Shown here piece by piece: positions 1 to 64,000 of a stretch of DNA of 64,000 bases; positions within the stretch are counted from its first letter, which is position 1; each line of letters starts with the position of its first letter. The translations under genes and the position numbers were made by a program. Origin of the DNA: Donghicola eburneus (GTDB lineage: Bacteria; Pseudomonadota; Alphaproteobacteria; Rhodobacterales; Rhodobacteraceae). Where the stretch lies: positions 124,001-188,000 of the forward strand of contig NZ_FOXY01000008.1 in assembly GCF_900115865.1 (NCBI RefSeq). Direction: 5' to 3'. The notes under the pieces are model-generated. The model was not told where the DNA came from, ran no database searches, and was given only the letters and a program-made list of their open reading frames with translations.

Positions 1-874
1 ATTCTGCGTAGGTCGGGCTGGGGAATACGAGGTGGCTGTGGCCGGTCATCAGAGCGTCAATGCCATCGATTTCGGCCAGCGGGACCGAGGCGTTCTCCAT
101 CCCGTCAGTTCGCTGGGCTGATCCGATGCCCGAGTGGGACAGGGCGATCACAATATCCGCGCCTTGTTCTTTCATCTCGGGGACGTAGGCTTCTGCTGTT
201 TCCAGAATGTCGCGAGCTTCGACATTGCCGACCAGATGCTTCGAATCCCAGTTCATGATCTGCGGCGGGACAAACCCGATCAGGCCGATCTTGATCTTGT
301 GCGACTCGCCCGCTCCGTCGGTGATCGTCCGGTCCAGCAGCACATACGGCTTCACCAGTGCTTCGTCCTGAGTCGGGGAGGCACCTAATTTCGTCGCCAC
401 ATTGGCCGAGACGACAGGAAAACTGGCGCCAGCCAGTGATTTCATCAGGAAGTTAAGGCCATAATTGAATTCGTGGTTACCCAAGGTCGAAGCATCGAAG
501 CCCAGCGTGTTCATCGCTGTGATGACGGGGTGCATGTCCCCATCTTTCATGCCCCGTTCGTAGGCGATGTAATCGCCCATAGGGTTGCCTTGTAGAAAAT
601 CCCCGTTGTCAACGAGCAAGCTGTTCGTCGCCTCGGAACGGATGTCTTTTATGTAAGAGGCCGTGCGGGCGAGGCCGACCGTATCAATGGGTCTGTCCGC
701 GTAGTAATCATAGGGAAACACATGCACGTGCAGATCCGTTGTCTCCATGATCCGTAGGTGCGCCTGATTGGTAGCGGCGCGTGCGGAAAAGGGGTGTAGA
801 ACGATCATCGTTCCGCCCGCTGCAGTACTTGCCAGAAAGTTGCGACGTGTAATTCTGTATTTGGAAACGACCAT
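1..874 (-). CDS. cpdB: 2',3'-cyclic-nucleotide 2'-phosphodiesterase / 5'-nucleotidase, N-terminal part (runs off left edge)
   Basis: Only the first 291 codons are in the window. The start at 874 follows a GGGAG ribosome site. Residues 10-14 (RRNFL) with a hydrophobic stretch and an ARA site near 31-33 form a Tat signal peptide, so the enzyme is probably exported folded with its metals. The mature part begins with the calcineurin-type metallophosphatase signature: TTDLHVH (D47, H49), then VDNGDF and LGNHEF. A later GHSH-type motif (TGHSH) lies near the window edge. This is the N-terminal metal-binding half of periplasmic CpdB/UshA-type enzymes, which release nucleosides and phosphate from nucleotides. 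The C-terminal substrate-binding domain is not visible, so CpdB and UshA/SoxB-like relatives cannot be fully separated. Confidence 0.85.
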   Translation of the reverse strand, partial: MVVSKYRITRRNFLASTAAGGTMIVLHPFSARAATNQAHLRIMETTDLHVHVFPYDYYADRPIDTVGLARTASYIKDIRSEATNSLLVDNGDFLQGNPMGDYIAYERGMKDGDMHPVITAMNTLGFDASTLGNHEFNYGLNFLMKSLAGASFPVVSANVATKLGASPTQDEALVKPYVLLDRTITDGAGESHKIKIGLIGFVPPQIMNWDSKHLVGNVEARDILETAEAYVPEMKEQGADIVIALSHSGIGSAQRTDGMENASVPLAEIDGIDALMTGHSHLVFPSPTYAE

Positions 875-1017
875 TTCATCATACTCCCATCCATTCCCGG
901 TATTCAGGTAGAGTGCAACTATGACGCGTGCATGACGATAAGCATTTCTGCAGAGAGGCCGTTGCTGCGCGTGCATCCGCGTGGCATGAAGCTGGAAGAT
1001 TAAGATAGGAACCGGCA

Positions 1018-1986
1018 ATGCGCGACGCAGAGACAGTAACATTCGGAGGCTCTGATCTAGATCGCGCGGCCCATTTGCGTAGCGATGTCAGTGCTCTGGC
1101 AGAGTTGCGGCGGGACCCGACCGGGACGCACATCGTTTTGTGGCAAGGCAAGCCCTTGGTCGAGGGCGATGAAATGGACAGTCTGGTTCGCCTGTCGCAC
1201 GATCACCCGATTTTAGCGGAATGCGACGCCGACGCCCTTTTTCTGGGCATGGAAAAGGGTGGGCCTGTGTTTGGTCACTGGCTCAAAGATTACTGGCCCG
1301 AGGGGCTGGATGGCTCTGAACTGGGTGGATTCGTCGACACCACACAACAAAGCCACCCAACGCTGCGCAGCGATCAGGTCTTTGCCGAGTTGAGAATGAT
1401 TATGACCCGCTTGACCGCGCGGGACGCCGAATTGGCGGCGACCTTGCGGGCGATGGTCGAGTGGCACCGCCGTCACGGGTTCTGCGCCTGCTGCGGCGAA
1501 AAAAGCGAGGTTGGGCAGGGCGGTTGGCAGCGCAGCTGTGACGCCTGCAAGTCCCAGCATTTCCCGCGAACCGACCCTGTTGTGATCATGTTGATTACCC
1601 ATGGCAATTCTGTGCTTCTGGGTCGATCGCCGGGCTGGCCCGAGGGGATGTATTCGCTGCTCGCAGGGTTTGTTGAGCCCGGCGAAACGCTCGAGGCCGC
1701 CGTCCGCCGCGAGGTGATGGAAGAGGCGGGCATTAAAGTCGGGCGCGTCGAATATCTGGCAAGTCAGCCTTGGGCCTTTCCTGCCAGCTTGATGACTGGG
1801 TTCCGCGGCGAAGCTCTGACCAAGGAGATCAAGCTTGATCCCGCAGAGCTGGAGGACGCGGTTTGGTTCACCCGCGAAGAGGTTGCCAAAGCCTTTGTCG
1901 GACAGCACCCGACGTTGAAGCCGGCGCGCAAGGGGGCGATTGCCCAGTTCCTGTTACAGAAGTGGCTTTCTGACCAGTTAGATTGA
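1018..1986 (+). CDS. nudC: NADH pyrophosphatase (NAD+ diphosphatase), Nudix family
   Basis: This 322-residue protein has the full NudC layout: a variable N-terminal domain, a four-cysteine zinc ribbon (C156, C159, C174, C177), a Nudix box at residues 217-238 (G-x5-E-x7-REVMEEAG), and the SQPWAFP motif at 249-255, which marks NAD(H)-specific Nudix enzymes. Family members cleave NAD(H) to NMN(H) and AMP, and also remove NAD caps from RNA. The gene stands alone between the divergent phosphodiesterase and a co-directional SRPBCC gene 43 bases downstream. The start is the first in-frame ATG after the divergent promoter region, with AGGAAC-like sequence just before it. Confidence 0.93.
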   Translation: MRDAETVTFGGSDLDRAAHLRSDVSALAELRRDPTGTHIVLWQGKPLVEGDEMDSLVRLSHDHPILAECDADALFLGMEKGGPVFGHWLKDYWPEGLDGSELGGFVDTTQQSHPTLRSDQVFAELRMIMTRLTARDAELAATLRAMVEWHRRHGFCACCGEKSEVGQGGWQRSCDACKSQHFPRTDPVVIMLITHGNSVLLGRSPGWPEGMYSLLAGFVEPGETLEAAVRREVMEEAGIKVGRVEYLASQPWAFPASLMTGFRGEALTKEIKLDPAELEDAVWFTREEVAKAFVGQHPTLKPARKGAIAQFLLQKWLSDQLD

Positions 1987-2029
1987 AAGATAGATTGAGT
2001 TTCTTTGAAATTACGGAATTGATGGAAGC

Positions 2030-2491
2030 ATGAAGTTCAGCACACGAGAAGACATCGATCTGCCCCTCGACAAGGTATTCGAGGAGGTCAGCGACCTCGA
2101 TCAATTCGAGCGTGCGGCCCTGCGCCGTGGGGTCAAGATTCGTCGTCTCGATAACCATGCTGATGCCCGTGCGGGTATGCAGTGGGAAATGGATTTTGTG
2201 CTGCGGGGCAAGGAGCGTCATCTGGACGCGCAGATGATCAGCTACGATCCCCCTAACGGCATGATGTTCGAAGGAAAATCTGGCGGCATGCTACACCATC
2301 TCACCGTGGACCTCACGCCCCTGTCAAAGAAGCGGACGCGGCTACAATTGGAGTTGGAACTCAAGCCGCGCAGTCTGCCAGCACGTTTGTTGATCCAGTC
2401 GTTCAAGCTGGGGAAGCAGAAGCTTAACAAGAGGTTCAAGCAGCGGGTGACTGACTTTGCTCGCGAGATGGAGAAATCGGCCGCGCGCTAA
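2030..2491 (+). CDS. SRPBCC-family (START/PYP-like fold) protein
   Basis: This 153-residue soluble protein begins MKFSTREDIDLPLDKVFEEV, which resembles the N-terminal strand and helix of SRPBCC or polyketide-cyclase-like domains. It ends in a basic helix rich in K and R. No catalytic motif can be assigned. The gene lies 43 bases after nudC in the same direction and may be co-transcribed. It converges on pheA with only 16 bases between the stop codons. A GC-rich hairpin (7-bp arms at 2480-2486 and 2493-2499) spans the stop codon and may help both transcripts end. The function is unknown; the fold assignment is by overall pattern. Confidence 0.75.
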   Translation: MKFSTREDIDLPLDKVFEEVSDLDQFERAALRRGVKIRRLDNHADARAGMQWEMDFVLRGKERHLDAQMISYDPPNGMMFEGKSGGMLHHLTVDLTPLSKKRTRLQLELELKPRSLPARLLIQSFKLGKQKLNKRFKQRVTDFAREMEKSAAR

Positions 2492-2507
2492 GGCGCGGCG
2501 TGCTCTC

Positions 2508-3344
2508 TTAGCCGTCGCGGCGCGGCGATGCGGGGTAGACCCCCAGAATTTTCAGATGATCGGTGAAGTAGCTCAGCTCTTCGAGCGCGAGACGTACGTT
2601 GTCGTCTTCGGGGTGACCCTCGATATCCGCATAGAACTGCGTCGCGGTGAAGTGGCCACCGACCATATAGCTCTCCAGCTTGGTCATGTTAACGCCATTG
2701 GTCGCGAATCCGCCCATCGCTTTGTATAGAGCGGCGGGGATGTTGCGAACGCGGAAAACAAAGGTGGTCATCATCTTCCCCGACCCGCGACGGGTCAGGT
2801 CAATCGCGGGCCGCATGAGCAGGAAGCGCGTGGTATTGGTGCCCTCGTCCTCAATGTCCTTGGCCAAAACATCCAGACCGTAGATCTCACCAGCAAGCTC
2901 GCTCGCCAGCGCTGCCTGTTCGGGGTCATTGCGCTCGGCGATCTCGCGGGCTGATCCCGCAGTGTCGGCGCCGGTGATACGCTGAATACCATGCTCTGTC
3001 AGAAATGACCGGCATTGCCCCAGCAGCATCGAGTGGGACATCGCGGATTTCACCTGCGACAACTGGGTGCCCTTGATTCCGAGCAAGGTGATTCGGACAC
3101 GCACGAAGGCTTCGTCGACGATATGCAGGCCGGATTCGGGCAGAAGGTAGTGAATATCGGCGACTCGGCCGTAGGTCGAATTTTCGACGGGCAGCATGGC
3201 GAGGTCAGCTTCGCCCGATTTTACGGCAGTGATGGCATCTTCAAACGTTGCGCAGGGCATTACTTCATCATTTGGGCGCGCTTCACGGCATGCCTGATGC
3301 GAATAAGCGCCAAGTTCCCCCTGGAAAGCGATACGTTTTGCCAT
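2508..3344 (-). CDS. pheA: Prephenate dehydratase (monofunctional, with ACT domain)
   Basis: The 278-residue protein starts MAKRIAFQGELGAYSHQA, the typical N-terminus of prephenate dehydratase. The catalytic TRF motif lies in a TTRFLLM segment of the second lobe. A C-terminal ACT domain (about residues 190-270) contains an IPAAL loop and an LESYM segment at the positions of the GALV and ESRP motifs that bind phenylalanine in feedback-controlled enzymes. It decarboxylates and dehydrates prephenate to phenylpyruvate in phenylalanine synthesis. There is no chorismate mutase domain, which is usual in alphaproteobacteria. It is divergent from cycM, about 110 bases apart. The start has GGACG seven bases upstream. 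Confidence 0.93.
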   Translation of the reverse strand: MAKRIAFQGELGAYSHQACREARPNDEVMPCATFEDAITAVKSGEADLAMLPVENSTYGRVADIHYLLPESGLHIVDEAFVRVRITLLGIKGTQLSQVKSAMSHSMLLGQCRSFLTEHGIQRITGADTAGSAREIAERNDPEQAALASELAGEIYGLDVLAKDIEDEGTNTTRFLLMRPAIDLTRRGSGKMMTTFVFRVRNIPAALYKAMGGFATNGVNMTKLESYMVGGHFTATQFYADIEGHPEDDNVRLALEELSYFTDHLKILGVYPASPRRDG

Positions 3345-3457
3345 GTTTTTCGTCCATTTCTGCCAAATCGGGCGTTTGGTCGCGGTAACTACACCTTGCG
3401 TCCATTGGGGGGAAGCGCATATGAAGCCGCAACAGCTAACGAAGTGAGACGCGAGCC

Positions 3458-3973
3458 ATGCTTGATACGATGACCTTCACCAAGGTTCTGGGCGGATTTT
3501 GTGGCGCCTTTCTGATTTTCCTTCTCGGCAAATGGGTTGCTGAAGAAGTTTACGCGATGGGCGGAGGCCACGGTGACGAGCACGCACAGGGCTATGTCAT
3601 CGAAGTCGCGGATGCAGGCGGTGCAGCAGAGGAAGAAGAAGGCCCTGACTTTGCAACCCTGCTTGCCAGCGCAGACGCGGGCAAAGGCGAACGCGTTTTC
3701 AAGAAATGCGCAGCTTGCCACAAAGTTGACGGTTCGAACGCAACCGGTCCGCACCTTGACGGTGTTGTTGGCCGCGAGATCGACGCAGTGGCTGGTTTCA
3801 GCTACTCCGGCGCACTCGAAGCAGTTGGTGAGACTTGGACCGCCGAGAACCTGAACCACTTCCTCGAGAACCCCAAAGGTGCGGCACCCGGTACCGCGAT
3901 GGGCTTTGCTGGTCTGAAGAAAGTTGAAGACCGCGCTGACCTGATTGCCTACCTGCAGAGCATCAGCGGTTAA
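3458..3973 (+). CDS. cycM: Membrane-anchored cytochrome c (CycM / c552 type)
   Basis: The protein has 171 residues. A single N-terminal membrane helix (about residues 8-28) is not followed by a cleavage site and serves as an anchor. A Gly/Glu-rich acidic linker (about 35-65) comes next, then a class I cytochrome c domain with the haem-binding motif CAACH at 84-88 and a likely axial methionine at M148 (PGTAMGF). This resembles the membrane-bound CycM/c552 of Paracoccus and Rhodobacter, which passes electrons from the bc1 complex to cytochrome aa3 oxidase on the periplasmic face. A strong terminator follows at 4005-4029. Confidence 0.9.
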   Translation: MLDTMTFTKVLGGFCGAFLIFLLGKWVAEEVYAMGGGHGDEHAQGYVIEVADAGGAAEEEEGPDFATLLASADAGKGERVFKKCAACHKVDGSNATGPHLDGVVGREIDAVAGFSYSGALEAVGETWTAENLNHFLENPKGAAPGTAMGFAGLKKVEDRADLIAYLQSISG

Positions 3974-4004
3974 TCCTCCGCTAAGCGTATTGATTATTCG
4001 AAAG

Positions 4005-4029
4005 GGCCGTCCTCTGTGACGGCCTTTTT
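4005..4029 (+). terminator. Rho-independent terminator after cycM
   Basis: Arms GGCCGTC (4005-4011) and GACGGCC (4018-4024) pair perfectly over 7 bp with a six-base loop, followed directly by TTTTT. It ends the cycM transcript. It also shows that the in-frame extension of the next gene upstream of 4145 is not coding. Confidence 0.87.
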
Positions 4030-4144
4030 GCTTTTTAAGCTCCTGTTCACGCTTGCTCACACATCCTCGACTTGCACTTTTGTCGCTTCACGCTTTAGCG
4101 TTGCGAACTATATGATCGTAGTAGCGATATTTCAGGAGGTTTTC

Positions 4145-6070
4145 ATGCGCCAACCCCTTCGCCCCCGTCAGGCCGCCGTCCGCAGCGCCGTGCGCCCTGA
4201 CCCGCGTCCGATGATGCGTCAGATGCTTTGGGGAGGTTTGGTTGGTCTGGCCGTTCTGGCCGGAGCCTCGATGGCCAAAGCCCAAGAGGGCGAAGGCGAG
4301 ATTATCTCGACATATGGCTATTCGTTTTTTGGCGAGCTGAATTACCCCGCAGACTTCCAGCATCTGGATTACGTGAACCCTGATGCGCCCCGTGGCGGCG
4401 AGATTGCCATTTCCGCAGACGGCACGTTTGACAGCATGAATCCCTATTCGCGCAAGGGGCGGGCGGCGTCGCTGTCGTCTATCCCCTTCGAATCGCTGTT
4501 GATCGGGGTGTCTGACGCAGAAGAGGTCTACTATGGCCTACTTGCTGAGAGCCTGGAGTATCCCGAAGACAAATCGTGGGTGATCTTCAATATGTGTCCC
4601 GAAGCGAAGTTTTCGGATGGCAGCCCCGTGACCGCTCATGACGTGGTGTTCAGCCACAACCTGATGATGGAGCAATCCCTGCAAAGTTACCGCGAAGCCG
4701 TGGGTAAGCGCGTGTTGGGGGCTGAAGTCATTGATGACTACACCGTGAAATTCACCTTTGCCCCAGACATCCCGCGCCGATCGCTGATTGATCAGGTTGG
4801 TGGTCAGCCGGTTTTTTCGAAAAAATGGTACGAGGAAACGGGCGCACGTTTGGATGAAAGCCGCATGGAAACCGGGCTTGGGTCTGGTCCCTACATGCTA
4901 GAAAGCTACGACATCAACCGCCGCGTCGTATACAAGCGCCGCGATGATTACTGGGGTGATCACCTGCCGATCAATCAGGGGCGCAACAACTTCGACCGAA
5001 TCCGTGTCGAATATTTTGCCGACTCCAACGCCGCGATGGAGGGGTTCAAGGCAGGCGCTTACACCTTCCGCCAAGAGAACAGTTCGCGGTCTTGGGCCAC
5101 GGCCTATGATTTTCCGAATCTGAATGATGGCTACGTCGTCAAAGAGGAGTTGCCCAACGGCAACGTGCCGGCAGCGGCTGGTTTCGTCTTTAATCTGGAC
5201 AAAGAAAAGCTGCAGGACATCCGCGTCCGCGAGGCGATTGGGCTGGCCTACAATTTCGAATGGACCAACAAACAGGTGCAGTTTGGCCTATTCCAGCAGC
5301 GCACCTCGTTCTGGGAAAATAGCCCTGTTGCAGCCAAGGGTTTGCCCGAAGGCAACGAGCTCGCGTTGCTTGAAAAATACGCTGACGTTCTGCCCGAAGG
5401 TATCCAAACATCTGAGCCGGTCATGCCCCACACCTCGGGCGACAGCCAGCTGGATCGTCGCAACCTGCGCAAGGCGTCACGCTTGCTAGAAGATGCTGGA
5501 TGGGTTGCTGGAGACGACGGGATGCGCCGCAAAGATGGTCAGGTCCTTAGCCTTGAGATCATTGAAGACAGCCCAACCTTTGACCGCATTGTGCTGCCCT
5601 TCATCGAAAATCTGAAAGCTCTAGGCATCGACGCCACCTACAACCGTATTGATCCGGCGCAGTTCACCAATCGCCGTCGCGATCGCGACTACGACATGAT
5701 CTACACCGCTTATGGCATGTATGAGCATCCCTCGACCGGCCTGATGCAGCAGTTCGGCTCGGCTGATGCGGCTTACAGCCTGTTCAACCCCGCGGGCCTC
5801 GCCGATCCGGGTGTGGACGCACTGATCGACGAGATTGTTGCGGCCACCACGCTGGACGAGATTGAACCCGCCACCCGCGCGTTGGATCGTGTCTTCCGCG
5901 CGAAGCGGTTCCTGATCCCGACGTGGTACAACGATGTTTACTGGGTCGCGTATTACGACATGTATGGCCACCCAGATGAGTTGCCTCGTTTTGATCTGGG
6001 GTATCTGGATTTCTGGTGGTACGACGCTGAAAAAGCAGAAAAACTCAAAGACGCAGGCGTGCTGCGCTAA
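4145..6070 (+). CDS. yejA: Peptide ABC transporter substrate-binding protein (family 5, YejA-like)
   Basis: The start chosen is the ATG at 4145, eight bases after a strong AGGAGG. The longer in-frame reading would begin inside the cycM terminator. The 641-residue product has an unusually long, arginine-rich n-region before its signal helix (about residues 28-46, ending AKAQ). A family 5 solute-binding fold follows, with opening motifs typical of YejA (YGYSFFGELNYPADFQHLDY). YejABEF systems import oligopeptides, and in enterobacteria microcin C. The three downstream genes supply the two permeases and the double ATPase, so this is a complete importer. Confidence 0.9.
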   Translation: MRQPLRPRQAAVRSAVRPDPRPMMRQMLWGGLVGLAVLAGASMAKAQEGEGEIISTYGYSFFGELNYPADFQHLDYVNPDAPRGGEIAISADGTFDSMNPYSRKGRAASLSSIPFESLLIGVSDAEEVYYGLLAESLEYPEDKSWVIFNMCPEAKFSDGSPVTAHDVVFSHNLMMEQSLQSYREAVGKRVLGAEVIDDYTVKFTFAPDIPRRSLIDQVGGQPVFSKKWYEETGARLDESRMETGLGSGPYMLESYDINRRVVYKRRDDYWGDHLPINQGRNNFDRIRVEYFADSNAAMEGFKAGAYTFRQENSSRSWATAYDFPNLNDGYVVKEELPNGNVPAAAGFVFNLDKEKLQDIRVREAIGLAYNFEWTNKQVQFGLFQQRTSFWENSPVAAKGLPEGNELALLEKYADVLPEGIQTSEPVMPHTSGDSQLDRRNLRKASRLLEDAGWVAGDDGMRRKDGQVLSLEIIEDSPTFDRIVLPFIENLKALGIDATYNRIDPAQFTNRRRDRDYDMIYTAYGMYEHPSTGLMQQFGSADAAYSLFNPAGLADPGVDALIDEIVAATTLDEIEPATRALDRVFRAKRFLIPTWYNDVYWVAYYDMYGHPDELPRFDLGYLDFWWYDAEKAEKLKDAGVLR

Positions 6071-6094
6071 GGACGACGTTAGGGGACTTGCCGT

Positions 6095-7246
6095 ATGGGC
6101 GCCTATATTCTGAGGCGATTGCTTCTCGTGATCCCGACACTCATCGGGATCATGATCATCAACTTCGCACTGGTGCAGTTCGTCCCGGGCGGTCCGGTTG
6201 AGCAGGCCATCGCGCGCTTCCAAGGCGAAGGCGACGTGTTCGAAGGCATCGCGGGCGGTGGCAACGATGCCAATGTCGGCGGTGATACCGATAGCGGCTA
6301 TCTTGGCGCGCGCGGACTTCCGCCAGAGTTCATTGCCCGTCTTGAGGTTGAGTACGGATTTGCCCGCATCGTCTGTGAAGATGGCTTCGAAGGCACGCCC
6401 TCCACCGAGGCCGAGGAGTGCACCAAAGAGAATATCCCGATCATTGAGCGCTTTGGCATCATGATGTGGAATTACATGCACCTTGATTTCGGAGAGAGCT
6501 TTTTCCGAGACTCGCCCGTCTTTGCGATCGTGCTGGAGAAGATGCCGGTGTCGATCTCACTGGGGCTGTGGTCGACTTTGATCGCCTACATCGTGTCGAT
6601 CCCGCTGGGTATCGCCAAGGCGGTGCGCGATGGCACCAGTTTCGACGTCTGGACCAGCAGCGCCATTATCGTGGGCTATGCGATCCCCGGTTTCTTGTTC
6701 GCGATCCTGCTGATCGTTTTGTTCGCGGGCGGCTCCTACTGGCAGATCTTCCCCTTGCGCGGCTTGACCAGCGACAATTGGGATAGCCTGAGTCTGGGGG
6801 GCAAGATCATCGACTACTTCTGGCACATCGCGCTACCAGTGCTGGCGAGCACGATTTCGGCCTTCGCAACGCTGACATTGCTGACCAAGAATAGCTTCCT
6901 CGACGAGATTAAAAAGCAGTACGTCATGACCGCCCGCGCCAAAGGCCTGTCAGAGAAGGCAGTGCTCTATGGTCACGTCTTCCGAAACGCGATGCTGATT
7001 GTGATCGCGGGCTTCCCCGCAGTGTTTATCGGCGTGTTCTTCGGCGGTAGCCTGATTATCGAAACGCTGTTTTCGCTGGATGGCTTGGGCCGTCTAGGCT
7101 TCGAAGCAGCGGTAGCGCGCGATTATCCGGTGATCTTCGGCACCCTTTTCGTGTTTGGCTTGATCGGTTTGGTCGTCGGCATCCTGTCGGACCTGATGTA
7201 CGTGGTCGTGGACCCACGGATTGACTTCGAACGGAGGGAAGGCTGA
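6095..7246 (+). CDS. yejB: Microcin C/oligopeptide ABC transporter permease YejB
   Basis: The protein has 383 residues. Its first membrane helix ([20 protein letters not shown]) is typical of DppB/YejB-class permeases. It is followed by a long periplasmic insertion (about residues 30-125) that distinguishes YejB from ordinary DppB. The C-terminal BPD_transp domain carries the EAA-type loop ([20 protein letters not shown]). It starts 24 bases after yejA, and its stop shares a base with the yejE start (TGATG), indicating translational coupling. Confidence 0.92.
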
Positions 7247-8355
7247 TGGCTCTATCTCCTCTGAACCAGCGCCGTTGGCGGAACTTCCGTGCGAACGGGC
7301 GCGCGTTCTGGTCGCTAATTCTGTTCTGCGTTCTGTTCGGGCTGTCGCTCTTTGCCGAGTTTCTGGCGAACGACAAACCGATCCTCGTGAGCTACCGCGG
7401 TGAATTCTACACGCCGGTCTTTAACTTCTACCCAGAAACAGCCTTTGGTGGCGACTTCAAAACCGAAGCCATCTACCGCGATGTCGAGGTAAAGTGCCTG
7501 ATCGCGACGGGCGGGTCCGAGTTCTGCTGGGATGACCCCGAAGGCTACATGGAAGAGGCGCGGACAAACGGCACCGTTGAAGGCGAACCCGTCGAGACCG
7601 GCTGGATGCTCTGGCCGCCAATCCCTTACAACTACGACACGCCGAATGACATTGGACGCGCGGCCCCGAGCCCGCCCGATAGTGATCACTGGCTTGGAAC
7701 CGATGACACCACGCGCGATGTGCTGGCGCGTGTGATCTATGGCTTCCGTCTGTCGATTATCTTTACCCTGATCGTAACCACGTGTGCGTCGATCATCGGG
7801 ATCATCGCGGGGGCGCTTCAGGGCTTCTTTGGCGGTTGGCTTGACCTGATCTTCCAGCGTGTGATCGAAATTTGGGGTGCGACCCCGTCTTTGTACATCA
7901 TCATCATCATGTTCGCGATCTTGGGGCGCAGTTTCTGGCTCCTTGTGTTGCTTACCGTGCTGTTCAGTTGGACCTCGCTTGTGGGCGTGGTTCGGGCCGA
8001 ATTCCTGCGGGCGCGCAATCTGGAATATGTCCGTGCGGCCAAGGCGCTGGGGGTCAGCAACTGGACCATCATGTTCCGCCACATGCTTCCGAACGCGATG
8101 GTCGCGACGTTGACCATGATGCCCTTCATTATTACTGGCACAATCAGCACACTGGCGGGGCTGGATTTTCTGGGCTTTGGTCTGCCGTCGTCCGCGCCGT
8201 CGTTGGGCGAGCTGACGTTGCAAGCCAAGCAGAACCTTCACGCGCCTTGGTTGGGCTTCACCGCCTTCTTCACCTTTGCGATCATGCTGTCGCTGCTGGT
8301 CTTTATCTTCGAAGGCATACGCGATGCCTTTGACCCGAGGAAAACCTTCAAATGA
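7246..8355 (+). CDS. yejE: Microcin C/oligopeptide ABC transporter permease YejE
   Basis: This 369-residue permease is the partner of YejB. The N-terminal helix (about residues 22-42) is followed by a large periplasmic insertion of about 120 residues, characteristic of YejE. A GTDDTTRDVLARVIYGFR segment and five C-terminal helices follow, with the EAA loop (EYVRAAKALGVSNWTIMFRH) contacting the ATPase. It overlaps yejF by four bases (ATGA). Confidence 0.92.
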   Translation: MALSPLNQRRWRNFRANGRAFWSLILFCVLFGLSLFAEFLANDKPILVSYRGEFYTPVFNFYPETAFGGDFKTEAIYRDVEVKCLIATGGSEFCWDDPEGYMEEARTNGTVEGEPVETGWMLWPPIPYNYDTPNDIGRAAPSPPDSDHWLGTDDTTRDVLARVIYGFRLSIIFTLIVTTCASIIGIIAGALQGFFGGWLDLIFQRVIEIWGATPSLYIIIIMFAILGRSFWLLVLLTVLFSWTSLVGVVRAEFLRARNLEYVRAAKALGVSNWTIMFRHMLPNAMVATLTMMPFIITGTISTLAGLDFLGFGLPSSAPSLGELTLQAKQNLHAPWLGFTAFFTFAIMLSLLVFIFEGIRDAFDPRKTFK

Positions 8356-9944
8356 CGAATGTTCTCGAGGTCGATAACCTCAAAGTAAGCTTCCGGCAGG
8401 ACGGTCAATCAGTTCAGGCAGTCAAAGGTGTGTCCTTTGCAGTGTCCAAGGGTGAGACTGTCGCGCTGGTGGGCGAGTCCGGTTCTGGCAAGTCAGTGAC
8501 CGCGCTGTCGACGGTGCAGCTGCTTGGGGATGCGGCAGAGGTTTCGGGTGCAGTCCGGTATCAGGGGCAGGACATGGTCACGGCGTCGGATGCGCAATTG
8601 CGCAAAGTCCGCGGCAACGACATCAGTTTTATCTTCCAAGAGCCGATGACCTCTTTGAACCCGCTGCACACGCTGGAAAAACAGCTTGGGGAGAGTCTGG
8701 CCCTGCACCAAGGGATTGCAGGCAATCAGGCGCGGGATCGGATCATTGACCTGCTGGACCGCGTGGGCATTCGTGACCCTGAAAAGCGGCTCGGCTCTTA
8801 TCCGCACCAGCTCTCGGGGGGGCAGCGGCAGCGTGTTATGATCGCGATGGCCCTGGCCAACAAACCGGAGCTGCTGATCGCAGACGAGCCGACCACTGCG
8901 CTTGACGTCACCATTCAGGCGCAAATTTTGGAACTTCTGGCAGAGTTGAAGCGAGCAGAAGGCCTGAGCCTGCTGTTCATCACCCACGATCTGGGTATCG
9001 TGCGCCGGATTGCCGATCGCGTCTGCGTAATGAAGGATGGGCAAATCGTGGAAACTGGACCCACAGCCGAGATTTTCGCCAATCCGCAACACCCCTACAC
9101 CCAAAAGCTTCTGGCGGCAGAGCCTACCGGCACAGCCTTGCCCCTAGCGCCCGATGCGCCCGAGGTTTTGCGGACCGAAGGGCTCAGAGTTTGGTTTCCG
9201 ATCCAGCAGGGGTTGTTGAAGCGCACCGTCGGCCACGTGAAGGCTGTCAATGATGCCACCCTGTCCCTGCATGCCGGAGAGACCTTGGGCATTGTGGGCG
9301 AGTCCGGGTCGGGCAAAACCACGGCCGCACTGGCGATCATGCGCCTGATCGAAAGCCAAGGCGGGATCTGGCTACATGGCCAAGATGTGCGAAAGTACAA
9401 AACCAAAGAGTTGCGCAAACTGCGCCGTGACATGCAGATCGTGTTTCAGGATCCGTATGGTAGCCTCAGCCCGCGGATGACCTGCGAGCAGGTGATCAGC
9501 GAAGGGCTTGGTGTGCACGGAGTTGATCCGGGCAAGAACCCGCGTGATCTGGTGGCAGAGATGATGTCTGAGGTCGGGCTGAACCCTGACTTCATGCATC
9601 GCTATCCACACGAGTTCTCGGGCGGCCAGCGTCAGCGGATTGCGATAGCTCGGGCTATGATTCTGCGGCCCAAGCTACTGGTACTGGACGAGCCGACGTC
9701 TGCCTTGGACATGACGGTGCAGGTGCAGATCGTCGATATCCTGCGGAACCTGCAGCAGAAATATGGGCTGGCCTATCTGTTTATCAGTCACGATCTACGG
9801 GTTGTGCGCGCGCTGTCGCACAAAGTGATGGTCATGCGGAATGGTGATGTGATCGAGGCAGGTGCTGCCGAAGACGTTTTCACCAACCCGCAGACCCCTT
9901 ATACGCGCGATCTGCTGGCGGCGGCGTTTTCCGAAGTTGTTTGA
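8352..9944 (+). CDS. yejF: Oligopeptide ABC transporter, fused double ATP-binding protein YejF
   Basis: The 530 residues comprise two complete nucleotide-binding domains in tandem. The first Walker A (GESGSGKS) is at 41-48 and the second (GESGSGKT) near residue 315. Both have canonical LSGGQRQR- or FSGGQRQR-type signatures, DEPT Walker B motifs and H-loops (ITHDL, ISHDL). Each ends with the OppD/F-type extension (NPQHPYT and NPQTPYT). Unlike the glycerol and nitrate ATPases in this window, both sites look catalytically intact. It converges on the FAD oxidoreductase, leaving 24 bases between stops. Confidence 0.94.
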
Positions 9945-9968
9945 AGCTGTCAGCTAGGCCAGTCTCCC

Positions 9969-11384
9969 TTAGCTTTCCAGCGGTGGGATCACTTTGCCCG
10001 CGTTCAGGATGCCTGTCGGATCAATTGCATTCTTGATGGCCTGCATGGTGGCCAAGGCTGCGGCGGGCTTGTGGCGTGCCATGCTGTTCAGTTTTGACAG
10101 GCCTACACCGTGTTCTGCCGAGAACGAGCCACCAAGGTCACGGACCTCTGCTTCGACCATAGCCATGATTGCGTCCTTCAAATCGGGCGACGTCGGACGC
10201 ACGGTGTAATGGATGTTCCCGTCCCCCAAGTGCGCGACCGTCATGTCCGTCGCGCCAGCGTCGACCTTTGGCAGGGCCACGGCCATGCGATCGAAAAACG
10301 TGGGGATCTCGTCGAGGGGTAAAGCAATGTCGTTGATGATCGCAGCGCGCGGCCCATGGAGCGAAAGTTCGGCGGCGCTTTCGCGGATTTTCCAGAAGGC
10401 GGCACGTTGCGTGTCGTTCGACGCGATCACGGCGTCAGTGACGAGCCCATCCTCCATCAGTGCGGCGAGGCTGGCTTCGAACGTGTCTTGTAGAATTGGA
10501 ACGCCCTCAGGGCTGAGCGCTGCATCGCGCGGCGCGGTGGAGGCAAGTTCGACCAGAATGTTCACCGGGTAAGGCGCCTCAAAGGGCGCACGTTCGGTTG
10601 GGTGCAGGTCGCTATAGGCCGCCATGTAGTTTGCGGGCATAAACTCGAACGCCTCTACTGCGTCCGAACTCGCCTCTTGCAGTTGGTTCAGGGTGGTTAA
10701 GGCGTCGGCTAGCGAAGCGCAGGCCAGAAACCCGGTCGTTCGGATGCGCGGCGTTGGGTAGAGCTTTAGCGTGGCGGCAGTGATGATCCCAAGTGTGCCT
10801 TCGGCCCCGATGAGCAGATGTTTCAGCGCGTAGCCTGTGTTGTCTTTGTGCAGCGCGGACATCAGATCCAGAACGGTGCCGTCGGGCAGGACAGCCTCTA
10901 TCCCAAGACAGAGGTCCCGCGTGTTCCCGTATTTCAGGACATTCGAGCCGCCCGCGTTTGTGGAGAGGATCCCGCCAATGGTCGCTGATCCTTGGGCGCC
11001 AAAGGTCATGGGGAACTGCAGGCCCTGTTCAGCCGCAGCTTCGCGAAGAGTGTGCAAGATGGTGCCGGCCTGCGCCACTGCCACCCGGGTCACAGGGTCG
11101 ATCTTGTGGATATGAGCCATGCGGTCGACCGAGAGGACCAGTGCATCCGGCGCGTGTGTGCCGCCGACCAAACCGCTCAGACCGCCTGCGGGAACCACGG
11201 GGACGCCATGGGCGTGCGCGAGCTGCATGATCCGCGACACTTCTTCTGTCGAGCTGGGTCGGATCACAGCCATGGGCTCGCCTGTCCACGCGCCTGTCCA
11301 GTCCTTGACCCATGGTGCGCAATCCGCGCCGGTCAAAAGGGGAGTCTGCGGCAGGGCTTCGGCAAGGCTGGCGAGAAAATTCAT
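9969..11384 (-). CDS. FAD-binding oxidoreductase, GlcD / D-lactate or D-2-hydroxyacid dehydrogenase type
   Basis: About 471 residues of the FAD_binding_4 plus FAD-oxidase C family. The PP-loop FAD region VVPAGGLSGLVGGTHAPDAL lies near residues 65-85. The C-terminal domain carries the HLGDGNIHYTV metal and substrate motif and the SAEHGVGLSKL segment shared by GlcD, D-lactate and D-2-hydroxyglutarate dehydrogenases. The exact hydroxyacid cannot be told from sequence. I prefer the ATG at 11384, which has GGAA just upstream; another ATG four codons earlier (11396) lacks a ribosome site. It is a single gene with no partner GlcE/GlcF subunits nearby. Confidence 0.85.
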   Translation of the reverse strand: MNFLASLAEALPQTPLLTGADCAPWVKDWTGAWTGEPMAVIRPSSTEEVSRIMQLAHAHGVPVVPAGGLSGLVGGTHAPDALVLSVDRMAHIHKIDPVTRVAVAQAGTILHTLREAAAEQGLQFPMTFGAQGSATIGGILSTNAGGSNVLKYGNTRDLCLGIEAVLPDGTVLDLMSALHKDNTGYALKHLLIGAEGTLGIITAATLKLYPTPRIRTTGFLACASLADALTTLNQLQEASSDAVEAFEFMPANYMAAYSDLHPTERAPFEAPYPVNILVELASTAPRDAALSPEGVPILQDTFEASLAALMEDGLVTDAVIASNDTQRAAFWKIRESAAELSLHGPRAAIINDIALPLDEIPTFFDRMAVALPKVDAGATDMTVAHLGDGNIHYTVRPTSPDLKDAIMAMVEAEVRDLGGSFSAEHGVGLSKLNSMARHKPAAALATMQAIKNAIDPTGILNAGKVIPPLES

Positions 11385-11456
11385 TAAAAATTCCATTTCA
11401 GGGCTTTTGGCGCTTGACGGTCCTTTACCGTGGCCTTAAGTCAGCGTCCACCAGAT

Positions 11457-11533
11457 GGCGGAGTAGCTCAGTTGGTTAGAGCAGCGGAATCATAATCCGC
11501 GTGTCGGGGGTTCAAGTCCCTCCTCCGCTACCA
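11457..11533 (+). tRNA. tRNA-Met (anticodon CAU)
   Basis: A complete 77-base cloverleaf including an encoded CCA end. The acceptor stem GGCGGAG pairs with CTCCGCT (one G-U). The D arm is GCTC/GAGC. The anticodon stem is GCGGA/TCCGC with loop ATCATAA (anticodon CAT), and the T arm has TTCAAGT. The body lacks the C1-A72 initiator mismatch and matches an elongator tRNA-Met; a lysidine-modified tRNA-Ile2 with the same anticodon is the main alternative. No integrase or duplicated 3' end lies nearby, so there is no sign of use as an attachment site. Confidence 0.93.
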
Positions 11534-11593
11534 GGTTTCCCAGTCAGTTTTGATAAAAGAAACATTTGGTTCTGCCTGATGGCAGCGCGCCGT

Positions 11594-12358
11594 TTATGGC
11601 TGCGCAATGACCACTTCAGTTCCCCAACGTTCGCATTTCTGTTGGAGATCTCGGGGCAGGGGGCGGTCAGTGAAGAATGCATCCAGATCAGCGAGCGATC
11701 CGATTCTGGCAGGGGCGTTCCGCTGGAATTTAGAGCCATCCGAAACGAGGAACGTTTTGCGTGACTGCCGCAGGATGGCCTGACTTACCCCAACCTCTTG
11801 GACGTCGAAATCCAGAATGTCCCCATCTTCGTCAAGCGCAGAGCAGCCTATCACCGCCAGATCGAATTTGAACTGGGCAATGGCCTGCACTGTCAGATTC
11901 CCTATCAAGCCTCCATCAGATCGCCGCAGGGTGCCGCCTGCCACAATCACCTGACAATCCGAGTTTTGCCCCAAGATATGTGCGACGTTCAGATTGTTCG
12001 TCACCACCATCATGTCGCGGTGACGCAGGAGTTCAGAGGCCACGGCCTCCGTGCTGGTGCCGATGTTCAGGAAAATCGAGGCATTCTCTGGAATTCGCGC
12101 GGCGCAAGCTTGGGCAATCGCAATTTTAGCGTCGGACTGCAGCAGACGACGTTCTTCGTATTCGATGTTCGTGGTGCCAGAGGGCAGGATGGCCCCGCCA
12201 TGCACACGTTCCAGATGGCCGCCGTCGGCAAGATCGGTCAGATCGCGGCGGATTGTTTGCAGTGTCACGCCGAAATGGGCGGCCAATCCCTCGACGGTGA
12301 CTTTGCCCTCGCGGCGGGCAATCTCCAGAATCTCTGGATGACGTAGTGTCTGGGACAT
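11594..12358 (-). CDS. glpR: DeoR-family repressor of glycerol-3-phosphate metabolism
   Basis: This 254-residue DeoR-type regulator has an N-terminal winged helix-turn-helix (about residues 5-58, EGLAAHFGVTLQTIRRDLTD) and a C-terminal sugar-phosphate-binding domain with the IGTSTEAVA and GCSALDEDG motifs. In relatives, glycerol-3-phosphate is the inducer. It is divergent from the glpD operon, separated by about 270 bases containing several CGAAC/GTTCG half-sites like those bound by E. coli GlpR. Local repression of the glp operon is therefore the likely role. Confidence 0.9.
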   Translation of the reverse strand: MSQTLRHPEILEIARREGKVTVEGLAAHFGVTLQTIRRDLTDLADGGHLERVHGGAILPSGTTNIEYEERRLLQSDAKIAIAQACAARIPENASIFLNIGTSTEAVASELLRHRDMMVVTNNLNVAHILGQNSDCQVIVAGGTLRRSDGGLIGNLTVQAIAQFKFDLAVIGCSALDEDGDILDFDVQEVGVSQAILRQSRKTFLVSDGSKFQRNAPARIGSLADLDAFFTDRPLPRDLQQKCERWGTEVVIAQP

Positions 12359-12396
12359 GGCTCTCCTCCAAGCGTCGCTCGATTATGCGCGTTTTT

Positions 12397-12421
12397 GTTC
12401 GTTATTCAAGAATCAGCGAAC
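12397..12421. promoter_or_regulatory. Candidate GlpR operator (GTTCG...CGAAC inverted repeat)
   Basis: GTTCG at 12397-12401 and CGAAC at 12417-12421 form an inverted repeat between glpR and glpD. The half-site matches the core of the E. coli GlpR operator. More copies of CGAAC occur at 12540-12544 and 12598-12602, closer to glpD. The assignment rests on motif resemblance and location only. Confidence 0.4.
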
Positions 12422-12627
12422 GAATCACTCTCGAATCGCAAATATGAGCGGTTTTTGGCGCAATAATCTTGCGCTGCACTGCGGAAATTAGATCATGTCA
12501 TACAGATTTCACAATACTTTTCAGTCGGATACCTGAAAGCGAACGTAAACGAATATTTTGGGTTTCCTTTTTCTGCGTTCAGGCGTAGCTTTTCCTTCGA
12601 ACCGAAGCGCGGTTGAGGGAGGACCCT

Positions 12628-14232
12628 GTGTCGGCATCTGGCGAAACGCAGCAGATTTATGACCTGTTCATCATCGGCGGGGGCATCAATGGGTGCGGCA
12701 TTGCGCGCGACGCGTCAGGCCGTGGTCTGAGTGTCGCCTTGGCCGAGATGAATGATTTGGCCTCTGCAACATCTTCATCTTCGACAAAGCTGTTTCACGG
12801 TGGCCTGCGCTATCTGGAATATTTCGAGATTCGTCTGGTGCGCGAAGCGCTGATCGAACGCGAAGTGTTGCTCAAGGCGATGCCGCATATCAGCTGGCCC
12901 ATGCGTTTTGTGCTGCCCTACCACAAAGACATGCGTTTCGAGAATTCGACTCCGACCTCGCGCATTCTGAATACTGTGATGCCATGGATGAAGGGGCGCC
13001 GCCCCGCGTGGCTGATCCGTCTGGGCCTGTTCATGTACGACAATCTGGGTGGGCGCGAAATTTTGCCCGGCACATCGACTGTCGACCTGACCCAAGGCCC
13101 CGAAGGCGCACCGCTGCAGGAGCGCTTTGAAAAGGCCTATGAGTATTCCGATTGCTGGGTCGAAGACTCCCGTCTGGTTGTCCTGAACGCGCGTGACGCC
13201 GAGGCGCGCGGCGCCGAGATCATGACCCGTACCAAAGTCATGTCCTGCGTGCGTGTCGATGACATGTGGGAAGTGATCGTGCAGGACACGAACACAGGGG
13301 TTCAGCGCCGTTTCCGCGCCAAGATGCTGGTGAATGCGGGCGGCCCTTGGGTCGGCGATATCATTCACGGCAAGATACGCTCGAACAGCACCGAAGGCGT
13401 TCGTCTGGTCCGTGGCAGCCACATCGTGACCCGCAAGCTCTACGATCACGACAAGTGCTATTTCTTCCAAGGGACCGATGGCCGGATCATTTTCGCCATC
13501 CCCTACGAGCAGGACTTTACCCTGATCGGAACCACAGACGCCGAACATACCGATCCTTCGATCAAGCCCGAATGCACCGATGAAGAGCGCGATTACCTGC
13601 TGTCCTTTGCCTCGGACTATTTCAAGCAGCCGGTGACCCGCGACGATATCGTCTGGAGCTATTCTGGCGTGCGTCCGCTTTATGATGACGGTGCAAGCAG
13701 TGCGACGGCTGCGACCCGCGACTACACGCTGAAGGTTGATGCCGTTGGCGGTGCGCCCGTACTGAACGTCTTTGGCGGCAAGATCACAACCTATCGCCGA
13801 CTGGCCGAGAGCGCGCTGGAGCATATCCAAGAATATTTCCCACAAGCGCCAGGCACTTGGACCGCCGGTGTTGCCTTGCCGGGGGGTAACTTTGCGGTTA
13901 GCGACACCGAAAAGCTGATCGCTGATCTGCAACAGAAATATCCGTTCCTGACGCCCTTTTGGGCACGTCGCCTGATCCGTGCGTATGGGGCCGAGGCCTC
14001 GGAAGTGCTGGGAGACGTTCGGGAAGCGGAGCAACTTGGGCGTGACTTCGGGGCAACCTTGACCGAGGCTGAGGTCCGCTGGCTGATGGAACGCGAATAC
14101 GCGCAAACAGCCGAAGACGTCGTGTGGCGGCGTAGCAAATTGGGTCTGCGTTTGACGGCTGAACAGGTCGCGGCGCTGGACCAGTGGATGAGTGACGCTC
14201 GGAGCATCGGGGCCGCGCAAGCGGCGCAATGA
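12628..14232 (+). CDS. glpD: Aerobic glycerol-3-phosphate dehydrogenase
   Basis: I choose the GTG at 12628, four bases after GGGAGGA; a TTG at 12613 is the only longer option. The 534-residue protein opens with a dinucleotide FAD motif (FIIGGGINGCGIARDA). It contains the GlpD signature SSSSTKLFHGGLRYLEYFE and a C-terminal DAO_C domain. It oxidises glycerol-3-phosphate to dihydroxyacetone phosphate at the membrane and passes electrons to quinone. It heads an operon of transporter genes, glpK and an alcohol dehydrogenase. Confidence 0.95.
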   Translation: MSASGETQQIYDLFIIGGGINGCGIARDASGRGLSVALAEMNDLASATSSSSTKLFHGGLRYLEYFEIRLVREALIEREVLLKAMPHISWPMRFVLPYHKDMRFENSTPTSRILNTVMPWMKGRRPAWLIRLGLFMYDNLGGREILPGTSTVDLTQGPEGAPLQERFEKAYEYSDCWVEDSRLVVLNARDAEARGAEIMTRTKVMSCVRVDDMWEVIVQDTNTGVQRRFRAKMLVNAGGPWVGDIIHGKIRSNSTEGVRLVRGSHIVTRKLYDHDKCYFFQGTDGRIIFAIPYEQDFTLIGTTDAEHTDPSIKPECTDEERDYLLSFASDYFKQPVTRDDIVWSYSGVRPLYDDGASSATAATRDYTLKVDAVGGAPVLNVFGGKITTYRRLAESALEHIQEYFPQAPGTWTAGVALPGGNFAVSDTEKLIADLQQKYPFLTPFWARRLIRAYGAEASEVLGDVREAEQLGRDFGATLTEAEVRWLMEREYAQTAEDVVWRRSKLGLRLTAEQVAALDQWMSDARSIGAAQAAQ

Positions 14233-14260
14233 TGCGATCGAACGACTGGGAGGAGGAACA

Positions 14261-15349
14261 ATGACTCTCGCTCTTGAGCGGGTCACAAAGGTCGTGAGCG
14301 GCCAGACCCATATTTATGAGACCGATCTGGTCTTGCAGCCTGGCACAATGAATGTGCTGCTTGGACCGACCTTGTCGGGCAAGACGTCTCTGATGCGCTT
14401 GATGGCGGGTCTGGATGTTCCGACATCGGGCCGGATCATGTGGAACGGTCAGGACGTGACTGGAATGCGTGTTCAGGACCGTCAGGTCGCGATGGTCTAC
14501 CAGCAGTTCATCAACTACCCCTCGATGACCGTCTACGACAACATCGCCTCTCCGCTAAAGCTGATGGGCAAGACCTCGGCCGAGATCGACGCCGCGGTGA
14601 ACCAAGCCGCCGACCTGATGAAGCTGACCCCCATGCTTCAGCGCAAGCCGCTGGAACTGTCGGGCGGTCAGCAGCAGCGCTGCGCACTGGCGCGGGCTCT
14701 GGTCAAAAACGCGGGTCTGGTGCTGTTGGATGAACCTCTGGCAAACCTAGACTACAAACTGCGCGAAGAGCTTCGGATCGAGATTCCCAAGATTTTCGAA
14801 GAGTCGGGCAGCATTTTCGTCTACGCGACCACCGAACCCGAAGAAGCCCTGCTGCTCGGGGGCAACTGCGCCACCCTGTGGGAAGGCCGCGTGACCCAGT
14901 TCGGCCTGACCCCCTCGGTCTATCGTCAGCCCGTGGATGCGACAACCGCGCGTGTGTTCAGTGATCCGCCCATGAACTTCTTGCAGATCAGCAAAACTGG
15001 TCACGTTCTGATGTTCGGCAAGGGCCAGAAAACCCCTGCGACCGGCGCTTTGGCGAACCTGCCTGATGGTCGTTACATCGCGGGTTTCCGTCCCAACCAC
15101 GTCGAGATCGGTAAGCACACCGCAGATGCGATGAAGTTTACCACGAACCTCGTTGTGACAGAGCTGACCGGCTCGGAAACCTTTGTTCACCTTGATCACC
15201 ACGGCGAGCGCTGGGTCGGTCTGGTGCATGGGGTGCACAATCTGACGCTTGGCGCGCCGCTCGATGTCTATCTGGACCCGAGCCACGTCTACATCTTTGG
15301 CGAGGACGGCAAGCTGGTTGCCCCTGCCGCCTACGCAGCCGCCGCTTAA
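14261..15349 (+). CDS. glpS: Glycerol-3-phosphate ABC transporter ATPase GlpS
   Basis: A 362-residue ATPase of the MalK/UgpC class, starting at 14261 after AGGAGGA. Walker A GPTLSGKT is at 35-42, the canonical signature LSGGQQQR at 133-140 and Walker B LVLLDEP at 153-159. At the H-loop, where partners read THD, it has TTE (T191), so the catalytic switch histidine is missing. A TOBE-like regulatory domain fills the C-terminal third. The gene order with glpT, glpP, glpQ, glpU and glpV matches the glpDSTPQUV operon described in Rhizobium leguminosarum. The missing histidine implies that GlpS contributes its signature motif, not full catalysis, to a heterodimer. Confidence 0.88.
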   Translation: MTLALERVTKVVSGQTHIYETDLVLQPGTMNVLLGPTLSGKTSLMRLMAGLDVPTSGRIMWNGQDVTGMRVQDRQVAMVYQQFINYPSMTVYDNIASPLKLMGKTSAEIDAAVNQAADLMKLTPMLQRKPLELSGGQQQRCALARALVKNAGLVLLDEPLANLDYKLREELRIEIPKIFEESGSIFVYATTEPEEALLLGGNCATLWEGRVTQFGLTPSVYRQPVDATTARVFSDPPMNFLQISKTGHVLMFGKGQKTPATGALANLPDGRYIAGFRPNHVEIGKHTADAMKFTTNLVVTELTGSETFVHLDHHGERWVGLVHGVHNLTLGAPLDVYLDPSHVYIFGEDGKLVAPAAYAAAA

Positions 15350-15360
15350 GGGAGAGGACC

Positions 15361-16437
15361 ATGGCCAAGATTACCCTTGATAACCTCGCCCATTCGTACC
15401 TGCCGAACCCCACGTCCGAGGATGATTTCGCGCTGAAGCAGCTGGATCACGACTGGGTCGATGGCGAAGCCTATGCTCTGCTGGGTTCGTCCGGTTGCGG
15501 CAAGTCTACGCTCTTGAACATCATCTCGGGTCTGCTGACGCCCTCGCAGGGACGCATCCTGTTCGATGGTCAGGACGTAACGCACGCCCCCACCGCCGAG
15601 CGCAACATCGCGCAGGTGTTCCAGTTCCCCGTGGTCTACGACACCATGACCGTCCGCGAAAACCTGGCGTTTCCGCTGAAAAACCGTGGTGCGGACCCCA
15701 AATACGTCGCCGAGCGAGTCCAACAGATCGGCAACATGATCGGCATGGAAGCGGAACTCGACCGTAAGGCACGTGGCCTGACTGCGGATGCCAAGCAGAA
15801 GATCAGCCTTGGTCGCGGGATGGTCCGCGAGGACGTGAACGCGCTGCTCTTTGACGAGCCGCTGACCGTGATCGACCCCCACATGAAGTGGGAGCTGCGC
15901 ACCCAGCTGAAAAAGCTGCACCATGAATTCGGTCACACGATGATCTACGTGACCCATGACCAGACCGAGGCGCTGACCTTTGCGGATAAGGTTGTGGTGA
16001 TGTACGACGGCCGCGTCGTCCAGATCGGCACCCCAGAAGAGCTGTTCGAAACACCCGAGCATACATTTGTTGGGTACTTCATCGGCTCGCCCGGCATGAA
16101 TGTAATCCCCGCCAAAGTGGACGGTGACCGCGCTTATGTGAACGGTAGCTATGTCCAGCTGGGTCGTGGTTACGCGCCGATGGACGGCAAGGTCGAGATC
16201 GGTGTGCGTCCCGAGTTCGCGACCCTGTCCGAGACAGAGGGTCTGCCGGTGAAAATCCGCCGCGTCGAAGATGTGGGCCGTCACAAAATTATTCGCGCCG
16301 AGTTCTTTGGCAGCGACATCAACATTATCGCGAACGAGGGCACCCCGATCAGCGCGGACATGAACCGCGTCAGCTTCGACCCCGCCCACGTCAACGTCTA
16401 CGCCAACGACTGGCGCGTTAAGGGGGAGGTCGCCTGA
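15361..16437 (+). CDS. glpT: Glycerol-3-phosphate ABC transporter ATPase GlpT
   Basis: A 358-residue MalK-class ATPase 11 bases after glpS. Walker A GSSGCGKS is at 42-49, Walker B ALLFDEP near 161-167, and a normal H-loop (VTHD, H199). The signature motif is degenerate: LTADAKQ (140-146) replaces LSGGQQQ. This is the mirror image of GlpS, so the pair probably forms one good and one dead ATP site. The name follows the rhizobial glpSTPQUV nomenclature and is unrelated to the E. coli antiporter GlpT. It shares one base with the start of glpP. Confidence 0.88.
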   Translation: MAKITLDNLAHSYLPNPTSEDDFALKQLDHDWVDGEAYALLGSSGCGKSTLLNIISGLLTPSQGRILFDGQDVTHAPTAERNIAQVFQFPVVYDTMTVRENLAFPLKNRGADPKYVAERVQQIGNMIGMEAELDRKARGLTADAKQKISLGRGMVREDVNALLFDEPLTVIDPHMKWELRTQLKKLHHEFGHTMIYVTHDQTEALTFADKVVVMYDGRVVQIGTPEELFETPEHTFVGYFIGSPGMNVIPAKVDGDRAYVNGSYVQLGRGYAPMDGKVEIGVRPEFATLSETEGLPVKIRRVEDVGRHKIIRAEFFGSDINIIANEGTPISADMNRVSFDPAHVNVYANDWRVKGEVA

Positions 16438-17306
16438 TGGAAAAGACAGTCAACCAAAAGGCATGGTTTCTGGTCCTGCCTGTTCTGATCCTTGTGGCGT
16501 TTTCGGCGGTGATCCCGCTGATGACCGTAGTGAACTACGCGTTTCAGGACACTTTCGGGAACAACCAGTTCTTCTGGGCCGGTCTCGATTGGTTCGATGA
16601 ACTGCTACACTCGGACCGGATGTGGGACGCGCTGGGTCGTCAGATCGTGTTCTCTGCGATCATTCTGGCGATCGAGATCCCGCTGGGCATCTTCGTCGCG
16701 CTGAACATGCCGAAAAAAGGCTTCTGGGCCAGCTTCTGTCTGGTTCTGATGTCCCTGCCTCTGCTGATCCCTTGGAACGTGGTGGGCACCATCTGGCAGA
16801 TCTTTGGCCGCGTGGACATTGGCCTTCTGGGCTACACGCTGGATAAATTGGGCATCAGCTACAACTACACTCAGGACTTCTACGCCGCGTGGATCACTGT
16901 GATCGTGATGGACGTATGGCACTGGACCTCGTTGGTGGCGCTGCTCGCCTATGCCGGTCTGCAGTCGATCCCCGACGCCTATTATCAGGCAGCCAAGATC
17001 GACCAAGCCAGCCGCTGGAAAGTCTTCCGCTACATCGAACTGCCCAAGATGATGGGTGTTCTGATGATCGCGATCCTGCTGCGCTTTATGGACAGCTTCA
17101 TGATCTACACCGAGCCGTTCGTTGTCACCGGCGGTGGCCCCGGCAACGCAACCACCTTCTTGTCGATCGACCTCGTGAAGATGGCGCTTGGGCAATTCGA
17201 TCTGGGACCGGCAGCAGCCTTCTCTCTGATGTACTTCCTAGTGATCCTCTTGATTTCGTGGGTGTTCTACACCGTCATGACCAACCTTGATAAGCGGGAG
17301 AGCTGA
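16437..17306 (+). CDS. glpP: Glycerol-3-phosphate ABC transporter permease GlpP
   Basis: A 289-residue inner-membrane permease of the MalF/UgpA type with about six helices. The EAA loop reads DAYYQAAKIDQASRWKVFRY near residues 180-200. The start overlaps the glpT stop (TGATG), and glpQ begins three bases after its end. It is unrelated to the GlpP antiterminator of Bacillus; the symbol follows rhizobial usage. Confidence 0.87.
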   Translation: MEKTVNQKAWFLVLPVLILVAFSAVIPLMTVVNYAFQDTFGNNQFFWAGLDWFDELLHSDRMWDALGRQIVFSAIILAIEIPLGIFVALNMPKKGFWASFCLVLMSLPLLIPWNVVGTIWQIFGRVDIGLLGYTLDKLGISYNYTQDFYAAWITVIVMDVWHWTSLVALLAYAGLQSIPDAYYQAAKIDQASRWKVFRYIELPKMMGVLMIAILLRFMDSFMIYTEPFVVTGGGPGNATTFLSIDLVKMALGQFDLGPAAAFSLMYFLVILLISWVFYTVMTNLDKRES

Positions 17307-17309
17307 TCC

Positions 17310-18161
17310 ATGGCCGATATGACCGTCAATCAATCCGCTGCCCGCAGCAAGCCCGCGGTAAAAGTGAATACCCGCGCCATCGTCATGGGCCTATACCTGT
17401 TGTTCCTACTGCTGCCGATCTATTGGCTGCTGAACATGAGCCTGAAAACCAATGCGGAAATCCTTGGTGATTTCTCGCTTTGGCCCCGCGATCTGACATT
17501 TCAGAACTATGCGACGATCCTGACCGATCCCAGTTGGTACATGGGGTACGTGAACTCGCTGATCTACGTTGTGATGAACACCTTCATCAGCATCGTGGTG
17601 GCATTGCCCGCAGCCTATGCGTTCAGCCGCTACAGCTTCATGGGTGACAAGCATCTGTTCTTTTGGCTGCTGACCAACCGCATGGCACCGCCCGCCGTGT
17701 TCGCGCTGCCCTTCTTCCAGCTCTATAGCTCGGTCGGGCTCTTCGATACGCACATCGCGGTTGCCCTTGCGCACTGCTTGTTCAACGTGCCGCTCGCCGT
17801 TTGGATTTTGGAAGGCTTCATGCGCGGCGTTCCCAAAGAGATCGACGAAACCGCCTATATCGACGGCTACAGCTTTGGACGGTTCTTCATCAAGATCTTC
17901 ATGCCTCTGATTGCCAGCGGCGTGGGTGTGGCAGCATTCTTCTGCTTCATGTTCTCTTGGGTGGAATTGCTACTTTCCCGCACCCTGACCTCGGTCGAGG
18001 CCAAGCCGATCGCCGCCACAATGACCCGTACGGTTTCGGCCTCTGGCATGGACTGGGGCGTGTTGGCTGCCGCGGGTGTCCTGACTATCGTGCCTGGTGC
18101 GCTCGTGATCTACTTTGTCCGCAACTACATCGCCAAGGGCTTTGCCCTGGGTCGTGTGTAA
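17310..18161 (+). CDS. glpQ: Glycerol-3-phosphate ABC transporter permease GlpQ
   Basis: A 283-residue permease of the MalG/UgpE type. The first membrane helix is at about residues 26-46, and the EAA loop (EIDETAYIDGYSFGRFFIKI) sits in the second half. It pairs with GlpP to form the channel. The symbol follows the rhizobial operon; it is not the glycerophosphodiester phosphodiesterase also called GlpQ. Confidence 0.87.
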   Translation: MADMTVNQSAARSKPAVKVNTRAIVMGLYLLFLLLPIYWLLNMSLKTNAEILGDFSLWPRDLTFQNYATILTDPSWYMGYVNSLIYVVMNTFISIVVALPAAYAFSRYSFMGDKHLFFWLLTNRMAPPAVFALPFFQLYSSVGLFDTHIAVALAHCLFNVPLAVWILEGFMRGVPKEIDETAYIDGYSFGRFFIKIFMPLIASGVGVAAFFCFMFSWVELLLSRTLTSVEAKPIAATMTRTVSASGMDWGVLAAAGVLTIVPGALVIYFVRNYIAKGFALGRV

Positions 18162-18185
18162 CCCCGAAGAATAGGAGATCGATCA

Positions 18186-18458
18186 ATGGCTTGGATGGCA
18201 TGGACTTGGCCGACTGCAATCTTCTTTGGTGTGATTGCGATGCTGCTGCTCACCTTTACGGTGCTGGCTATCAAATTCCCCGAGACGCCCCGCACGGGCG
18301 TCCTGCGGATCGAAACGACGCGCGGTGATCGTCTGTTCATCACGCTTCTGGGCTCTGCTTTCATCAACCTCGCATGGCTGGGGTTGGTGGGGGACAACCA
18401 GCCCTACGCTCTGGGGGTTTGCCTTGTTTACGCTCTGGCGGTGTTCCGCTGGGTCTAA
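18186..18458 (+). CDS. glpU: Small membrane protein of the glycerol-3-phosphate transporter (DUF2160, GlpU)
   Basis: A 90-residue protein with a first helix at about residues 8-28 and two more hydrophobic segments after residue 50 (FITLLGSAFINLAWLGLV; a C-terminal helix ending FRWV). This is the DUF2160 protein found between permease and binding-protein genes in rhizobial and roseobacter glp operons. Its role is not established; an accessory membrane subunit is a reasonable guess from its fixed position. The start at 18186 follows AGGAG. Confidence 0.82.
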   Translation: MAWMAWTWPTAIFFGVIAMLLLTFTVLAIKFPETPRTGVLRIETTRGDRLFITLLGSAFINLAWLGLVGDNQPYALGVCLVYALAVFRWV

Positions 18459-18470
18459 AGGCTGACCTCT

Positions 18471-18492
18471 GCCGGCGGCAACGACCGCCGGC
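18471..18492 (+). other. Intercistronic hairpin upstream of glpV
   Basis: Perfect 8-bp arms GCCGGCGG (18471-18478) and CCGCCGGC (18485-18492) enclose a six-base loop. No T-run follows, so it is not a normal terminator. It lies in the 68-base gap between glpU and glpV and could act as a 5' or 3' stability element that raises binding-protein mRNA over the permease part. Confidence 0.55.
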
Positions 18493-18526
18493 CAATATGT
18501 GAACGGTTCAATATAGGGAGGAAACT

Positions 18527-20251
18527 ATGAACCCGTTTTTCAAATCAACTACGGCACTGGGCATCGCGCTGACCCTGCTGTCCGGCCCCGCGTTCGCGGA
18601 TATGGAGGCTGCCAAGCAGTTCCTCGACGAGGAAATCGGTGAGCTGTCCGCGCTGAGCCGGGCCGAGCAGGAAGCCGAAATGCAGTGGTTCGTGGATGCC
18701 GCGCAGCCGTTTGCGGGCATGGAAATCAAGGTGGTTTCTGAAACCATCACCACCCACGAATACGAATCCAAAGTGCTGGCGCCTGCCTTCACCGCGATCA
18801 CCGGCATCCAGGTCACCCACGACCTGATCGGCGAAGGCGACGTGGTCGAAAAGCTGCAGACACAGATGCAGTCGGGCCAGAACATCTACGACGGCTATAT
18901 CAACGACTCCGACCTGATCGGCACCCACTGGCGCTACCAGCAGGCCCGCAACCTGACCGACTGGATGGCAGGCGAAGGCGCTGACGTCACCAACCCGAAC
19001 CTCGACATCGACGATTTTGTCGGCGTCTCGTTCACCACCGGCCCCGATGGCAAGCTGTATCAGCTGCCCGACCAGCAGTTCGCGAACCTCTATTGGTTCC
19101 GCTACGACTGGTTCAACGATCCCAAGACCCAAGAGGACTTCAAAGCCAAGTACGGCTACGATCTAGGTGTTCCGGTCAACTGGTCGGCCTATGAGGACAT
19201 CGCAGAGTTCTTTACCGGTCGTGATATGTCCTATGCGGGCGGTCCGTCCGAAGGCGTCTATGGCAACATGGACTACGGCAAGAAAGACCCGAGCCTTGGC
19301 TGGCGTTACACCGACGCGTGGCTGTCCATGGCTGGTGCCGGCGACAAGGGTGAGCCCAACGGTCTGCCTGTCGACGAATGGGGTATTCGCGTCAACGAAA
19401 ACAGCCAGCCTGTCGGTTCGTGCGTGGCCCGTGGCGGCGCAACCAACGGCCCCGCAGCGGTTTACGCGATCTCCAAGTCGATCGAGTGGCTGGAAAAGTA
19501 CACACCCCCCGCAGCAGCCGGTATGACCTTCTCCGAAGCAGGTCCGGTGCCCGCACAGGGTAGCATCGCGCAGCAGATGTTCTGGTACACCGCCTTCACC
19601 GCCGACATGGTCAAAGAAGGCCTGCCGGTCATGAACGAAGACGGAACCCCCAAGTGGCGCATGGCTCCCAGCCCGCACGGCGCTTACTGGGAAGAAGGCA
19701 CCAAGATTGGCTATCAGGACGCCGGTTCGTGGACGCTGATGGAGTCGACCCCCGTCGATAACGCCAAAGCGGCTTGGCTCTACGCGCAGTTCGTCACCTC
19801 CAAGACTGTGGACGTGAAGAAATCGCACGTGGGTCTGACCTTTATCCGCGAGTCCACCATCCAGCACGACTCGTTCACCGAACGCGCACCGCAACTGGGT
19901 GGTCTGGTCGAATTCTATCGTTCGCCCGCCCGCGTTCAGTGGTCGCCGACCGGCACCAACGTGCCTGACTACCCCAAGCTGGCTCAGCTGTGGTGGCAGA
20001 ACATCGGCGACGCAATGTCGGGTGCCAAGACTCCGCAAGAGGCAATGGACTCGCTCTGTGCCGATCAGGAAAAGGTTCTGGAGCGTCTTGAGCGCGCAGG
20101 CGTTCAGGGTGACGTCGGTCCCAAGCTGAACGAGGAGCAGGACCCCGAGTACTGGCTGTCGCAGCCCGGCTCGCCCAAGGCCAAGCTCGACAACGAGCGC
20201 GAAGAGCCCCAGACCGTGTCCTATGACGAGCTGATCGCCAGCTGGAAGTAA
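18527..20251 (+). CDS. glpV: Glycerol-3-phosphate ABC transporter substrate-binding protein GlpV
   Basis: A 574-residue periplasmic binding protein, much longer than the roughly 430 residues of UgpB-type proteins. The Sec signal peptide is at residues 1-24 (cleavage after AFA). The mature start ADMEAAKQFLDEEIGELSAL is typical of GlpV homologues. It follows GGAGG (AGGGAGGAAACT) and is the last transporter gene. A terminator-like hairpin separates it from glpK. Confidence 0.88.
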   Translation: MNPFFKSTTALGIALTLLSGPAFADMEAAKQFLDEEIGELSALSRAEQEAEMQWFVDAAQPFAGMEIKVVSETITTHEYESKVLAPAFTAITGIQVTHDLIGEGDVVEKLQTQMQSGQNIYDGYINDSDLIGTHWRYQQARNLTDWMAGEGADVTNPNLDIDDFVGVSFTTGPDGKLYQLPDQQFANLYWFRYDWFNDPKTQEDFKAKYGYDLGVPVNWSAYEDIAEFFTGRDMSYAGGPSEGVYGNMDYGKKDPSLGWRYTDAWLSMAGAGDKGEPNGLPVDEWGIRVNENSQPVGSCVARGGATNGPAAVYAISKSIEWLEKYTPPAAAGMTFSEAGPVPAQGSIAQQMFWYTAFTADMVKEGLPVMNEDGTPKWRMAPSPHGAYWEEGTKIGYQDAGSWTLMESTPVDNAKAAWLYAQFVTSKTVDVKKSHVGLTFIRESTIQHDSFTERAPQLGGLVEFYRSPARVQWSPTGTNVPDYPKLAQLWWQNIGDAMSGAKTPQEAMDSLCADQEKVLERLERAGVQGDVGPKLNEEQDPEYWLSQPGSPKAKLDNEREEPQTVSYDELIASWK

Positions 20252-20264
20252 GCGGTTTTGAAAC

Positions 20265-20302
20265 AGGGGCGGGGCCAGTTATGGCCTCGCCCTTTGTTGT
20301 TT
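20265..20302 (+). terminator. Terminator-like hairpin between glpV and glpK
   Basis: Arms GGGCGGGGCC (20267-20276) and GGCCTCGCCC (20283-20292) pair over 10 bp with one G-U and a six-base loop, followed by TTTGTTGTTT. The stem can extend by two weak pairs at its base. It would stop part of the transcription between the transporter and glpK, or protect the glpV message. Confidence 0.68.
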
Positions 20303-20363
20303 GCATATTCCCGTTAAATTAGAAAAAGTTCCCACGTTGCACCGAGGCAGAGGAGGCCCCCTG

Positions 20364-21851
20364 ATGACGTATATTCTGGCAATCGATCAGGGCACCACAT
20401 CCAGCCGCGCGATCCTGTTTGACAGCGAGATGAAGCTGCGCGCGACCGCTCAGGAGGAGTTCACGCAGCATTTCCCAAAGTCGGGCTGGGTCGAGCATGA
20501 TCCGGCGGATATCTGGTCCACCACCGCTGGCACGGCCCGCGAAGTGATCGAACGTTGCGGCATCAGTGCCAACGACATTGCCGCGATTGGCATCACCAAC
20601 CAGCGCGAAACCACGCTGGTCTGGGAGAAAGATACCGGCAAGCCGATCTACAACGCGATTGTCTGGCAGGATCGCCGCACGTCAGACTATTGCAAAGAGC
20701 TGAAGGCCGCTGGCCACGAAGAGATGTTCACCGACCGCACCGGCCTGCTGCTGGACCCCTATTTCTCGGGGACCAAGCTGAAGTGGATCTTGGATCACGT
20801 GGACGGTGCCCGCGAACGCGCCCGCAATGGCGATCTTCTGTTCGGGACTGTCGATACGTTCCTCATCTGGAAGATGACGGGCGGGAAATCCCATGTGACC
20901 GACGCCACGAACGCCGCGCGCACGCTGCTCTATGATATCCGCAAAGGGCGCTGGTCGCAGACGATCTGCGATCTGCTAGACATCCCGATGGAGATGCTGC
21001 CGACCGTTCAGGATTGCGCCAGCGAGTTCGGCGTGACGCGCGCGGATCTCTTCAGCAAAGAGATCCCGATCCTTGGCGTCGCGGGCGACCAACAGGCCGC
21101 GACCGTGGGGCAGGCGTGTTTTCAGCCCGGGATGCTGAAGTCGACCTATGGTACGGGCTGCTTTGCTTTGCTGAACACGGGCGACACGCCGGTGCGGTCA
21201 AACAACCGCCTGCTGACGACCATCGCCTACCAGCTGGATGGCAAGCCGACCTATGCGCTCGAAGGCTCGATCTTTATCGCAGGCGCAGTGGTTCAGTGGT
21301 TGCGGGACGGTCTGCAGATCATTCGCAGCGCATCAGAAACCTTGCCGCTCGCAAAGCAAGCGGATGGCGGTCAGGACCTGATCCTCGTTCCCGCGTTCAC
21401 CGGCCTGGGTGCGCCCTATTGGGACGCCGAATGTCGTGGAGCGGTCTATGGCCTGACCCGTAACTCTGGCCCTGCCGAGTTCGCCAAAGCCGCGCTAGAG
21501 AGTGTCGGCTACCAAACCCGTGACCTGCTTGAGGCGATGACCGCCGATTGGCAGAACGAGGGAGGCGAAGCGACCCTGCGCGTGGATGGCGGGATGAGCG
21601 CCAACGACTGGGCCATGCAGTTTCTGTCAGATATAATCGGTGCCCCTGTGGACCGCCCGACTGTGCTGGAAACCACCGCGCTGGGGGCCGCTTGGCTCGC
21701 TGGCATGAAGGCTGGCGTCTACCCGCTCATGGAAGAGTTTGCCAAGACTTGGGCGATTGAACAGCACTTCGACCCCGCAATGGACGACGAAACCCGCGCG
21801 ACCAAGTACGACGCATGGAAGCGCGCTGTTCAGGCCACGATGAGCGTCTGA
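20364..21851 (+). CDS. glpK: Glycerol kinase
   Basis: The ATG at 20364 follows GAGGAGG and gives the typical N-terminus [21 protein letters not shown] longer reading would add 21 non-homologous residues. The 495-residue FGGY kinase has the substrate loop [17 protein letters not shown], the [14 protein letters not shown] phosphate-binding segment and a C-terminal ATP-binding domain ([14 protein letters not shown]). It converts glycerol and ATP to glycerol-3-phosphate, which GlpD then oxidises. Its stop overlaps the start of the alcohol dehydrogenase gene (TGATG). Confidence 0.95.
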
Positions 21852-22996
21852 TGCAGTTCGCTCTGGCCGCTCCCGCCCGCATCGAATTTGGCCGTGGCAA
21901 GTCTGGCATGGTCGCTCCTGCGGTGACCGCACTCGGCCTGCGCGTGCTCTTGGTACGGGGCCGGTCGGTCGCGTGGGCGGACACGCTAGAGCGCGACCTG
22001 AAGTCCGGCGGCGCGGCGGTCACGGTGGTCTATGGTTCTGGCGAGCCGGACTTGCCGTTACTACTTGATTTGGTCGAAGAGGCCAGAGAAGCGCAGATCG
22101 ACGTGGTTGTCGGAGTGGGTGGCGGATCGGTTATCGACTTGGCCAAGGCTTTGACCGCGCTGGTACCCGCCCCCGCAGGGCCGATGCGCTATCTCGAGGT
22201 GGTAGGCGAAGGCAAACCCCTAGAGGCGGCACCTCTGCCGTTCGTGGCTGTCCCCACCACATCAGGCACAGGCGCAGAGGTCACCAAGAATGCTGTGATC
22301 GGCATTCCCGAAGCGTCCCGCAAAGTCAGCCTGCGCGACGATCGCATGCTCGCGGATCTGGCGGTGATCGACCCTGCTTTGACGGATGCTTGCCCGACCT
22401 CGGTCACTTTGGCCTCGGGGTTGGACGCGATCGTACAGGTCATCGAACCCTACCTGTCGTCCCGCGCGACAGTGCTGACCGATGCCTTGTGCCGCGACGC
22501 AATCCCGATGGGGCTTTCCGCTCTTGTCCGGCTGATGAAGGCCGAGGATGCCGAGGCGCGCGAGGCAATGGCCTTGACCAGTGTTTATGGTGGCCTGGCG
22601 CTCGCGAATGCGGGCCTTGGGGCGGTGCACGGCGTAGCGGGTGTGCTTGGGGGAACGACGGGTATCGCGCACGGCGTTTTGTGCGGGCGTTTCTTGTGCC
22701 CGGTGCTTCGGGACCACGAAGCCGCGCCCGATTTGCCAGAGGATACGCGGGTGAGGCTGCAACGCGTCAAGGAATGGATCGCGACAGCGCTAGGGACCGA
22801 CCCTGAGCAAGCAATTGATGCGCTAGATCGTTGGATAGACAGCGCTGGCCTACCGAAATTGAGCGCTCTTGTAGATACTTTGATTGATGCTGAAAGGATC
22901 GCCGAAGCTTCCGCGATGTCGTCGTCAATGAAGGGGAATCCCGTGACGATCCCGCAGGACCGCTTGACCAAAATGATCGCCAAGACATTTATGTAG
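21851..22996 (+). CDS. Iron-containing (type III) alcohol dehydrogenase
   Basis: A 381-residue group III alcohol dehydrogenase, translationally coupled to glpK. Seen motifs are the NAD-binding GGGSVIDLAKAL, PTTSGTGAEVT, and the metal region with two histidines in GAVHGVAGVL and GIAHGVLCG. The usual D-x3-H metal pair reads D-A-I-V-Q here, so one of the four classical ligands (D196, H200, H263, H277 in FucO) is glutamine; this seems shared by a proteobacterial subgroup. The substrate is unknown. Being last in the glp operon suggests a C3 aldehyde or alcohol related to glycerol. The ATG at 21851 was chosen over an in-frame ATG 36 bases earlier inside glpK. Confidence 0.85.
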   Translation: MQFALAAPARIEFGRGKSGMVAPAVTALGLRVLLVRGRSVAWADTLERDLKSGGAAVTVVYGSGEPDLPLLLDLVEEAREAQIDVVVGVGGGSVIDLAKALTALVPAPAGPMRYLEVVGEGKPLEAAPLPFVAVPTTSGTGAEVTKNAVIGIPEASRKVSLRDDRMLADLAVIDPALTDACPTSVTLASGLDAIVQVIEPYLSSRATVLTDALCRDAIPMGLSALVRLMKAEDAEAREAMALTSVYGGLALANAGLGAVHGVAGVLGGTTGIAHGVLCGRFLCPVLRDHEAAPDLPEDTRVRLQRVKEWIATALGTDPEQAIDALDRWIDSAGLPKLSALVDTLIDAERIAEASAMSSSMKGNPVTIPQDRLTKMIAKTFM

Positions 22997-23164
22997 CGGC
23001 TTCGCGCAATATCAAAATTGCGCAAATGTAATACCTTTCCTCTAATCTAAGGATAGTTTTGGGCGTTTGTTTGTATGAGACGGACGTCCTGTAGATCCGT
23101 AAGATTTGATTTTTTTCCTTCGAACGTCCGGCCCCGCTGCAACATTTTCGATGGAAAAACGCCT

Positions 23165-24880
23165 ATGGTACAAATGACTGCCCGCCCCGCCGCAAGTGAA
23201 CTTGTTCATGGAGAATGGGAGAATGTTGATGCCTTAGAAGCACTTAACGTCCTGTCAAATCCCGTGATGATAGCTGACAACGAAATGGTCATCCGTTTTG
23301 TCAACGATGCGGCCTACAAAATGTTCGAGGCGATCGAACCCGACATTCAACAGGATCTGCCCAAGTTCCAAGCCCGCGGTGTGCTGAATAAATCGATCGA
23401 TCAGTTCCACAAAAATCCCGCATATCAACGCCGTCTTGTCTCTGGCATGCTGAAGCCCCATGACGGGAAGTTCACCATCGGCGGGAAACATTTGGAATTC
23501 CGCGCGACGCCGAAGTTCGACATGGACGGCAACCTCGTGTCGATTTTTGTCGAATGGAAGGACCAGACCGAGCTCAAGGATGCTCAAACCCAGGTTGAGC
23601 GGCTGATCTCGGGTGTTCTGGACATGGCCGCTGCGCATCAGGATGGCATGATCACTAGCGTTATCTCGCCCGATGGGTTGGATGCGAAATATGCGTCGAT
23701 TGCGACCAAAGTGAACGAGATGGTCAATGGCCACATCACCACCAAGAAGAAGATCATTGGTGCCATGCAGGCTTTTGCCAAAGGCGATCTTGATTTCGAG
23801 ATCGAGCAGTTCAGCGGCGAGCGCAAATTCATCAACGATGCGATTGAGGACGTGCGCCACGCCTTCAAGACTGTTGTGAACGACATTCAAGGGCTGTCGC
23901 AAGCCATCGTAGACGGCAATCTGGATCAGGTGATTACCCCCGAGAATTACGATGGTGCCTATCGTGATATCATCGAAGCATTCGAGCTGGCCTATGCCTC
24001 GCTGAACAACACGATTCACGAAATCAATGAGCAGATTAACCAAATCTCGGTGACGATCACGCAGATCAGTTCCTCGGCGCAGTCTTTGTCGGGTGATGCC
24101 CAGATGCAGTCCACAGCCGTTGAGCAAATCTCGGCGACCACCGAAGAGACTGACCAAATGGTGCGCAGCAACGCAGACTCTAGTGCTTCGATCAGCAAGG
24201 TTGTGACCGCGGCCCGTGGGGTGACCACTGACGGGCAAGCGAAGATGGCGGAAATGGTCGCGGCCATGCATGACATCCGCGGCGCATCGACGGATATTGG
24301 CAAAATTATCAAGGTGATTGACGAAATCGCGTTCCAGACGAACCTGTTGGCGCTGAACGCAGCAGTTGAGGCAGCCCGAGCAGGCGAACACGGACGCGGC
24401 TTTGCCGTCGTAGCCCAAGAAGTGCGCAATCTGGCAGGACGTTCGGCCCAAGCGGCCAAGGAAACTTCGGACCTGATCGAAAGCTCTGGCAACAAGGTGA
24501 AGGCAGGCGTGGCGCTGGCCGATGAAACGCAGTCGTCCTTTGTAAGCATCACTTCGGATATCGAGAAGATCGACGGTCTGATGGCGAACATCGCAAGCAG
24601 CAGCGCCGAGCAATCCCGCGGGATCACGCAGATCAGTCAGGCGGTGAACGAGATAACCAAAAGCAGTATGTCAGTGACCAGCCAATCGGACGAATTGGCC
24701 GCAGCCGCTGCCGAGATGGAAGCAGCAACGCAATCGGTCAAAGGTCAAATGCAAAGGTTCAAACTGCGCCCGCGCAGGAAAGCTACTGCAACAGCCAACA
24801 CTGCTCAGGATATGATGCAGGGTGTTTCGCCTGAGATGATGAAGCAAATACAGGCATTTATCGCAAGCCAAGCGCGATAA
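23165..24880 (+). CDS. Soluble PAS-domain methyl-accepting chemotaxis protein
   Basis: A 571-residue chemoreceptor without any membrane segment, so cytoplasmic. A PAS domain occupies about residues 20-145. Next come helical repeats resembling tandem HAMP units (about 150-290), then a long coiled coil with the conserved MCP hairpin tip ([20 protein letters not shown], then [10 protein letters not shown]). It ends in a basic linker and a short helix [12 protein letters not shown]. It probably senses an intracellular redox or metabolic cue and signals to CheA. No other che gene is present here. The ATG at 23165 was preferred because sequence before it shows no family resemblance; its ribosome site is weak. 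Confidence 0.85.
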
Positions 24881-24902
24881 CGCTAAGTGATAATGTCGCA
24901 GT

Positions 24903-24935
24903 GCGAAGGTGCCGAGCGTGGCGCCTTCGCGTATT
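24903..24935 (+). terminator. Possible terminator after the chemoreceptor gene
   Basis: Arms GCGAAGGTGCC (24903-24913) and GGCGCCTTCGC (24920-24930) pair over 11 bp with one G-U around a six-base loop. Only a short T-rich stretch (GTATTTA) follows, so termination is likely but weak. Confidence 0.45.
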
Positions 24936-25041
24936 TACATCTCATCTTGCGATATTATGTCGGTGAGATCGAACATCTTTCCGTTGCGTCAGTTTTAATT
25001 ATATGCAAAAAAATTAATGCAATTTTGTCGTGCGCGCCCTA

Positions 25042-25060
25042 ATTCGAACACACATTCGAA
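25042..25060. repeat. Pair of ATTCGAA repeats upstream of the LysR-like gene
   Basis: ATTCGAA occurs at 25042-25048 and again at 25054-25060, a 12-base spacing, in the AT-rich region about 90 bases before the regulator gene. Each copy contains the palindrome TTCGAA. It could be a binding site, but no known motif is recognised. Confidence 0.3.
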
Positions 25061-25148
25061 GTACAACTTTCAGAGATAGCTTTTGAGCAGGATGCAGCGC
25101 GCTGCGTCTGGCGTCTTTGAAATATTTTATTTTGGATAACGATTTGCC

Positions 25149-26006
25149 ATGGAAAACTGGAACGATCTACGCATCTGCCTAGCGCTACACCGGTTCGGGA
25201 CCATGTCGGCAGCGGCCTCTTACATCGGGGCAAATGTCGCGACCGTGTCACGCCGTATCCACAAACTTAGCGAAGAAATGGGCCAACCGCTGTTCACCAA
25301 GAAGGGTGTGATCTGGACGGCGACGCCCTTTGCCATGCATTTTATTTCTTGGGCCGAGCAGACAGAATGGCGGCTCGCGGATCTATCAGAAAAGCAAAAC
25401 GCGGACATCACGAGCGTGACAGTTCGACTTGACGAGACCACGCGCGGGTCAGTGGCGATGTCAGGTATCAGCGCCTTGGCCGCGGAACGACCGGATCTGA
25501 ACGTGACGTTTACCACCTTAGACGGAGCCTCGCGGGGCGGCGACATCCAATGTGCGCTTAGCTGCAATGCGCTTGAGGATATGGACCTGATGCAGGTGCC
25601 GGTGGGTCACGTGCGCCGCGCGGTTTGGTGTGGGGCTAATTTTCAGAAGGACTTGCGGGGGTGGGTCAAAGTCGGCTCTGCGAAACGGGATGAACGACTA
25701 CATGCGGCGTTGCATCAGGCCTTTGGTGCGCCCACGGTCGTGACCGAGGATGTGTCAGGCGTGATGGATATTGTTCGTAAAAACCCGCTCGTGGTCGTTC
25801 TACCTGTTGATCTTGCGCTTAGTCAGAGGGGGCTTCGGCTCGTCGACAGTTTCCCGGTGATCGAGGATGAAGTTTATCTCTATCTGCCGACGATCCGCGA
25901 AAATGAGCAGCTCGGGCAGGACTTGATCGCCGCAACGCGCAAATCCCTTTGCACTGAAGACAACGCGCTGGTGTTGCCGCGCTTGGCCCTGGCAGCGGTT
26001 AGCTGA
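25149..26006 (+). CDS. LysR-family-like transcriptional regulator
   Basis: A 285-residue protein with an N-terminal winged helix-turn-helix (about residues 1-62, MSAAASYIGANVATVSRRIH) and a shortened LysR-type effector domain. After the HTH it has an ALAAERPDLNVTF segment typical of the first effector strand. The ligand and targets are unknown. Its 3' end overlaps the convergent receiver-domain gene by eight bases. The upstream gap of about 268 bases is AT-rich and contains the chemoreceptor terminator and an ATTCGAA repeat pair. Confidence 0.78.
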   Translation: MENWNDLRICLALHRFGTMSAAASYIGANVATVSRRIHKLSEEMGQPLFTKKGVIWTATPFAMHFISWAEQTEWRLADLSEKQNADITSVTVRLDETTRGSVAMSGISALAAERPDLNVTFTTLDGASRGGDIQCALSCNALEDMDLMQVPVGHVRRAVWCGANFQKDLRGWVKVGSAKRDERLHAALHQAFGAPTVVTEDVSGVMDIVRKNPLVVVLPVDLALSQRGLRLVDSFPVIEDEVYLYLPTIRENEQLGQDLIAATRKSLCTEDNALVLPRLALAAVS

Positions 26007-26412
26007 TCGGCGTCGCAGCCAGTTGACGCAGGGCACCCGCCCGCGCGGCAAGGGTCGCGGCAATTTCTAGCGCGCTTTCGCTTAGCATGTCCTTGTCGAC
26101 AAAGACATCGACGTCGTGGGCTGCGACGAATGCCTGCCCGTGGATCTCTGGCAGGCTGGAAGTCAGTATAATCCCCGCGCAGGCAGTTTTCGAATTCAGG
26201 GCGCGCACAGAACGAATGAGTTCCCCGCTCAGCGCCCCATCAATATAAGCATCCAAGATGATGACGCAGCCCGCGCTTCTTGATGCGTGGCAAAAATTCA
26301 GAAACTCATTTGGCTTTTCAAACACCTCAACAGAGTGCTGTCCGCATCGGGACAGCCAGCGCATCATGAGTTGAGCATGTAGGGAGTCGTCCTCGAGAAT
26401 TGCGATCTGCAT
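25999..26412 (-). CDS. Stand-alone response-regulator receiver protein
   Basis: The 137 residues are almost exactly one CheY-like receiver domain. The acidic pocket is D8/D9, the phospho-acceptor D54 (VIILDAYIDG), the switch T84 (ILTS) and the conserved lysine K107 (VDKDM), so it should be phosphorylatable. No output domain follows. No histidine kinase lies nearby. It overlaps the convergent LysR-like gene by eight bases. Confidence 0.83.
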   Translation of the reverse strand: MQIAILEDDSLHAQLMMRWLSRCGQHSVEVFEKPNEFLNFCHASRSAGCVIILDAYIDGALSGELIRSVRALNSKTACAGIILTSSLPEIHGQAFVAAHDVDVFVDKDMLSESALEIAATLAARAGALRQLAATPIS

Positions 26413-26512
26413 CAGGGCCGACCCATTTTGACTGTTTTATCTCTGCTTTTGCATATTGGTCGATTCACCCTTGGGCTGAAAGGTGTGGAATTGCATCGGG
26501 GTAAATGCGTTG

Positions 26513-27454
26513 TTAACCAGAATGGTCGTTACGGTACATCCGCGTAGGGTGCGCCTTGGTGGTTTCGAGCAAAACTGACACGAAATCCCGTTGCTCTGCG
26601 CTGGACAGAGTTTGATCGCGCATTGACACGCCCACAGGCCCGCCAAGCAGATCGCCTTCGAGTTCAAGCACCGCAAGGGTGCCATTCTCAAGTTCCGCAC
26701 CGACGACCCCGTGCGAGATGAACCAAATCACGTCAGAGCGCTGTACCACCCTCCGGCCAAAGGCGAGCGACACGTTTTCGAACGCGGGGCTGACATTATT
26801 CAGGCCAATGGAGTGTAGATAGGAGCGTACCGAGGATGCGATAACCGCCCCGGATGGTGGAAGCATCAGCGGATAGTTCCCGATCTCCTCCAATTGCCAA
26901 GAGCGCGACAAGAGAGGGTGATTTGGCCTGACCACGGGCACGACCTTTTCCGAATAGAGTTGTCGGAAGCTCAGACCTTCGACTGCACCGGCAGGGGGCA
27001 TGCGCCCGACGACCATATCCAACGCCCCCTCGCGCAGCTGCGACAACAGCATCCAGTTCGGTCCGGTCGTCACGCGCAGCAGGCAATCGGGGTGCATATC
27101 GCGGAATTTGAGTGCCGCCTCGGGCAGCAGGAACGTGGCCGCAGTGGGCAAAGCGCCGACAGAGAGTCGGGAAGGGGCACGTGGGGCCTCGCGCACCAAA
27201 TCTTGCGCGCGCTGAAGGTCGATCATCGCAGATCCGGCGTGCTGCTGGAACAGTTTGCCTGCCATGGTCAGCGCAAGTCGCCTGCCAGAGCGGTCGAACA
27301 GTGGCACGCCAAGGATATCCTCAAGCTCTTTGATGGTTTTGGATGCGGCGGGTTGGCTGACGTTTAGGGCGTTCGCGGCCGCGCTCAGACTGCCAAGGCG
27401 GGCTGTTTCCAGAAAGCACCGGATGTGTCGCATGCGAATGTGGGGGTCGATCAT
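26513..27454 (-). CDS. pcaQ: LysR-type activator of the protocatechuate operon
   Basis: A LysR regulator of 313 residues beginning MIDPHIRMRHIRCFLETARL, which aligns with the N-terminus of rhizobial PcaQ. The HTH is at about residues 20-45 (LSAAANALNVSQPAASKTIK). In rhizobia, PcaQ activates pcaDCHGB in response to beta-carboxymuconate-type intermediates. I choose the ATG at 27454 over one at 27466 because the latter lies inside the PcaQ-like operator (27458-27473) and adds residues absent from homologues. It is divergent from pcaD, with 88 bases between start codons. Confidence 0.9.
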   Translation of the reverse strand: MIDPHIRMRHIRCFLETARLGSLSAAANALNVSQPAASKTIKELEDILGVPLFDRSGRRLALTMAGKLFQQHAGSAMIDLQRAQDLVREAPRAPSRLSVGALPTAATFLLPEAALKFRDMHPDCLLRVTTGPNWMLLSQLREGALDMVVGRMPPAGAVEGLSFRQLYSEKVVPVVRPNHPLLSRSWQLEEIGNYPLMLPPSGAVIASSVRSYLHSIGLNNVSPAFENVSLAFGRRVVQRSDVIWFISHGVVGAELENGTLAVLELEGDLLGGPVGVSMRDQTLSSAEQRDFVSVLLETTKAHPTRMYRNDHSG

Positions 27455-27457
27455 GTC

Positions 27458-27473
27458 ATAACTCATGGGTTAT
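27458..27473. promoter_or_regulatory. PcaQ operator
   Basis: ATAACT-CATG-GGTTAT spans 27458-27473. It matches the rhizobial PcaQ consensus ATAACC-N4-GGTTAA at 10 of 12 fixed positions and is itself an inverted repeat with one mismatch. It lies directly between pcaQ and pcaD, where the regulator is expected to bind. Confidence 0.8.
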
Positions 27474-27489
27474 GTGATTTTTCTCTATT

Positions 27490-27495
27490 TATAAT
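27490..27495 (+). promoter_or_regulatory. Putative -10 box of the pcaD promoter
   Basis: A perfect TATAAT occurs 17 bases after the PcaQ operator and 48 bases before the pcaD ATG. No good -35 box precedes it; the operator covers that place. This fits a promoter that depends on activator binding. Confidence 0.55.
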
Positions 27496-27542
27496 TTTCA
27501 TAGAGGTCTGCTCATGTCAAACACCAGCGAAGGGAGATTCAC

Positions 27543-28328
27543 ATGCAGACTGTTTTGTTCGATCAGATGATGGTTCATTTCCGTGACGAAGGTCCTCGGG
27601 ATGGCCGCGTGGTGATGTTTGGCAACTCGCTCGGGACCGATCTGCGGGTCTGGGACGTCTTGCTGCCTTTGCTGCCCGAAGGTCTGCGCATCGTTCGGTT
27701 CGACAAGCCCGGTCACGGGCTGAGTGATTGCCCCGAGGCGCCTTATGCGATGGACGAATTGGTCCGTGATGCAGAGAACCTTGCCGAGCATCTGGGTTTG
27801 AAAGACATCACTTTTGTCGGGCTGTCGATTGGCGGTCTGATCGGACAGGGCTTTGCGGCCAAGCGTCCCGATCTGGTCAAAGCCTTGGTCCTGATGGACA
27901 CCGCAGCCCAGATCGGCACCGACGAGATGTGGAACACCCGCGTAAACGCAGTCCGCAAGGGCGGCATTGAGTCGCTGGCCGACCCCATTTTGGAACGCTG
28001 GTTTGCGCCGACCTATCGAAACGGTCAGTCGTCTCAGATGGCCGCATGGCGCAACATGCTGTGCCGCACCCCCGCCGAGGGCTACATCGGTTGTTGTCAG
28101 GCCATCGCTGCGGCGGACCTGACCGAAAGCACCCGCGCGCTGACTCTGCCTGTGATGGCGATGGCGGGCGATCAGGACGGTAGCACACCCCCCGCGCTGG
28201 TTCAGGCTACGGCGGAACTCTGCAACGCTCCGTTCCACATCATCGAAGACGCGGGCCACTTGCCCTGCGTCGAGCAGCCCGAAGTGGTTGCGAAACTTAT
28301 CAACGAATTCCTGGAGGCCACAGCCTGA
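27543..28328 (+). CDS. pcaD: 3-oxoadipate enol-lactonase
   Basis: A 261-residue alpha/beta hydrolase with the nucleophile S95 in GLSIGG, an acid in AGDQDG and a histidine in DAGHLPC, the usual triad. It hydrolyses beta-ketoadipate enol-lactone to beta-ketoadipate. It is the first gene of the operon, after GGGAG (27532-27536), and its stop shares a base with the pcaC start. Confidence 0.93.
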   Translation: MQTVLFDQMMVHFRDEGPRDGRVVMFGNSLGTDLRVWDVLLPLLPEGLRIVRFDKPGHGLSDCPEAPYAMDELVRDAENLAEHLGLKDITFVGLSIGGLIGQGFAAKRPDLVKALVLMDTAAQIGTDEMWNTRVNAVRKGGIESLADPILERWFAPTYRNGQSSQMAAWRNMLCRTPAEGYIGCCQAIAAADLTESTRALTLPVMAMAGDQDGSTPPALVQATAELCNAPFHIIEDAGHLPCVEQPEVVAKLINEFLEATA

Positions 28329-28714
28329 TGTCCGACCGTTTTGACACCGGCATGAAAACCCGTCGCGAAGTTCTGGGCGATGCCCACGTAGACCGCGCCG
28401 AGGCCAACAAAACCGATTTTGATCTCGCCTTTCAAACCCTGATCACCGAGGGCGCTTGGGGGACTGTTTGGTCCTCTGATGGCATCAGCCGTCGCGAACG
28501 TTCGATGATCACGCTGGCGCTCTTGGCAGCCACCGGCAACTTTGACGAGATCCCCATGCATATCCGGGCCACTGCTCGTACCGGCGCAAGCAAGCGCGAC
28601 GTTCTGGAGGCTTTCCAGCATGTTGCCATCTACGCCGGGGTCCCACGCGCGAACCATGCCTTGAAATTGGCGAAAGCCACCTATGCCGAAATGGAGGCGG
28701 CATCTGATGACTGA
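28328..28714 (+). CDS. pcaC: 4-carboxymuconolactone decarboxylase
   Basis: A 128-residue protein of the AhpD/CMD fold. The central helix carries WSSDGISRRERSMITLALLA and the catalytic-region histidine in EIPMHIRATAR. It decarboxylates gamma-carboxymuconolactone to the enol-lactone used by PcaD. It overlaps the pcaH start by eight bases. The length is typical of stand-alone PcaC rather than fused PcaL. Confidence 0.92.
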   Translation: MSDRFDTGMKTRREVLGDAHVDRAEANKTDFDLAFQTLITEGAWGTVWSSDGISRRERSMITLALLAATGNFDEIPMHIRATARTGASKRDVLEAFQHVAIYAGVPRANHALKLAKATYAEMEAASDD

Positions 28715-29435
28715 TTTAGGCCCGCTTATTCCGCGGAATCGCGAAGCGCACCCAGACGCATACGATCCTGCATATAAAACTTCTGTTGCCCGTTCCCCTT
28801 ACCTGCCTTTGTTGTCGATGGAATCCGGCCTCTCCGAGGAAACCGGTCCCACCTTTGGCCACAGCAAGCTCGGGGTACTCGACAACAACCTGATCCTGAA
28901 CTGGACCAAGGGCGCGGCCCCCGCTGTGGGCGAACGCATCCTGATGCACGGCCGTGTGGTTGATGAAAACAACCGCGCTGTGCCGAACACGCTGGTAGAA
29001 ATCTGGCAGGCGAACGCCGGTGGTCGCTACCGCCACAAGAAAGACACCTACCTGGCGCCTCTGGACCCGAACTTTGGTGGCTGCGGTCGCACCCTGACCG
29101 ACGAAAACGGCTACTACCAGTTCCTGACCATTCGCCCCGGTGCCTATCCTTGGCCGAACCGCGGAAATGACTGGCGCCCGATGCACATCCACATCTCGGT
29201 CTACGGTCACAGCTTTGGCCAGCGCCTGATCACCCAGATGTATTTTGAGGGTGATCCGCTGATCAACCACTGCCCGATTGCTGCGACCATCAAGAACCGC
29301 AGCCAGCTGGACCGTCTGGTCGCTCCGTTGGATCTGGCAAGCTCGCGTCCGCTGGATTTCCTTGCGTACAAGTTTGACATCGTTCTGCGCGGCCGCCGCC
29401 AGACCATGTTCGAAAACAAGCTGGAGGGGATGTAA
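28707..29435 (+). CDS. pcaH: Protocatechuate 3,4-dioxygenase beta subunit
   Basis: Starting at the ATG 28707, inside the end of pcaC, the 242-residue product keeps all four ferric ligands known from Pseudomonas PcaH: Y108 (GGRYRH), Y147 (PGAYPW), H160 and H162 (RPMHIH). It opens the protocatechuate ring between the hydroxyls to give 3-carboxy-cis,cis-muconate. It works as a heterodimer with PcaG, whose gene begins one base after its stop. Confidence 0.95.
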   Translation: MTDLGPLIPRNREAHPDAYDPAYKTSVARSPYLPLLSMESGLSEETGPTFGHSKLGVLDNNLILNWTKGAAPAVGERILMHGRVVDENNRAVPNTLVEIWQANAGGRYRHKKDTYLAPLDPNFGGCGRTLTDENGYYQFLTIRPGAYPWPNRGNDWRPMHIHISVYGHSFGQRLITQMYFEGDPLINHCPIAATIKNRSQLDRLVAPLDLASSRPLDFLAYKFDIVLRGRRQTMFENKLEGM

Positions 29436-29436
29436 G

Positions 29437-30036
29437 ATGGTACAGAAACTGGACACTCTGGTAGAGACCCCGTCGCAGACCGCTGGACCCTACGTCCACA
29501 TCGGTTTGATGCCCACCTATGCGGGCAACGCGGGCTACTACGACGAAGAGATCGGCACCAGCCCCATCGCCGACGGCGCCAAGGGCGAAGTGATCGAGAT
29601 CGTGGGTTCTGTCTTTGACGGCACGGGTTGGGCGATGCGCGACGCGCTGCTGGAAAGCTGGCAGCCCGACGCGGCTGGCAAGTTCCCCGGCCAAGAGGGT
29701 GCAGACCCCGCCGTGACCGGCCTGTGCCGCTTTGCGGCTGATGCCGACACTGGCGAGTTCACCCTGCGCACCGTCAAGCCGGGCAAGGTTGCTCAGCGCG
29801 GGGGCGGCTTCGCGGCACCCCACATCTCGGTGTGGATTTGCGCACGCGGCATCAACATCGGCCTGCAAACCCGCATCTACTTCGAGGATGAGGACAACAG
29901 CACCGACCCGCTGCTGGCACGCATCGAGCAGCGTCCCCGTGTGGACACTCTGATCGCCAAGAAAATCGGCGAGGGCAAATACCGCTTCGACGTCCGCCTG
30001 CAAGGCGAAGGCGAGACGGTTTTCCTCGACATCTAA
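29437..30036 (+). CDS. pcaG: Protocatechuate 3,4-dioxygenase alpha subunit
   Basis: A 199-residue intradiol dioxygenase alpha chain, starting at 29437 with the family opening TPSQTAGPYVHIGLMP. It shares the beta-sandwich with PcaH but lacks the HxH metal pair, as alpha chains do. The ribosome site lies in the end of pcaH (GGAGGGGA). A hairpin follows the stop codon. Confidence 0.95.
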   Translation: MVQKLDTLVETPSQTAGPYVHIGLMPTYAGNAGYYDEEIGTSPIADGAKGEVIEIVGSVFDGTGWAMRDALLESWQPDAAGKFPGQEGADPAVTGLCRFAADADTGEFTLRTVKPGKVAQRGGGFAAPHISVWICARGINIGLQTRIYFEDEDNSTDPLLARIEQRPRVDTLIAKKIGEGKYRFDVRLQGEGETVFLDI

Positions 30037-30043
30037 GTCATTC

Positions 30044-30067
30044 GGGGCGTCCATTCGTGGGCGCCCC
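30044..30067 (+). other. Intercistronic hairpin after pcaG
   Basis: Arms GGGGCGTCC (30044-30052) and GGGCGCCCC (30059-30067) pair over 9 bp with one G-U around ATTCGT. No T-run follows. It separates the dioxygenase genes from the BKACE gene and probably shapes mRNA decay or partial termination. Confidence 0.5.
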
Positions 30068-30087
30068 TCTGCATGAAAGACGCGAAC

Positions 30088-30930
30088 ATGACCAAACCCT
30101 GCATCATCTGTGTGGCCATCACAGGCTCGCTGCCGACCAAAGAGAACAACCCCGCAGTGCCGATCACTGTGGCAGAGCAGATCGAAAGCACTCAGGAAGC
30201 TTTCGAGGCTGGCGCAACCATCGCCCACTGCCACGTGCGTGACGACGAAGGCAAACCGACCTCGGACCCCGAGCGTTTTGGCCGCCTGAAAGAGGGTCTG
30301 GAAAAGCATTGTCCCGGCATGATCGTGCAGCTGTCGACCGGTGGCCGTTCCGGCGCGGGCCAGACCCGTGGCGGTATGCTGCCCCTGTCGCCCGACATGG
30401 CGTCGCTGTCGGTTGGCTCGAACAACTTCCCCACCCGCGTCTACGAAAACCCGCCGGAACTGGTCGATTGGCTGGCCTCCGAGATGGTGAAATACGGCGT
30501 GAAGCCCGAGATCGAGGCGTTCGACCTGAGCCACATCCTCAAGGCCGCCGACATGTTCAAGAAGGGCCAGATTGCAGAAACCCCCTACGTTCAGTTCGTG
30601 ATGGGCGTGAAAAACGCGATGCCCGTGGACCGCGATGTCTTTGAATACTACATCAAAACGGTGCATCGCCTGTTTGGCGAAGACGCCAACTGGTGTGCCG
30701 CTGGGATCGGCGCCCATCAGATCACGCTGAACGACTGGGCCGTGTCGTCGGGTGGTCACGCCCGCACCGGTCTGGAAGACAACGTCCGCATCGACCGCGA
30801 CACACTGGCGCCCTCGAACGCGGCACTGGTGCAGCGCGTGGTAGATCTGTGCGACAAGTACGAGCGCCCCGTTGCCACCTGGCAGCAGGCTCGTGAAATG
30901 CTGAACCTGAAAGTACCCGCAGTCGCATGA
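30088..30930 (+). CDS. Beta-keto acid cleavage enzyme (BKACE / DUF849, Kce-like)
   Basis: About 280 residues of the BKACE family. The metal site is visible as H47 and H49 (AHCHVRD) and E230 (GLEDN), matching H46, H48 and E230 of Kce. BKACE enzymes react a beta-keto acid with acetyl-CoA to give acetoacetate and a new acyl-CoA. Placed between pcaG and pcaB, the likely substrate is beta-ketoadipate, giving succinyl-CoA and acetoacetate. The next enzymes, ScoAB, would use exactly these products. The substrate is inferred, not shown. The start at 30088 (MTKPCIICVAITG) fits homologues better than an ATG five codons earlier. The stop overlaps pcaB by four bases. Confidence 0.88.
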   Translation: MTKPCIICVAITGSLPTKENNPAVPITVAEQIESTQEAFEAGATIAHCHVRDDEGKPTSDPERFGRLKEGLEKHCPGMIVQLSTGGRSGAGQTRGGMLPLSPDMASLSVGSNNFPTRVYENPPELVDWLASEMVKYGVKPEIEAFDLSHILKAADMFKKGQIAETPYVQFVMGVKNAMPVDRDVFEYYIKTVHRLFGEDANWCAAGIGAHQITLNDWAVSSGGHARTGLEDNVRIDRDTLAPSNAALVQRVVDLCDKYERPVATWQQAREMLNLKVPAVA

Positions 30931-32264
30931 CCCCGACCCCTTTGACTGGCGCCGTGATGGCGCCGCTCTATGGCGATATGCAGGCCACCGCCCTTCTGTC
31001 AGAAGAGGCGGTCGCCGCGCATATGGTCGCCTTTGAGATCGCCTTGGCCCGCGCGACCGAGGCGGCTGGCCTGACCGAAACCGGCAGTGCTGACGCGATC
31101 GCTGCTGCGCTGGACGGGTTCGACGCAGACTTGGCTGTACTGGGGCAGGGGACCGCTTCGGCGGGTGTTCCCGTGCCAGCTCTGGTTGCCCAACTGCGCG
31201 CGGCGTGCGGCGAGGCAGGGCAGGCATTGCACTGGGGCGCGACCTCGCAAGACGTGGTGGACACCTCGACCGTGATGGCCGTGCGTGATGTGCTGGAGCT
31301 GTACGCGGATCGCGTGTCTGCGCTGATTGGCGCCTTGGAACAGCAGTCCGAGGCATTCGGGGACGTGGTAATGGGCGGGCGCACGCGTTCGCAAGTGGCC
31401 ACTCCAATCACCTTTGGCATGCGGATCGCCACTTGGGCGGCACCGCTGATCGCATTGGAAGCAGAATTGCCCGCGCTGAAGGACCGGATCGCTCGGGTCC
31501 AGTTCGGCGGAGCGGCAGGCAACAATCTGGCGGTGGCGCCCCATGGTGCAGACATCGCAGAGACGTTGGCGTCTGAATTGGGCCTAGGCGCGACAGTCCA
31601 ATGGCACGGCGACCGAAGCGCGGTCATGGCAGTGGGTGCTTGGGTGGGCCGCGTGACCGCAGCCTTGGCCAAGATGGCAGGCGACCTGATCCTGATGGGC
31701 CGGTCCGAAGCTGCCGAGGGCAAGGCAGGCAAGGGCGGCGGATCGTCGACCATGCCCCAGAAGTCCAACCCGGTAGCGTCCGAGGCGATCGTCACGCTGA
31801 ATGCCTATGTCACCGCGCTGACCCCCATGCTCGCCATAGCGGCCAGCCCCGCAGAAGAGCGGGACGGGGGCCGTTGGGCGATGGAATGGTTCGCCCTGCC
31901 GCAAATCCTGATCGCAGGCGCAGCTGCCTTGCGTCACGGGGCGGATCTGGCCGCGACCCTTCAAGCCTTCCCCGAGAATATGGCACGGATGCTGGACGCA
32001 AACGGAGGCGCGATCATGTCCGAGGCTGCCAGCTTTGCACTTGCCGCGCATATGCCGCGAGCAGAAGCGCAGACGCTGGTGAAGGATGCTCTGAAACTGG
32101 TGAATGGGCAGGGCAAAACCCTGACTGAAGCCTTGTCCGAAATCGGGCCCGACGGGATCGACTGGATGCAAATCCTTGATCCACGTCAGGCCATCGCGCC
32201 GTCGCAGGCGCAGGCAAAGGCGATCTTTGCCAATCGAACCAACTCTTTGGAGGAGACAAAATGA
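30927..32264 (+). CDS. pcaB: 3-carboxy-cis,cis-muconate cycloisomerase
   Basis: A 445-residue member of the fumarase/aspartase superfamily. The signature [12 protein letters not shown] lies near residue 272, in the mobile active-site loop. It converts 3-carboxymuconate, the PcaGH product, to gamma-carboxymuconolactone for PcaC. It begins within the BKACE stop (ATGA) and is followed after 7 bases by ScoA, with GGAGG between. Confidence 0.93.
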
Positions 32265-32962
32265 ACAAAGTGTATGGCAGCGCGTCGGAGGCCTTGGATG
32301 GCCTGCTGCGCGACGACATGCTGATCGCGGCAGGGGGCTTTGGCCTGTGCGGGATTCCCGAACTCTTGATCGATGCGATTGTGGAAAACGGCGTCAAGAA
32401 CCTGACCGTGGCCTCGAACAACGCAGGCGTTGACGGGTTCGGTTTGGGCAAACTGCTGGATACCCGCCAGATCAAGAAGATGATGAGCTCTTACGTGGGC
32501 GAAAACGCGGAATTCATGCGCCAGTACCTGTCCGGTGAGCTGGAGCTGGAATTCAACCCGCAGGGCACCTTGGCCGAGCGGATGCGCGCTGGTGGCTGCG
32601 GCATTCCCGGTTTCTACACCAAAACTGGCGTGGGTACCGTGATCGCCGAAGGCAAAGACGTGAAGATCTTCAATGGTGAAGAATACATCATGGAAGAAGG
32701 CATTTTCGCCGACATTTCCATCGTCAAAGCGTGGAAAGCGGACGAAACCGGCAACGCGATTTTCCGCAAGACCGCCCGTAACTTCAATCCGCCCGCCGCG
32801 ATGTGCGGCAAGATTTGCGTGATGGAGGTCGAGGAAATCGTCCCCGCAGGCAGCCTTGACCCCGATCACATCCACCTGCCCGGCATCTACGTACACCGCC
32901 TGATTCAAGGTGAACACGAGAAGCGGATCGAACAGCGCACCGTGCGCAAGAAGGAGGCCTGA
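32261..32962 (+). CDS. scoA: Succinyl-CoA:3-ketoacid CoA-transferase, alpha subunit
   Basis: A 233-residue CoA-transferase subunit that resembles Bacillus ScoA far more than PcaI. It shares [49 protein letters not shown] and [12 protein letters not shown] with SCOT-type enzymes. The expected reaction is succinyl-CoA plus acetoacetate to succinate plus acetoacetyl-CoA. Automatic annotation in a pca operon might call it PcaI; the motifs argue otherwise, though overlap in substrate range is possible. Its start lies within the last bases of pcaB. Confidence 0.87.
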
Positions 32963-32963
32963 T

Positions 32964-33593
32964 ATGCCCTGGGATCGCAATCAAATGGCCGCCCGCGCGG
33001 CGCTGGAACTGGAAAACGGCACCTATGTGAACCTTGGTATCGGGATTCCGACGCTGGTTCCGAACTTCATCCCCGAAGGCGTGCAGGTCGTGCTGCAGTC
33101 CGAAAACGGGATGCTCGGCATGGGCCCGTTCCCGTATGAGGGGGACGAAGACCCCGATCTGATCAACGCAGGCAAGCAGACCATCACCGAACTGCCCGAG
33201 ACCAGCTACTTCGATTCGGCCACCAGCTTTGGCATGATCCGCGGCGGCAAGATCGCAGCGGCGATCCTTGGCGCGATGGAAGTGGCTGAAAACGGCGATC
33301 TGGCGAACTGGATGATCCCCGGCAAGCTAGTCAAAGGCATGGGCGGCGCGATGGATTTGGTGGCCGGCGTGGGCCGCGTGGTCGTGGTCATGGACCACAC
33401 CAACAAGCATGGCGAGTCGAAGCTGCTGAAATCCTGCACCCTGCCCCTAACCGGAAAGGGCGTGGTGGACCGCGTGATCACCAACCTAGGTGTTCTGGAC
33501 GTGGTTGAAGGTGGCCTGAAGATCGTGGAATGCGCAGACGGCGTCACCGAGGACGAACTGCGTGCTGCCACCGAAGCGACGATTGTGGATTAA
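32964..33593 (+). CDS. scoB: Succinyl-CoA:3-ketoacid CoA-transferase, beta subunit
   Basis: The ATG at 32964 follows AAGGAGG and gives 209 residues. The catalytic glutamate is E47 in SENGMLG, which forms the enzyme-CoA thioester. It pairs with ScoA one base upstream. It is the last gene of the pca operon, followed 29 bases later by a strong terminator. Confidence 0.89.
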
Positions 33594-33622
33594 CGAGTTT
33601 CCGCACAGGTTTCCGTGCACTC

Positions 33623-33648
33623 AGGGGGCCGACGGGCCCCCTCTTTTT
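33623..33648 (+). terminator. Rho-independent terminator of the pca operon
   Basis: Perfect 8-bp arms AGGGGGCC (33623-33630) and GGCCCCCT (33635-33642) around GACG, followed by CTTTTTAT. It also touches the stop codon of the convergent DeoR-type gene. Confidence 0.88.
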
Positions 33649-34543
33649 ATTCTTCTTCGTCAGAAGATTCCAAAGTGCGGACGGTCTTGGGCTTGGCTTT
33701 GCCCACCTCCGCGATGGCGACGTTGATACCCTTGTCTTGCATGCGGCGCAGGTCCTCGGGGGCGATGTTGTCGTCCACGATCACTGCATCAAATTCGGTC
33801 AGCGACGCAAAGCTGTGTAGCGCGCGATGGTTGAATTTGGTATGGTCCGCCAAGAGGATGCGCTTGTCCGCGCATTCCAGCATCGCACGCTTGGTTTCGA
33901 CCATCTCGGGCGACTGGTGGTAGACCACGTCATTCGCAATCGCAGACATAGACACGAACACCGTATCCGCGCGGACCTGCGCGATCTGGCTGCGGGTCAT
34001 CCGGCCCATAAAGGCGTTGCACCAGTTGTAAAACTGCCCGCCCAAAGCGATCAGGGCAATATCGCGAACCTCTTTCAACTCGTTGATCATCAAAAGCGAG
34101 TTGGTCAGGACCGTGAGCGGGCCCTTGCTCTCCAACAGTTCGACCATCTGCCAAACCGTCGTTGAGTCATCGAGAAAGATCGCCTGCCCCGGCTCAATGA
34201 ATTCCATTGCCTTGGCTGCGATGGCGCGCTTTTCGGCGACCTGACGGGACGAGCGGTAGATATCGCTGGACTCGATCAAGTTGGTTGGCGCAGCAGAGAC
34301 GATCCCGCGGGTTTTGCGCAGCAGGCCCAGGCTGACCAGTTCGTCCAGATCACGGTGCACGGTCATCAGGCTGATGCCGAACCGCTCGGTCAAATCTTCG
34401 ATCCGCATTGTACCTTCGGCCATCACGGCTTCGGTAATCATCTTGCGGCGCGCCAACTGCCGCGCCTGACGGCTGTCGGCGGGGGTCTTTTCAGCCATCA
34501 AACGGTCAAAGGCGGTTTCAGTGCTTGGCGGGATCTTGGTCAT
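33647..34543 (-). CDS. DeoR-family transcriptional regulator
   Basis: A 298-residue DeoR regulator with a leading unstructured segment (about residues 1-30), an HTH at about 31-90 (IEDLTERFGISLMTVHRDLD), a sugar-phosphate-type effector domain (IFLDDSTTVWQMV, VFVSMSAI) and an acidic tail ESSDEEE. The ligand is unknown. It is divergent from the RND efflux genes, with a 274-base gap in which I find no clear operator, and convergent with scoB. Control of a distant sugar operon is as likely as control of its neighbours. Confidence 0.82.
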   Translation of the reverse strand: MTKIPPSTETAFDRLMAEKTPADSRQARQLARRKMITEAVMAEGTMRIEDLTERFGISLMTVHRDLDELVSLGLLRKTRGIVSAAPTNLIESSDIYRSSRQVAEKRAIAAKAMEFIEPGQAIFLDDSTTVWQMVELLESKGPLTVLTNSLLMINELKEVRDIALIALGGQFYNWCNAFMGRMTRSQIAQVRADTVFVSMSAIANDVVYHQSPEMVETKRAMLECADKRILLADHTKFNHRALHSFASLTEFDAVIVDDNIAPEDLRRMQDKGINVAIAEVGKAKPKTVRTLESSDEEE

Positions 34544-34817
34544 AGTCGTGCTTCTCTTGGTCTCTACCCATTAGAGCGAAAGTGCAGCTAAGGCAAAGAC
34601 TGCGGGCGGGTTCCCTGCTGAAATGCGCAGAAAACCCTGCGCAAATACAGCATTCAGCCCGAAAAGATCGCTTTGAGTGCGTGTTTGCGCTGACATTTCC
34701 GTGAATTTCGCAACTGCAGCATCGGATGGCGACAGAAAACGTCATAACTAAACGTTTATTGTCCAAGCGCGATTTTCCGTCGCCTTTTCATACCACAACC
34801 GAGATCGAGCCCTTTCT

Positions 34818-36002
34818 ATGACCACACTCCCCTCCTGTTTTCGAGCTCGTAAGCTGGCCTTTGGCGCTGCAGCGCTGTTGACCTGTGCGACGCCTATGTT
34901 TGCCCAACAGGGTCCGGGCGGCGCGCCGTCCGCCACCCAAGTGGGCGTGATCGAAATGTCGCTGGAAAAGGTGCCCTATCAGGTCACTTTGCCCGGCCGC
35001 GCCGTTGCTTATGAACAAACCGATATCCGGCCTCGCGTCGAAGGCGTGATCGAAGAGATCGTCTATGCCCCCGGCCAGCAACTGGAGGTCGGTGATCTGA
35101 TGTACCGGATCGAGGCTGCATCCTACGACGCTGAACTGGCTGCCGCCGAAGCTGCGCTCGCGGGTGCCAAGGCGAGCGTGCAGTCTGCCCAAGCGACCGT
35201 GGACCGCTATCGGCAACTCGACGGGGTGGGAGTGACCCGCGAGAGTGTCGAGACTGCGGAAGTGGCCTTGATGCAGGCAGAGGCGGACGAGCGCGCCGCA
35301 GAGGCATCGCTGCAAACTGCGCAATTGAACAAGGACCGTACAGAAATCCGTGCCCCCATTCAGGGCGTGCCAGAGGTGTCCGAATTCTCGGTCGGAGCGT
35401 TGGTGACGGCAAATCAGGCTGACGCGCTAACGACCCTGACACGCTTGGACCCAATCTACGTGGACCTGACCGAATCCAGCGCGCGTCTGCTACGCACGCG
35501 CGAACGGATCGCAGACGGGCAGTTGACCATGGGCGACGAATTGGATGTGTCCCTGACATTGGAAAACGGCCAGTCCTATGACAGCAAAGGGTCTCTGGTC
35601 AGCCCCGGCACACTAGTGTCGTCGACCACCGGTGGCGTGGAATTTCGCATCCAATTTGATAACCCTGATCGCTTGATCATGCCTGGCATGTTCCTGCGGG
35701 CTCATGTGACCGTCGGCGAAACCGAGGCTGTTTTGGTACCCCAAGGCGCCACCGATCGCGCGGCCACCGGCGAGCTGACAGCCTTTGTCGCGGTGGATGG
35801 CAAGGCCGAGCAGGTCACACTAACATCCCAAGGCACCTATCAGAACGCGTGGGTCGTCACCGATGGGATCGAAGACGGTGATATGCTGATCGTGGACGGT
35901 CTGCGGAACCTGCGGAACGGTGCCGACGTCGAGACTGTAGCTGTGACCATCGACGAAAACGGTGTGGTCTCTGACGCGGTTGAAACCGCCGACGCGGAGT
36001 AA
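34818..36002 (+). CDS. RND efflux periplasmic adaptor subunit (AcrA/MexA type)
   Basis: A 394-residue membrane fusion protein. The signal peptide covers about residues 1-32 (MFAQQ). A split lipoyl domain flanks a helical hairpin rich in Ala and Glu (about 95-165), followed by the beta-barrel and membrane-proximal domains. The signal region contains a cysteine but no good lipobox, so it is probably a soluble periplasmic protein. It links the RND pump to an outer-membrane channel. No TolC-type gene is present in the window. Confidence 0.9.
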   Translation: MTTLPSCFRARKLAFGAAALLTCATPMFAQQGPGGAPSATQVGVIEMSLEKVPYQVTLPGRAVAYEQTDIRPRVEGVIEEIVYAPGQQLEVGDLMYRIEAASYDAELAAAEAALAGAKASVQSAQATVDRYRQLDGVGVTRESVETAEVALMQAEADERAAEASLQTAQLNKDRTEIRAPIQGVPEVSEFSVGALVTANQADALTTLTRLDPIYVDLTESSARLLRTRERIADGQLTMGDELDVSLTLENGQSYDSKGSLVSPGTLVSSTTGGVEFRIQFDNPDRLIMPGMFLRAHVTVGETEAVLVPQGATDRAATGELTAFVAVDGKAEQVTLTSQGTYQNAWVVTDGIEDGDMLIVDGLRNLRNGADVETVAVTIDENGVVSDAVETADAE

Positions 36003-36007
36003 GCGCC

Positions 36008-39000
36008 TTGGTCGATTTCTTTATACACCGCCCTGTTTTTGCGTGGGTTCTGGCGATTGTAACAATGCTCGCTGGGGCGTTCTCGCTGACCCAGCTGCCT
36101 GTTTCCCAGTATCCTGACATTGCCCCGACCACCGTCCGCGTTTCTGCCAACTACACCGGTGCAACCGCAGAGGCTGTGCAGAACTCTGTAACCTCGACCA
36201 TCGAGGATGCCATGACTGGTCTGGACGGCCTGCTCTACATGGTCTCGGATTCGAGCGAAGGCTCCAGTAGGATCACTCTGACCTTTGACGAAAGTGTCGA
36301 AGGGATTGATGCTCAGAACGAAGTGCAAACCAAGGTCCGGCAAGTAGAGACGCAACTGCCGGAGCGGGTGCAGCAAGCTGGCGTGAGTGTACAACGCTCC
36401 ACCAGCTCTATCCTGATGGTGGGGGCGCTCGTCTCGACTGATGGGTCCTACAATCAGGTGCAGCTTGGCGACATGTTGGACCAAACCATCGAAGGACCTG
36501 TTCAGCGAACCGAGGGCGTTGGCGGCATCAATACCTTTGGCTCTGGCTATGCGATGCGCATCTGGCTTGATCCTCTGAAACTGGCGCAGTTCCAATTGAC
36601 CCCCGCCGATATCACCAGCGCGGTTCAGGCGCAGAACACCACGGTATCTGTCGGCAGTCTGGGCAACCAGCCTACGGTTCAGGGCCAGCAGTTTACAGCG
36701 ACCATCACCGCCCAAAGCCAGCTGACCAGTGTAGAAGAGTTCGAGAGCATCCTGCTCAAGAGTGAACTGGACGGCAGTGCTGTATATTTGGGTGACGTGG
36801 CCGAGGTTGAAGTAGGGCAGGAAAGCTATGGCGGGGACAGCCGCTTTAGCGGTCTGAACGCTGCAGGTTTCGGTGTGAACCTCGCCACTGGTGCGAATGC
36901 GGTCGATACCGCCGAAGCTGTGCGCGAAGTGCTAGAGGGTCTGGAGCCCGCGCTGCCCGAGGGCGTAGAAATCCGCTATGCCTACGACACATCACCCTTT
37001 GTCGAGCTGTCGATCGAAAAGGTTTACCACACCCTGATCGAAGCCGTTGTGCTCGTATTCCTCGTGATTTTGATCTTCCTGCAGAACTGGCGCGCCACCA
37101 TCATTCCGATCATTGCCGTCCCTGTGGTTTTGCTTGGGACCTTCGCAATGCTCGCGGCGCTGGGGTATTCGATCAATACTCTGACCATGTTCGCAATGGT
37201 GCTGGCGATTGGCCTTCTGGTGGATGATGCCATCGTGGTCGTGGAGAACGTCGAACGCGTGATGGACGAAGACAATCTCGAACCGATGCCGGCAACCGAA
37301 CGTAGCATGGGCCAGATCACGGGCGCTCTGATCGGTATTGCCTTGGTCCTGTCGGCCGTGTTCCTGCCGATGGCGTTCTTTGGCGGCTCGACAGGCGTGA
37401 TCTACCGACAGTTCTCGGTCACGATTATCACCGCGATGGTACTGTCCGCGATCGTGGCGCTGGTTCTGACACCTGCTCTGTGTGCCAGCATCCTGAAGCG
37501 CAGCCATGGGACAGGCATTGCGCCCGCCCGTTGGTTCAACCGGAACTTCGACCGCGTGAACCGTGGATATGAACGCACGGTGGGCCGCATCCTGCGCAAG
37601 CCGATCATCATGTTGCTCGTGCTCGCAGGCGTTGGCGTTGGTGCGTGGCAAATCTACGAGCGTCTGTCTTCGTCGTTCCTGCCGACCGAAGACCAAGGCA
37701 TGTTGATGACCATGGTGCAGTTGACCGAAGGCTCGACCTCGCAGCAGACTTTGGCCGTCGTTGAGGAGATCGAGGATTATCTGCTGAACGAAGAGTCCGA
37801 GACTGTGGACAGTGTCTTTGCGGCGCTGGGCTTTAGCTTCTCGGGAACTGGCCAGAACAACGCGATGCTGTTCATCAAACTGCATGATTTCGATGATCGC
37901 GAGGCCGCAGATCGGGCAGCAAGCGCCTTGTCCGGCCGTGCGAACATGCGGTTCATGAGCCACCGCGCGGGGCAGATATTCTTTATGCAGCCGCCGGCCA
38001 TCCCCGGGATGGGCAACACCAACGGCTTCTCCATGTACCTCGTGGATAATGGCAGCAATGGTTATGAAAGCCTGATCGAAGCGGCCAATGAATTGGTGCA
38101 GAAGGCAAACGAGGACCCCAACCTGACCAACGTGCGCGTGTCTGGAATCGACGCCGAAAGCGCCCTGCGGGTCAATATCGACCAGCAGAAAATCGATGCC
38201 TTTGGGGTGTCGTTGTCTGACGTGAACTCGATGCTGTCTGTGGTCTTTAGCGGGTCCGAAGTGAATGACTTCGTTCTCGAAGGGAACTTGCGCCCTGTGA
38301 TCGTGCAAGCGGCGCCGGAACACCGGATGCAGCCCGAAGACATCGAAAGCTGGTACGTTCGTAACGACTCTGGCGAAATGGTGCCTTTCTCCAGCTTTGT
38401 CACGACTGAGTGGGTGTCCGTGCAGCCAAAGCTATCTCGCCACTCGGGCGCAGATGCGATCGAGATTTCGGGTAGCAACAGCGACACCGCGTCATCGGGT
38501 GCGGCCATGGACGCGATTGAGGCGTTGGCGACCTCGATTGACGGCGGTTACGGCGTCGAGTGGACCGGCATCAGCTATCAGGAGCGTCAGTCCGGCGATC
38601 AAGCACCCTACCTCTATGCGCTTGCCATTCTGGTGGTCTTCCTGTGTCTCGCCGCACTGTACGAAAGCTGGACTGTGCCGTTCTCGGTGATGCTCGCGGT
38701 GCCGGTAGGTGTCCTTGGCGCGCTGGCTGCGGCCTACCTGTTTGGCCAGTCGAACGATGTCTACTTTAAGGTGGGCATTCTGACGACCATCGGTCTGGCG
38801 GCCAAGAACGCCATTCTGATTGTCGAGTTTGCCAAAGATCTGGAAGAGCAGGGCAAAGAGTTGATCGAAGCCACGATGGAGGCCGCGCGCCTGCGCCTTC
38901 GTCCGATCTTGATGACCTCGCTCGCGTTCATGCTGGGGGTTGTGCCCCTTGCGACTGCGAGCGGTGCGGGCGCTGCGGCCCAGAACGCCATCGGCATCGG

Positions 39001-39106
39001 TGTGCTGGGGGGTATGGCCACGGCGACGTTTATCGGCGTGTTCATGGTGCCCGCGTTCTACGTGATCGTGCGCCAAGCAACGGATCGCAAGAAAAAGACT
39101 GCATGA
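36008..39106 (+). CDS. RND efflux transporter, HAE1 family (AcrB/MexB type)
   Basis: The start is a TTG at 36008, five bases after the adaptor stop, with GGAG eight bases upstream; the protein then reads VDFFIHRPVFAWVLAIV as AcrB-type pumps do. The length (1032 residues) is standard. Twelve membrane helices surround two large periplasmic loops. The proton-relay aspartates are in GLLVDDAIVVVENV near residue 405. It exports hydrophobic drugs or toxicants using the proton gradient. A strong terminator follows. The substrate cannot be predicted. Confidence 0.93.
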   Translation: MVDFFIHRPVFAWVLAIVTMLAGAFSLTQLPVSQYPDIAPTTVRVSANYTGATAEAVQNSVTSTIEDAMTGLDGLLYMVSDSSEGSSRITLTFDESVEGIDAQNEVQTKVRQVETQLPERVQQAGVSVQRSTSSILMVGALVSTDGSYNQVQLGDMLDQTIEGPVQRTEGVGGINTFGSGYAMRIWLDPLKLAQFQLTPADITSAVQAQNTTVSVGSLGNQPTVQGQQFTATITAQSQLTSVEEFESILLKSELDGSAVYLGDVAEVEVGQESYGGDSRFSGLNAAGFGVNLATGANAVDTAEAVREVLEGLEPALPEGVEIRYAYDTSPFVELSIEKVYHTLIEAVVLVFLVILIFLQNWRATIIPIIAVPVVLLGTFAMLAALGYSINTLTMFAMVLAIGLLVDDAIVVVENVERVMDEDNLEPMPATERSMGQITGALIGIALVLSAVFLPMAFFGGSTGVIYRQFSVTIITAMVLSAIVALVLTPALCASILKRSHGTGIAPARWFNRNFDRVNRGYERTVGRILRKPIIMLLVLAGVGVGAWQIYERLSSSFLPTEDQGMLMTMVQLTEGSTSQQTLAVVEEIEDYLLNEESETVDSVFAALGFSFSGTGQNNAMLFIKLHDFDDREAADRAASALSGRANMRFMSHRAGQIFFMQPPAIPGMGNTNGFSMYLVDNGSNGYESLIEAANELVQKANEDPNLTNVRVSGIDAESALRVNIDQQKIDAFGVSLSDVNSMLSVVFSGSEVNDFVLEGNLRPVIVQAAPEHRMQPEDIESWYVRNDSGEMVPFSSFVTTEWVSVQPKLSRHSGADAIEISGSNSDTASSGAAMDAIEALATSIDGGYGVEWTGISYQERQSGDQAPYLYALAILVVFLCLAALYESWTVPFSVMLAVPVGVLGALAAAYLFGQSNDVYFKVGILTTIGLAAKNAILIVEFAKDLEEQGKELIEATMEAARLRLRPILMTSLAFMLGVVPLATASGAGAAAQNAIGIGVLGGMATATFIGVFMVPAFYVIVRQATDRKKKTA

Positions 39107-39130
39107 TCCTGAGCAAGTCCTGAAATTGGA

Positions 39131-39160
39131 AACGCCGCCCTGCGTTAGGGCGGCGTTTTT
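39131..39160 (+). terminator. Terminator after the RND pump (probably shared with the convergent gene)
   Basis: Perfect 11-bp arms AACGCCGCCCT (39131-39141) and AGGGCGGCGTT (39147-39157) around GCGTT, with a run of T to 39160. On the other strand it directly follows the phosphatase gene stop and ends in TTT, so it may work in both directions. Confidence 0.88.
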
Positions 39161-39161
39161 G

Positions 39162-39950
39162 TTATTCGGCTGCTTGAGAGTGGGGCGGGTCCATGATGCG
39201 GGCGATGTTTGGGATGCGGCCGTTATGGGCCAAGACGCGTACAGGCTCTTTGACAAAGGTCTGGATGGGCCCGTGCTCGATCACGCCGCCCGCCGCGTTG
39301 ATCATGGCGAGACCCGCTGCCGCGTCCCAAATGTTCAGGGCGCGCTCGTAGTAGGCGTCGAACCATCCTGACAGAATGCCGATGAAGCCTATTGTCGCCG
39401 CCCCATGACGACGGTGATCCATGCCCGCCTCGCGGATGCGGGCGATGCGGTCTGTATATTCGTGCATCGGCTGACGGTCGGAATACCCTAGCGACACCAA
39501 GCGTACCTGATCAGGGTGCACCATGCCAAAGTCCACAGGCTTGCCCTTTACAAAGGATCCGCGTCCGGCTTGACCGCTGGCCATCAGGTTTTTGTCGGGG
39601 GCATAGATCACCCCCAATTCAAAGCTTGTGCCGTTGAAGTAGCCGATGGAAATACCCCAATCGTCCATGCCGCGGCTGAAGTTGGTGGTGCCGTCAATGG
39701 GGTCCACGATCCAGCAGCCGTCCACGCGGCCTTGCAGCCCCTCTTCTTCGCCAAGTACGCCGTCTTCGGGATAGGTCTCTGCGATGCGCTGGCGGATCAG
39801 AGCCTCGACCGCGTAATCGGCGTCGGTTGCGTAGTCTTCGGGGGCCTTGATCGTGTAATCCAACCCTTCGGCCTGATCGCGCATAGACTGGGCCAAGGCG
39901 CCAGCTTTGCGGGCGAGAGAGACGGCAAAGCCGAGACGGTCAGCGGTCAT
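39162..39950 (-). CDS. Inositol monophosphatase family phosphatase
   Basis: A 262-residue lithium-sensitive-type phosphatase. The metal sites are GEEEG (E69/E70), DPIDGTTNF (D83, D86) and the C-terminal NIWDAAAG aspartate. Family members dephosphorylate inositol phosphates, histidinol phosphate or 3'-phosphoadenosine phosphates; this one cannot be assigned further. It follows the frcBCA genes on the same strand, but a strong terminator (40047-40080) lies between, so it is likely a separate transcript. Confidence 0.88.
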   Translation of the reverse strand: MTADRLGFAVSLARKAGALAQSMRDQAEGLDYTIKAPEDYATDADYAVEALIRQRIAETYPEDGVLGEEEGLQGRVDGCWIVDPIDGTTNFSRGMDDWGISIGYFNGTSFELGVIYAPDKNLMASGQAGRGSFVKGKPVDFGMVHPDQVRLVSLGYSDRQPMHEYTDRIARIREAGMDHRRHGAATIGFIGILSGWFDAYYERALNIWDAAAGLAMINAAGGVIEHGPIQTFVKEPVRVLAHNGRIPNIARIMDPPHSQAAE

Positions 39951-40046
39951 GAATGCTCTCCGATATCTGAGGGGGCGTCATCGAAAGTCCCTATCGGGGT
40001 AACGCGGCCCCGTTGATGCTGCAAGCGCGGCACAGACGTAGGGCAC

Positions 40047-40080
40047 AAAAAAGCGCGGGCTGGTTCGGACCAACCCGCGC
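40047..40080 (-). terminator. Terminator of the frcBCA operon
   Basis: On the minus strand, arms GCGCGGG and CCCGCGC with an inner four-pair extension form a long hairpin, followed by six T residues (as A at 40047-40052 on the plus strand). It lies 48 bases after the frcA stop. Confidence 0.88.
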
Positions 40081-40127
40081 ATTAAGCAAAGGACAAAAGG
40101 GGGAGGCGTGCCCTTTGCTGGGAGAGA

Positions 40128-40907
40128 TTAGGCCGCTTCGGCGGGCGGCTCTGCTGCGCCGGTCATGAAGGCCACCGCGTCGGACATGGTGTAGTCCTTG
40201 GGGTTGATGGTGCAGAGGCGACGGCCCAAGCGGTGCACGTGGATGCGGTCTGCAACCTCGAACACGTGGGGCATGTTGTGGCTGATCAGGACAATCGGGA
40301 TGCCGCGCGAGCGGACGTCTTGGATCAGTTCCAGAACCTTGCGGCTTTCCTTGACCCCCAGCGCAGCGGTCGGTTCGTCAAGGATGATCACCTTGGAGCC
40401 GAACGCAGCGGCGCGGGCCACGGCAACACCTTGGCGCTGACCACCGGACAGAGTTTCGACGGCCTGGTTGATGTTCTGAATGGTCATCAGACCCAGCTCG
40501 TTCAGCTTCTCGCGGGCAAAGGCTTCCATCGCCTTGTGGTCTAGCATCCGTAGGACGTTGCCAGCGAAGCCGGGCTTGCGCAGTTCACGGCCCACGAACA
40601 TGTTGTCGGTGATCGACAGGGCAGGGGACAGTGCCAGCGTCTGGTACACGGTCTCGATGCCAGATTCCCGCGCTTCGAGCGGCGATTGGAACTGGATCTT
40701 TTTGCCTTCGAGAGTGATCTCGCCTTCGTCGGGGATTACGGCGCCCGAGATGGCTTTGATCAAGCTGGACTTGCCCGCGCCGTTGTCGCCAATCACAGCG
40801 AGGATCTCGCCGGGATACAGATCGAAATCGGCTTGGTTCAGGGCGGTGACTTTACCGTAGCGCTTTACCAGACCACGGGCTTTGAGAATGGGTTCTTGGG
40901 TCATCAT
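40128..40907 (-). CDS. frcA: Fructose-type sugar ABC transporter ATPase
   Basis: A 259-residue single-domain sugar ATPase. It has Walker A GDNGAGKSS, signature LSGGQRQGVAVARA, Walker B VIILDEPTAAL and H-loop ISHNM. Most sugar ATPases of this class (RbsA, MglA) carry two domains; FrcA of Sinorhizobium has one, as here. The start used overlaps the frcC stop (ATGA). An in-frame ATG seven codons upstream lies within frcC. Confidence 0.9.
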   Translation of the reverse strand: MMTQEPILKARGLVKRYGKVTALNQADFDLYPGEILAVIGDNGAGKSSLIKAISGAVIPDEGEITLEGKKIQFQSPLEARESGIETVYQTLALSPALSITDNMFVGRELRKPGFAGNVLRMLDHKAMEAFAREKLNELGLMTIQNINQAVETLSGGQRQGVAVARAAAFGSKVIILDEPTAALGVKESRKVLELIQDVRSRGIPIVLISHNMPHVFEVADRIHVHRLGRRLCTINPKDYTMSDAVAFMTGAAEPPAEAA

Positions 40908-41986
40908 GCCGACACCTTCCGGATCCATTGGTCAATCGAAACAGCGAGGATAATCAGCCAACCCACTGCAAACACCTGCCAGAGCACGTCCACACCGGCC
41001 AGCTTCAGGCCCGACTGGAACACACCCACAATCAGCGCGCCAAACAGAGCACCAAGGATCGAACCGCGACCACCGAACAGAGAGATGCCACCGATCACAA
41101 CCGCGGTAATAGACTGCAGGTTGCCCTCGTAGAACGCTTGGGGGCTGATCGAGCCGATGCGGCCCACGCTGCTCCATGCAGCGATCGCGCAGACGACGCC
41201 TGCCAGCATGTAGACTTGGGTCAGAGTGCGGTCGGTGCGGATGCCAGCCAGTTCGGCGGCCTCTTTGTCATCCCCGATGGCGTAGACGTGGCGGCCCCAG
41301 GCGGTTTTGTTCAGTAGGAACCAAAGCGCAAAGAAGACGACGATCATCAGGATCGACCCAAAGGTGATCCGCGCCGAGCCGATGTTGAACGCCTCGCCAA
41401 AGAACTTCAGCGCGCCCGCGTTTGCATCGATGTCCTGACTGCGGATCGACTGCGCGCCGGACAGCCACAGGTTCAGCGCGTAGAAGATGTTCCAAGTGCC
41501 CAATGTCACGATGAACGGGGGCAGCTTTAGACGGGTGACCATCAGACCGTTCAAGAAACCGGCCGCGCCGCCACCAGCAAAGCCGATGATCAGAGCAAAG
41601 AAGGTCGGCACGCCGAACGAGACGGCTAGATTACCCATCACAACACTCATCAGCACCATGATCGCCGCGACCGACAGGTCGATGCCTGCGGTCAGAATGA
41701 TCAGCGACTGCGCCGCAGCCAACAGGCCGATGATCGACACCTGCTGCATGATCAGTGTCAGGTTGAAGGCCGAGAAGAAGCGGTCACCGGCGATAAAGCC
41801 GAAGACGATGACAGACATCACCAGAACGATCACGGGGACCAGAGTCGGGTTTCCGTGCAGGGCTTTCTGGATGTGGTCCATCAGCCCTTTGCTGGTGTGC
41901 TCGAACGCGGCGACGGTTTTGTCGCTCTTGTCGAGGGATGATTCAAAATCCTGACCTCGCGGCCGGGATTGGCTCTCGTCGCTCAT
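40904..41986 (-). CDS. frcC: Fructose-type sugar ABC transporter permease
   Basis: A 360-residue BPD_transp_2 permease with a hydrophilic N-terminus (about residues 1-45) and around nine helices. The family motif AAAQSLIILTAGIDLSVAAI is at about 90-110, and GISLFGGRGSILGALFGALI lies near the C-terminus. It forms the sugar channel with FrcA and FrcB. A 120-base gap with a strong hairpin separates it from frcB. Confidence 0.9.
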   Translation of the reverse strand: MSDESQSRPRGQDFESSLDKSDKTVAAFEHTSKGLMDHIQKALHGNPTLVPVIVLVMSVIVFGFIAGDRFFSAFNLTLIMQQVSIIGLLAAAQSLIILTAGIDLSVAAIMVLMSVVMGNLAVSFGVPTFFALIIGFAGGGAAGFLNGLMVTRLKLPPFIVTLGTWNIFYALNLWLSGAQSIRSQDIDANAGALKFFGEAFNIGSARITFGSILMIVVFFALWFLLNKTAWGRHVYAIGDDKEAAELAGIRTDRTLTQVYMLAGVVCAIAAWSSVGRIGSISPQAFYEGNLQSITAVVIGGISLFGGRGSILGALFGALIVGVFQSGLKLAGVDVLWQVFAVGWLIILAVSIDQWIRKVSA

Positions 41987-42062
41987 GCGGCTCCTCCTTC
42001 GCTGCCAGACGTGCAGCTTTGGTTTGGATGGTGTGTGGGGAAGAGAAATTTACAAACAAATC

Positions 42063-42085
42063 GGGGGGCGGAATGCCCGCCCCCC
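42063..42085 (-). other. Intercistronic hairpin between frcB and frcC
   Basis: Perfect 9-bp arms GGGGGGCGG (42063-42071) and CCGCCCCCC (42077-42085) with a five-base loop, 22 bases after the frcB stop. No proper T-run follows on the minus strand. Such hairpins after binding-protein genes usually stabilise the upstream message and reduce read-through. Confidence 0.65.
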
Positions 42086-42106
42086 TAAATGGCGGTTAAG
42101 CGTCGA

Positions 42107-43141
42107 TTAGCCCCAGCACTTGCCCAGACCCTCTTCCGAGGACAGGCTTTCGATACCGTCTACAGGCTCGTCGGTGATCAGCTCGACGCCGGTGTTGTAG
42201 AAGTCCAGACCGTCGGAGTTCTGGGGCTTCTCACCAGTTTCAGCGAAGTGCTTGATCGCTTCGATGCCTTTGGACGCCATCAGCAGCGGGAACTGCATCG
42301 AGGTCGCGCCGATCACGCCATCAGCGACGTTCTGAACACCGGGGCAGCCGCCGTCGACCGATACGATCAGAACGTCGTTCTCACGGCCCATGGACTTCAG
42401 CGCTTCATAGGCACCAGCTGCAGCGGGTTCGTTGATGGTGTAAACAACGTTCACCTCGGGATCCTTCTGAAGAAGGTTCTCCATCGCGGTACGGCCGCCT
42501 TCTTCGTTACCGTTGGTTACGTCGTTGCCAACGATACGCGGATCGTCTTCGTCACCGATGTCGGTGGGGTTTTTGATGTCGACGCCAAAGCCCTGCAGGA
42601 AGCCCTGGTTGCGCAGATAGTCGACCGAGATTTCCGAGGGGTTCAGGTCGAGCATCGCGATCTTCGCGTTCGCTGCGTCGTCACCCATCTTGGCCTTGGC
42701 CCACTGACCGATCATCTCGCCAGCTTTGAAGTTGTCGGTGGCAAAGGTCGCGTCTGCGGTGTCTGCGGGCTCGAACGGGGTGTCGAGAGCGATCACCAGC
42801 AGGCCGTTCTCACGCGCTTGGGTCACAACAGGTGCCAGAGCGCGGCTGTCGGTCGGGGTGATCAGGATGCCCTTGGCACCCGATGCGATGCATGTCTCAA
42901 CAGCAGAGACTTGGCTTTCCACGTCGCCATCGATCTTGCCTGCGAATGTCTGCAAGTTAATGCCGTTGGCTTCGGCACCAGCAACCGCGCCTTCCTTCAT
43001 TTTCACGAAGAAGGGGTTGGTGTCGGTTTTGGTGATCAGGCATGCGCCAACTTCGTGGCCCGCTGCCATCGCGGGGGCCGCTGCGATCGATGCGGCGACT
43101 GCTGCGCCTGCCAGCAGAGCGGTTTTGATGGTGGTCTTCAT
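42107..43141 (-). CDS. frcB: Fructose-type sugar ABC transporter substrate-binding protein
   Basis: The ATG at 43141 follows GGGAGGA at eight bases. The signal peptide (about residues 1-26, ending AMAA) precedes a Peripla_BP_4 domain. Long segments match Sinorhizobium FrcB as I remember it: [64 protein letters not shown] and [10 protein letters not shown], and the C-terminus KCWG. This is a fructose (also ribose/mannose) binding protein in rhizobia; the specificity here is inferred from that similarity. Confidence 0.91.
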
Positions 43142-43246
43142 AAGTCTTCCTCCCAAGTAAACTTCGACCGTCCTCTCGGTCGTCGGATCGGCATTGCTGC
43201 CACCCTTGGCGCAAAGAAAACCGATTCACTCGCGTTCGTCAATAAA

Positions 43247-43263
43247 TAAATCAAGTTGATTTA
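43247..43263. promoter_or_regulatory. Candidate FrcR operator, 17-bp palindrome
   Basis: TAAATCAAGTTGATTTA is a perfect palindrome with 8-bp arms around a central base, located between divergent frcB and the ROK regulator. A TTGACA (43267-43272) lies four bases to its right, toward the regulator, and TTGACG on the other strand at 43241-43236. A regulator bound here would sit beside both -35 regions. Confidence 0.55.
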
Positions 43264-43342
43264 ATATTGACAGAACGGTTCAGATTTTGAAGCTTGTGGG
43301 AATTGAGCAGGCGCAATACTCAGAGCGCCTGAGGGAGAAAGA

Positions 43343-44563
43343 ATGGCCAGTTCCACACTCGACGCTACTGTAAATAAGGCGGTAGGCCACGTTCGCGGGT
43401 CTAATCAAACGGGTGTGCGCGCGCACAACGAACGGTTGGTTCTCACGCTCATTCGTCAGTACGGACCCATGGCCAAAGCTGAAATCGCACGTCAGACCGG
43501 TCTGTCGGCTCAGACTGTTTCGGTGATCATGCGATCCCTCGAAGCAGACGGTCTGGTCACCAAGGGCGAGCCGATACGGGGTAAGGTAGGGCAACCTTCG
43601 GTCCCGATCAAATTGCGTCAGGACGGCGCCTTCTTTTTGGGGCTGAAGGTTGGTCGGCGCAGTCTAGATTTGGTGCTGACAGATTTTCTGGGCACGATTC
43701 TCAATCGCGTTCAGTTAACCCACCATTTTCCGACACCAGACGGCGTTGTCATGTTTGCCAATCATGGGATCACCCAGCTGCTTAGCCAGCTCACGGACGA
43801 AGAGCGTGGTCGAGTGGCAGGTATGGGAATCGCAGTGCCATTCCGTTTGTGGGATTGGGCCAAGTCGCTGGGTCTCGAGGATGATGCCATGGACGACTGG
43901 CGCACCCGTGATATCCGAGAGGAGATCGAGGCGCGCTGTGATTTCCCCGTTTTCCTGCAGAATGACGCGTCTGCGGCCTGTAGCGCCGAGGTCGTCTTTG
44001 GGGATGCCGAGGACAGGTCAAATGACTTCGTCTACTTCTTTATCGGGTTCTTCGTCGGCGGCGGTCTTGTTCTGGACAACACGGTCTACACGGGCAAATC
44101 CGGTAATGCTGGCGCGGTCGGGTCGATCCCGATTTCGTTCACCAAGACGAATTTGACCCAGTTGGTTGATGTGGCTTCGTTATCCTGCCTCGAGAACGCT
44201 ATGACCAGCAATGGGTTATCTGCAGATGTGATCTGGGCCAACCCGAACGACTGGCATGTCCCACGCGCGCTTGTGGAAACATGGATAGAAGAGGCGAGCC
44301 AAGGTCTGGCCTACGCGATCGCGTCGGCCTCTTCTCTGATCGACTTTGGGTGCGCGATGATCGACGGCTGGATGCCCGCGGCAGTTCGCGAGGAACTGGT
44401 CAAACGCACGATCCAAAAAGCCAGCATGCTCAACACAGCGGGGATCGAGTTGCCCACCGTGCGATGCGGCACCATTGGCAGCGATGCACGCGCCCTAGGC
44501 GCGGCAAGTCTACCGCTGTCCGAACGCTTCCTCGTGGATCGCAACGCGCTGATGAAGGGCTGA
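43343..44563 (+). CDS. frcR: ROK-family transcriptional regulator
   Basis: A 406-residue ROK protein: an N-terminal winged HTH (about residues 30-95, MAKAEIARQTGLSAQTVSVI) and a sugar-kinase-like ROK domain (NDASAACSAEVVFGD, GGGLVLDN, GNAGAVGSIP). The CxCGxxGCxE zinc cluster of typical ROK kinases is absent; the equivalent place reads ASLSCLENAM. It is divergent from frcB, the arrangement of frcR in Sinorhizobium, and probably represses the transporter until sugar binds. Its stop is directly adjacent to the convergent cysG stop. Confidence 0.85.
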   Translation: MASSTLDATVNKAVGHVRGSNQTGVRAHNERLVLTLIRQYGPMAKAEIARQTGLSAQTVSVIMRSLEADGLVTKGEPIRGKVGQPSVPIKLRQDGAFFLGLKVGRRSLDLVLTDFLGTILNRVQLTHHFPTPDGVVMFANHGITQLLSQLTDEERGRVAGMGIAVPFRLWDWAKSLGLEDDAMDDWRTRDIREEIEARCDFPVFLQNDASAACSAEVVFGDAEDRSNDFVYFFIGFFVGGGLVLDNTVYTGKSGNAGAVGSIPISFTKTNLTQLVDVASLSCLENAMTSNGLSADVIWANPNDWHVPRALVETWIEEASQGLAYAIASASSLIDFGCAMIDGWMPAAVREELVKRTIQKASMLNTAGIELPTVRCGTIGSDARALGAASLPLSERFLVDRNALMKG

Positions 44564-45946
44564 TCAGCCCTCGGCACGTTTGAATGCAGGCGCGGTGAGT
44601 TTCGGGCGCCGGACCATGATGATCGCTGGGTTCTCGACGCCATCTTCGGCCACAGTGCGGGCCAGATCCCCCAAGGTGGTTTTCCAGATTTTTTCGTCAG
44701 AGTGGCTGGCGCGTGTCACAATCTCGACCGTGCAATCGACTGGGGCCCCGTTCCGTACCAAGGTTTCTGCGATCTCGTCTGCGCGGGCGACTGCCATGTA
44801 GAGCGCGAGGGTCGCTCCCTCGTTCAGCATGCGCCCCCAATCAGGGTTCGGCGCGCCGGGACGGCAGGTGCCGGTGGAGAAAACGACATGGTCGGTTTGC
44901 CCACGTTCGGTCAGAGCGCGATTGATCGACGCCGCCGCGGCGCTGGCCGAGGTCACGCCGGGCACGATCTCTACTTCGATACCGGCGGTTTCAGCTGCAG
45001 CCATTTCTTCGGTACTGCGTCCAAAAAGCGAAGGATCGCCGGATTTCAGACGAACCACTTTTTTGCCCTGCTTGGCGCTGGCGACGATGACTTGGTTGAT
45101 TTTGTCCTGCGGCCAGCTGTGCGCGCCAACCTCTTTGCCGACAAAAACGCGTTCGGAATCTCGGCGGGCCAGTTCTAGAACTTCGGGGTCAACCAGACGG
45201 TCATAGTAAATGATGTCGGCTTCTTGCAAACGCGCGACGGCACGCATCGTCAGCAGATCTCGCGCTCCCGGACCAGCACCAACGAGCGCAATGCTCCCCA
45301 CGGTCGGTTCAGGAATGCCGCCAGCCTCGATTTCGGCCTTCAGCATTTGGGCCGCTTCGCGTTCGGCCCCTTGGCGGTGTTTGTCCCAAGCAGGCCCACT
45401 GAAGGTCCGACGCCAGAACTCGCGGCGCGCCTCTTTGGGGACACGAAACGCGACTGCATCACGCAGACGACCCGCCAGCGCGGCGAAGCCGCCAAGGCGC
45501 GGGTCAAGCATGGTCTCAATCTGGGTTTTGATCTGACGACCAAGGACGGGGGCCGTGCCTTCGGTCCCTATGGCGACGACGACCGGATTGCGGTCCACCA
45601 GCGATGGCGTGGTCGCGTCGCACAGGTGCGGTTGGTCAACCACGTTCACCACGACGCCCGCCTCTTTGGCGATGGCGTGGATGCTGGCGTCGATGCCCGG
45701 ACAGCCCGAGCCGATAAAGACCAGAGCAGCGCCGCGGAACAGATCCGGCGTGATGGGGCCATCGTAGTGGCTGGCACGGCCGTCGGCCACCAGCGCGGCC
45801 AGTTCCGGCTCTAGTTCTGGCGCGGCGAGAACGATCTCGGCCTCGGTTTTCAGGATCAGCCGAGATTTCTGGGCGGCTTGCTCGTCTCCGCCCACAATCA
45901 CCACGCGGCGCCCTGCCATCGTCAGGAACATGGGAAAGGATTTCAT
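44564..45946 (-). CDS. cysG: Siroheme synthase (SUMT plus precorrin-2 dehydrogenase/ferrochelatase)
   Basis: The 460-residue trifunctional enzyme has an N-terminal NAD-binding precorrin-2 oxidase/ferrochelatase domain (MKSFPMFLTMAGRRVVIVGG, about 1-210) and a C-terminal uroporphyrinogen-III methyltransferase (VGAGPGARDLLTMRAVARLQ, VRLKSGDPSLFGR, VVPGVTSASAA-type, about 215-455). It makes siroheme for the nitrite reductase NirB encoded upstream. It is the last gene of the nitrate operon, 25 bases after the TrpD2-like gene. Confidence 0.94.
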   Translation of the reverse strand: MKSFPMFLTMAGRRVVIVGGDEQAAQKSRLILKTEAEIVLAAPELEPELAALVADGRASHYDGPITPDLFRGAALVFIGSGCPGIDASIHAIAKEAGVVVNVVDQPHLCDATTPSLVDRNPVVVAIGTEGTAPVLGRQIKTQIETMLDPRLGGFAALAGRLRDAVAFRVPKEARREFWRRTFSGPAWDKHRQGAEREAAQMLKAEIEAGGIPEPTVGSIALVGAGPGARDLLTMRAVARLQEADIIYYDRLVDPEVLELARRDSERVFVGKEVGAHSWPQDKINQVIVASAKQGKKVVRLKSGDPSLFGRSTEEMAAAETAGIEVEIVPGVTSASAAAASINRALTERGQTDHVVFSTGTCRPGAPNPDWGRMLNEGATLALYMAVARADEIAETLVRNGAPVDCTVEIVTRASHSDEKIWKTTLGDLARTVAEDGVENPAIIMVRRPKLTAPAFKRAEG

Positions 45947-45971
45947 GGCGTCACTCCAGTGATCGTAAAAG

Positions 45972-46961
45972 TCAGGCCGTTACAGTTGCCGCGCGTTTTG
46001 CCCACAGGTCTTGTGCCAGTGCAAGACCTTCGCCGTCGGCAGCGGCACCGACTGTTTCCAATGCAACAGCGGCAGTGCCCAACACGATCGCCTCGGCGTA
46101 GGGATCGGCATGGGTGCCTTCCCAGAATTTGGTCAGGTACTCGGCCTCGTGCGGGGTGTCGGTTTCTGACAGGCGCTGATGGACGTCCAGAATTGGTTTC
46201 GCGGTGCTGTTCCACAGTTGACCGTCACGCAACCCGTGCAGAGCGATCGGTTTCGCCGGATTGCGTTCGAATTCGCCGCCGCCGCCCTTCAGGACAGACA
46301 GTTGCGATTGACCAAGCAGGGCAGAGGCTTCGGCTTGGAGGGTCAGATAGGGCGGGTGAAACACGCCCTGTACTTGCGCATCAGCCGTCGCGGGGTTCAT
46401 CACGCGGCAGGTGGTGTTGATGCAGGACCGCAGGCCCAGAACATCGCGCAGTTTCAGCAGCGCCAGCGCCTGAGGTGCAAAGTTTTCCAGCGGTAGATAG
46501 GCGATCTGACCATCGGCCAGCAGGCGGTTCGCATCCGCGTAATCCGCCGCCATGGGGATACCCACAAACGGCAGCGCCGAGCGGACGTCGGCCCCCTCGA
46601 CCTGATAGCTGTTCCAACCGTGCAGCAGCACCGAATGGCCCGCCATCGCGACGATCCGCGCAGATAGCAGGAACCACGGCAACCCGCGGCTGCGGCCCGC
46701 AGCATAGGTCGGCCAGTCTAGCGCAGGATGGGCCCCCTGCCATTTCGGCAGCGTGGCGCGAAACGCACGAACGAACCCCTCGATCTCCTGAGGCTCTTCT
46801 CCCCTGTACCGCATCAGCATCAGCAATCCGCCTACCGCCTCGGGGGCGCATTCGCCGCGCAGGATGATGCCCATGGCCTCCTGCGCTTCTTCGGCGGTCA
46901 GATTGCGACTGCGTCCCGGGCCACGGCCCAAGATGCGGACGAAAGGAGCAAGTTGGTTCAT
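45972..46961 (-). CDS. TrpD2/YbiB-like anthranilate phosphoribosyltransferase-fold protein
   Basis: A 329-residue member of the glycosyltransferase family 3 fold. The N-terminal helical domain (EEAQEAMGIILRGECAPEAV) resembles TrpD, but the phosphoribosyl pyrophosphate site is altered, as in the YbiB/TrpD2 group, where nucleic-acid binding has been reported. It overlaps nasA by four bases and precedes cysG, so it is part of the nitrate operon. Its role in nitrate use is unknown. Confidence 0.8.
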   Translation of the reverse strand: MNQLAPFVRILGRGPGRSRNLTAEEAQEAMGIILRGECAPEAVGGLLMLMRYRGEEPQEIEGFVRAFRATLPKWQGAHPALDWPTYAAGRSRGLPWFLLSARIVAMAGHSVLLHGWNSYQVEGADVRSALPFVGIPMAADYADANRLLADGQIAYLPLENFAPQALALLKLRDVLGLRSCINTTCRVMNPATADAQVQGVFHPPYLTLQAEASALLGQSQLSVLKGGGGEFERNPAKPIALHGLRDGQLWNSTAKPILDVHQRLSETDTPHEAEYLTKFWEGTHADPYAEAIVLGTAAVALETVGAAADGEGLALAQDLWAKRAATVTA

Positions 46962-49636
46962 TCAGCAGCCTCCGGAACGGGACGTTTGGCCAACAATTGT
47001 GCCAGCTCTGGCCGACAAGAGCCACAGCTTGTTCCCGCTCCGAGTGCCTCACCGATTTGAGCGACCGAGGTCAAGCCCTGCTCGGTGATTGCGTTGAGGA
47101 TCGTGTTGATGCCCACATTCAAGCAGGCGCAGACCGTGGCCCCCGGATCGGGTTGGTCGGCCCCGGGCCGCCCCGCCAATAACTCTGGACCAGCCTTGCC
47201 CAATTCCGAAATCACATGGGTGCGAGACAGGGCGACAGGTTCCGGCGCGACGAACAGAACGGCCTGAACGCGGCCTTCTTCCATCAATGCGACGCGGGCG
47301 ATGCCTTTGGTCGGATCGTCGAACACCACGGCTTCGGCGTTGGGCATGCCAAAAAGCTCGCGGGCATAGTCTTCCCAGTCGTCCTTGATTTGCAGGCCAG
47401 CGAGTTCCGCGCGGTAGCCAGAGTTGCTGCGGCCCAAGGCCCAGTAGCTGGCATTTGGCGTGAACTCGTTTGAGCTGGCCGCGAAACCGTACCACGTGGC
47501 GTCGAAACGCTCGGCTGCGGTGACGCTGGCTTTGCTCTCGGGTTGGCCGGAAACAGGGTCAACATGGGCCGTGACCAAGCGGTCGATGCGGCCCGTGGGC
47601 GCGTTCTGGCCGGTCCAGTGAATGGGGGCAAAGATCGATCCGGGCTGTGCACGGTCGGTGATCAGAACGCGCAGGATCGCCTCGCCATTCGGGTTCGACA
47701 GCTGGATCAGGTCTGCATCCGAAACGCCAAGACGTTGAGCATCCATGGGGTGCAGCTCGGCAAACGGTTCGGCAATATGCTGCGTCAGGCGCGCCGATTT
47801 CCCTGTGCGGGTCATCGTATGCCACTGGTCGCGCACCCGTCCGGTGTTCAGGCGGAAGGGCAATTCGGCGGTCGGCTGGGACTGCGGCGCACGGTGGGTC
47901 AGCGGCAGCATCCGGCCCTTGCCCGATGGGGTAAAGAACTTGCCGTCGCCGAACATCCGTCCCGTCGGACCGTTCGAGGTCACGGGCCAGCGCTGGGGCT
48001 TCATCCCGTTGTATTCGGCGTCGCTGATGTCGCGAAGACCAGAGATGTCGAAGTCGCGGCCCATATCTGCGGCCAGCCCCGACAGCGCTGCGTATTCGCG
48101 AAAAATCTCGGCGCCAGTTTCGTAGTCGAACGCTTCGGTGTAGCCCATACGGCGGCCTACGTCGGCGATGATCGCCCAATCGTGACGCGCCAGACCGGGC
48201 GCAGGCAGAACAGCGCGCTGGCGGCTGATGGTGCGGTCAGAGTTCGTGACCGTGCCGTCCTTTTCCCCCCAGCCGGTGGCGGGCAGGACCAGATCAGCCA
48301 GCTTTGCGGTGTCGGTCTGATCGGTCAGATCACTGACCACCACGAAGTCACAGTCGCGGATGGCATTCGCCACGGCGTCGGCTTCGGGCAGGGAAACGGC
48401 GGGGTTGGTGCACATGACCCAGAGCGCCTTGATCTTGCCGTCGGACATGGCGCGGAACATGTCCACGGCCTTGAGGCCCGCCTTTTCCGGCATCCGCGGC
48501 GCGTTCCAGAAGTTCTGGACCACATGACGATGCTCGGCGTTTTCGATGTCCAGGTGGCAGGCCAGCATGTTGGCCAGACCGCCAACTTCGCGACCTCCCA
48601 TTGCGTTGGGCTGACCGGTGACGCTGAACGGGCCCATGCCTTCGCGGCCGATGCGGCCGGTGGCAAGGTGGCAGTTCAGGATCGCGTTCACCTTGTCACT
48701 GCCCGAGGAAGACTGGTTTACGCCTTGGCTGAAAACAGTGACGACTCTCTCGGTCCCGATCCACATGTCGGCAAAGGCCTTGAGGTCCGCAGCGGACAGG
48801 CCCGTGATCGCGGGGTTGTTCGCCATCGCAGATTGAAGCGCATCGTCAAAGCCTTCGACGTTTTGGTCCACAAAGGCTTGATCCACGGCGCCGCGCTCTG
48901 CGATCTCAGCAAGCAAGTAGTTGAATAGGGCCACGTCGGTGCCAGGCTGCAACGCCAGATGCAAATCGCTGAGGTCAGAGGTCGCGGTACGGCGCGGGTC
49001 AACGGTGATCACGCGCATATTCGGGTTTTCGGCCTTAGCCGCAGCGACGCGCTGGTATAGCACAGGGTGGCACCACGCGAGGTTCGAGCCGACCAGAACC
49101 AACAGGTCGCACTGTTCCAGATCCTCGTAGACGCCGGGGACGGTGTCGGTGCCGAAGGCGCGCTTGTGGCCCGCAACGGTGGATGCCATGCACAGGCGCG
49201 AGTTGGTGTCGATGTTGGCCGAGCCGATGAAACCTTTCATCAGCTTGTTGGCCACGTAGTAATCTTCGGTCAGGAGCTGACCCGAGACGTAGAAAGCGAC
49301 AGAGTCGGGGCCATAGCGGTCAATCGCGTCCTGAAATTTACGCGCGACCAGATCCAAGGCATCGTTCCAGCCGACATCCTTGCCATGCAGTTTGGGCTGC
49401 AGCAGACGACCGTCCAGATCGACGGTCTCGCCAAGTGCAGAGCCCTTGGAGCACAGGCGGCCAAGGTTCGCAGGGTGGTTGGGGTCACCCTTGACAGTCA
49501 GGCCACCAGCAGTGTCAGGCGTCGCAAGAACGCCGCAGCCAACGCCGCAATAGGGGCAGGTGGTGCAGACCGTCGCGCCAGCTGCCATCGGGCCGGAACG
49601 GCGGGGAACGGAGTGGGGAAGATCTGCACCATCCAT
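46958..49636 (-). CDS. nasA: Assimilatory nitrate reductase, molybdenum catalytic subunit
   Basis: An 892-residue molybdopterin enzyme. The N-terminal 4Fe-4S ligands are C27, C30, C34 and C62 (CPYCGVGC, LCSKG). Molybdopterin oxidoreductase and dinucleotide-binding domains follow. A C-terminal BFD-like 2Fe-2S domain (CACLNVG ... SCGSC, about 840-885) receives electrons. There is no twin-arginine signal, so it is cytoplasmic and assimilatory. It reduces nitrate to nitrite. No separate NasB/NasC reductase subunit is encoded in the operon. The start overlaps the nirD stop (TAATG). Confidence 0.94.
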   Translation of the reverse strand: MDGADLPHSVPRRSGPMAAGATVCTTCPYCGVGCGVLATPDTAGGLTVKGDPNHPANLGRLCSKGSALGETVDLDGRLLQPKLHGKDVGWNDALDLVARKFQDAIDRYGPDSVAFYVSGQLLTEDYYVANKLMKGFIGSANIDTNSRLCMASTVAGHKRAFGTDTVPGVYEDLEQCDLLVLVGSNLAWCHPVLYQRVAAAKAENPNMRVITVDPRRTATSDLSDLHLALQPGTDVALFNYLLAEIAERGAVDQAFVDQNVEGFDDALQSAMANNPAITGLSAADLKAFADMWIGTERVVTVFSQGVNQSSSGSDKVNAILNCHLATGRIGREGMGPFSVTGQPNAMGGREVGGLANMLACHLDIENAEHRHVVQNFWNAPRMPEKAGLKAVDMFRAMSDGKIKALWVMCTNPAVSLPEADAVANAIRDCDFVVVSDLTDQTDTAKLADLVLPATGWGEKDGTVTNSDRTISRQRAVLPAPGLARHDWAIIADVGRRMGYTEAFDYETGAEIFREYAALSGLAADMGRDFDISGLRDISDAEYNGMKPQRWPVTSNGPTGRMFGDGKFFTPSGKGRMLPLTHRAPQSQPTAELPFRLNTGRVRDQWHTMTRTGKSARLTQHIAEPFAELHPMDAQRLGVSDADLIQLSNPNGEAILRVLITDRAQPGSIFAPIHWTGQNAPTGRIDRLVTAHVDPVSGQPESKASVTAAERFDATWYGFAASSNEFTPNASYWALGRSNSGYRAELAGLQIKDDWEDYARELFGMPNAEAVVFDDPTKGIARVALMEEGRVQAVLFVAPEPVALSRTHVISELGKAGPELLAGRPGADQPDPGATVCACLNVGINTILNAITEQGLTSVAQIGEALGAGTSCGSCRPELAQLLAKRPVPEAAE

Positions 49637-49965
49637 TATGCTGCTACCTTGTTGATTTCGCTCAGGTCCATGAGGACGCGGCCATTTTCGACACGGGTGG
49701 GGTAGGTGGCGATCTGACCTTCGTCAGCGCCCTGCGCCTCACCTGTTTCCAGACTGAACACCCAGTTGTGCAGGGGGCAGGTCACGGACTTGCCGTGGAC
49801 GATGCCCTCGGACAGGGGGCCGCCCTTGTGGGGGCAGCGGTCCGAGGTCGCAAAGACCTCGTCGCCATCCGTGCGGAACACCGCGATACAGCCCGCGTGG
49901 GTTTTCACAATCCGTGCGCCGCGCACGGGGATGTCTTCCAGTGCGGCGATATCGGTCCAGCTCAT
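49636..49965 (-). CDS. nirD: Nitrite reductase (NADH) small subunit
   Basis: A 109-residue Rieske-like protein. CPHKGGPLSEG and CPLHNWVF provide a CxH...CxxH pair, so the 2Fe-2S ligands appear present, unlike enterobacterial NirD, which lacks them. It partners NirB. It overlaps nirB by four bases upstream and nasA downstream. Confidence 0.92.
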   Translation of the reverse strand: MSWTDIAALEDIPVRGARIVKTHAGCIAVFRTDGDEVFATSDRCPHKGGPLSEGIVHGKSVTCPLHNWVFSLETGEAQGADEGQIATYPTRVENGRVLMDLSEINKVAA

Positions 49966-52400
49966 TCTGCAGCCTCCAGGGTGAAATCTGCGATGGGGGC
50001 GAAACGCTCGGCCTTATGGGGCTCTGCCAGATCCGCCCACGGATCCTTGCGGTAGATGGATTGGGACAGTTCGAACCGTTCAGCCAGCGCCTTGCGGTTG
50101 GCTAGATCGTCAACAACTTGTTCCTTGACCCAATCGAGGCCGACTTTGGCGACCCATTTGTAGGCGCGGTCTAGATATTTCGCGTTCTCGCGGTAGATCT
50201 GGACAAAGGCGCAGGTCAGCTCCAGCGCTTCTTCTTCGGTCGGGACCTTGGCAAGGAGTTCGGTTTCCTTCACGTCCATGCCTGCGGCGCCAGCGACGCT
50301 GACCTCGTAGCCCGAGTCGACGCAGATGATACCAACGTCCTTGCAGGTCGCCTCGGCGCAGTTGCGGGGGCAGCCAGAGACACCCAACTTGACCTTGTGT
50401 GGGGTCCAAGAGCCCCAGAGCGCTTTCTCCAGCTTGATCCCCAGACCGGTCGAATCCTGCGTGCCAAAGCGGCAATGGTCCGAGCCGACACAGGTTTTCA
50501 CTGTGCGCAGACCTTTGGAGTATGCATGACCAGAGACCATGCCCGCCTGATTGAGGTCGTACCAAATGCCGGGCAGGTCTTCTTTCTTGATGCCAAGCAG
50601 GTCGATGCGCTGGCCGCCGGTAACCTTGACGGTCTTGGCGTTGTACTTCTCGGCGGCGTCGGCGATGGCGCGCAGCTCGTCAGGGGTGGTGATCCCGCCC
50701 CACATGCGCGGCACAACCGAATAGGTGCCGTCTTTCTGGATGTTCGCGTGGTTGCGTTCGTTCACAAAACGCGACTGCGGGTCGTCCTGATACTCCACCG
50801 GCCAGTCGGCCAGCAGGTAGTAGTTGATCGCCGGGCGGCAGACGTGGCAGCCGTTCACGGTTTTCCACCCTAGTTCCTGCCAGACGGCTTGTTGGGATTG
50901 CAGTTCCTGCGATTTGATCAGGCGGCGGACATCCTCGTGGGACAGGTCGGTACAGCCACATACGGACTGCGACGCGGGCATGACGAAATCATCGCCCAAC
51001 GTGACCGCCAGAACCTGTTCGACCAATCCTGTGCAGGTCCCGCAGGACGCGCTGGCCTTGGTCGTGGCGCGGATGCCCGCCAAGTCTTGGGCCCCCGCAT
51101 TGATTGCGTCAACGATCTGACCTTTACAAATGCCGTTGCAGCCGCAGATTTCTGCGTCAGCCGGTAAGGCTGCAACGGCCGCCATAGGGTCCACAGAGGC
51201 ACCCCCTTGGTAGGCCGGACCAAAGATCAACGTCTCCCGCATATCCGAGATATCTGTGCCGTCTTTCATCATGCCGTAGAACCAGTTGCCGTCGGCAGTG
51301 TCGCCATACATCACGGCGCCGATGATCTTGTCGTCCTTGATCACAACGCGCTTGTAGACGCCGCGGGCAGGGTCGCGGAACACGATGTCCTCGCGGTCGG
51401 TGCCCTCGGCAAAGTCGCCGGCGCTGAACAGATCACAGCCTGTGACTTTCAGCTTGGTCGAAATTTCGCGGGGCTGGAAGGCCGCCTCTTCGCCCATCAG
51501 AGTTTTGGCGACGACCTTGGCTTGGTCATAAAGCGGTGCCACCAGACCAAAGACCGCGCCGTTGTGTTCGACACATTCGCCAAGCGCCAGAACGTCGGGG
51601 TCAGAGGTGATCATCTGGTCATCCACGTGGATGCCGCGACCGACCGCCAGACCTGCCTCGGCAGCCAGCTTGGTGTTGGGGCGGATACCGACCGCCATGA
51701 CCAGCAGATCACAGGGCAGTTCGGTGCCATCGTCCAAGAGTAGTGCGCGGACCTTGCCATCCTCTCCGAGAATCTCCTTGGAGTTCGCCTGACATTTGAC
51801 GGTGATGCCCTTGTCCATGAGCGCGCGGCGCAGCAAGTAGCCCGCAGGCTCGTCCAACTGGCGTTCCATGAGATGGCCCATGATGTGCACCACGGTCACG
51901 TCGATGCCGCGCGCGGCCATGCCTGCAGCAGCCTCGAGGCCCAACAGGCCGCCGCCGATCACGACGACTTTGGACTCTGCGGGCATGTTCATCATGCGCT
52001 CGGTGTCTTCGAGATCGCGGTAGGCGATGACGCCTTCCAGATCGTGACCGGGCATCGGGATGATGAACGGATTAGAGCCAGTCGCGAAAACCAACTTGTC
52101 GTAGCTCACTTCGCTGCCGTCGTCCGCGCGCACGATCTTGGCGGCGCGGTCGATTTCGGTGACGCGTGTGCCGAAATGGGTGTCGACGCCGTGCTGCAGG
52201 TACCAGGCTTCGTCATGGGTGACGATTTCTTGGTAGGTCTTTTCGCCCGACAAAACAGGGCTGAGCATGAGGCGGTTATAATTGCCGCGGGGCTCGGCGT
52301 TGAACAGGGTCACATCCCAGTCCGCACCGGCCTCGAAGAGGTGCTCTAGTGCACGGCCAGAGGCCATACCTGCACCGATCACAACGAGTTTCTGTGTCAT
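49962..52400 (-). CDS. nirB: Nitrite reductase (NADH) large subunit
   Basis: The ATG at 52400 shares a base with the globin stop; a longer reading runs through the globin gene and is rejected. The 812-residue enzyme has an N-terminal FAD/NADH domain (VVIGAGMASGRALEHL), two BFD-like 2Fe-2S domains (CGCNGICKG...CGTC; CGCTDLS...CHVC), and a C-terminal siroheme/4Fe-4S domain with ligands in CVGSDHC and CPRNC. It reduces nitrite to ammonium with NADH in the cytoplasm. Siroheme comes from CysG at the end of the operon. Confidence 0.95.
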   Translation of the reverse strand: MTQKLVVIGAGMASGRALEHLFEAGADWDVTLFNAEPRGNYNRLMLSPVLSGEKTYQEIVTHDEAWYLQHGVDTHFGTRVTEIDRAAKIVRADDGSEVSYDKLVFATGSNPFIIPMPGHDLEGVIAYRDLEDTERMMNMPAESKVVVIGGGLLGLEAAAGMAARGIDVTVVHIMGHLMERQLDEPAGYLLRRALMDKGITVKCQANSKEILGEDGKVRALLLDDGTELPCDLLVMAVGIRPNTKLAAEAGLAVGRGIHVDDQMITSDPDVLALGECVEHNGAVFGLVAPLYDQAKVVAKTLMGEEAAFQPREISTKLKVTGCDLFSAGDFAEGTDREDIVFRDPARGVYKRVVIKDDKIIGAVMYGDTADGNWFYGMMKDGTDISDMRETLIFGPAYQGGASVDPMAAVAALPADAEICGCNGICKGQIVDAINAGAQDLAGIRATTKASASCGTCTGLVEQVLAVTLGDDFVMPASQSVCGCTDLSHEDVRRLIKSQELQSQQAVWQELGWKTVNGCHVCRPAINYYLLADWPVEYQDDPQSRFVNERNHANIQKDGTYSVVPRMWGGITTPDELRAIADAAEKYNAKTVKVTGGQRIDLLGIKKEDLPGIWYDLNQAGMVSGHAYSKGLRTVKTCVGSDHCRFGTQDSTGLGIKLEKALWGSWTPHKVKLGVSGCPRNCAEATCKDVGIICVDSGYEVSVAGAAGMDVKETELLAKVPTEEEALELTCAFVQIYRENAKYLDRAYKWVAKVGLDWVKEQVVDDLANRKALAERFELSQSIYRKDPWADLAEPHKAERFAPIADFTLEAAE

Positions 52401-52879
52401 CACCAAAACTTCCAAAAGGGTTTCTGTCCTGCGTGCCGCGTTGATCTGAAGCTGCGACTGCTGGTGTCTTCGTCGTAGGCGGCCATCTTCATCACCGTGG
52501 CCATGGTGCTGTATGTTTCGTCCCAAGCCATTTCGGCCTCTTGGTGGAAATCCTCTTCCAGAGCGCGGGCGAGGGTGCGCATTAGCGATGCGCCGACCTT
52601 GTCGTAGTCATCGGGTTGCACCCCGTAGGCCACGTGCCGTTTCGCCAGTTCTTCCACCATTGGAATGGTCGTCTCTAGGTCGTTGAGCCCCTTTACCAAG
52701 GCAGACAGGGCGGCCATCAGCTTCTTGCCCTGCTGTTCGGTATCGACCCCCTCGAAATAGGGTCTGACTTCGGGTGCCGATGCGAACAGATCATCGTAGA
52801 AGTGCCGGGCAAAAGCCTCTGACTGGGGCTCGATTTTGGCAAAGGTTTCTTCAACAAGACTGATGGCAAAGGGGGTCAT
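52400..52879 (-). CDS. Single-domain globin in the nitrate operon
   Basis: A 159-residue globin. The CD-corner PYFEG aromatic and a proximal histidine in AKRHVAYGV are visible. The C-terminal tail (about residues 138-159) is basic and ends GQKPFWKFW. It has no reductase domain, unlike flavohaemoglobin. Located between the transporter ATPase and nirB, with a one-base overlap with nirB, it is likely to bind nitric oxide or nitrite-derived radicals formed during nitrate use. The function is inferred from context. Confidence 0.87.
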   Translation of the reverse strand: MTPFAISLVEETFAKIEPQSEAFARHFYDDLFASAPEVRPYFEGVDTEQQGKKLMAALSALVKGLNDLETTIPMVEELAKRHVAYGVQPDDYDKVGASLMRTLARALEEDFHQEAEMAWDETYSTMATVMKMAAYDEDTSSRSFRSTRHAGQKPFWKFW

Positions 52880-52881
52880 TC

Positions 52882-54561
52882 TTACTCCGCGGCGATCGCC
52901 TTTGGCGCTTTGGGTTTTGGTTTGGCGCCGTGTTCGTACTCCTCAAGGAAGTCGAGAACTTCCTGTCGGTATGTGTAGTAGTCCGGATGTTCGAGCAGAG
53001 CTTTGCGAGTGCGGGGGCGCGGCAGGTCGACATCCACGATTTTGCCGATAGTCGCCTGCGGGCCGTTGGTCATCATGACCACGCGGTCAGCCAGCAGGAT
53101 CGCTTCGTCGACATCGTGGGTCACACAGATCGCGGTCACCTTGGTGCGCGACCAGACTTCCATGAGCACTTCTTGGAGTTCCCAGCGGGTCAGCGAGTCC
53201 AGCATGCCAAAGGGTTCGTCGAGCAGAAGCAGCTTGGGCGACAGGGCGAAGGCGCGGGCAATACCCACACGCTGCTTCATGCCGTTCGACATGGAGCTGG
53301 CTTCTTTGTCCATCGCATCAGCCAGACCAACACGCTCGAGGTAGTACTCGACCACGTCCTGACGCTCTGCCTGAGACGCGCGGGGGTAAACCTTGTCCAC
53401 ACCGATTGCCACGTTCTCTTTGGCGGTCAGCCAAGGGAACAGGTTGGGCGACTGGAACACAACCGCGCGCTCGGGGTCGGCGCCTTCGACATGGCGGCCG
53501 TCGAGTTTGATCGCGCCTTTGGAGATGTCGTTCAGACCTGCGGCCATGGTCAGAACGGTGGATTTACCACAGCCCGAGTGACCGATGAGGCTGATGAACT
53601 CGCCGCGGTTTACCTTGAGGTCGAAATCCTCGACCACAGTGAGCGGGCCCTTGGGTGTGGGGTAGATTTTATGCAGCTGGCTGAAGTCGAGGAAACGCTC
53701 TTCGATCAGGCCCTCTTGGGCATCCTTGACTACTGTCGGAACGCCATGGATCGGGGTGACGTTGGGCAGTTGGCGGGTGCCTTCGACTTTGGCTTCGATG
53801 CCGACGTCCATCAGGTAGTTGGTCACCTGCATGCGCAGTTGCTTGAAGGTTTCGTCGTGGTTCATCGCCATCCGGTCACGGGGACGGGGGATGGTGACGC
53901 GCACTTCTTCGCCCAAGGTGCCATCGGGGTTCAGCGGGATGATGCGGTCGGCCAACAGGATGGCCTCGTCCACGTCGTTTGTGATCAGGACACAGGTCTT
54001 CTTATCAGTGTTCCAGATCGCCTCGATCTCGTCGCCCAAGTTGGCGCGGGTCAGAGCGTCCAGAGCGGACAGAGGCTCGTCCAACAGCAGAACATCAGGG
54101 TTCATCGCCAGAGCGCGGGCGACGTTCACACGCTGCCGCATACCGCCAGACAGTTCGGCCGGGCGGCGAGTGGTGGCGTGGCTCAGGCCGACCATCTGGA
54201 TGTAATGAGCAACCTTCTCTTCTTTTTCTGCCTTGGGCATCTTGGGGAAGACGGTGTCCATCGCCAGCATGACGTTTCCGTGCACGGTGAGCCAAGGCAT
54301 TAGCGAGTAGTTCTGAAAGATCACGCCGCGCTCGGGGCCGGGGCCAGTAATTTCCTTGCCGCGGTAGGTGACGCCGCCAGTGGTGGGCTTTTCGATGCCC
54401 GCCATCAGGTTGATCAAGGTGGTCTTGCCGGTGCCCGAGAAGCCGAGGAGAACGAGGAACTCGCCCTCTTCGACATTCAGGTTGATGTTCTTCAGGACGT
54501 GGGTGGTATGCTCACCCGTGCCGAAGCTTTTGGAGACATTCTTAAATTCGATGACAGCCAT
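52882..54561 (-). CDS. Nitrate ABC transporter ATPase, two fused nucleotide-binding domains (NrtC-NrtD-like)
   Basis: The 559 residues hold two ATPase domains. The first has Walker A GFSGTGKT (40-47), signature LSGGM (137-141) and an H-loop with asparagine (TND, N195) in place of histidine. The second has Walker A GHSGCGKS (327-334), a changed signature MSNGMKQ (424-430) and a normal H-loop (THD, H482). The halves match the ATPase domains of cyanobacterial NrtC and NrtD; the NrtC binding-protein-like domain is absent. The fused pair should have one active and one weak ATP site. The ATG at 54561 was preferred over an overlapping GTG at 54570. Confidence 0.9.
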   Translation of the reverse strand: MAVIEFKNVSKSFGTGEHTTHVLKNINLNVEEGEFLVLLGFSGTGKTTLINLMAGIEKPTTGGVTYRGKEITGPGPERGVIFQNYSLMPWLTVHGNVMLAMDTVFPKMPKAEKEEKVAHYIQMVGLSHATTRRPAELSGGMRQRVNVARALAMNPDVLLLDEPLSALDALTRANLGDEIEAIWNTDKKTCVLITNDVDEAILLADRIIPLNPDGTLGEEVRVTIPRPRDRMAMNHDETFKQLRMQVTNYLMDVGIEAKVEGTRQLPNVTPIHGVPTVVKDAQEGLIEERFLDFSQLHKIYPTPKGPLTVVEDFDLKVNRGEFISLIGHSGCGKSTVLTMAAGLNDISKGAIKLDGRHVEGADPERAVVFQSPNLFPWLTAKENVAIGVDKVYPRASQAERQDVVEYYLERVGLADAMDKEASSMSNGMKQRVGIARAFALSPKLLLLDEPFGMLDSLTRWELQEVLMEVWSRTKVTAICVTHDVDEAILLADRVVMMTNGPQATIGKIVDVDLPRPRTRKALLEHPDYYTYRQEVLDFLEEYEHGAKPKPKAPKAIAAE

Positions 54562-54566
54562 ATCGA

Positions 54567-55649
54567 TCACCGGTTGTTCGAGAAGGTGAAGGCGGCCTGG
54601 ATCGCGTACATCAGACGGTCAAGGGCGAAGCCGATGATGCCGATGGTGAACACTGCAACCATGATACGAGCGAGCGAGCTGGACGAGCCGTTCTGGAACT
54701 CATCCCAGACGAATTTGCCGAGACCGGGGTTCTGGGCCAGCATTTCGGCCGCGATCAGAACCATCCAGCCCACACCCAGCGACAGCCGCAGACCGGTGAA
54801 GATCAGGGGCAGAGCCGAGGGCAGAACCAGCTTGGTGATCTTGGTGTAGGTGTTCATTTTCAGAACTTTGGACACGTTGATCAGGTCTTTGTCGATCGAG
54901 GCCACGCCAAGTGCGGTGTTGATCAGGGTCGGCCACAGCGAACACAGGGTCACGGTGATCGCCGAGGTCAGGAACGCTTTGTCGAACCAACCGTCTGAGG
55001 TGGTGTAGGTGGCGGACACGACCATGGTTACGATAGGCAGCCATGCCAGCGGTGAGACGGGCTTGAAGATCTGGATGATCGGGTTCAGCGCGGCGTTCGC
55101 ATAGGGCGACAGGCCAGCCATGATCCCGAGCGGTACAGCAACGACAGTCGCCAGCAAGAAACCGAAGAACACGGTTTTGATCGAGGTCCAAATCTGCTGG
55201 TAGTAGCTGGGCGCGCCGGTGTATTCGATGTTCTTGACCTTGTCGGCCTGACCGGCGGCGATCAGTTTTTCGTTGCGGGCGTCTAGGCGCTCTTCGAATT
55301 GTGCTTTCTTGGCGGCTTTGGCTTCGGCGTCTTCGTGCAGGTTAACTGCTTCTTCCCACACAGCAGCGGGGCCGGGGACGGCACCAAGCGAGGTCTGAAC
55401 CTGCGGCGCAAGCGTGCCCCAGAGCACGAGGAAGGCCAGAATGGCCAGAACGGGGGTCCCCAGCAGGCGCCAGATTTCTTTGGCTTGGGCCTGAGGGTTA
55501 TCGCCAGCGGCGGCGCGCAGGATCGGTGTGACCCAGCCTAGACCCAGAACGGTCAGCCATTTGTCGGCGGAATTGATGCGGGTAAAGAGTTTGGCGCGGC
55601 GGGCCTCGCGGGCCTGTGCGGCTGCAAACTCAGGATCGGCGATGGTCAT
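54567..55649 (-). CDS. nrtB: Nitrate ABC transporter permease
   Basis: A 360-residue permease. The first helix is at about residues 62-82, then a hydrophilic, Ala/Glu/Lys-rich insertion (about 95-145) predicted as helical and longer than in cyanobacterial NrtB, then the five-helix BPD domain with the loop [20 protein letters not shown] contacting the ATPase. It lies between nrtA and the ATPase gene, with its stop overlapping the possible GTG start of the latter. Confidence 0.9.
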
Positions 55650-55705
55650 ATGCGGGGCTCCTGCGGCTGCGGAAGAGGTACGGAATGAGGGGACAGGGAG
55701 AAAAG

Positions 55706-55728
55706 CAGGGGGCGAAGGACGCCCCCTG
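55706..55728 (-). other. Intercistronic hairpin between nrtA and nrtB
   Basis: Perfect 9-bp arms CAGGGGGCG (55706-55714) and CGCCCCCTG (55720-55728) with a five-base loop, 12 bases after the nrtA stop. On the minus strand CTTTTC follows. It may partly terminate transcription and protect nrtA mRNA, giving more binding protein than permease. Confidence 0.65.
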
Positions 55729-55740
55729 AAGTTTCAGGAG

Positions 55741-57108
55741 TTAGCCTTGGATTTCGGTGCCAACGACAGTCTGGTCGCCCTTCAGGCCGATCGGCAGGCT
55801 GTCGAGGTAAGCGTTGGGTGTTTTGCCGTTGTAAGGAATGCCGTCGATGATGTCTTCGGCAGGGGTCTCGGCTTTGTAGCCGTCGCTGTCCCAGGGGAAG
55901 TCAGCTTCGTTTGCCAGACCTTCGTCGACCAGAGCGCGCGCCGCTTCGAGGTAGATTTCAGGCTTGTAGACCGACTTTGCGACTTCGTCGTACCAGCTGT
56001 CAGACTTGGCCTCGGAGATCTGGCCCCAGCGGCGCATCTGGGTCAGGTACCAGACCGCGTCCGAGTAGTAGGGGTAGGTCGCGTTGTAACGGAAGAATAC
56101 GTTGAAGTCGGGGACTTCGCGCTTGTCGCCTTTTTCGTATTCGAAGGTGCCGGTCATCGAGTTCGCGATCACGTCGTAGTCCGCGCCAACGTATTCAGGA
56201 CGCGACAGGATTTCCACCGCTTCGGGACGGTTGGCGTTGTCGTTCTCGTCCAGCCACATGGCCGCGCGGATCAGGGCCTTCACAACCGCTTTGGTGGTGT
56301 TGGGGTACTCTTCGGCAAACTCGTTCGTGATGCCGAAAACCTTCTCGGGGTTGTTCTTCCAGAGTTCGTAGTCGGTGATGACCGGAACGCCGATGCCTTT
56401 GAACACGGCCTGCTGGTTCCAAGGCTCACCTACGCAATAACCGTAGATGGTGCCGGCCTCGAGAGTCGCGGGCATCTGGGGCGGAGGGGTTACGGACAGT
56501 AGAACGTCTGCTGCGATCTGACCCGAGATGTTGTCGGTGCTGTAGTAGCCGGGCTCCAGACCACCTGCAGCCAGCCAGTAGCGCAGTTCGTAGTTGTGGG
56601 TCGAAACGGGGAAAACCATGCCCATGTTGAAGGGCTTGCCTTCGGACTTGTACTTCTCGACAACGGGCTTCAGAGCCGACGCGCTGATGGGGTGTACGGG
56701 CTTGCCGTCGTCGCCAACGGGGATGTTGGGCTTCATCTCTTCCCAGATTTCGTTGGAAACGGTGATGCCGTTGCCGTTCAGGTCCATCGAGAAGGGGGTG
56801 ATGATGTGGGCTTCGGTGCCGAAACCGATGGTTGCCGCCAGAGGCTGACCAGCCAGCATGTGCGCGCCGTCCAGTTTGCCGTCGATCACGCCGTCCAGCA
56901 GAACTTTCCAGTTTGCCTGTGCTTCCAAGGTGACGAACAGACCTTCGTCAAGGAAGTAGCCCTGTTCGTATGCTACCGCGAGGGGCGCCATGTCGGTCAG
57001 CTTGATAAAGCCGAAGGTCAGTTCGTCTTTCTCGAGGTCCATGCTCTGTGCGTAGGCCGCGCCGGTCAGGGCGGTGCTCGCAGCGAGGGCCATCACGAAT
57101 TTCTTCAT
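55741..57108 (-). CDS. nrtA: Nitrate ABC transporter substrate-binding protein
   Basis: A 455-residue periplasmic nitrate/nitrite-binding protein. The Sec signal peptide is residues 1-20 (TGAAYA); it is not a lipoprotein, unlike cyanobacterial NrtA. The mature protein has the NrtA-family segments [19 protein letters not shown] and [12 protein letters not shown]. It is the first structural gene after the regulatory leader, and its ribosome site is AGGAAG. Confidence 0.92.
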
Positions 57109-57153
57109 TCTTTACTTCCTCTGTTGGTAGGTGCCGTTCGTTCCGGCAAAACG

Positions 57154-57208
57154 CAAAAAGCCGCTGACACGCATCGCGAGGGAGGATCGCGACGGGTCGA
57201 GCGGCTTT
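57154..57208 (-). terminator. Attenuator (intrinsic terminator) in the nrtA leader
   Basis: On the minus strand the arms AAGCCGCT (57207-57200) and AGCGGCTT (57165-57158) pair perfectly and are followed by TTTTT (57159-57155). An inner stem pairs CGCGA with TCGCG. The 5' arm overlaps the loop and 3' arm of the upstream ANTAR hairpin P2, so both cannot form together. Confidence 0.8.
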
Positions 57209-57238
57209 GCTCAAAGATTTTCCCGATCAGTGGGAGAA
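57197..57238 (-). promoter_or_regulatory. Two-hairpin ANTAR (NasT) antiterminator element
   Basis: P2: TTGAGC (57214-57209), hexaloop AAAGCC (A at 1, G at 4), GCTCGA (57202-57197), with one G-U. P1: a C-rich arm (57238-57232) and G/A-rich arm (57224-57218) around a loop ACTGATC with A first and G fourth, imperfect because of one mismatch and a seven-base loop. Two hairpins with A1/G4 loops just before a terminator are the known target of ANTAR antiterminators such as NasT, EutV and AmiR. Confidence 0.77.
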
Positions 57239-57372
57239 TTCTGTATCAGACGTAGCGTCTTTGCTGCATCTGCATCCATATTGCGGCGCGATTTATGAGT
57301 CTGGAAGTCGCAAATTTAAAAATGTTCCGTTTCGCCGCAGTTTAGCATTCGGAAATGCCGCACTTGCACAAT

Positions 57373-58557
57373 TCATGAGCATCCTTCAGCGTAAGGGTCG
57401 AAAACAGCGCCATCAAAGAAACGGTCGCGCTCCAGAATCAGCGATCCTTTGGCGCTAGCGGCGGGTTCCGGTTGGTCGATTGCGCCTTCGACTTTCTCGG
57501 ATGCGCCGGGCAGGGCGGCCGTCGTTTCAGCGAGTGCTTTGCGATAAAGGTCGGTTCTGAAGACGTCCCGTGCCGTGCTCATTGCGCCTGATGGTTCAAA
57601 GCCGAGACGGGTCGCCATGCGCCGCGCGATCCACGCGGCTTGGGATTTCCAAGGGAAGGTCGCCGCACCTTTGTGGAACTCGATAAAATTCGGCACGTGT
57701 CGCTCCTCACCGCGCTGGTTTACAATCAGCTGACCGGACAAAGTGCGGTCGATGACTTCACGTGAAACGTTCAGCACATCCTTGCGGCTCAGGATTTCCG
57801 TCGCGGTCGTGTGGCTGTCAGGGTCCGAGAGCCAGCGGCCAGCACGCCAGACGGCTCGGATCAGGCGCTGCGCCAATTCGGAACGGTCAGCGATCCAGTC
57901 CTTGCGCATGGCAAGGATCTTTTCGGGTGCAAAATTCCAGATCGCAGAGGTGGGCAGGATCAATTCGCCATACCCACGTTCCACTGCGATCGAACCCCAC
58001 GGCTCGCCCACGCAGAAGGCATCGATTTCCCCGCTCGCCACAGCATTCGCCATTAGTGGCGGTGGAACCGTGCGGATTTCCAGTCCTTGCGGAGCCGCAT
58101 ATCCTAGCGCGCTCAGCCAGTAGTACAGCAGCTCTGCGTGCATCGAGAAGGGGAAGGGCACACCGATCCGCAGGCGCGCGCCTTTGGATGTCATCATCGC
58201 GTGGCCAATGCTGGTTGCATCGCGAAAATCGAGCGTAGCGCCGTTGCTTCGCATCTTTTCCGCCAACGAAATGCTGACACCAATGACGTTGCCGTTCACC
58301 GAAGTGGTCATCGCTGCATGTAGGGGCGGCAGCGCGCCACCCAAACCCAGCGAAAGCGCCACGGGGACAGGCGCTAGCATGTGGGCCGCATCGACGCGGC
58401 CAAATGCCAGCATATCCCGCAAACTGGACCAAGAGGGCGCCTTCTCAAAGCTAAGGTCCAGTCCCTCTTGGGCGGCGAACCCCATCTCCTGCGCCATCAG
58501 TAGCGGTGCAGAGTCCAGTAGAGGGATGTATCCGACGGTCAGCTCAACTTTCTTCAT
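57373..58557 (-). CDS. nasS: Cytoplasmic nitrate sensor NasS
   Basis: A 394-residue homologue of NrtA without a signal peptide (MKKVELTVGYIPLLDSAPLL), hence cytoplasmic. The ligand region keeps FCVGEPWGSIAVERG. In Paracoccus and Azotobacter, NasS binds NasT when nitrate is absent and releases it when nitrate or nitrite binds. It overlaps nasT by four bases. About 264 bases of leader with the ANTAR element separate it from nrtA. Confidence 0.92.
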   Translation of the reverse strand: MKKVELTVGYIPLLDSAPLLMAQEMGFAAQEGLDLSFEKAPSWSSLRDMLAFGRVDAAHMLAPVPVALSLGLGGALPPLHAAMTTSVNGNVIGVSISLAEKMRSNGATLDFRDATSIGHAMMTSKGARLRIGVPFPFSMHAELLYYWLSALGYAAPQGLEIRTVPPPLMANAVASGEIDAFCVGEPWGSIAVERGYGELILPTSAIWNFAPEKILAMRKDWIADRSELAQRLIRAVWRAGRWLSDPDSHTTATEILSRKDVLNVSREVIDRTLSGQLIVNQRGEERHVPNFIEFHKGAATFPWKSQAAWIARRMATRLGFEPSGAMSTARDVFRTDLYRKALAETTAALPGASEKVEGAIDQPEPAASAKGSLILERDRFFDGAVFDPYAEGCS

Positions 58558-59147
58558 CCAAGAAGCCCCGCTGCTGTGACAAGGGCGGAGGCCACATCAA
58601 CAACCCGTTTGTTCTGGTCCATCGCTGTTTTCCTGAGCAAGCTATAGGCAGCATCCTCGTCGATCCCGCGGGCTTTCATCAGCAAGCCCTTGGCGCGGTC
58701 GATCACTTTGCGCTCTTCGAGGGCGCGCTTGGTCGTCTCCAATTCCTTGCGGACACGGCTGAACATGTGAAAGCGGGTGATCGCGGCATCAAGGATGGGT
58801 TTGACCCGATCCGCGCGTAGTCCATCCACCACATAGGCGGAGACGCCAGCTTCGATCGCGGCCTTGGTCATGGCGTCGTCGGATTGGTCGACGAACATCG
58901 CGACCGGCCGTTCCAGCGGGGTCGAGGCGATCGACAGTTCTTCGATAATATCGCGCGAGGGGTTGGCCAAATCGACCAGCACCACGTCAGGATTAAAGGA
59001 CGCGACGGCGCGGGCCAGTCCCGTACTCTCGGTGATGACGCGGATGTCGTAGTTCCCAGCAGCCTTCAGGCTGTCGATAATCTGGAGGGCACGGTTCTTG
59101 TCCGGCTCGACCAGCACGATGGAGAGGGGGCTCGCTTCGGGAGGCAT
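58554..59147 (-). CDS. nasT: ANTAR-domain nitrate antiterminator NasT
   Basis: A 197-residue protein: an N-terminal receiver-like domain (about 8-125; D59 in VVLVDLANP, but the usual switch lysine is replaced in AYVVDG) and a C-terminal ANTAR RNA-binding domain (about 130-190, EERKVIDRAKGLLMKARGIDEDAAYSLL split by a helix turn). It binds the nas leader and prevents termination when not held by NasS. The degenerate receiver fits control by protein binding instead of phosphorylation. Confidence 0.93.
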   Translation of the reverse strand: MPPEASPLSIVLVEPDKNRALQIIDSLKAAGNYDIRVITESTGLARAVASFNPDVVLVDLANPSRDIIEELSIASTPLERPVAMFVDQSDDAMTKAAIEAGVSAYVVDGLRADRVKPILDAAITRFHMFSRVRKELETTKRALEERKVIDRAKGLLMKARGIDEDAAYSLLRKTAMDQNKRVVDVASALVTAAGLLG

Positions 59148-59163
59148 GGCACTCGCACTTTGT

Positions 59164-59192
59164 CAGACAGTCCTGCGAGTCCTGCCTGTCTG
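59164..59192. promoter_or_regulatory. Inverted repeat upstream of nasT
   Basis: CAGACAG (59164-59170) and CTGTCTG (59186-59192) are perfect inverted arms, and the space between holds a direct repeat of TCCTGC. It lies 17 bases before the nasT start codon and could be an operator or a 5' leader hairpin. No known motif is recognised. Confidence 0.35.
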
Positions 59193-59220
59193 TTAGGCAA
59201 AGCGACACTCATCTTTGCGT

Positions 59221-59256
59221 GAAAACACCGCCAAACAACGGGTTGCTTGGCGGTGT
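59221..59256 (-). terminator. Terminator after the transglutaminase/amidoligase gene
   Basis: On the minus strand, perfect 10-bp arms ACACCGCCAA (59256-59247) and TTGGCGGTGT (59234-59225) around a 12-base loop end in TTTTC. It lies 28 bases after that gene's stop and separates it from the nitrate operon. Confidence 0.75.
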
Positions 59257-59284
59257 GATTATTTCATGAGCGTAATTGCACAAA

Positions 59285-62200
59285 TTATGTGCGACGCATG
59301 TCTAGGGTCATGGGGAAGTCTGGATGCGTGCCGAGGAACGATGGCGTTTGGCCTGGCGCCAAGTCCGCCCCTGGGAAGAAACGCGCCATACGACGGCCTT
59401 CGGCCTCGAGTGCGTTGATCGGACGATTGTCGTGCGAGCGTCCGCCAGGGTGGAACGTGTGATAGGTCGCGCCACCAATAGAGACACCGTTGTAAGGATC
59501 GTAAATCACCAGACGCAGCGGGCCGTGGGCCGGAATCGTCGGGTGAAGCGCTTTCCAAGGTTGCCACGACCGGAACCGGATACCAGCCACATGAGAGCCA
59601 TCGGACATCTTGGTCACCGGCACCACGACCCCGTTGCACAGCAGCTGATAGCGGCTGGCGTCAAAGTTTTGCAGCTGGACCTCGACTCGCTCGACCGAGC
59701 TGTCGACATACCGCGCGGTGCCGCCGGGCACGCCTTCTTCGCCAAGGACGAGCCAAGGTTCGATGGCGTTGCGGATGGTCATGGTCGTGTCGCCAACCTT
59801 GGACTGCCCTGCGACGGGGAAGCGGAAGTTTAGCTGCGCCTGATACCATTCAATGTCGAAAGGTACGCCGTGGGCATTAGACAGGTCATTCAGGACAGTT
59901 TTGAAGTCGTCCCATAGCGGGGTCGGCAACAGGTAGCTGTCATGCAGATGGGTGCCCATAGGTTTGAGCGAGCCGCGATACGGCTCTTCCCAGAACCACG
60001 CGATCAGGCCGCGGATGATCAGGGCTTGGGCCATGCTCATCTGCCAATGGGGCGGCATTTCAAACCCGCGGAACTCGACCAGACCCAAGCGGCCGGTGGG
60101 ACCGTCAGGCGAGTAGAGTTTGTCGATGCAAATCTCGGCGCGGTGGGTGTTGCCGGTGCTATCTACCAGCAGGTTGCGGAAGATCCGGTCCACCAGCCAC
60201 AGGGGCGGATTTTGGCCCAGACGGTCCAGTTCCTTGAGCGCAATCTCCATTTCATAGAGCGCATCGTGCCGCGCCTCGTCTAGGCGTGGGGCCTGCGAGG
60301 TCGGGCCAATGAAGAGGCCAGAGAACAGGTAGGACAGCGACGGGTGGTTCTGCCAATAGCGGATGATCGACCCTAGAACATCAGGGCGGCGCAAGAATGG
60401 ACTGTCCGCGGGGGTGTTGCCACCGACCACGATGTGGTTGCCGCCACCCGAGCCAACGGGCCGGCCGTCAATCTGGAAAGTGGTTGAATCCAGCCCGCAC
60501 TGACGTGCTTCTTCGTACAGGACTTCGGTAATCTCGCTCAGTTGGTCCCAGCTTTGGGCAGGGTGAATGTTGACCTCAATCACGCCGGGGTCGGGGGTTA
60601 CTTTGATGACGTTCAGGCGCGGATCGTGGGGCGGCTCGTAGCCTTCGATGCGAATGGGTTCACCGCTGGCTGCCGAGGCTTCCTCGATCGCCTCGATCAG
60701 ATCGATATAGGCCTCTCCCGAGGGGGTCGGCGGCAAGAAGACCGTCAGCTTTCCATCACGTGGTTCGACCGACAGCGCGGTGCGCGCGTAGTTGCCGGGC
60801 GAGGAAACCAGCGAACCAGAGCCGACCCAATCCTGCTGGGACCGGATGCGCATCTGACGCAGGGTTTCTTCGGCTTTTTTATCGACGTCTTTCTCGGTTT
60901 CCGGCTCCAGCTTGCGGGGCTGGGTCATCGGATCGCGATACATTTCGGGATCTGCCGCCGGATAGGCGTTCAATGCAGTCAGAGGCAGACGGAAGCCCGC
61001 GGGGCTGTCGCCGGGGATCAGGAAAATCTGGCCACGTCGCGTGGTCCAGCGGGTGGCTTGCCAGCGGAAACGGCGCTTGGGGCGCTTGTCCTCGGCCTGC
61101 GCGAGCTGCAGGGGTAGGACATAGGCAACAGGGTTTTTGAAGCCTTTGTCAAAGACGCGGGCCAATCGCTGACGGTCCACTGGATTTTCTAGCCGGTTGT
61201 CAGCGGGCGACAGGTCGGCAGGTAGCTTGTGCTCCATTTCCATGAACTCGAGCGGATCCTCGTAGGCAGGCATGGCTGCCTCGGTCTCGACATCGAGCGC
61301 TTGAGTCAGGTGGTTCATAAAGTTTTCGGCCGACTTATGGTCGGCATTGGTCTGCTTCTCCTCGGCGATGCGACTGATGTCGGACCACACAGGATTGCCA
61401 TCGCCGCGCCAGATCAGCGCAAAGGCCCAGCGGGGCAGGGGCTCGCCGGGATACCACTTGCCTTGGCCGTGCTGAATGACACCGCCGGGCGCAAAACGGT
61501 CGCGGAGTTTGCGGATCAGTCTGTCGGCGTAATCGCGTTTGGTCGGCCCAACCGCGCCGATGGTCCATTCGTCGGCGTCACGGTTCATTTCTGACACAAA
61601 GGTCGGCTCGCCGCCCATAGTCAGACGCACGTCATTTTCTTGTAGCTTCTTGTCTACGATCTTGCCTGCGCGGTCGATTTCGGACCATTGCGACGGGGTG
61701 AGCGGACGGGTGATACGCGGCGGCTCCGCGATGCGGGTGACCGACATTTCAAAGTCGAACGCCACCTCTGCCGGTTCGTGCGCGCCGGTGATGGGCGCGG
61801 CGGACGAGGGCGAGGGCGTACAGGCCAGCGGGATGTGGCCTTCGCCTGCGAACAGACCGGATGTCGGGTCAAGCCCAACCCAGCCCGCGCCGGGCAGGTA
61901 GACTTCGCACCACGCGTGCAGGTCGGTGAAATCTTCTTCTGGCCCAGAAGGGCCATCGACTGCCTTCAGGTCTGCGGCCAGCTGGATCAGGTAGCCGGAT
62001 ACAAAGCGCGCCGCATAGCCGAAACGGCGCAGCATCGCGACCATGAGCCATGCGCTGTCGCGGCAAGAGCCGAGCGCTTTGCTGACCGTTTCGCCCGGTT
62101 TCTGGACGCCGGGTTCCATGCGAACGGTATAGGCGATGGACTGCTGAAGATAGCTGTTCAATGCGACCAGCCAGTCGATGGTCACGCCCTCGGGCTGGGG

Positions 62201-62623
62201 CGCGTCCTTCATCACCTTTTCAAACGCTTCGCGGTGCTCGGCGGTGTCGTTCGCCTGATCCACCTGCGCCAGATAGGGAGCCAGATCGACGCGCAGCTCC
62301 CGCTCGTACTCGAACGGCATTTCCATCGCAGAGTCGTCGAGGAAGAAGTCGAACGGATTGATCGCTACCATTTCGGCGACCAGCGTGACGGTCACGCTCA
62401 GCTCCTTGGCCTTCTCCGGAAAGGCCAGACGGGCCTGCCAGTTCGCGAACGCGTCTTGCTGCCAGTTCAAGAAATGGTCTGACGGGGTAATCTGCAGATC
62501 GTAACTTTTGATGGGTGTCCGCGTGTGGGGTGCGGGGCGCAGGCGGACGATGTGAGCGCCAAGACCGACCAGCTTGTCATATGAGTAAGTGGTGCGGTGT
62601 TTGAGCGAGACAGTAATTGTCAT
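59285..62623 (-). CDS. Transglutaminase-like / DUF2126 putative amidoligase fusion
   Basis: The ATG at 62623 begins MTITVSLKHRTTYSYDKLVG, the usual start of this family, giving 1112 residues. The N-terminal third is a transglutaminase-like domain with a complete triad: C187 (GSCRDSAW), H236 (DLHAWCEVY) and D252 (GLDPTSG). The rest is DUF2126, a putative amidoligase of the glutamine-synthetase fold, with GGEPTFV, VIEVNIHP, GGGNHIVVGG and VEFRGFEMPPH. Comparative genomics has linked these proteins with circularly permuted ATP-grasp enzymes, as at the next gene, in unknown peptide synthesis or modification. No signal peptide is seen. The biological substrate is unknown. Confidence 0.87.
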   Translation of the reverse strand: MTITVSLKHRTTYSYDKLVGLGAHIVRLRPAPHTRTPIKSYDLQITPSDHFLNWQQDAFANWQARLAFPEKAKELSVTVTLVAEMVAINPFDFFLDDSAMEMPFEYERELRVDLAPYLAQVDQANDTAEHREAFEKVMKDAPQPEGVTIDWLVALNSYLQQSIAYTVRMEPGVQKPGETVSKALGSCRDSAWLMVAMLRRFGYAARFVSGYLIQLAADLKAVDGPSGPEEDFTDLHAWCEVYLPGAGWVGLDPTSGLFAGEGHIPLACTPSPSSAAPITGAHEPAEVAFDFEMSVTRIAEPPRITRPLTPSQWSEIDRAGKIVDKKLQENDVRLTMGGEPTFVSEMNRDADEWTIGAVGPTKRDYADRLIRKLRDRFAPGGVIQHGQGKWYPGEPLPRWAFALIWRGDGNPVWSDISRIAEEKQTNADHKSAENFMNHLTQALDVETEAAMPAYEDPLEFMEMEHKLPADLSPADNRLENPVDRQRLARVFDKGFKNPVAYVLPLQLAQAEDKRPKRRFRWQATRWTTRRGQIFLIPGDSPAGFRLPLTALNAYPAADPEMYRDPMTQPRKLEPETEKDVDKKAEETLRQMRIRSQQDWVGSGSLVSSPGNYARTALSVEPRDGKLTVFLPPTPSGEAYIDLIEAIEEASAASGEPIRIEGYEPPHDPRLNVIKVTPDPGVIEVNIHPAQSWDQLSEITEVLYEEARQCGLDSTTFQIDGRPVGSGGGNHIVVGGNTPADSPFLRRPDVLGSIIRYWQNHPSLSYLFSGLFIGPTSQAPRLDEARHDALYEMEIALKELDRLGQNPPLWLVDRIFRNLLVDSTGNTHRAEICIDKLYSPDGPTGRLGLVEFRGFEMPPHWQMSMAQALIIRGLIAWFWEEPYRGSLKPMGTHLHDSYLLPTPLWDDFKTVLNDLSNAHGVPFDIEWYQAQLNFRFPVAGQSKVGDTTMTIRNAIEPWLVLGEEGVPGGTARYVDSSVERVEVQLQNFDASRYQLLCNGVVVPVTKMSDGSHVAGIRFRSWQPWKALHPTIPAHGPLRLVIYDPYNGVSIGGATYHTFHPGGRSHDNRPINALEAEGRRMARFFPGADLAPGQTPSFLGTHPDFPMTLDMRRT

Positions 62624-62734
62624 AATTTTAGGCAGTCCGTACGTTTGGTAAGCAAATGGTATGCGATACGCTTGAAGTCTTGGTTTAAACCTGCACCACT
62701 CAACCATGGATAGCTAGAGTTATTGGGGGGTTAT

Positions 62735-64000
62735 GTGGTCGCGTATTACGATGAAATGAAAGACCGCGCAGGAATTAAGCCAGCGTATGCCGATGTGGCC
62801 GAATGGGCCAAGGCGACAACCGCTGAGGATCTGCGACTTCGCCAGAACGAGGCGGAAGGTCTGTTTCGAAGAAATGGTATTACTTTTGCGGTGTACGGAG
62901 AGGGGGGAGACCCCGAGCGACTGATCCCGTTTGATTTGATGCCCCGCGTGTTTTCCTCGAGCGAGTGGGATGTGATTGAACGCGGTTCGATCCAACGCGC
63001 TCGCGCGTTGAACGCCTTTTTGACCGATGTTTACGGTAAGCGCGAGTTTATCAAAGCCGGTAAGATACCCGCGCGTCTGGTCGAAGGTAACCCCGCCTAC
63101 GAGCCGATTATGCAGGGCATTCAGCCGGTCGGTGACATCTTCTCGCACATCATTGGCGTCGATTTGGTGCGTACCGGCCCTGACGAGTTCAACGTACTCG
63201 AGGACAACTGCCGCACGCCATCTGGCATCTCATATGTGTTGCAGAACCGCGAAGTGATGCAGCGCATCATGCCGTCGATGTTCCGTAGCGGGCAGGTTCG
63301 TCCGGTCGATCATTATGGCGATATGTTGGCCGCCGCGATGCAGTCCGTCGCCCCCGACGACTGCGACGGCCGACCCACATTAGCGATTCTGACGCCTGGC
63401 CACTATAACTCGGCCTATTTCGAGCATAGCTTCCTCGCTGATATTATGGGCATCGAACTAGTCGAAGGGCAGGATTTGTTCGTTGAGAACGACATGCTCT
63501 TTATGCGGACGATCCGCGGGCCAGAGCGAATCCACGTTCTGTATCGCCGGATCGATGATGCATTCTTGGATCCCGAAGCCTTTAATCCCGACAGTATGCT
63601 GGGTGTGCCAGGTCTGATGCGGGCCTATGCGGCTGGCGGTGTGACCATCGTCAATGCCCCTGGCGCGGGCGTAGCGGACGACAAGGCAACTTATGTCTAT
63701 GTGCCGGAAATGATCCGCTTCTTCCTTGGCGAAGAGCCGATCTTGCCGAACGTAGAGACGTGGCAGTGTGCGGACGAATCCGAGTGCAAATACGTGCTGG
63801 ATAATCTGTCTGAACTGGTGGTGAAAGAAGTCCACGGTTCGGGTGGTTACGGCATGCTGATTGGCCCGAAATCGACCAAGGCCGAGATCGAGAAGTTCGA
63901 AGGCCTGATCAAGGCGAACCCCGGTAACTACATCGCGCAGCCCACCTTGGCGCTGTCGACGGTCCCGTCACTCAGCGAAGAAGGACTCGCTCCGCGCCAT
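62735..64000 (+). CDS. Circularly permuted type 2 ATP-grasp protein, N-terminal part (runs off right edge)
   Basis: An open frame of 422 codons from a GTG at 62735 to the window end. A GGGGGG run four bases upstream is the ribosome site. The frame matches family members from its first residues (VVAYYDEMKDRAGI) onward. Conserved blocks are GITFAVYGEGG, IPFDLMPRVF, NCRTPSGISYVLQNR, GHYNSAYFEH, DDKATYVYVPEMIRFFLGEE and VVKEVHGSGGYGMLIGP. ATP-grasp enzymes join a carboxylate to an amine via an acyl-phosphate. It is divergent from the transglutaminase/amidoligase gene, 111 bases apart. An alpha-E domain gene and a second transglutaminase commonly follow such genes but lie beyond the window. Confidence 0.88.
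   Translation, partial: MVAYYDEMKDRAGIKPAYADVAEWAKATTAEDLRLRQNEAEGLFRRNGITFAVYGEGGDPERLIPFDLMPRVFSSSEWDVIERGSIQRARALNAFLTDVYGKREFIKAGKIPARLVEGNPAYEPIMQGIQPVGDIFSHIIGVDLVRTGPDEFNVLEDNCRTPSGISYVLQNREVMQRIMPSMFRSGQVRPVDHYGDMLAAAMQSVAPDDCDGRPTLAILTPGHYNSAYFEHSFLADIMGIELVEGQDLFVENDMLFMRTIRGPERIHVLYRRIDDAFLDPEAFNPDSMLGVPGLMRAYAAGGVTIVNAPGAGVADDKATYVYVPEMIRFFLGEEPILPNVETWQCADESECKYVLDNLSELVVKEVHGSGGYGMLIGPKSTKAEIEKFEGLIKANPGNYIAQPTLALSTVPSLSEEGLAPRH

What the first reader, a model, noticed from the sequence alone, without database searches (positions are those of the whole stretch)
30088..33593. Alternative lower beta-ketoadipate pathway: BKACE plus SCOT in place of PcaIJ/PcaF
Sequence: the pca operon holds every gene from protocatechuate to beta-ketoadipate (pcaGH, B, C, D), then a BKACE-family gene (H47, H49, E230) between pcaG and pcaB, and a CoA-transferase pair with ScoA/ScoB motifs, not PcaI/PcaJ motifs. 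There is no pcaF thiolase in the operon. Established: BKACE enzymes turn a beta-keto acid and acetyl-CoA into acetoacetate and an acyl-CoA; SCOT turns succinyl-CoA and acetoacetate into succinate and acetoacetyl-CoA. Inference: beta-ketoadipate plus acetyl-CoA gives succinyl-CoA plus acetoacetate, which ScoAB converts to succinate plus acetoacetyl-CoA, and a housekeeping thiolase gives two acetyl-CoA. The net yield (succinate plus acetyl-CoA) is the same as the classical route, by different chemistry.
Basis: partly seen in the sequence, partly recalled or inferred. Interest (0 to 1): 0.77.

Follow-up and report, generated by a model that had tools for sequence, protein, structure and literature searches.

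The report
BKACE plus SCOT protocatechuate operon
A marine-type bacterium's operon for breaking down a lignin-type aromatic ends with a different pair of enzymes from the textbook ones, and related genomes suggest that this little-recognised ending is common in the family, although the chemistry itself was already known.

Summary
In detail: window 27543-33593 is one tight operon, pcaD-C-H-G-BKACE-pcaB-scoA-scoB, with pcaQ divergent. The BKACE passes NCBIfam's curated model '3-oxoadipate:acetyl-CoA acetyltransferase' (494 bits, cut-off 350). The genome has no pcaF over cut-off and only two PcaI/ScoA-family genes, both SCOT type; the operon's pair is a near-copy (224/233 and 203/209 residues) of one beside topA. 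It is not new chemistry: BKACE replacing PcaIJF in pca operons is already proposed in print (PMC8963497, PMC12379598). What my searches did not find in print: SCOT recruited beside BKACE, more than once; and, among 292 family genomes, 177 have pcaH, all 177 have BKACE or PcaI, and 140 have BKACE without PcaI, against 32 with both PcaI and PcaF. This offers another reading of Roseovarius genetics now explained as 'pathway crosstalk' (PMC12442348).

The parts
26513..27466 (-). pcaQ, LysR-type regulator, divergent (the start may be the internal ATG at 27454)
   Evidence: TIGR02424 TF_pcaQ 304.1 bits, cut-off 303.8
27458..27473 (.). candidate PcaQ box ATAACTCATGGGTTAT between pcaQ and pcaD
   Evidence: sequence; the motif ATAAC-N6-GTTAT is recalled; an exact match occurs in 3 of 33 pcaQ-linked regions tested, this window included, so weak
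27543..28328 (+). pcaD, 3-oxoadipate enol-lactonase
   Evidence: TIGR02427 303.3 bits, cut-off 255.85
28328..28714 (+). pcaC, 4-carboxymuconolactone decarboxylase
   Evidence: TIGR02425 190.5 bits, cut-off 155.7
28683..29435 (+). [quoted passage not shown]
   Evidence: TIGR02422 335.7 bits, cut-off 296.4
29428..30036 (+). pcaG, protocatechuate 3,4-dioxygenase alpha
   Evidence: TIGR02423 210.4 bits, cut-off 126.25
30088..30930 (+). BKACE, 3-oxoadipate:acetyl-CoA acetyltransferase type; H47, H49, E230, also R226, D231 and R117
   Evidence: NF053568 494.2 bits, cut-off 350; PDB 3fa5 528 bits; residues invariant in 80 of 80 loci
30927..32264 (+). [quoted passage not shown] overlaps BKACE by 4 nt
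   Evidence: best matches are PcaB models, both under their cut-offs (PRK05975 293.3 vs 371, TIGR02426 275.1 vs 355.75)
32261..32962 (+). scoA, SCOT-type CoA-transferase subunit A; overlaps pcaB by 4 nt
   Evidence: TIGR02429 230.4 bits; best solved-structure matches are SCOT 3cdk, 3rrl; tree
32964..33593 (+). scoB, SCOT-type CoA-transferase subunit B with SENG motif
   Evidence: TIGR02428 327.9 bits, cut-off 243.55; best solved-structure match 3cdk_B; tree

Best explanation
This is a complete protocatechuate operon whose lower half replaces PcaIJ/PcaF. Shown by sequence: the operon, the BKACE family, the SCOT type of the CoA-transferase, and that neither a PcaI-type gene nor a PcaF over cut-off was found in the genome. 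Inferred: (1) BKACE condenses acetyl-CoA with beta-ketoadipate and releases succinyl-CoA and acetoacetate; (2) ScoAB moves CoA from succinyl-CoA to acetoacetate, giving succinate and acetoacetyl-CoA; (3) a housekeeping thiolase splits this with CoA into two acetyl-CoA, or a PhaB-like reductase draws it towards polyhydroxybutyrate. Net products equal those of the classical route. The operon scoAB probably arose as a duplicate of the housekeeping scoAB next to topA, which places SCOT in the same operon as the enzyme that makes acetoacetate; copies in this genus appear to exchange sequence.
For: BKACE passes the curated 3-oxoadipate equivalog while the genome's other BKACE does not (165 bits). 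Own genome: best pcaF-model hit 412 bits vs cut-off 597; only two TIGR02429 genes, 230.7 and 230.5 bits, whereas PcaI-type genes of the family score 306.9 bits or more. scoAB copies; tree with 100/99 support for operon plus topA copies of the genus and a separate 100/100 clade of five PcaI-type pairs, one annotated beside pcaF and one with a thiolase downstream. PcaI-type genes lie within 2.5 kb of a pcaF in 17 of the 34 genomes where both were listed, ScoA-type genes in 0 of 25 checked. Same-strand packing with 4-nt overlaps. 177 of 177 genomes with pcaH have BKACE or PcaI; the 5 without BKACE all have PcaI (Fisher p 3e-4). scoAB follows BKACE also in a different aromatic cluster. Thiolases: one passes an acetyl-CoA C-acetyltransferase equivalog (670 vs 514), another passes the general TIGR01930 (465 vs 240.55) and has a phaB-like gene downstream by eye. 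Part of the Roseovarius nubinhibens genetics fits (PMC12442348).
Against: No enzyme assay or mutant of this organism. A BktB-type thiolase (L004, 655 vs 565 bits on PRK09051, but 589 vs 725 on the BktB equivalog) might act on 3-oxoadipyl-CoA. SCOT-type enzymes may also accept beta-ketoadipate (not testable here). 32 of 177 genomes with pcaH hold BKACE and PcaI together; 94 of the 140 with BKACE but no PcaI hold a pcaF-model thiolase; 3 of the 140 (G062, G235, G266) have no ScoA-type or other TIGR02429 gene, so acetoacetate must be activated otherwise there. The authors of PMC12442348 read their CoA-transferase gene as pcaI and their thiolases as acting on 3-oxoadipyl-CoA; loss of pcaF together with a second thiolase lowered the final density, and one acetyl-CoA acetyltransferase gene was down on 4-hydroxybenzoate in the wild type, neither of which my model predicts by itself. 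The genome is in 59 contigs.
Confidence: 0.82

Rival explanations
1. Classical chemistry with stand-in enzymes: the operon CoA-transferase charges beta-ketoadipate as PcaIJ would, and a broad thiolase (the BktB-like gene or others) cleaves beta-ketoadipyl-CoA; BKACE is accessory.
For: SCOT and PcaIJ belong to the same NCBIfam families; a BktB-type thiolase is present; PMC12442348 concludes that acyl- and acetyltransferases can stand in for pcaF in Roseovarius, and its double mutant of pcaF and an acyltransferase reached a lower density.
Against: The operon pair is a near-copy of a topA-linked SCOT and outside the PcaIJ clade; it would leave the BKACE, present in 172 of 177 genomes with pcaH, without a role; disruption of pcaF alone gave no growth difference in Roseovarius.
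Confidence: 0.11
2. Two parallel routes: BKACE serves as overflow when succinyl-CoA or free CoA is short, and a CoA-transferase and thiolase carry the main flux.
For: 32 of 177 genomes with pcaH hold BKACE and PcaI together, for example Paracoccus siganidrum L028 with both in one cluster.
Against: In the window genome no PcaI-type gene and no pcaF over cut-off is found.
Confidence: 0.05
3. The BKACE acts on a different beta-keto acid from a neighbouring pathway and is in the operon by chance or history.
For: BKACE enzymes are promiscuous (PMC4922564, passages read).
Against: Curated 3-oxoadipate equivalog; BKACE directly after pcaG in 40 of 80 loci by the script's rule, among them loci titled Methylobacterium, Bosea and Methylobrevis; beta-ketoadipate is the end product of the other operon genes.
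Confidence: 0.02

Closest known systems
3-oxoadipate:acetyl-CoA acetyltransferase (NCBIfam NF053568), BKACE/DUF849 family (Bastard et al. 2014, not read; seen only through papers that cite it)
   Same: The BKACE is a member, far over the curated cut-off; conserved H47, H49, E230.
   Different: No difference found; its activity here is untested.
pca clusters of Methylobacterium with DUF849 (kce) between pcaG and pcaB and no pcaIJF (PMC8963497, PMC12379598; passages read)
   Same: Same position between pcaG and pcaB, same proposed bypass.
   Different: In the passages read no SCOT pair in the cluster is described; here scoAB closes the operon.
Classical beta-ketoadipate pathway with PcaIJ and PcaF
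   Same: Upper pathway genes and, by inference, net products.
   Different: No PcaI-type gene and no PcaF over cut-off found in the genome; different chemistry in the last steps.
Deoxyribonate catabolism with BKACE, then CoA-transferase and thiolase (PMC6365646, passages read)
   Same: BKACE gives acetoacetate that must be activated and thiolysed; in Paraburkholderia bryophila the genes for this were important.
   Different: Other beta-keto acid; in Pseudomonas simiae the authors propose that acetoacetate activation is genetically redundant, here a SCOT is in the operon.

Membership tests
3-oxoadipate:acetyl-CoA acetyltransferase (NF053568) | score over the curated cut-off of 350 bits | tested here: met
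   494.2 bits
3-oxoadipate:acetyl-CoA acetyltransferase (NF053568) | BKACE active-site residues (HxH, Arg, Glu, Asp) | tested here: met
   H47, H49, R226, E230, D231 invariant in 80 of 80 loci and aligned with Kce 2y7d; their roles are recalled
3-oxoadipate:acetyl-CoA acetyltransferase (NF053568) | enzymatic activity on beta-ketoadipate and acetyl-CoA | not testable with these tools
   needs an assay
[quoted passage not shown]
   252.4 bits; R117 here aligns with an Asp in Kce
SCOT (ScoAB) | phylogenetic place with ScoAB rather than PcaIJ | tested here: met
   tree; two-humped family scores; best solved-structure matches 3cdk, 3rrl; a PcaI-type query also hits 3cdk first, but far more weakly (199 against 317 bits)
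SCOT (ScoAB) | acetoacetate as CoA acceptor | not testable with these tools
   needs an assay
Classical beta-ketoadipate lower pathway (PcaIJ + PcaF) | PcaI/PcaJ-type CoA-transferase in the genome | tested here: not met
   only two TIGR02429 genes, both about 230 bits and SCOT type
Classical beta-ketoadipate lower pathway (PcaIJ + PcaF) | PcaF over cut-off in the genome | tested here: not met
   best 412 bits vs 597; that gene is BktB type

The most novel reading that the evidence does not exclude
In Rhodobacteraceae the BKACE-SCOT-acetoacetyl-CoA thiolase route, not PcaIJ/PcaF, is the default end of the beta-ketoadipate pathway, for protocatechuate and for at least one further intradiol ring-cleavage cluster. 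The 'missing pcaIJ' described for Roseovarius nubinhibens is then the housekeeping SCOT, and the 'crosstalk' thiolases there act mainly on acetoacetyl-CoA. SCOT has been captured next to BKACE several separate times by duplication from its own housekeeping locus.
Probability: 0.6. Interest if true: 0.65.

Novelty: new variant of a known kind. Interest (0 to 1): 0.52.

Why it matters
Protocatechuate is a hub for lignin- and algae-derived aromatics, and PMC12442348 says that the Roseobacter pathway remained incomplete for over 20 years. If this route is the default, genes named pcaIJ and pcaF in the family may often be misread, published knock-out data would need another reading, and aromatic carbon would reach acetoacetyl-CoA, one reductase step from the polyhydroxybutyrate precursor. 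It is directly testable in R. nubinhibens, for which gene inactivation exists (PMC12442348).

Tried and rejected
Tried and weak: the PcaQ box (recalled motif) matches exactly in only 3 of 33 regions. TIGR02430 (pcaF) does not separate pathways well: 58 of 115 genomes without pcaH also pass it, probably phenylacetate-type thiolases (recalled), so pcaF absence is argued only for the window genome. The NCBIfam CoA-transferase models lump PcaIJ and ScoAB, so their names were not used to tell them apart. A first PcaI count from one Paracoccus query (49 genomes) missed four more genomes that the TIGR02429 scores showed (G023, G165, G199, G219); one search is superseded. The count of BKACE within 2.6 kb of pcaH printed rests on genomes that I picked by hand from the listings, with the window's own pcaH position entered approximately, and is not used. 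I first took the Arg of TGGR for residue 86; residue 86 is Gly. One search gave partly spurious antisense ORFs; only the order of conserved genes was taken from it, with names from L098.

Considered and rejected: that G292, same genus, lacks scoAB (0 matches). Its contig ends about 94 nt inside scoA directly after pcaB, as expected if near-identical copies broke the assembly; its scoAB number is therefore unknown. The tree warns of long branches (AtoDA outgroup with the PcaIJ group), so no root between the two groups is argued. The AU tests used groups named after the tree was seen. The PcaIJ group rests on context for two of its five rows (L139, L028); L099 shows no thiolase in its 16.7 kb, and L140 and L141 carry no annotation.

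Limits: genomes of one family are related; one genome per genus still gives median p 2e-14 for pcaH with BKACE. Searches for prior reports; most subscription papers are not held; Buchan 2004 was not held, and Bastard 2014 was not asked for and is known only from papers that cite it.
Full report
What is there. The window is G000:C41:124001-188000 of a 4.43 Mb genome in 59 contigs, 99.99% complete. Its genus code is shared with G293, one of whose contigs (177,288 bases) has the length of the Donghicola mangrovi contig brought in as L018; the window is therefore most likely from a Donghicola species (inference). On the + strand lie pcaD, pcaC, pcaH, pcaG, BKACE, pcaB, scoA and scoB (27543-33593), with pcaQ divergent. 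pcaB overlaps BKACE by 4 nt, scoA overlaps pcaB by 4 nt, and one base separates scoA from scoB, so the last four genes look translationally coupled (inference).

BKACE. The protein scores 494 bits on NCBIfam NF053568, '3-oxoadipate:acetyl-CoA acetyltransferase', cut-off 350, and only 252 on the lysine-fermentation enzyme, cut-off 382. Its nearest solved structures are DUF849 or uncharacterised proteins (3fa5, 528 bits; 3chv; 3no5), then Kce 2y7d (170 bits). H47, H49, R226, E230 and D231 are invariant in 80 of 80 related loci. R117 is also invariant in the 80; it aligns with an Asp of Kce, whose substrate carries an amino group, and with Tyr in the genome's second BKACE, which lies beside a gene that by eye resembles carnitine dehydrogenase. 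I infer, from alignment only, that R117 meets the distal carboxylate of beta-ketoadipate.

No classical enzymes found in this genome. The pcaF model finds nothing over cut-off: best 412 bits against 597, and that gene is BktB type (655 bits, cut-off 565, on the BktB subfamily; 589 against 725 on the BktB equivalog). Of the other thiolases, one passes an acetyl-CoA C-acetyltransferase equivalog (670 against 514) and one passes the general TIGR01930 model (465 against 240.55) though not the acetyltransferase models, and is followed by an SDR gene that by eye looks like phaB. The PcaI/ScoA model finds two genes only, 230.7 and 230.5 bits.

The CoA-transferase is SCOT type. The second pair lies next to topA on C17. 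Operon and topA copies share 224 of 233 (ScoA) and 203 of 209 (ScoB) residues, 633 of 699 and 582 of 627 bases. In the 13 same-family genomes outside the genus that the relatives search gave with a match, each with one copy (L103-L114, L116), topA lies within the 1.5 kb flank in 7, which fits a housekeeping gene. In a tree of 39 ScoA+ScoB rows the three operon pairs of this genus fall with the three topA pairs of the same genomes (100/99). Five PcaI-type pairs form a separate group (100/100); one is annotated beside pcaF (L139) and another has a thiolase downstream (L028). In a further check PcaI-type genes lay within 2.5 kb of a pcaF in 17 of the 34 genomes where both were listed, ScoA-type genes in 0 of 25. 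Within the genus the copies pair by genome in G293 (100/100) and, less firmly, in G294 (97/76); in the window's genome they do not, its operon copy being nearer to G294's topA copy (scoA 95.0%) than to its own (90.6%). Holding the three operon copies as one clade is rejected. I read this as gene conversion between copies at different times. G292, the fourth member, shows the same scoA start after pcaB before its contig ends.

SCOT beside BKACE elsewhere. Among the 80 closest BKACE loci kept of 577 that encode a relative, 40 have BKACE directly after pcaG by the script's rule; one search shows a few more that the rule missed. 16 have a scoA over 70% identical in the locus; 1 has a PcaI-like gene (L028). 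Four of the 16 are pca clusters (L018, L050, L082, L089); L062 has pca genes further away in the locus. Of the 12 others, 11 share a LysR gene and most a transporter and hydrolase set. This second cluster is read best on a Marinibacterium plasmid: branched-chain-type ABC transporter, LysR regulator, intradiol dioxygenase, a 126-residue protein without Pfam or NCBIfam match, alpha/beta hydrolase, BKACE, scoA, scoB, BenE transporter. That the other loci carry the same dioxygenase is inferred from gene order. On the tree the BKACE-linked label needs 9 changes, and one clade of all 14 BKACE-linked pairs is rejected: several recruitments, or exchange with the housekeeping copy, or both.

The family as a whole. 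In 292 genomes of the order sample (all coded as one family; Rhodobacteraceae is my name for it, from the named relatives), 177 have pcaH at E 1e-60 or better (176 over cut-off), 208 a BKACE over the NF053568 cut-off, 184 a pcaF over cut-off and 278 a ScoA-type gene at E 1e-85 or better. TIGR02429 scores fall in two humps, 306.9 bits and above (PcaI type) and, apart from one gene at 267.5, at most 248.3 (ScoA type and others); 53 genomes have a PcaI-type gene. pcaH goes with BKACE: 172 of 177, against 36 of 115 without pcaH (p 2e-36). It does not clearly go with PcaI: 37 of 177 against 16 of 115 (p 0.16). All 177 have BKACE or PcaI: 140 BKACE only, 32 both, 5 PcaI only. The five without BKACE all have PcaI (p 3e-4); two of these five have no pcaF over cut-off. 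137 of the 140 BKACE-only genomes have a ScoA-type gene; the other three (G062, G235, G266) have no TIGR02429 gene at all and remain unexplained. 94 of the 140 also have a pcaF-model thiolase and 46 do not. Only 32 of 177 hold both PcaI and PcaF. With one genome per genus the pcaH-BKACE link keeps median p 2e-14 over 2000 draws.

What is in print. PMC8963497 (passages) reports DUF849 between pcaG and pcaB and no pcaIJF in Methylobacterium clusters and raises the bypass; it speaks of G4 BKACE, whereas PMC4922564 (passages) lists beta-ketoadipate under G3 and 'negatively charged' under G4. PMC12379598 (passages) describes the bypass, succinyl-CoA plus acetoacetate. PMC6449761 (passages) suggests a beta-ketoadipate cleavage enzyme with the catechol genes of R. 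eutropha H16 and notes homologues near protocatechuate dioxygenase genes. PMC6365646 (passages) shows the same downstream logic for deoxyribonate. PMC11961710 (passages) gives structures and mechanism of another BKACE. PMC12542667 (passages) lists PcaIJ and PcaF in the cluster of M. extorquens SLI 505. Bastard et al. 2014 was not read. In the searches named under Tried and rejected I found no report of SCOT in a pca operon or of the family-wide pattern.

A published case that the model partly fits. PMC12442348 (abstract, sections 5, 8, 9, 11 and passages) studied 4-hydroxybenzoate use in Roseovarius nubinhibens. A 3-oxoacid CoA-transferase gene away from the pca cluster was required and was called pcaI; pcaF was not induced and its loss alone had no effect; acetyl- and acyltransferases were proposed to replace it by crosstalk. 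BKACE, then SCOT, then acetoacetyl-CoA thiolase predicts that SCOT is essential and pcaF dispensable, and fits a role of these transferases. Not predicted as such: loss of pcaF together with the acyltransferase lowered the final density, and one acetyltransferase gene was down in the wild type on 4-hydroxybenzoate. The main text has no acetoacetate, aminohexanoate, BKACE or DUF849, but cites Bastard 2014 for other fates of beta-ketoadipate; figures and supplements were not seen. I could not fetch that genome by name, so its BKACE and the type of its CoA-transferase are untested; the authors' reading stands as a rival.

Verdict. Known in kind, new as a variant (SCOT built into the operon) and, as far as I could search, in its reach.

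Noticed in passing
L098:4541-11535, similar gene order in L062, L069, L071, L072, L081, L085, L088: A second BKACE-ScoAB cluster with an intradiol dioxygenase, alpha/beta hydrolase, BenE and LIV-type transporter, no muconate cycloisomerase annotated in the 18.7 kb of L098, and a 126-residue protein with no Pfam or NCBIfam match: possibly an undescribed ring-cleavage route to beta-ketoadipate or a relative.
   Followed up: partly
G000:C17:28966-30604 (L010) and window 32261-33593: The scoAB copies of this genus show patches of identity, and in two of three genomes cluster by genome, pointing to gene conversion; in two of the three topA copies (L102, L120) scoA and scoB stand about 300 nt apart, in the window's genome with a small ORF between them.
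   Followed up: partly
G000:C49:6396-7316 (L001): Second BKACE of the genome, over no NCBIfam cut-off among the families listed, between genes that by eye resemble enoyl-CoA hydratase and a fused carnitine dehydrogenase; perhaps for 3-dehydrocarnitine.
   Followed up: no
L028:4559-13800: Paracoccus siganidrum has BKACE in the pca operon and, downstream, PcaIJ-like genes with a thiolase: both routes in one cluster.
   Followed up: partly
G020 and G023 (genus code g18): pcaH present, no BKACE over cut-off, a PcaI-type gene but no pcaF over cut-off: the thiolase of these two genomes is unexplained.
   Followed up: no
G062, G235, G266: pcaH and BKACE present but no gene of the PcaI/ScoA family at all: how acetoacetate would be activated is open, perhaps by a ligase, not searched.
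   Followed up: no
window 34818-39106: By eye an RND-type efflux pair downstream of the operon; not searched.
   Followed up: no
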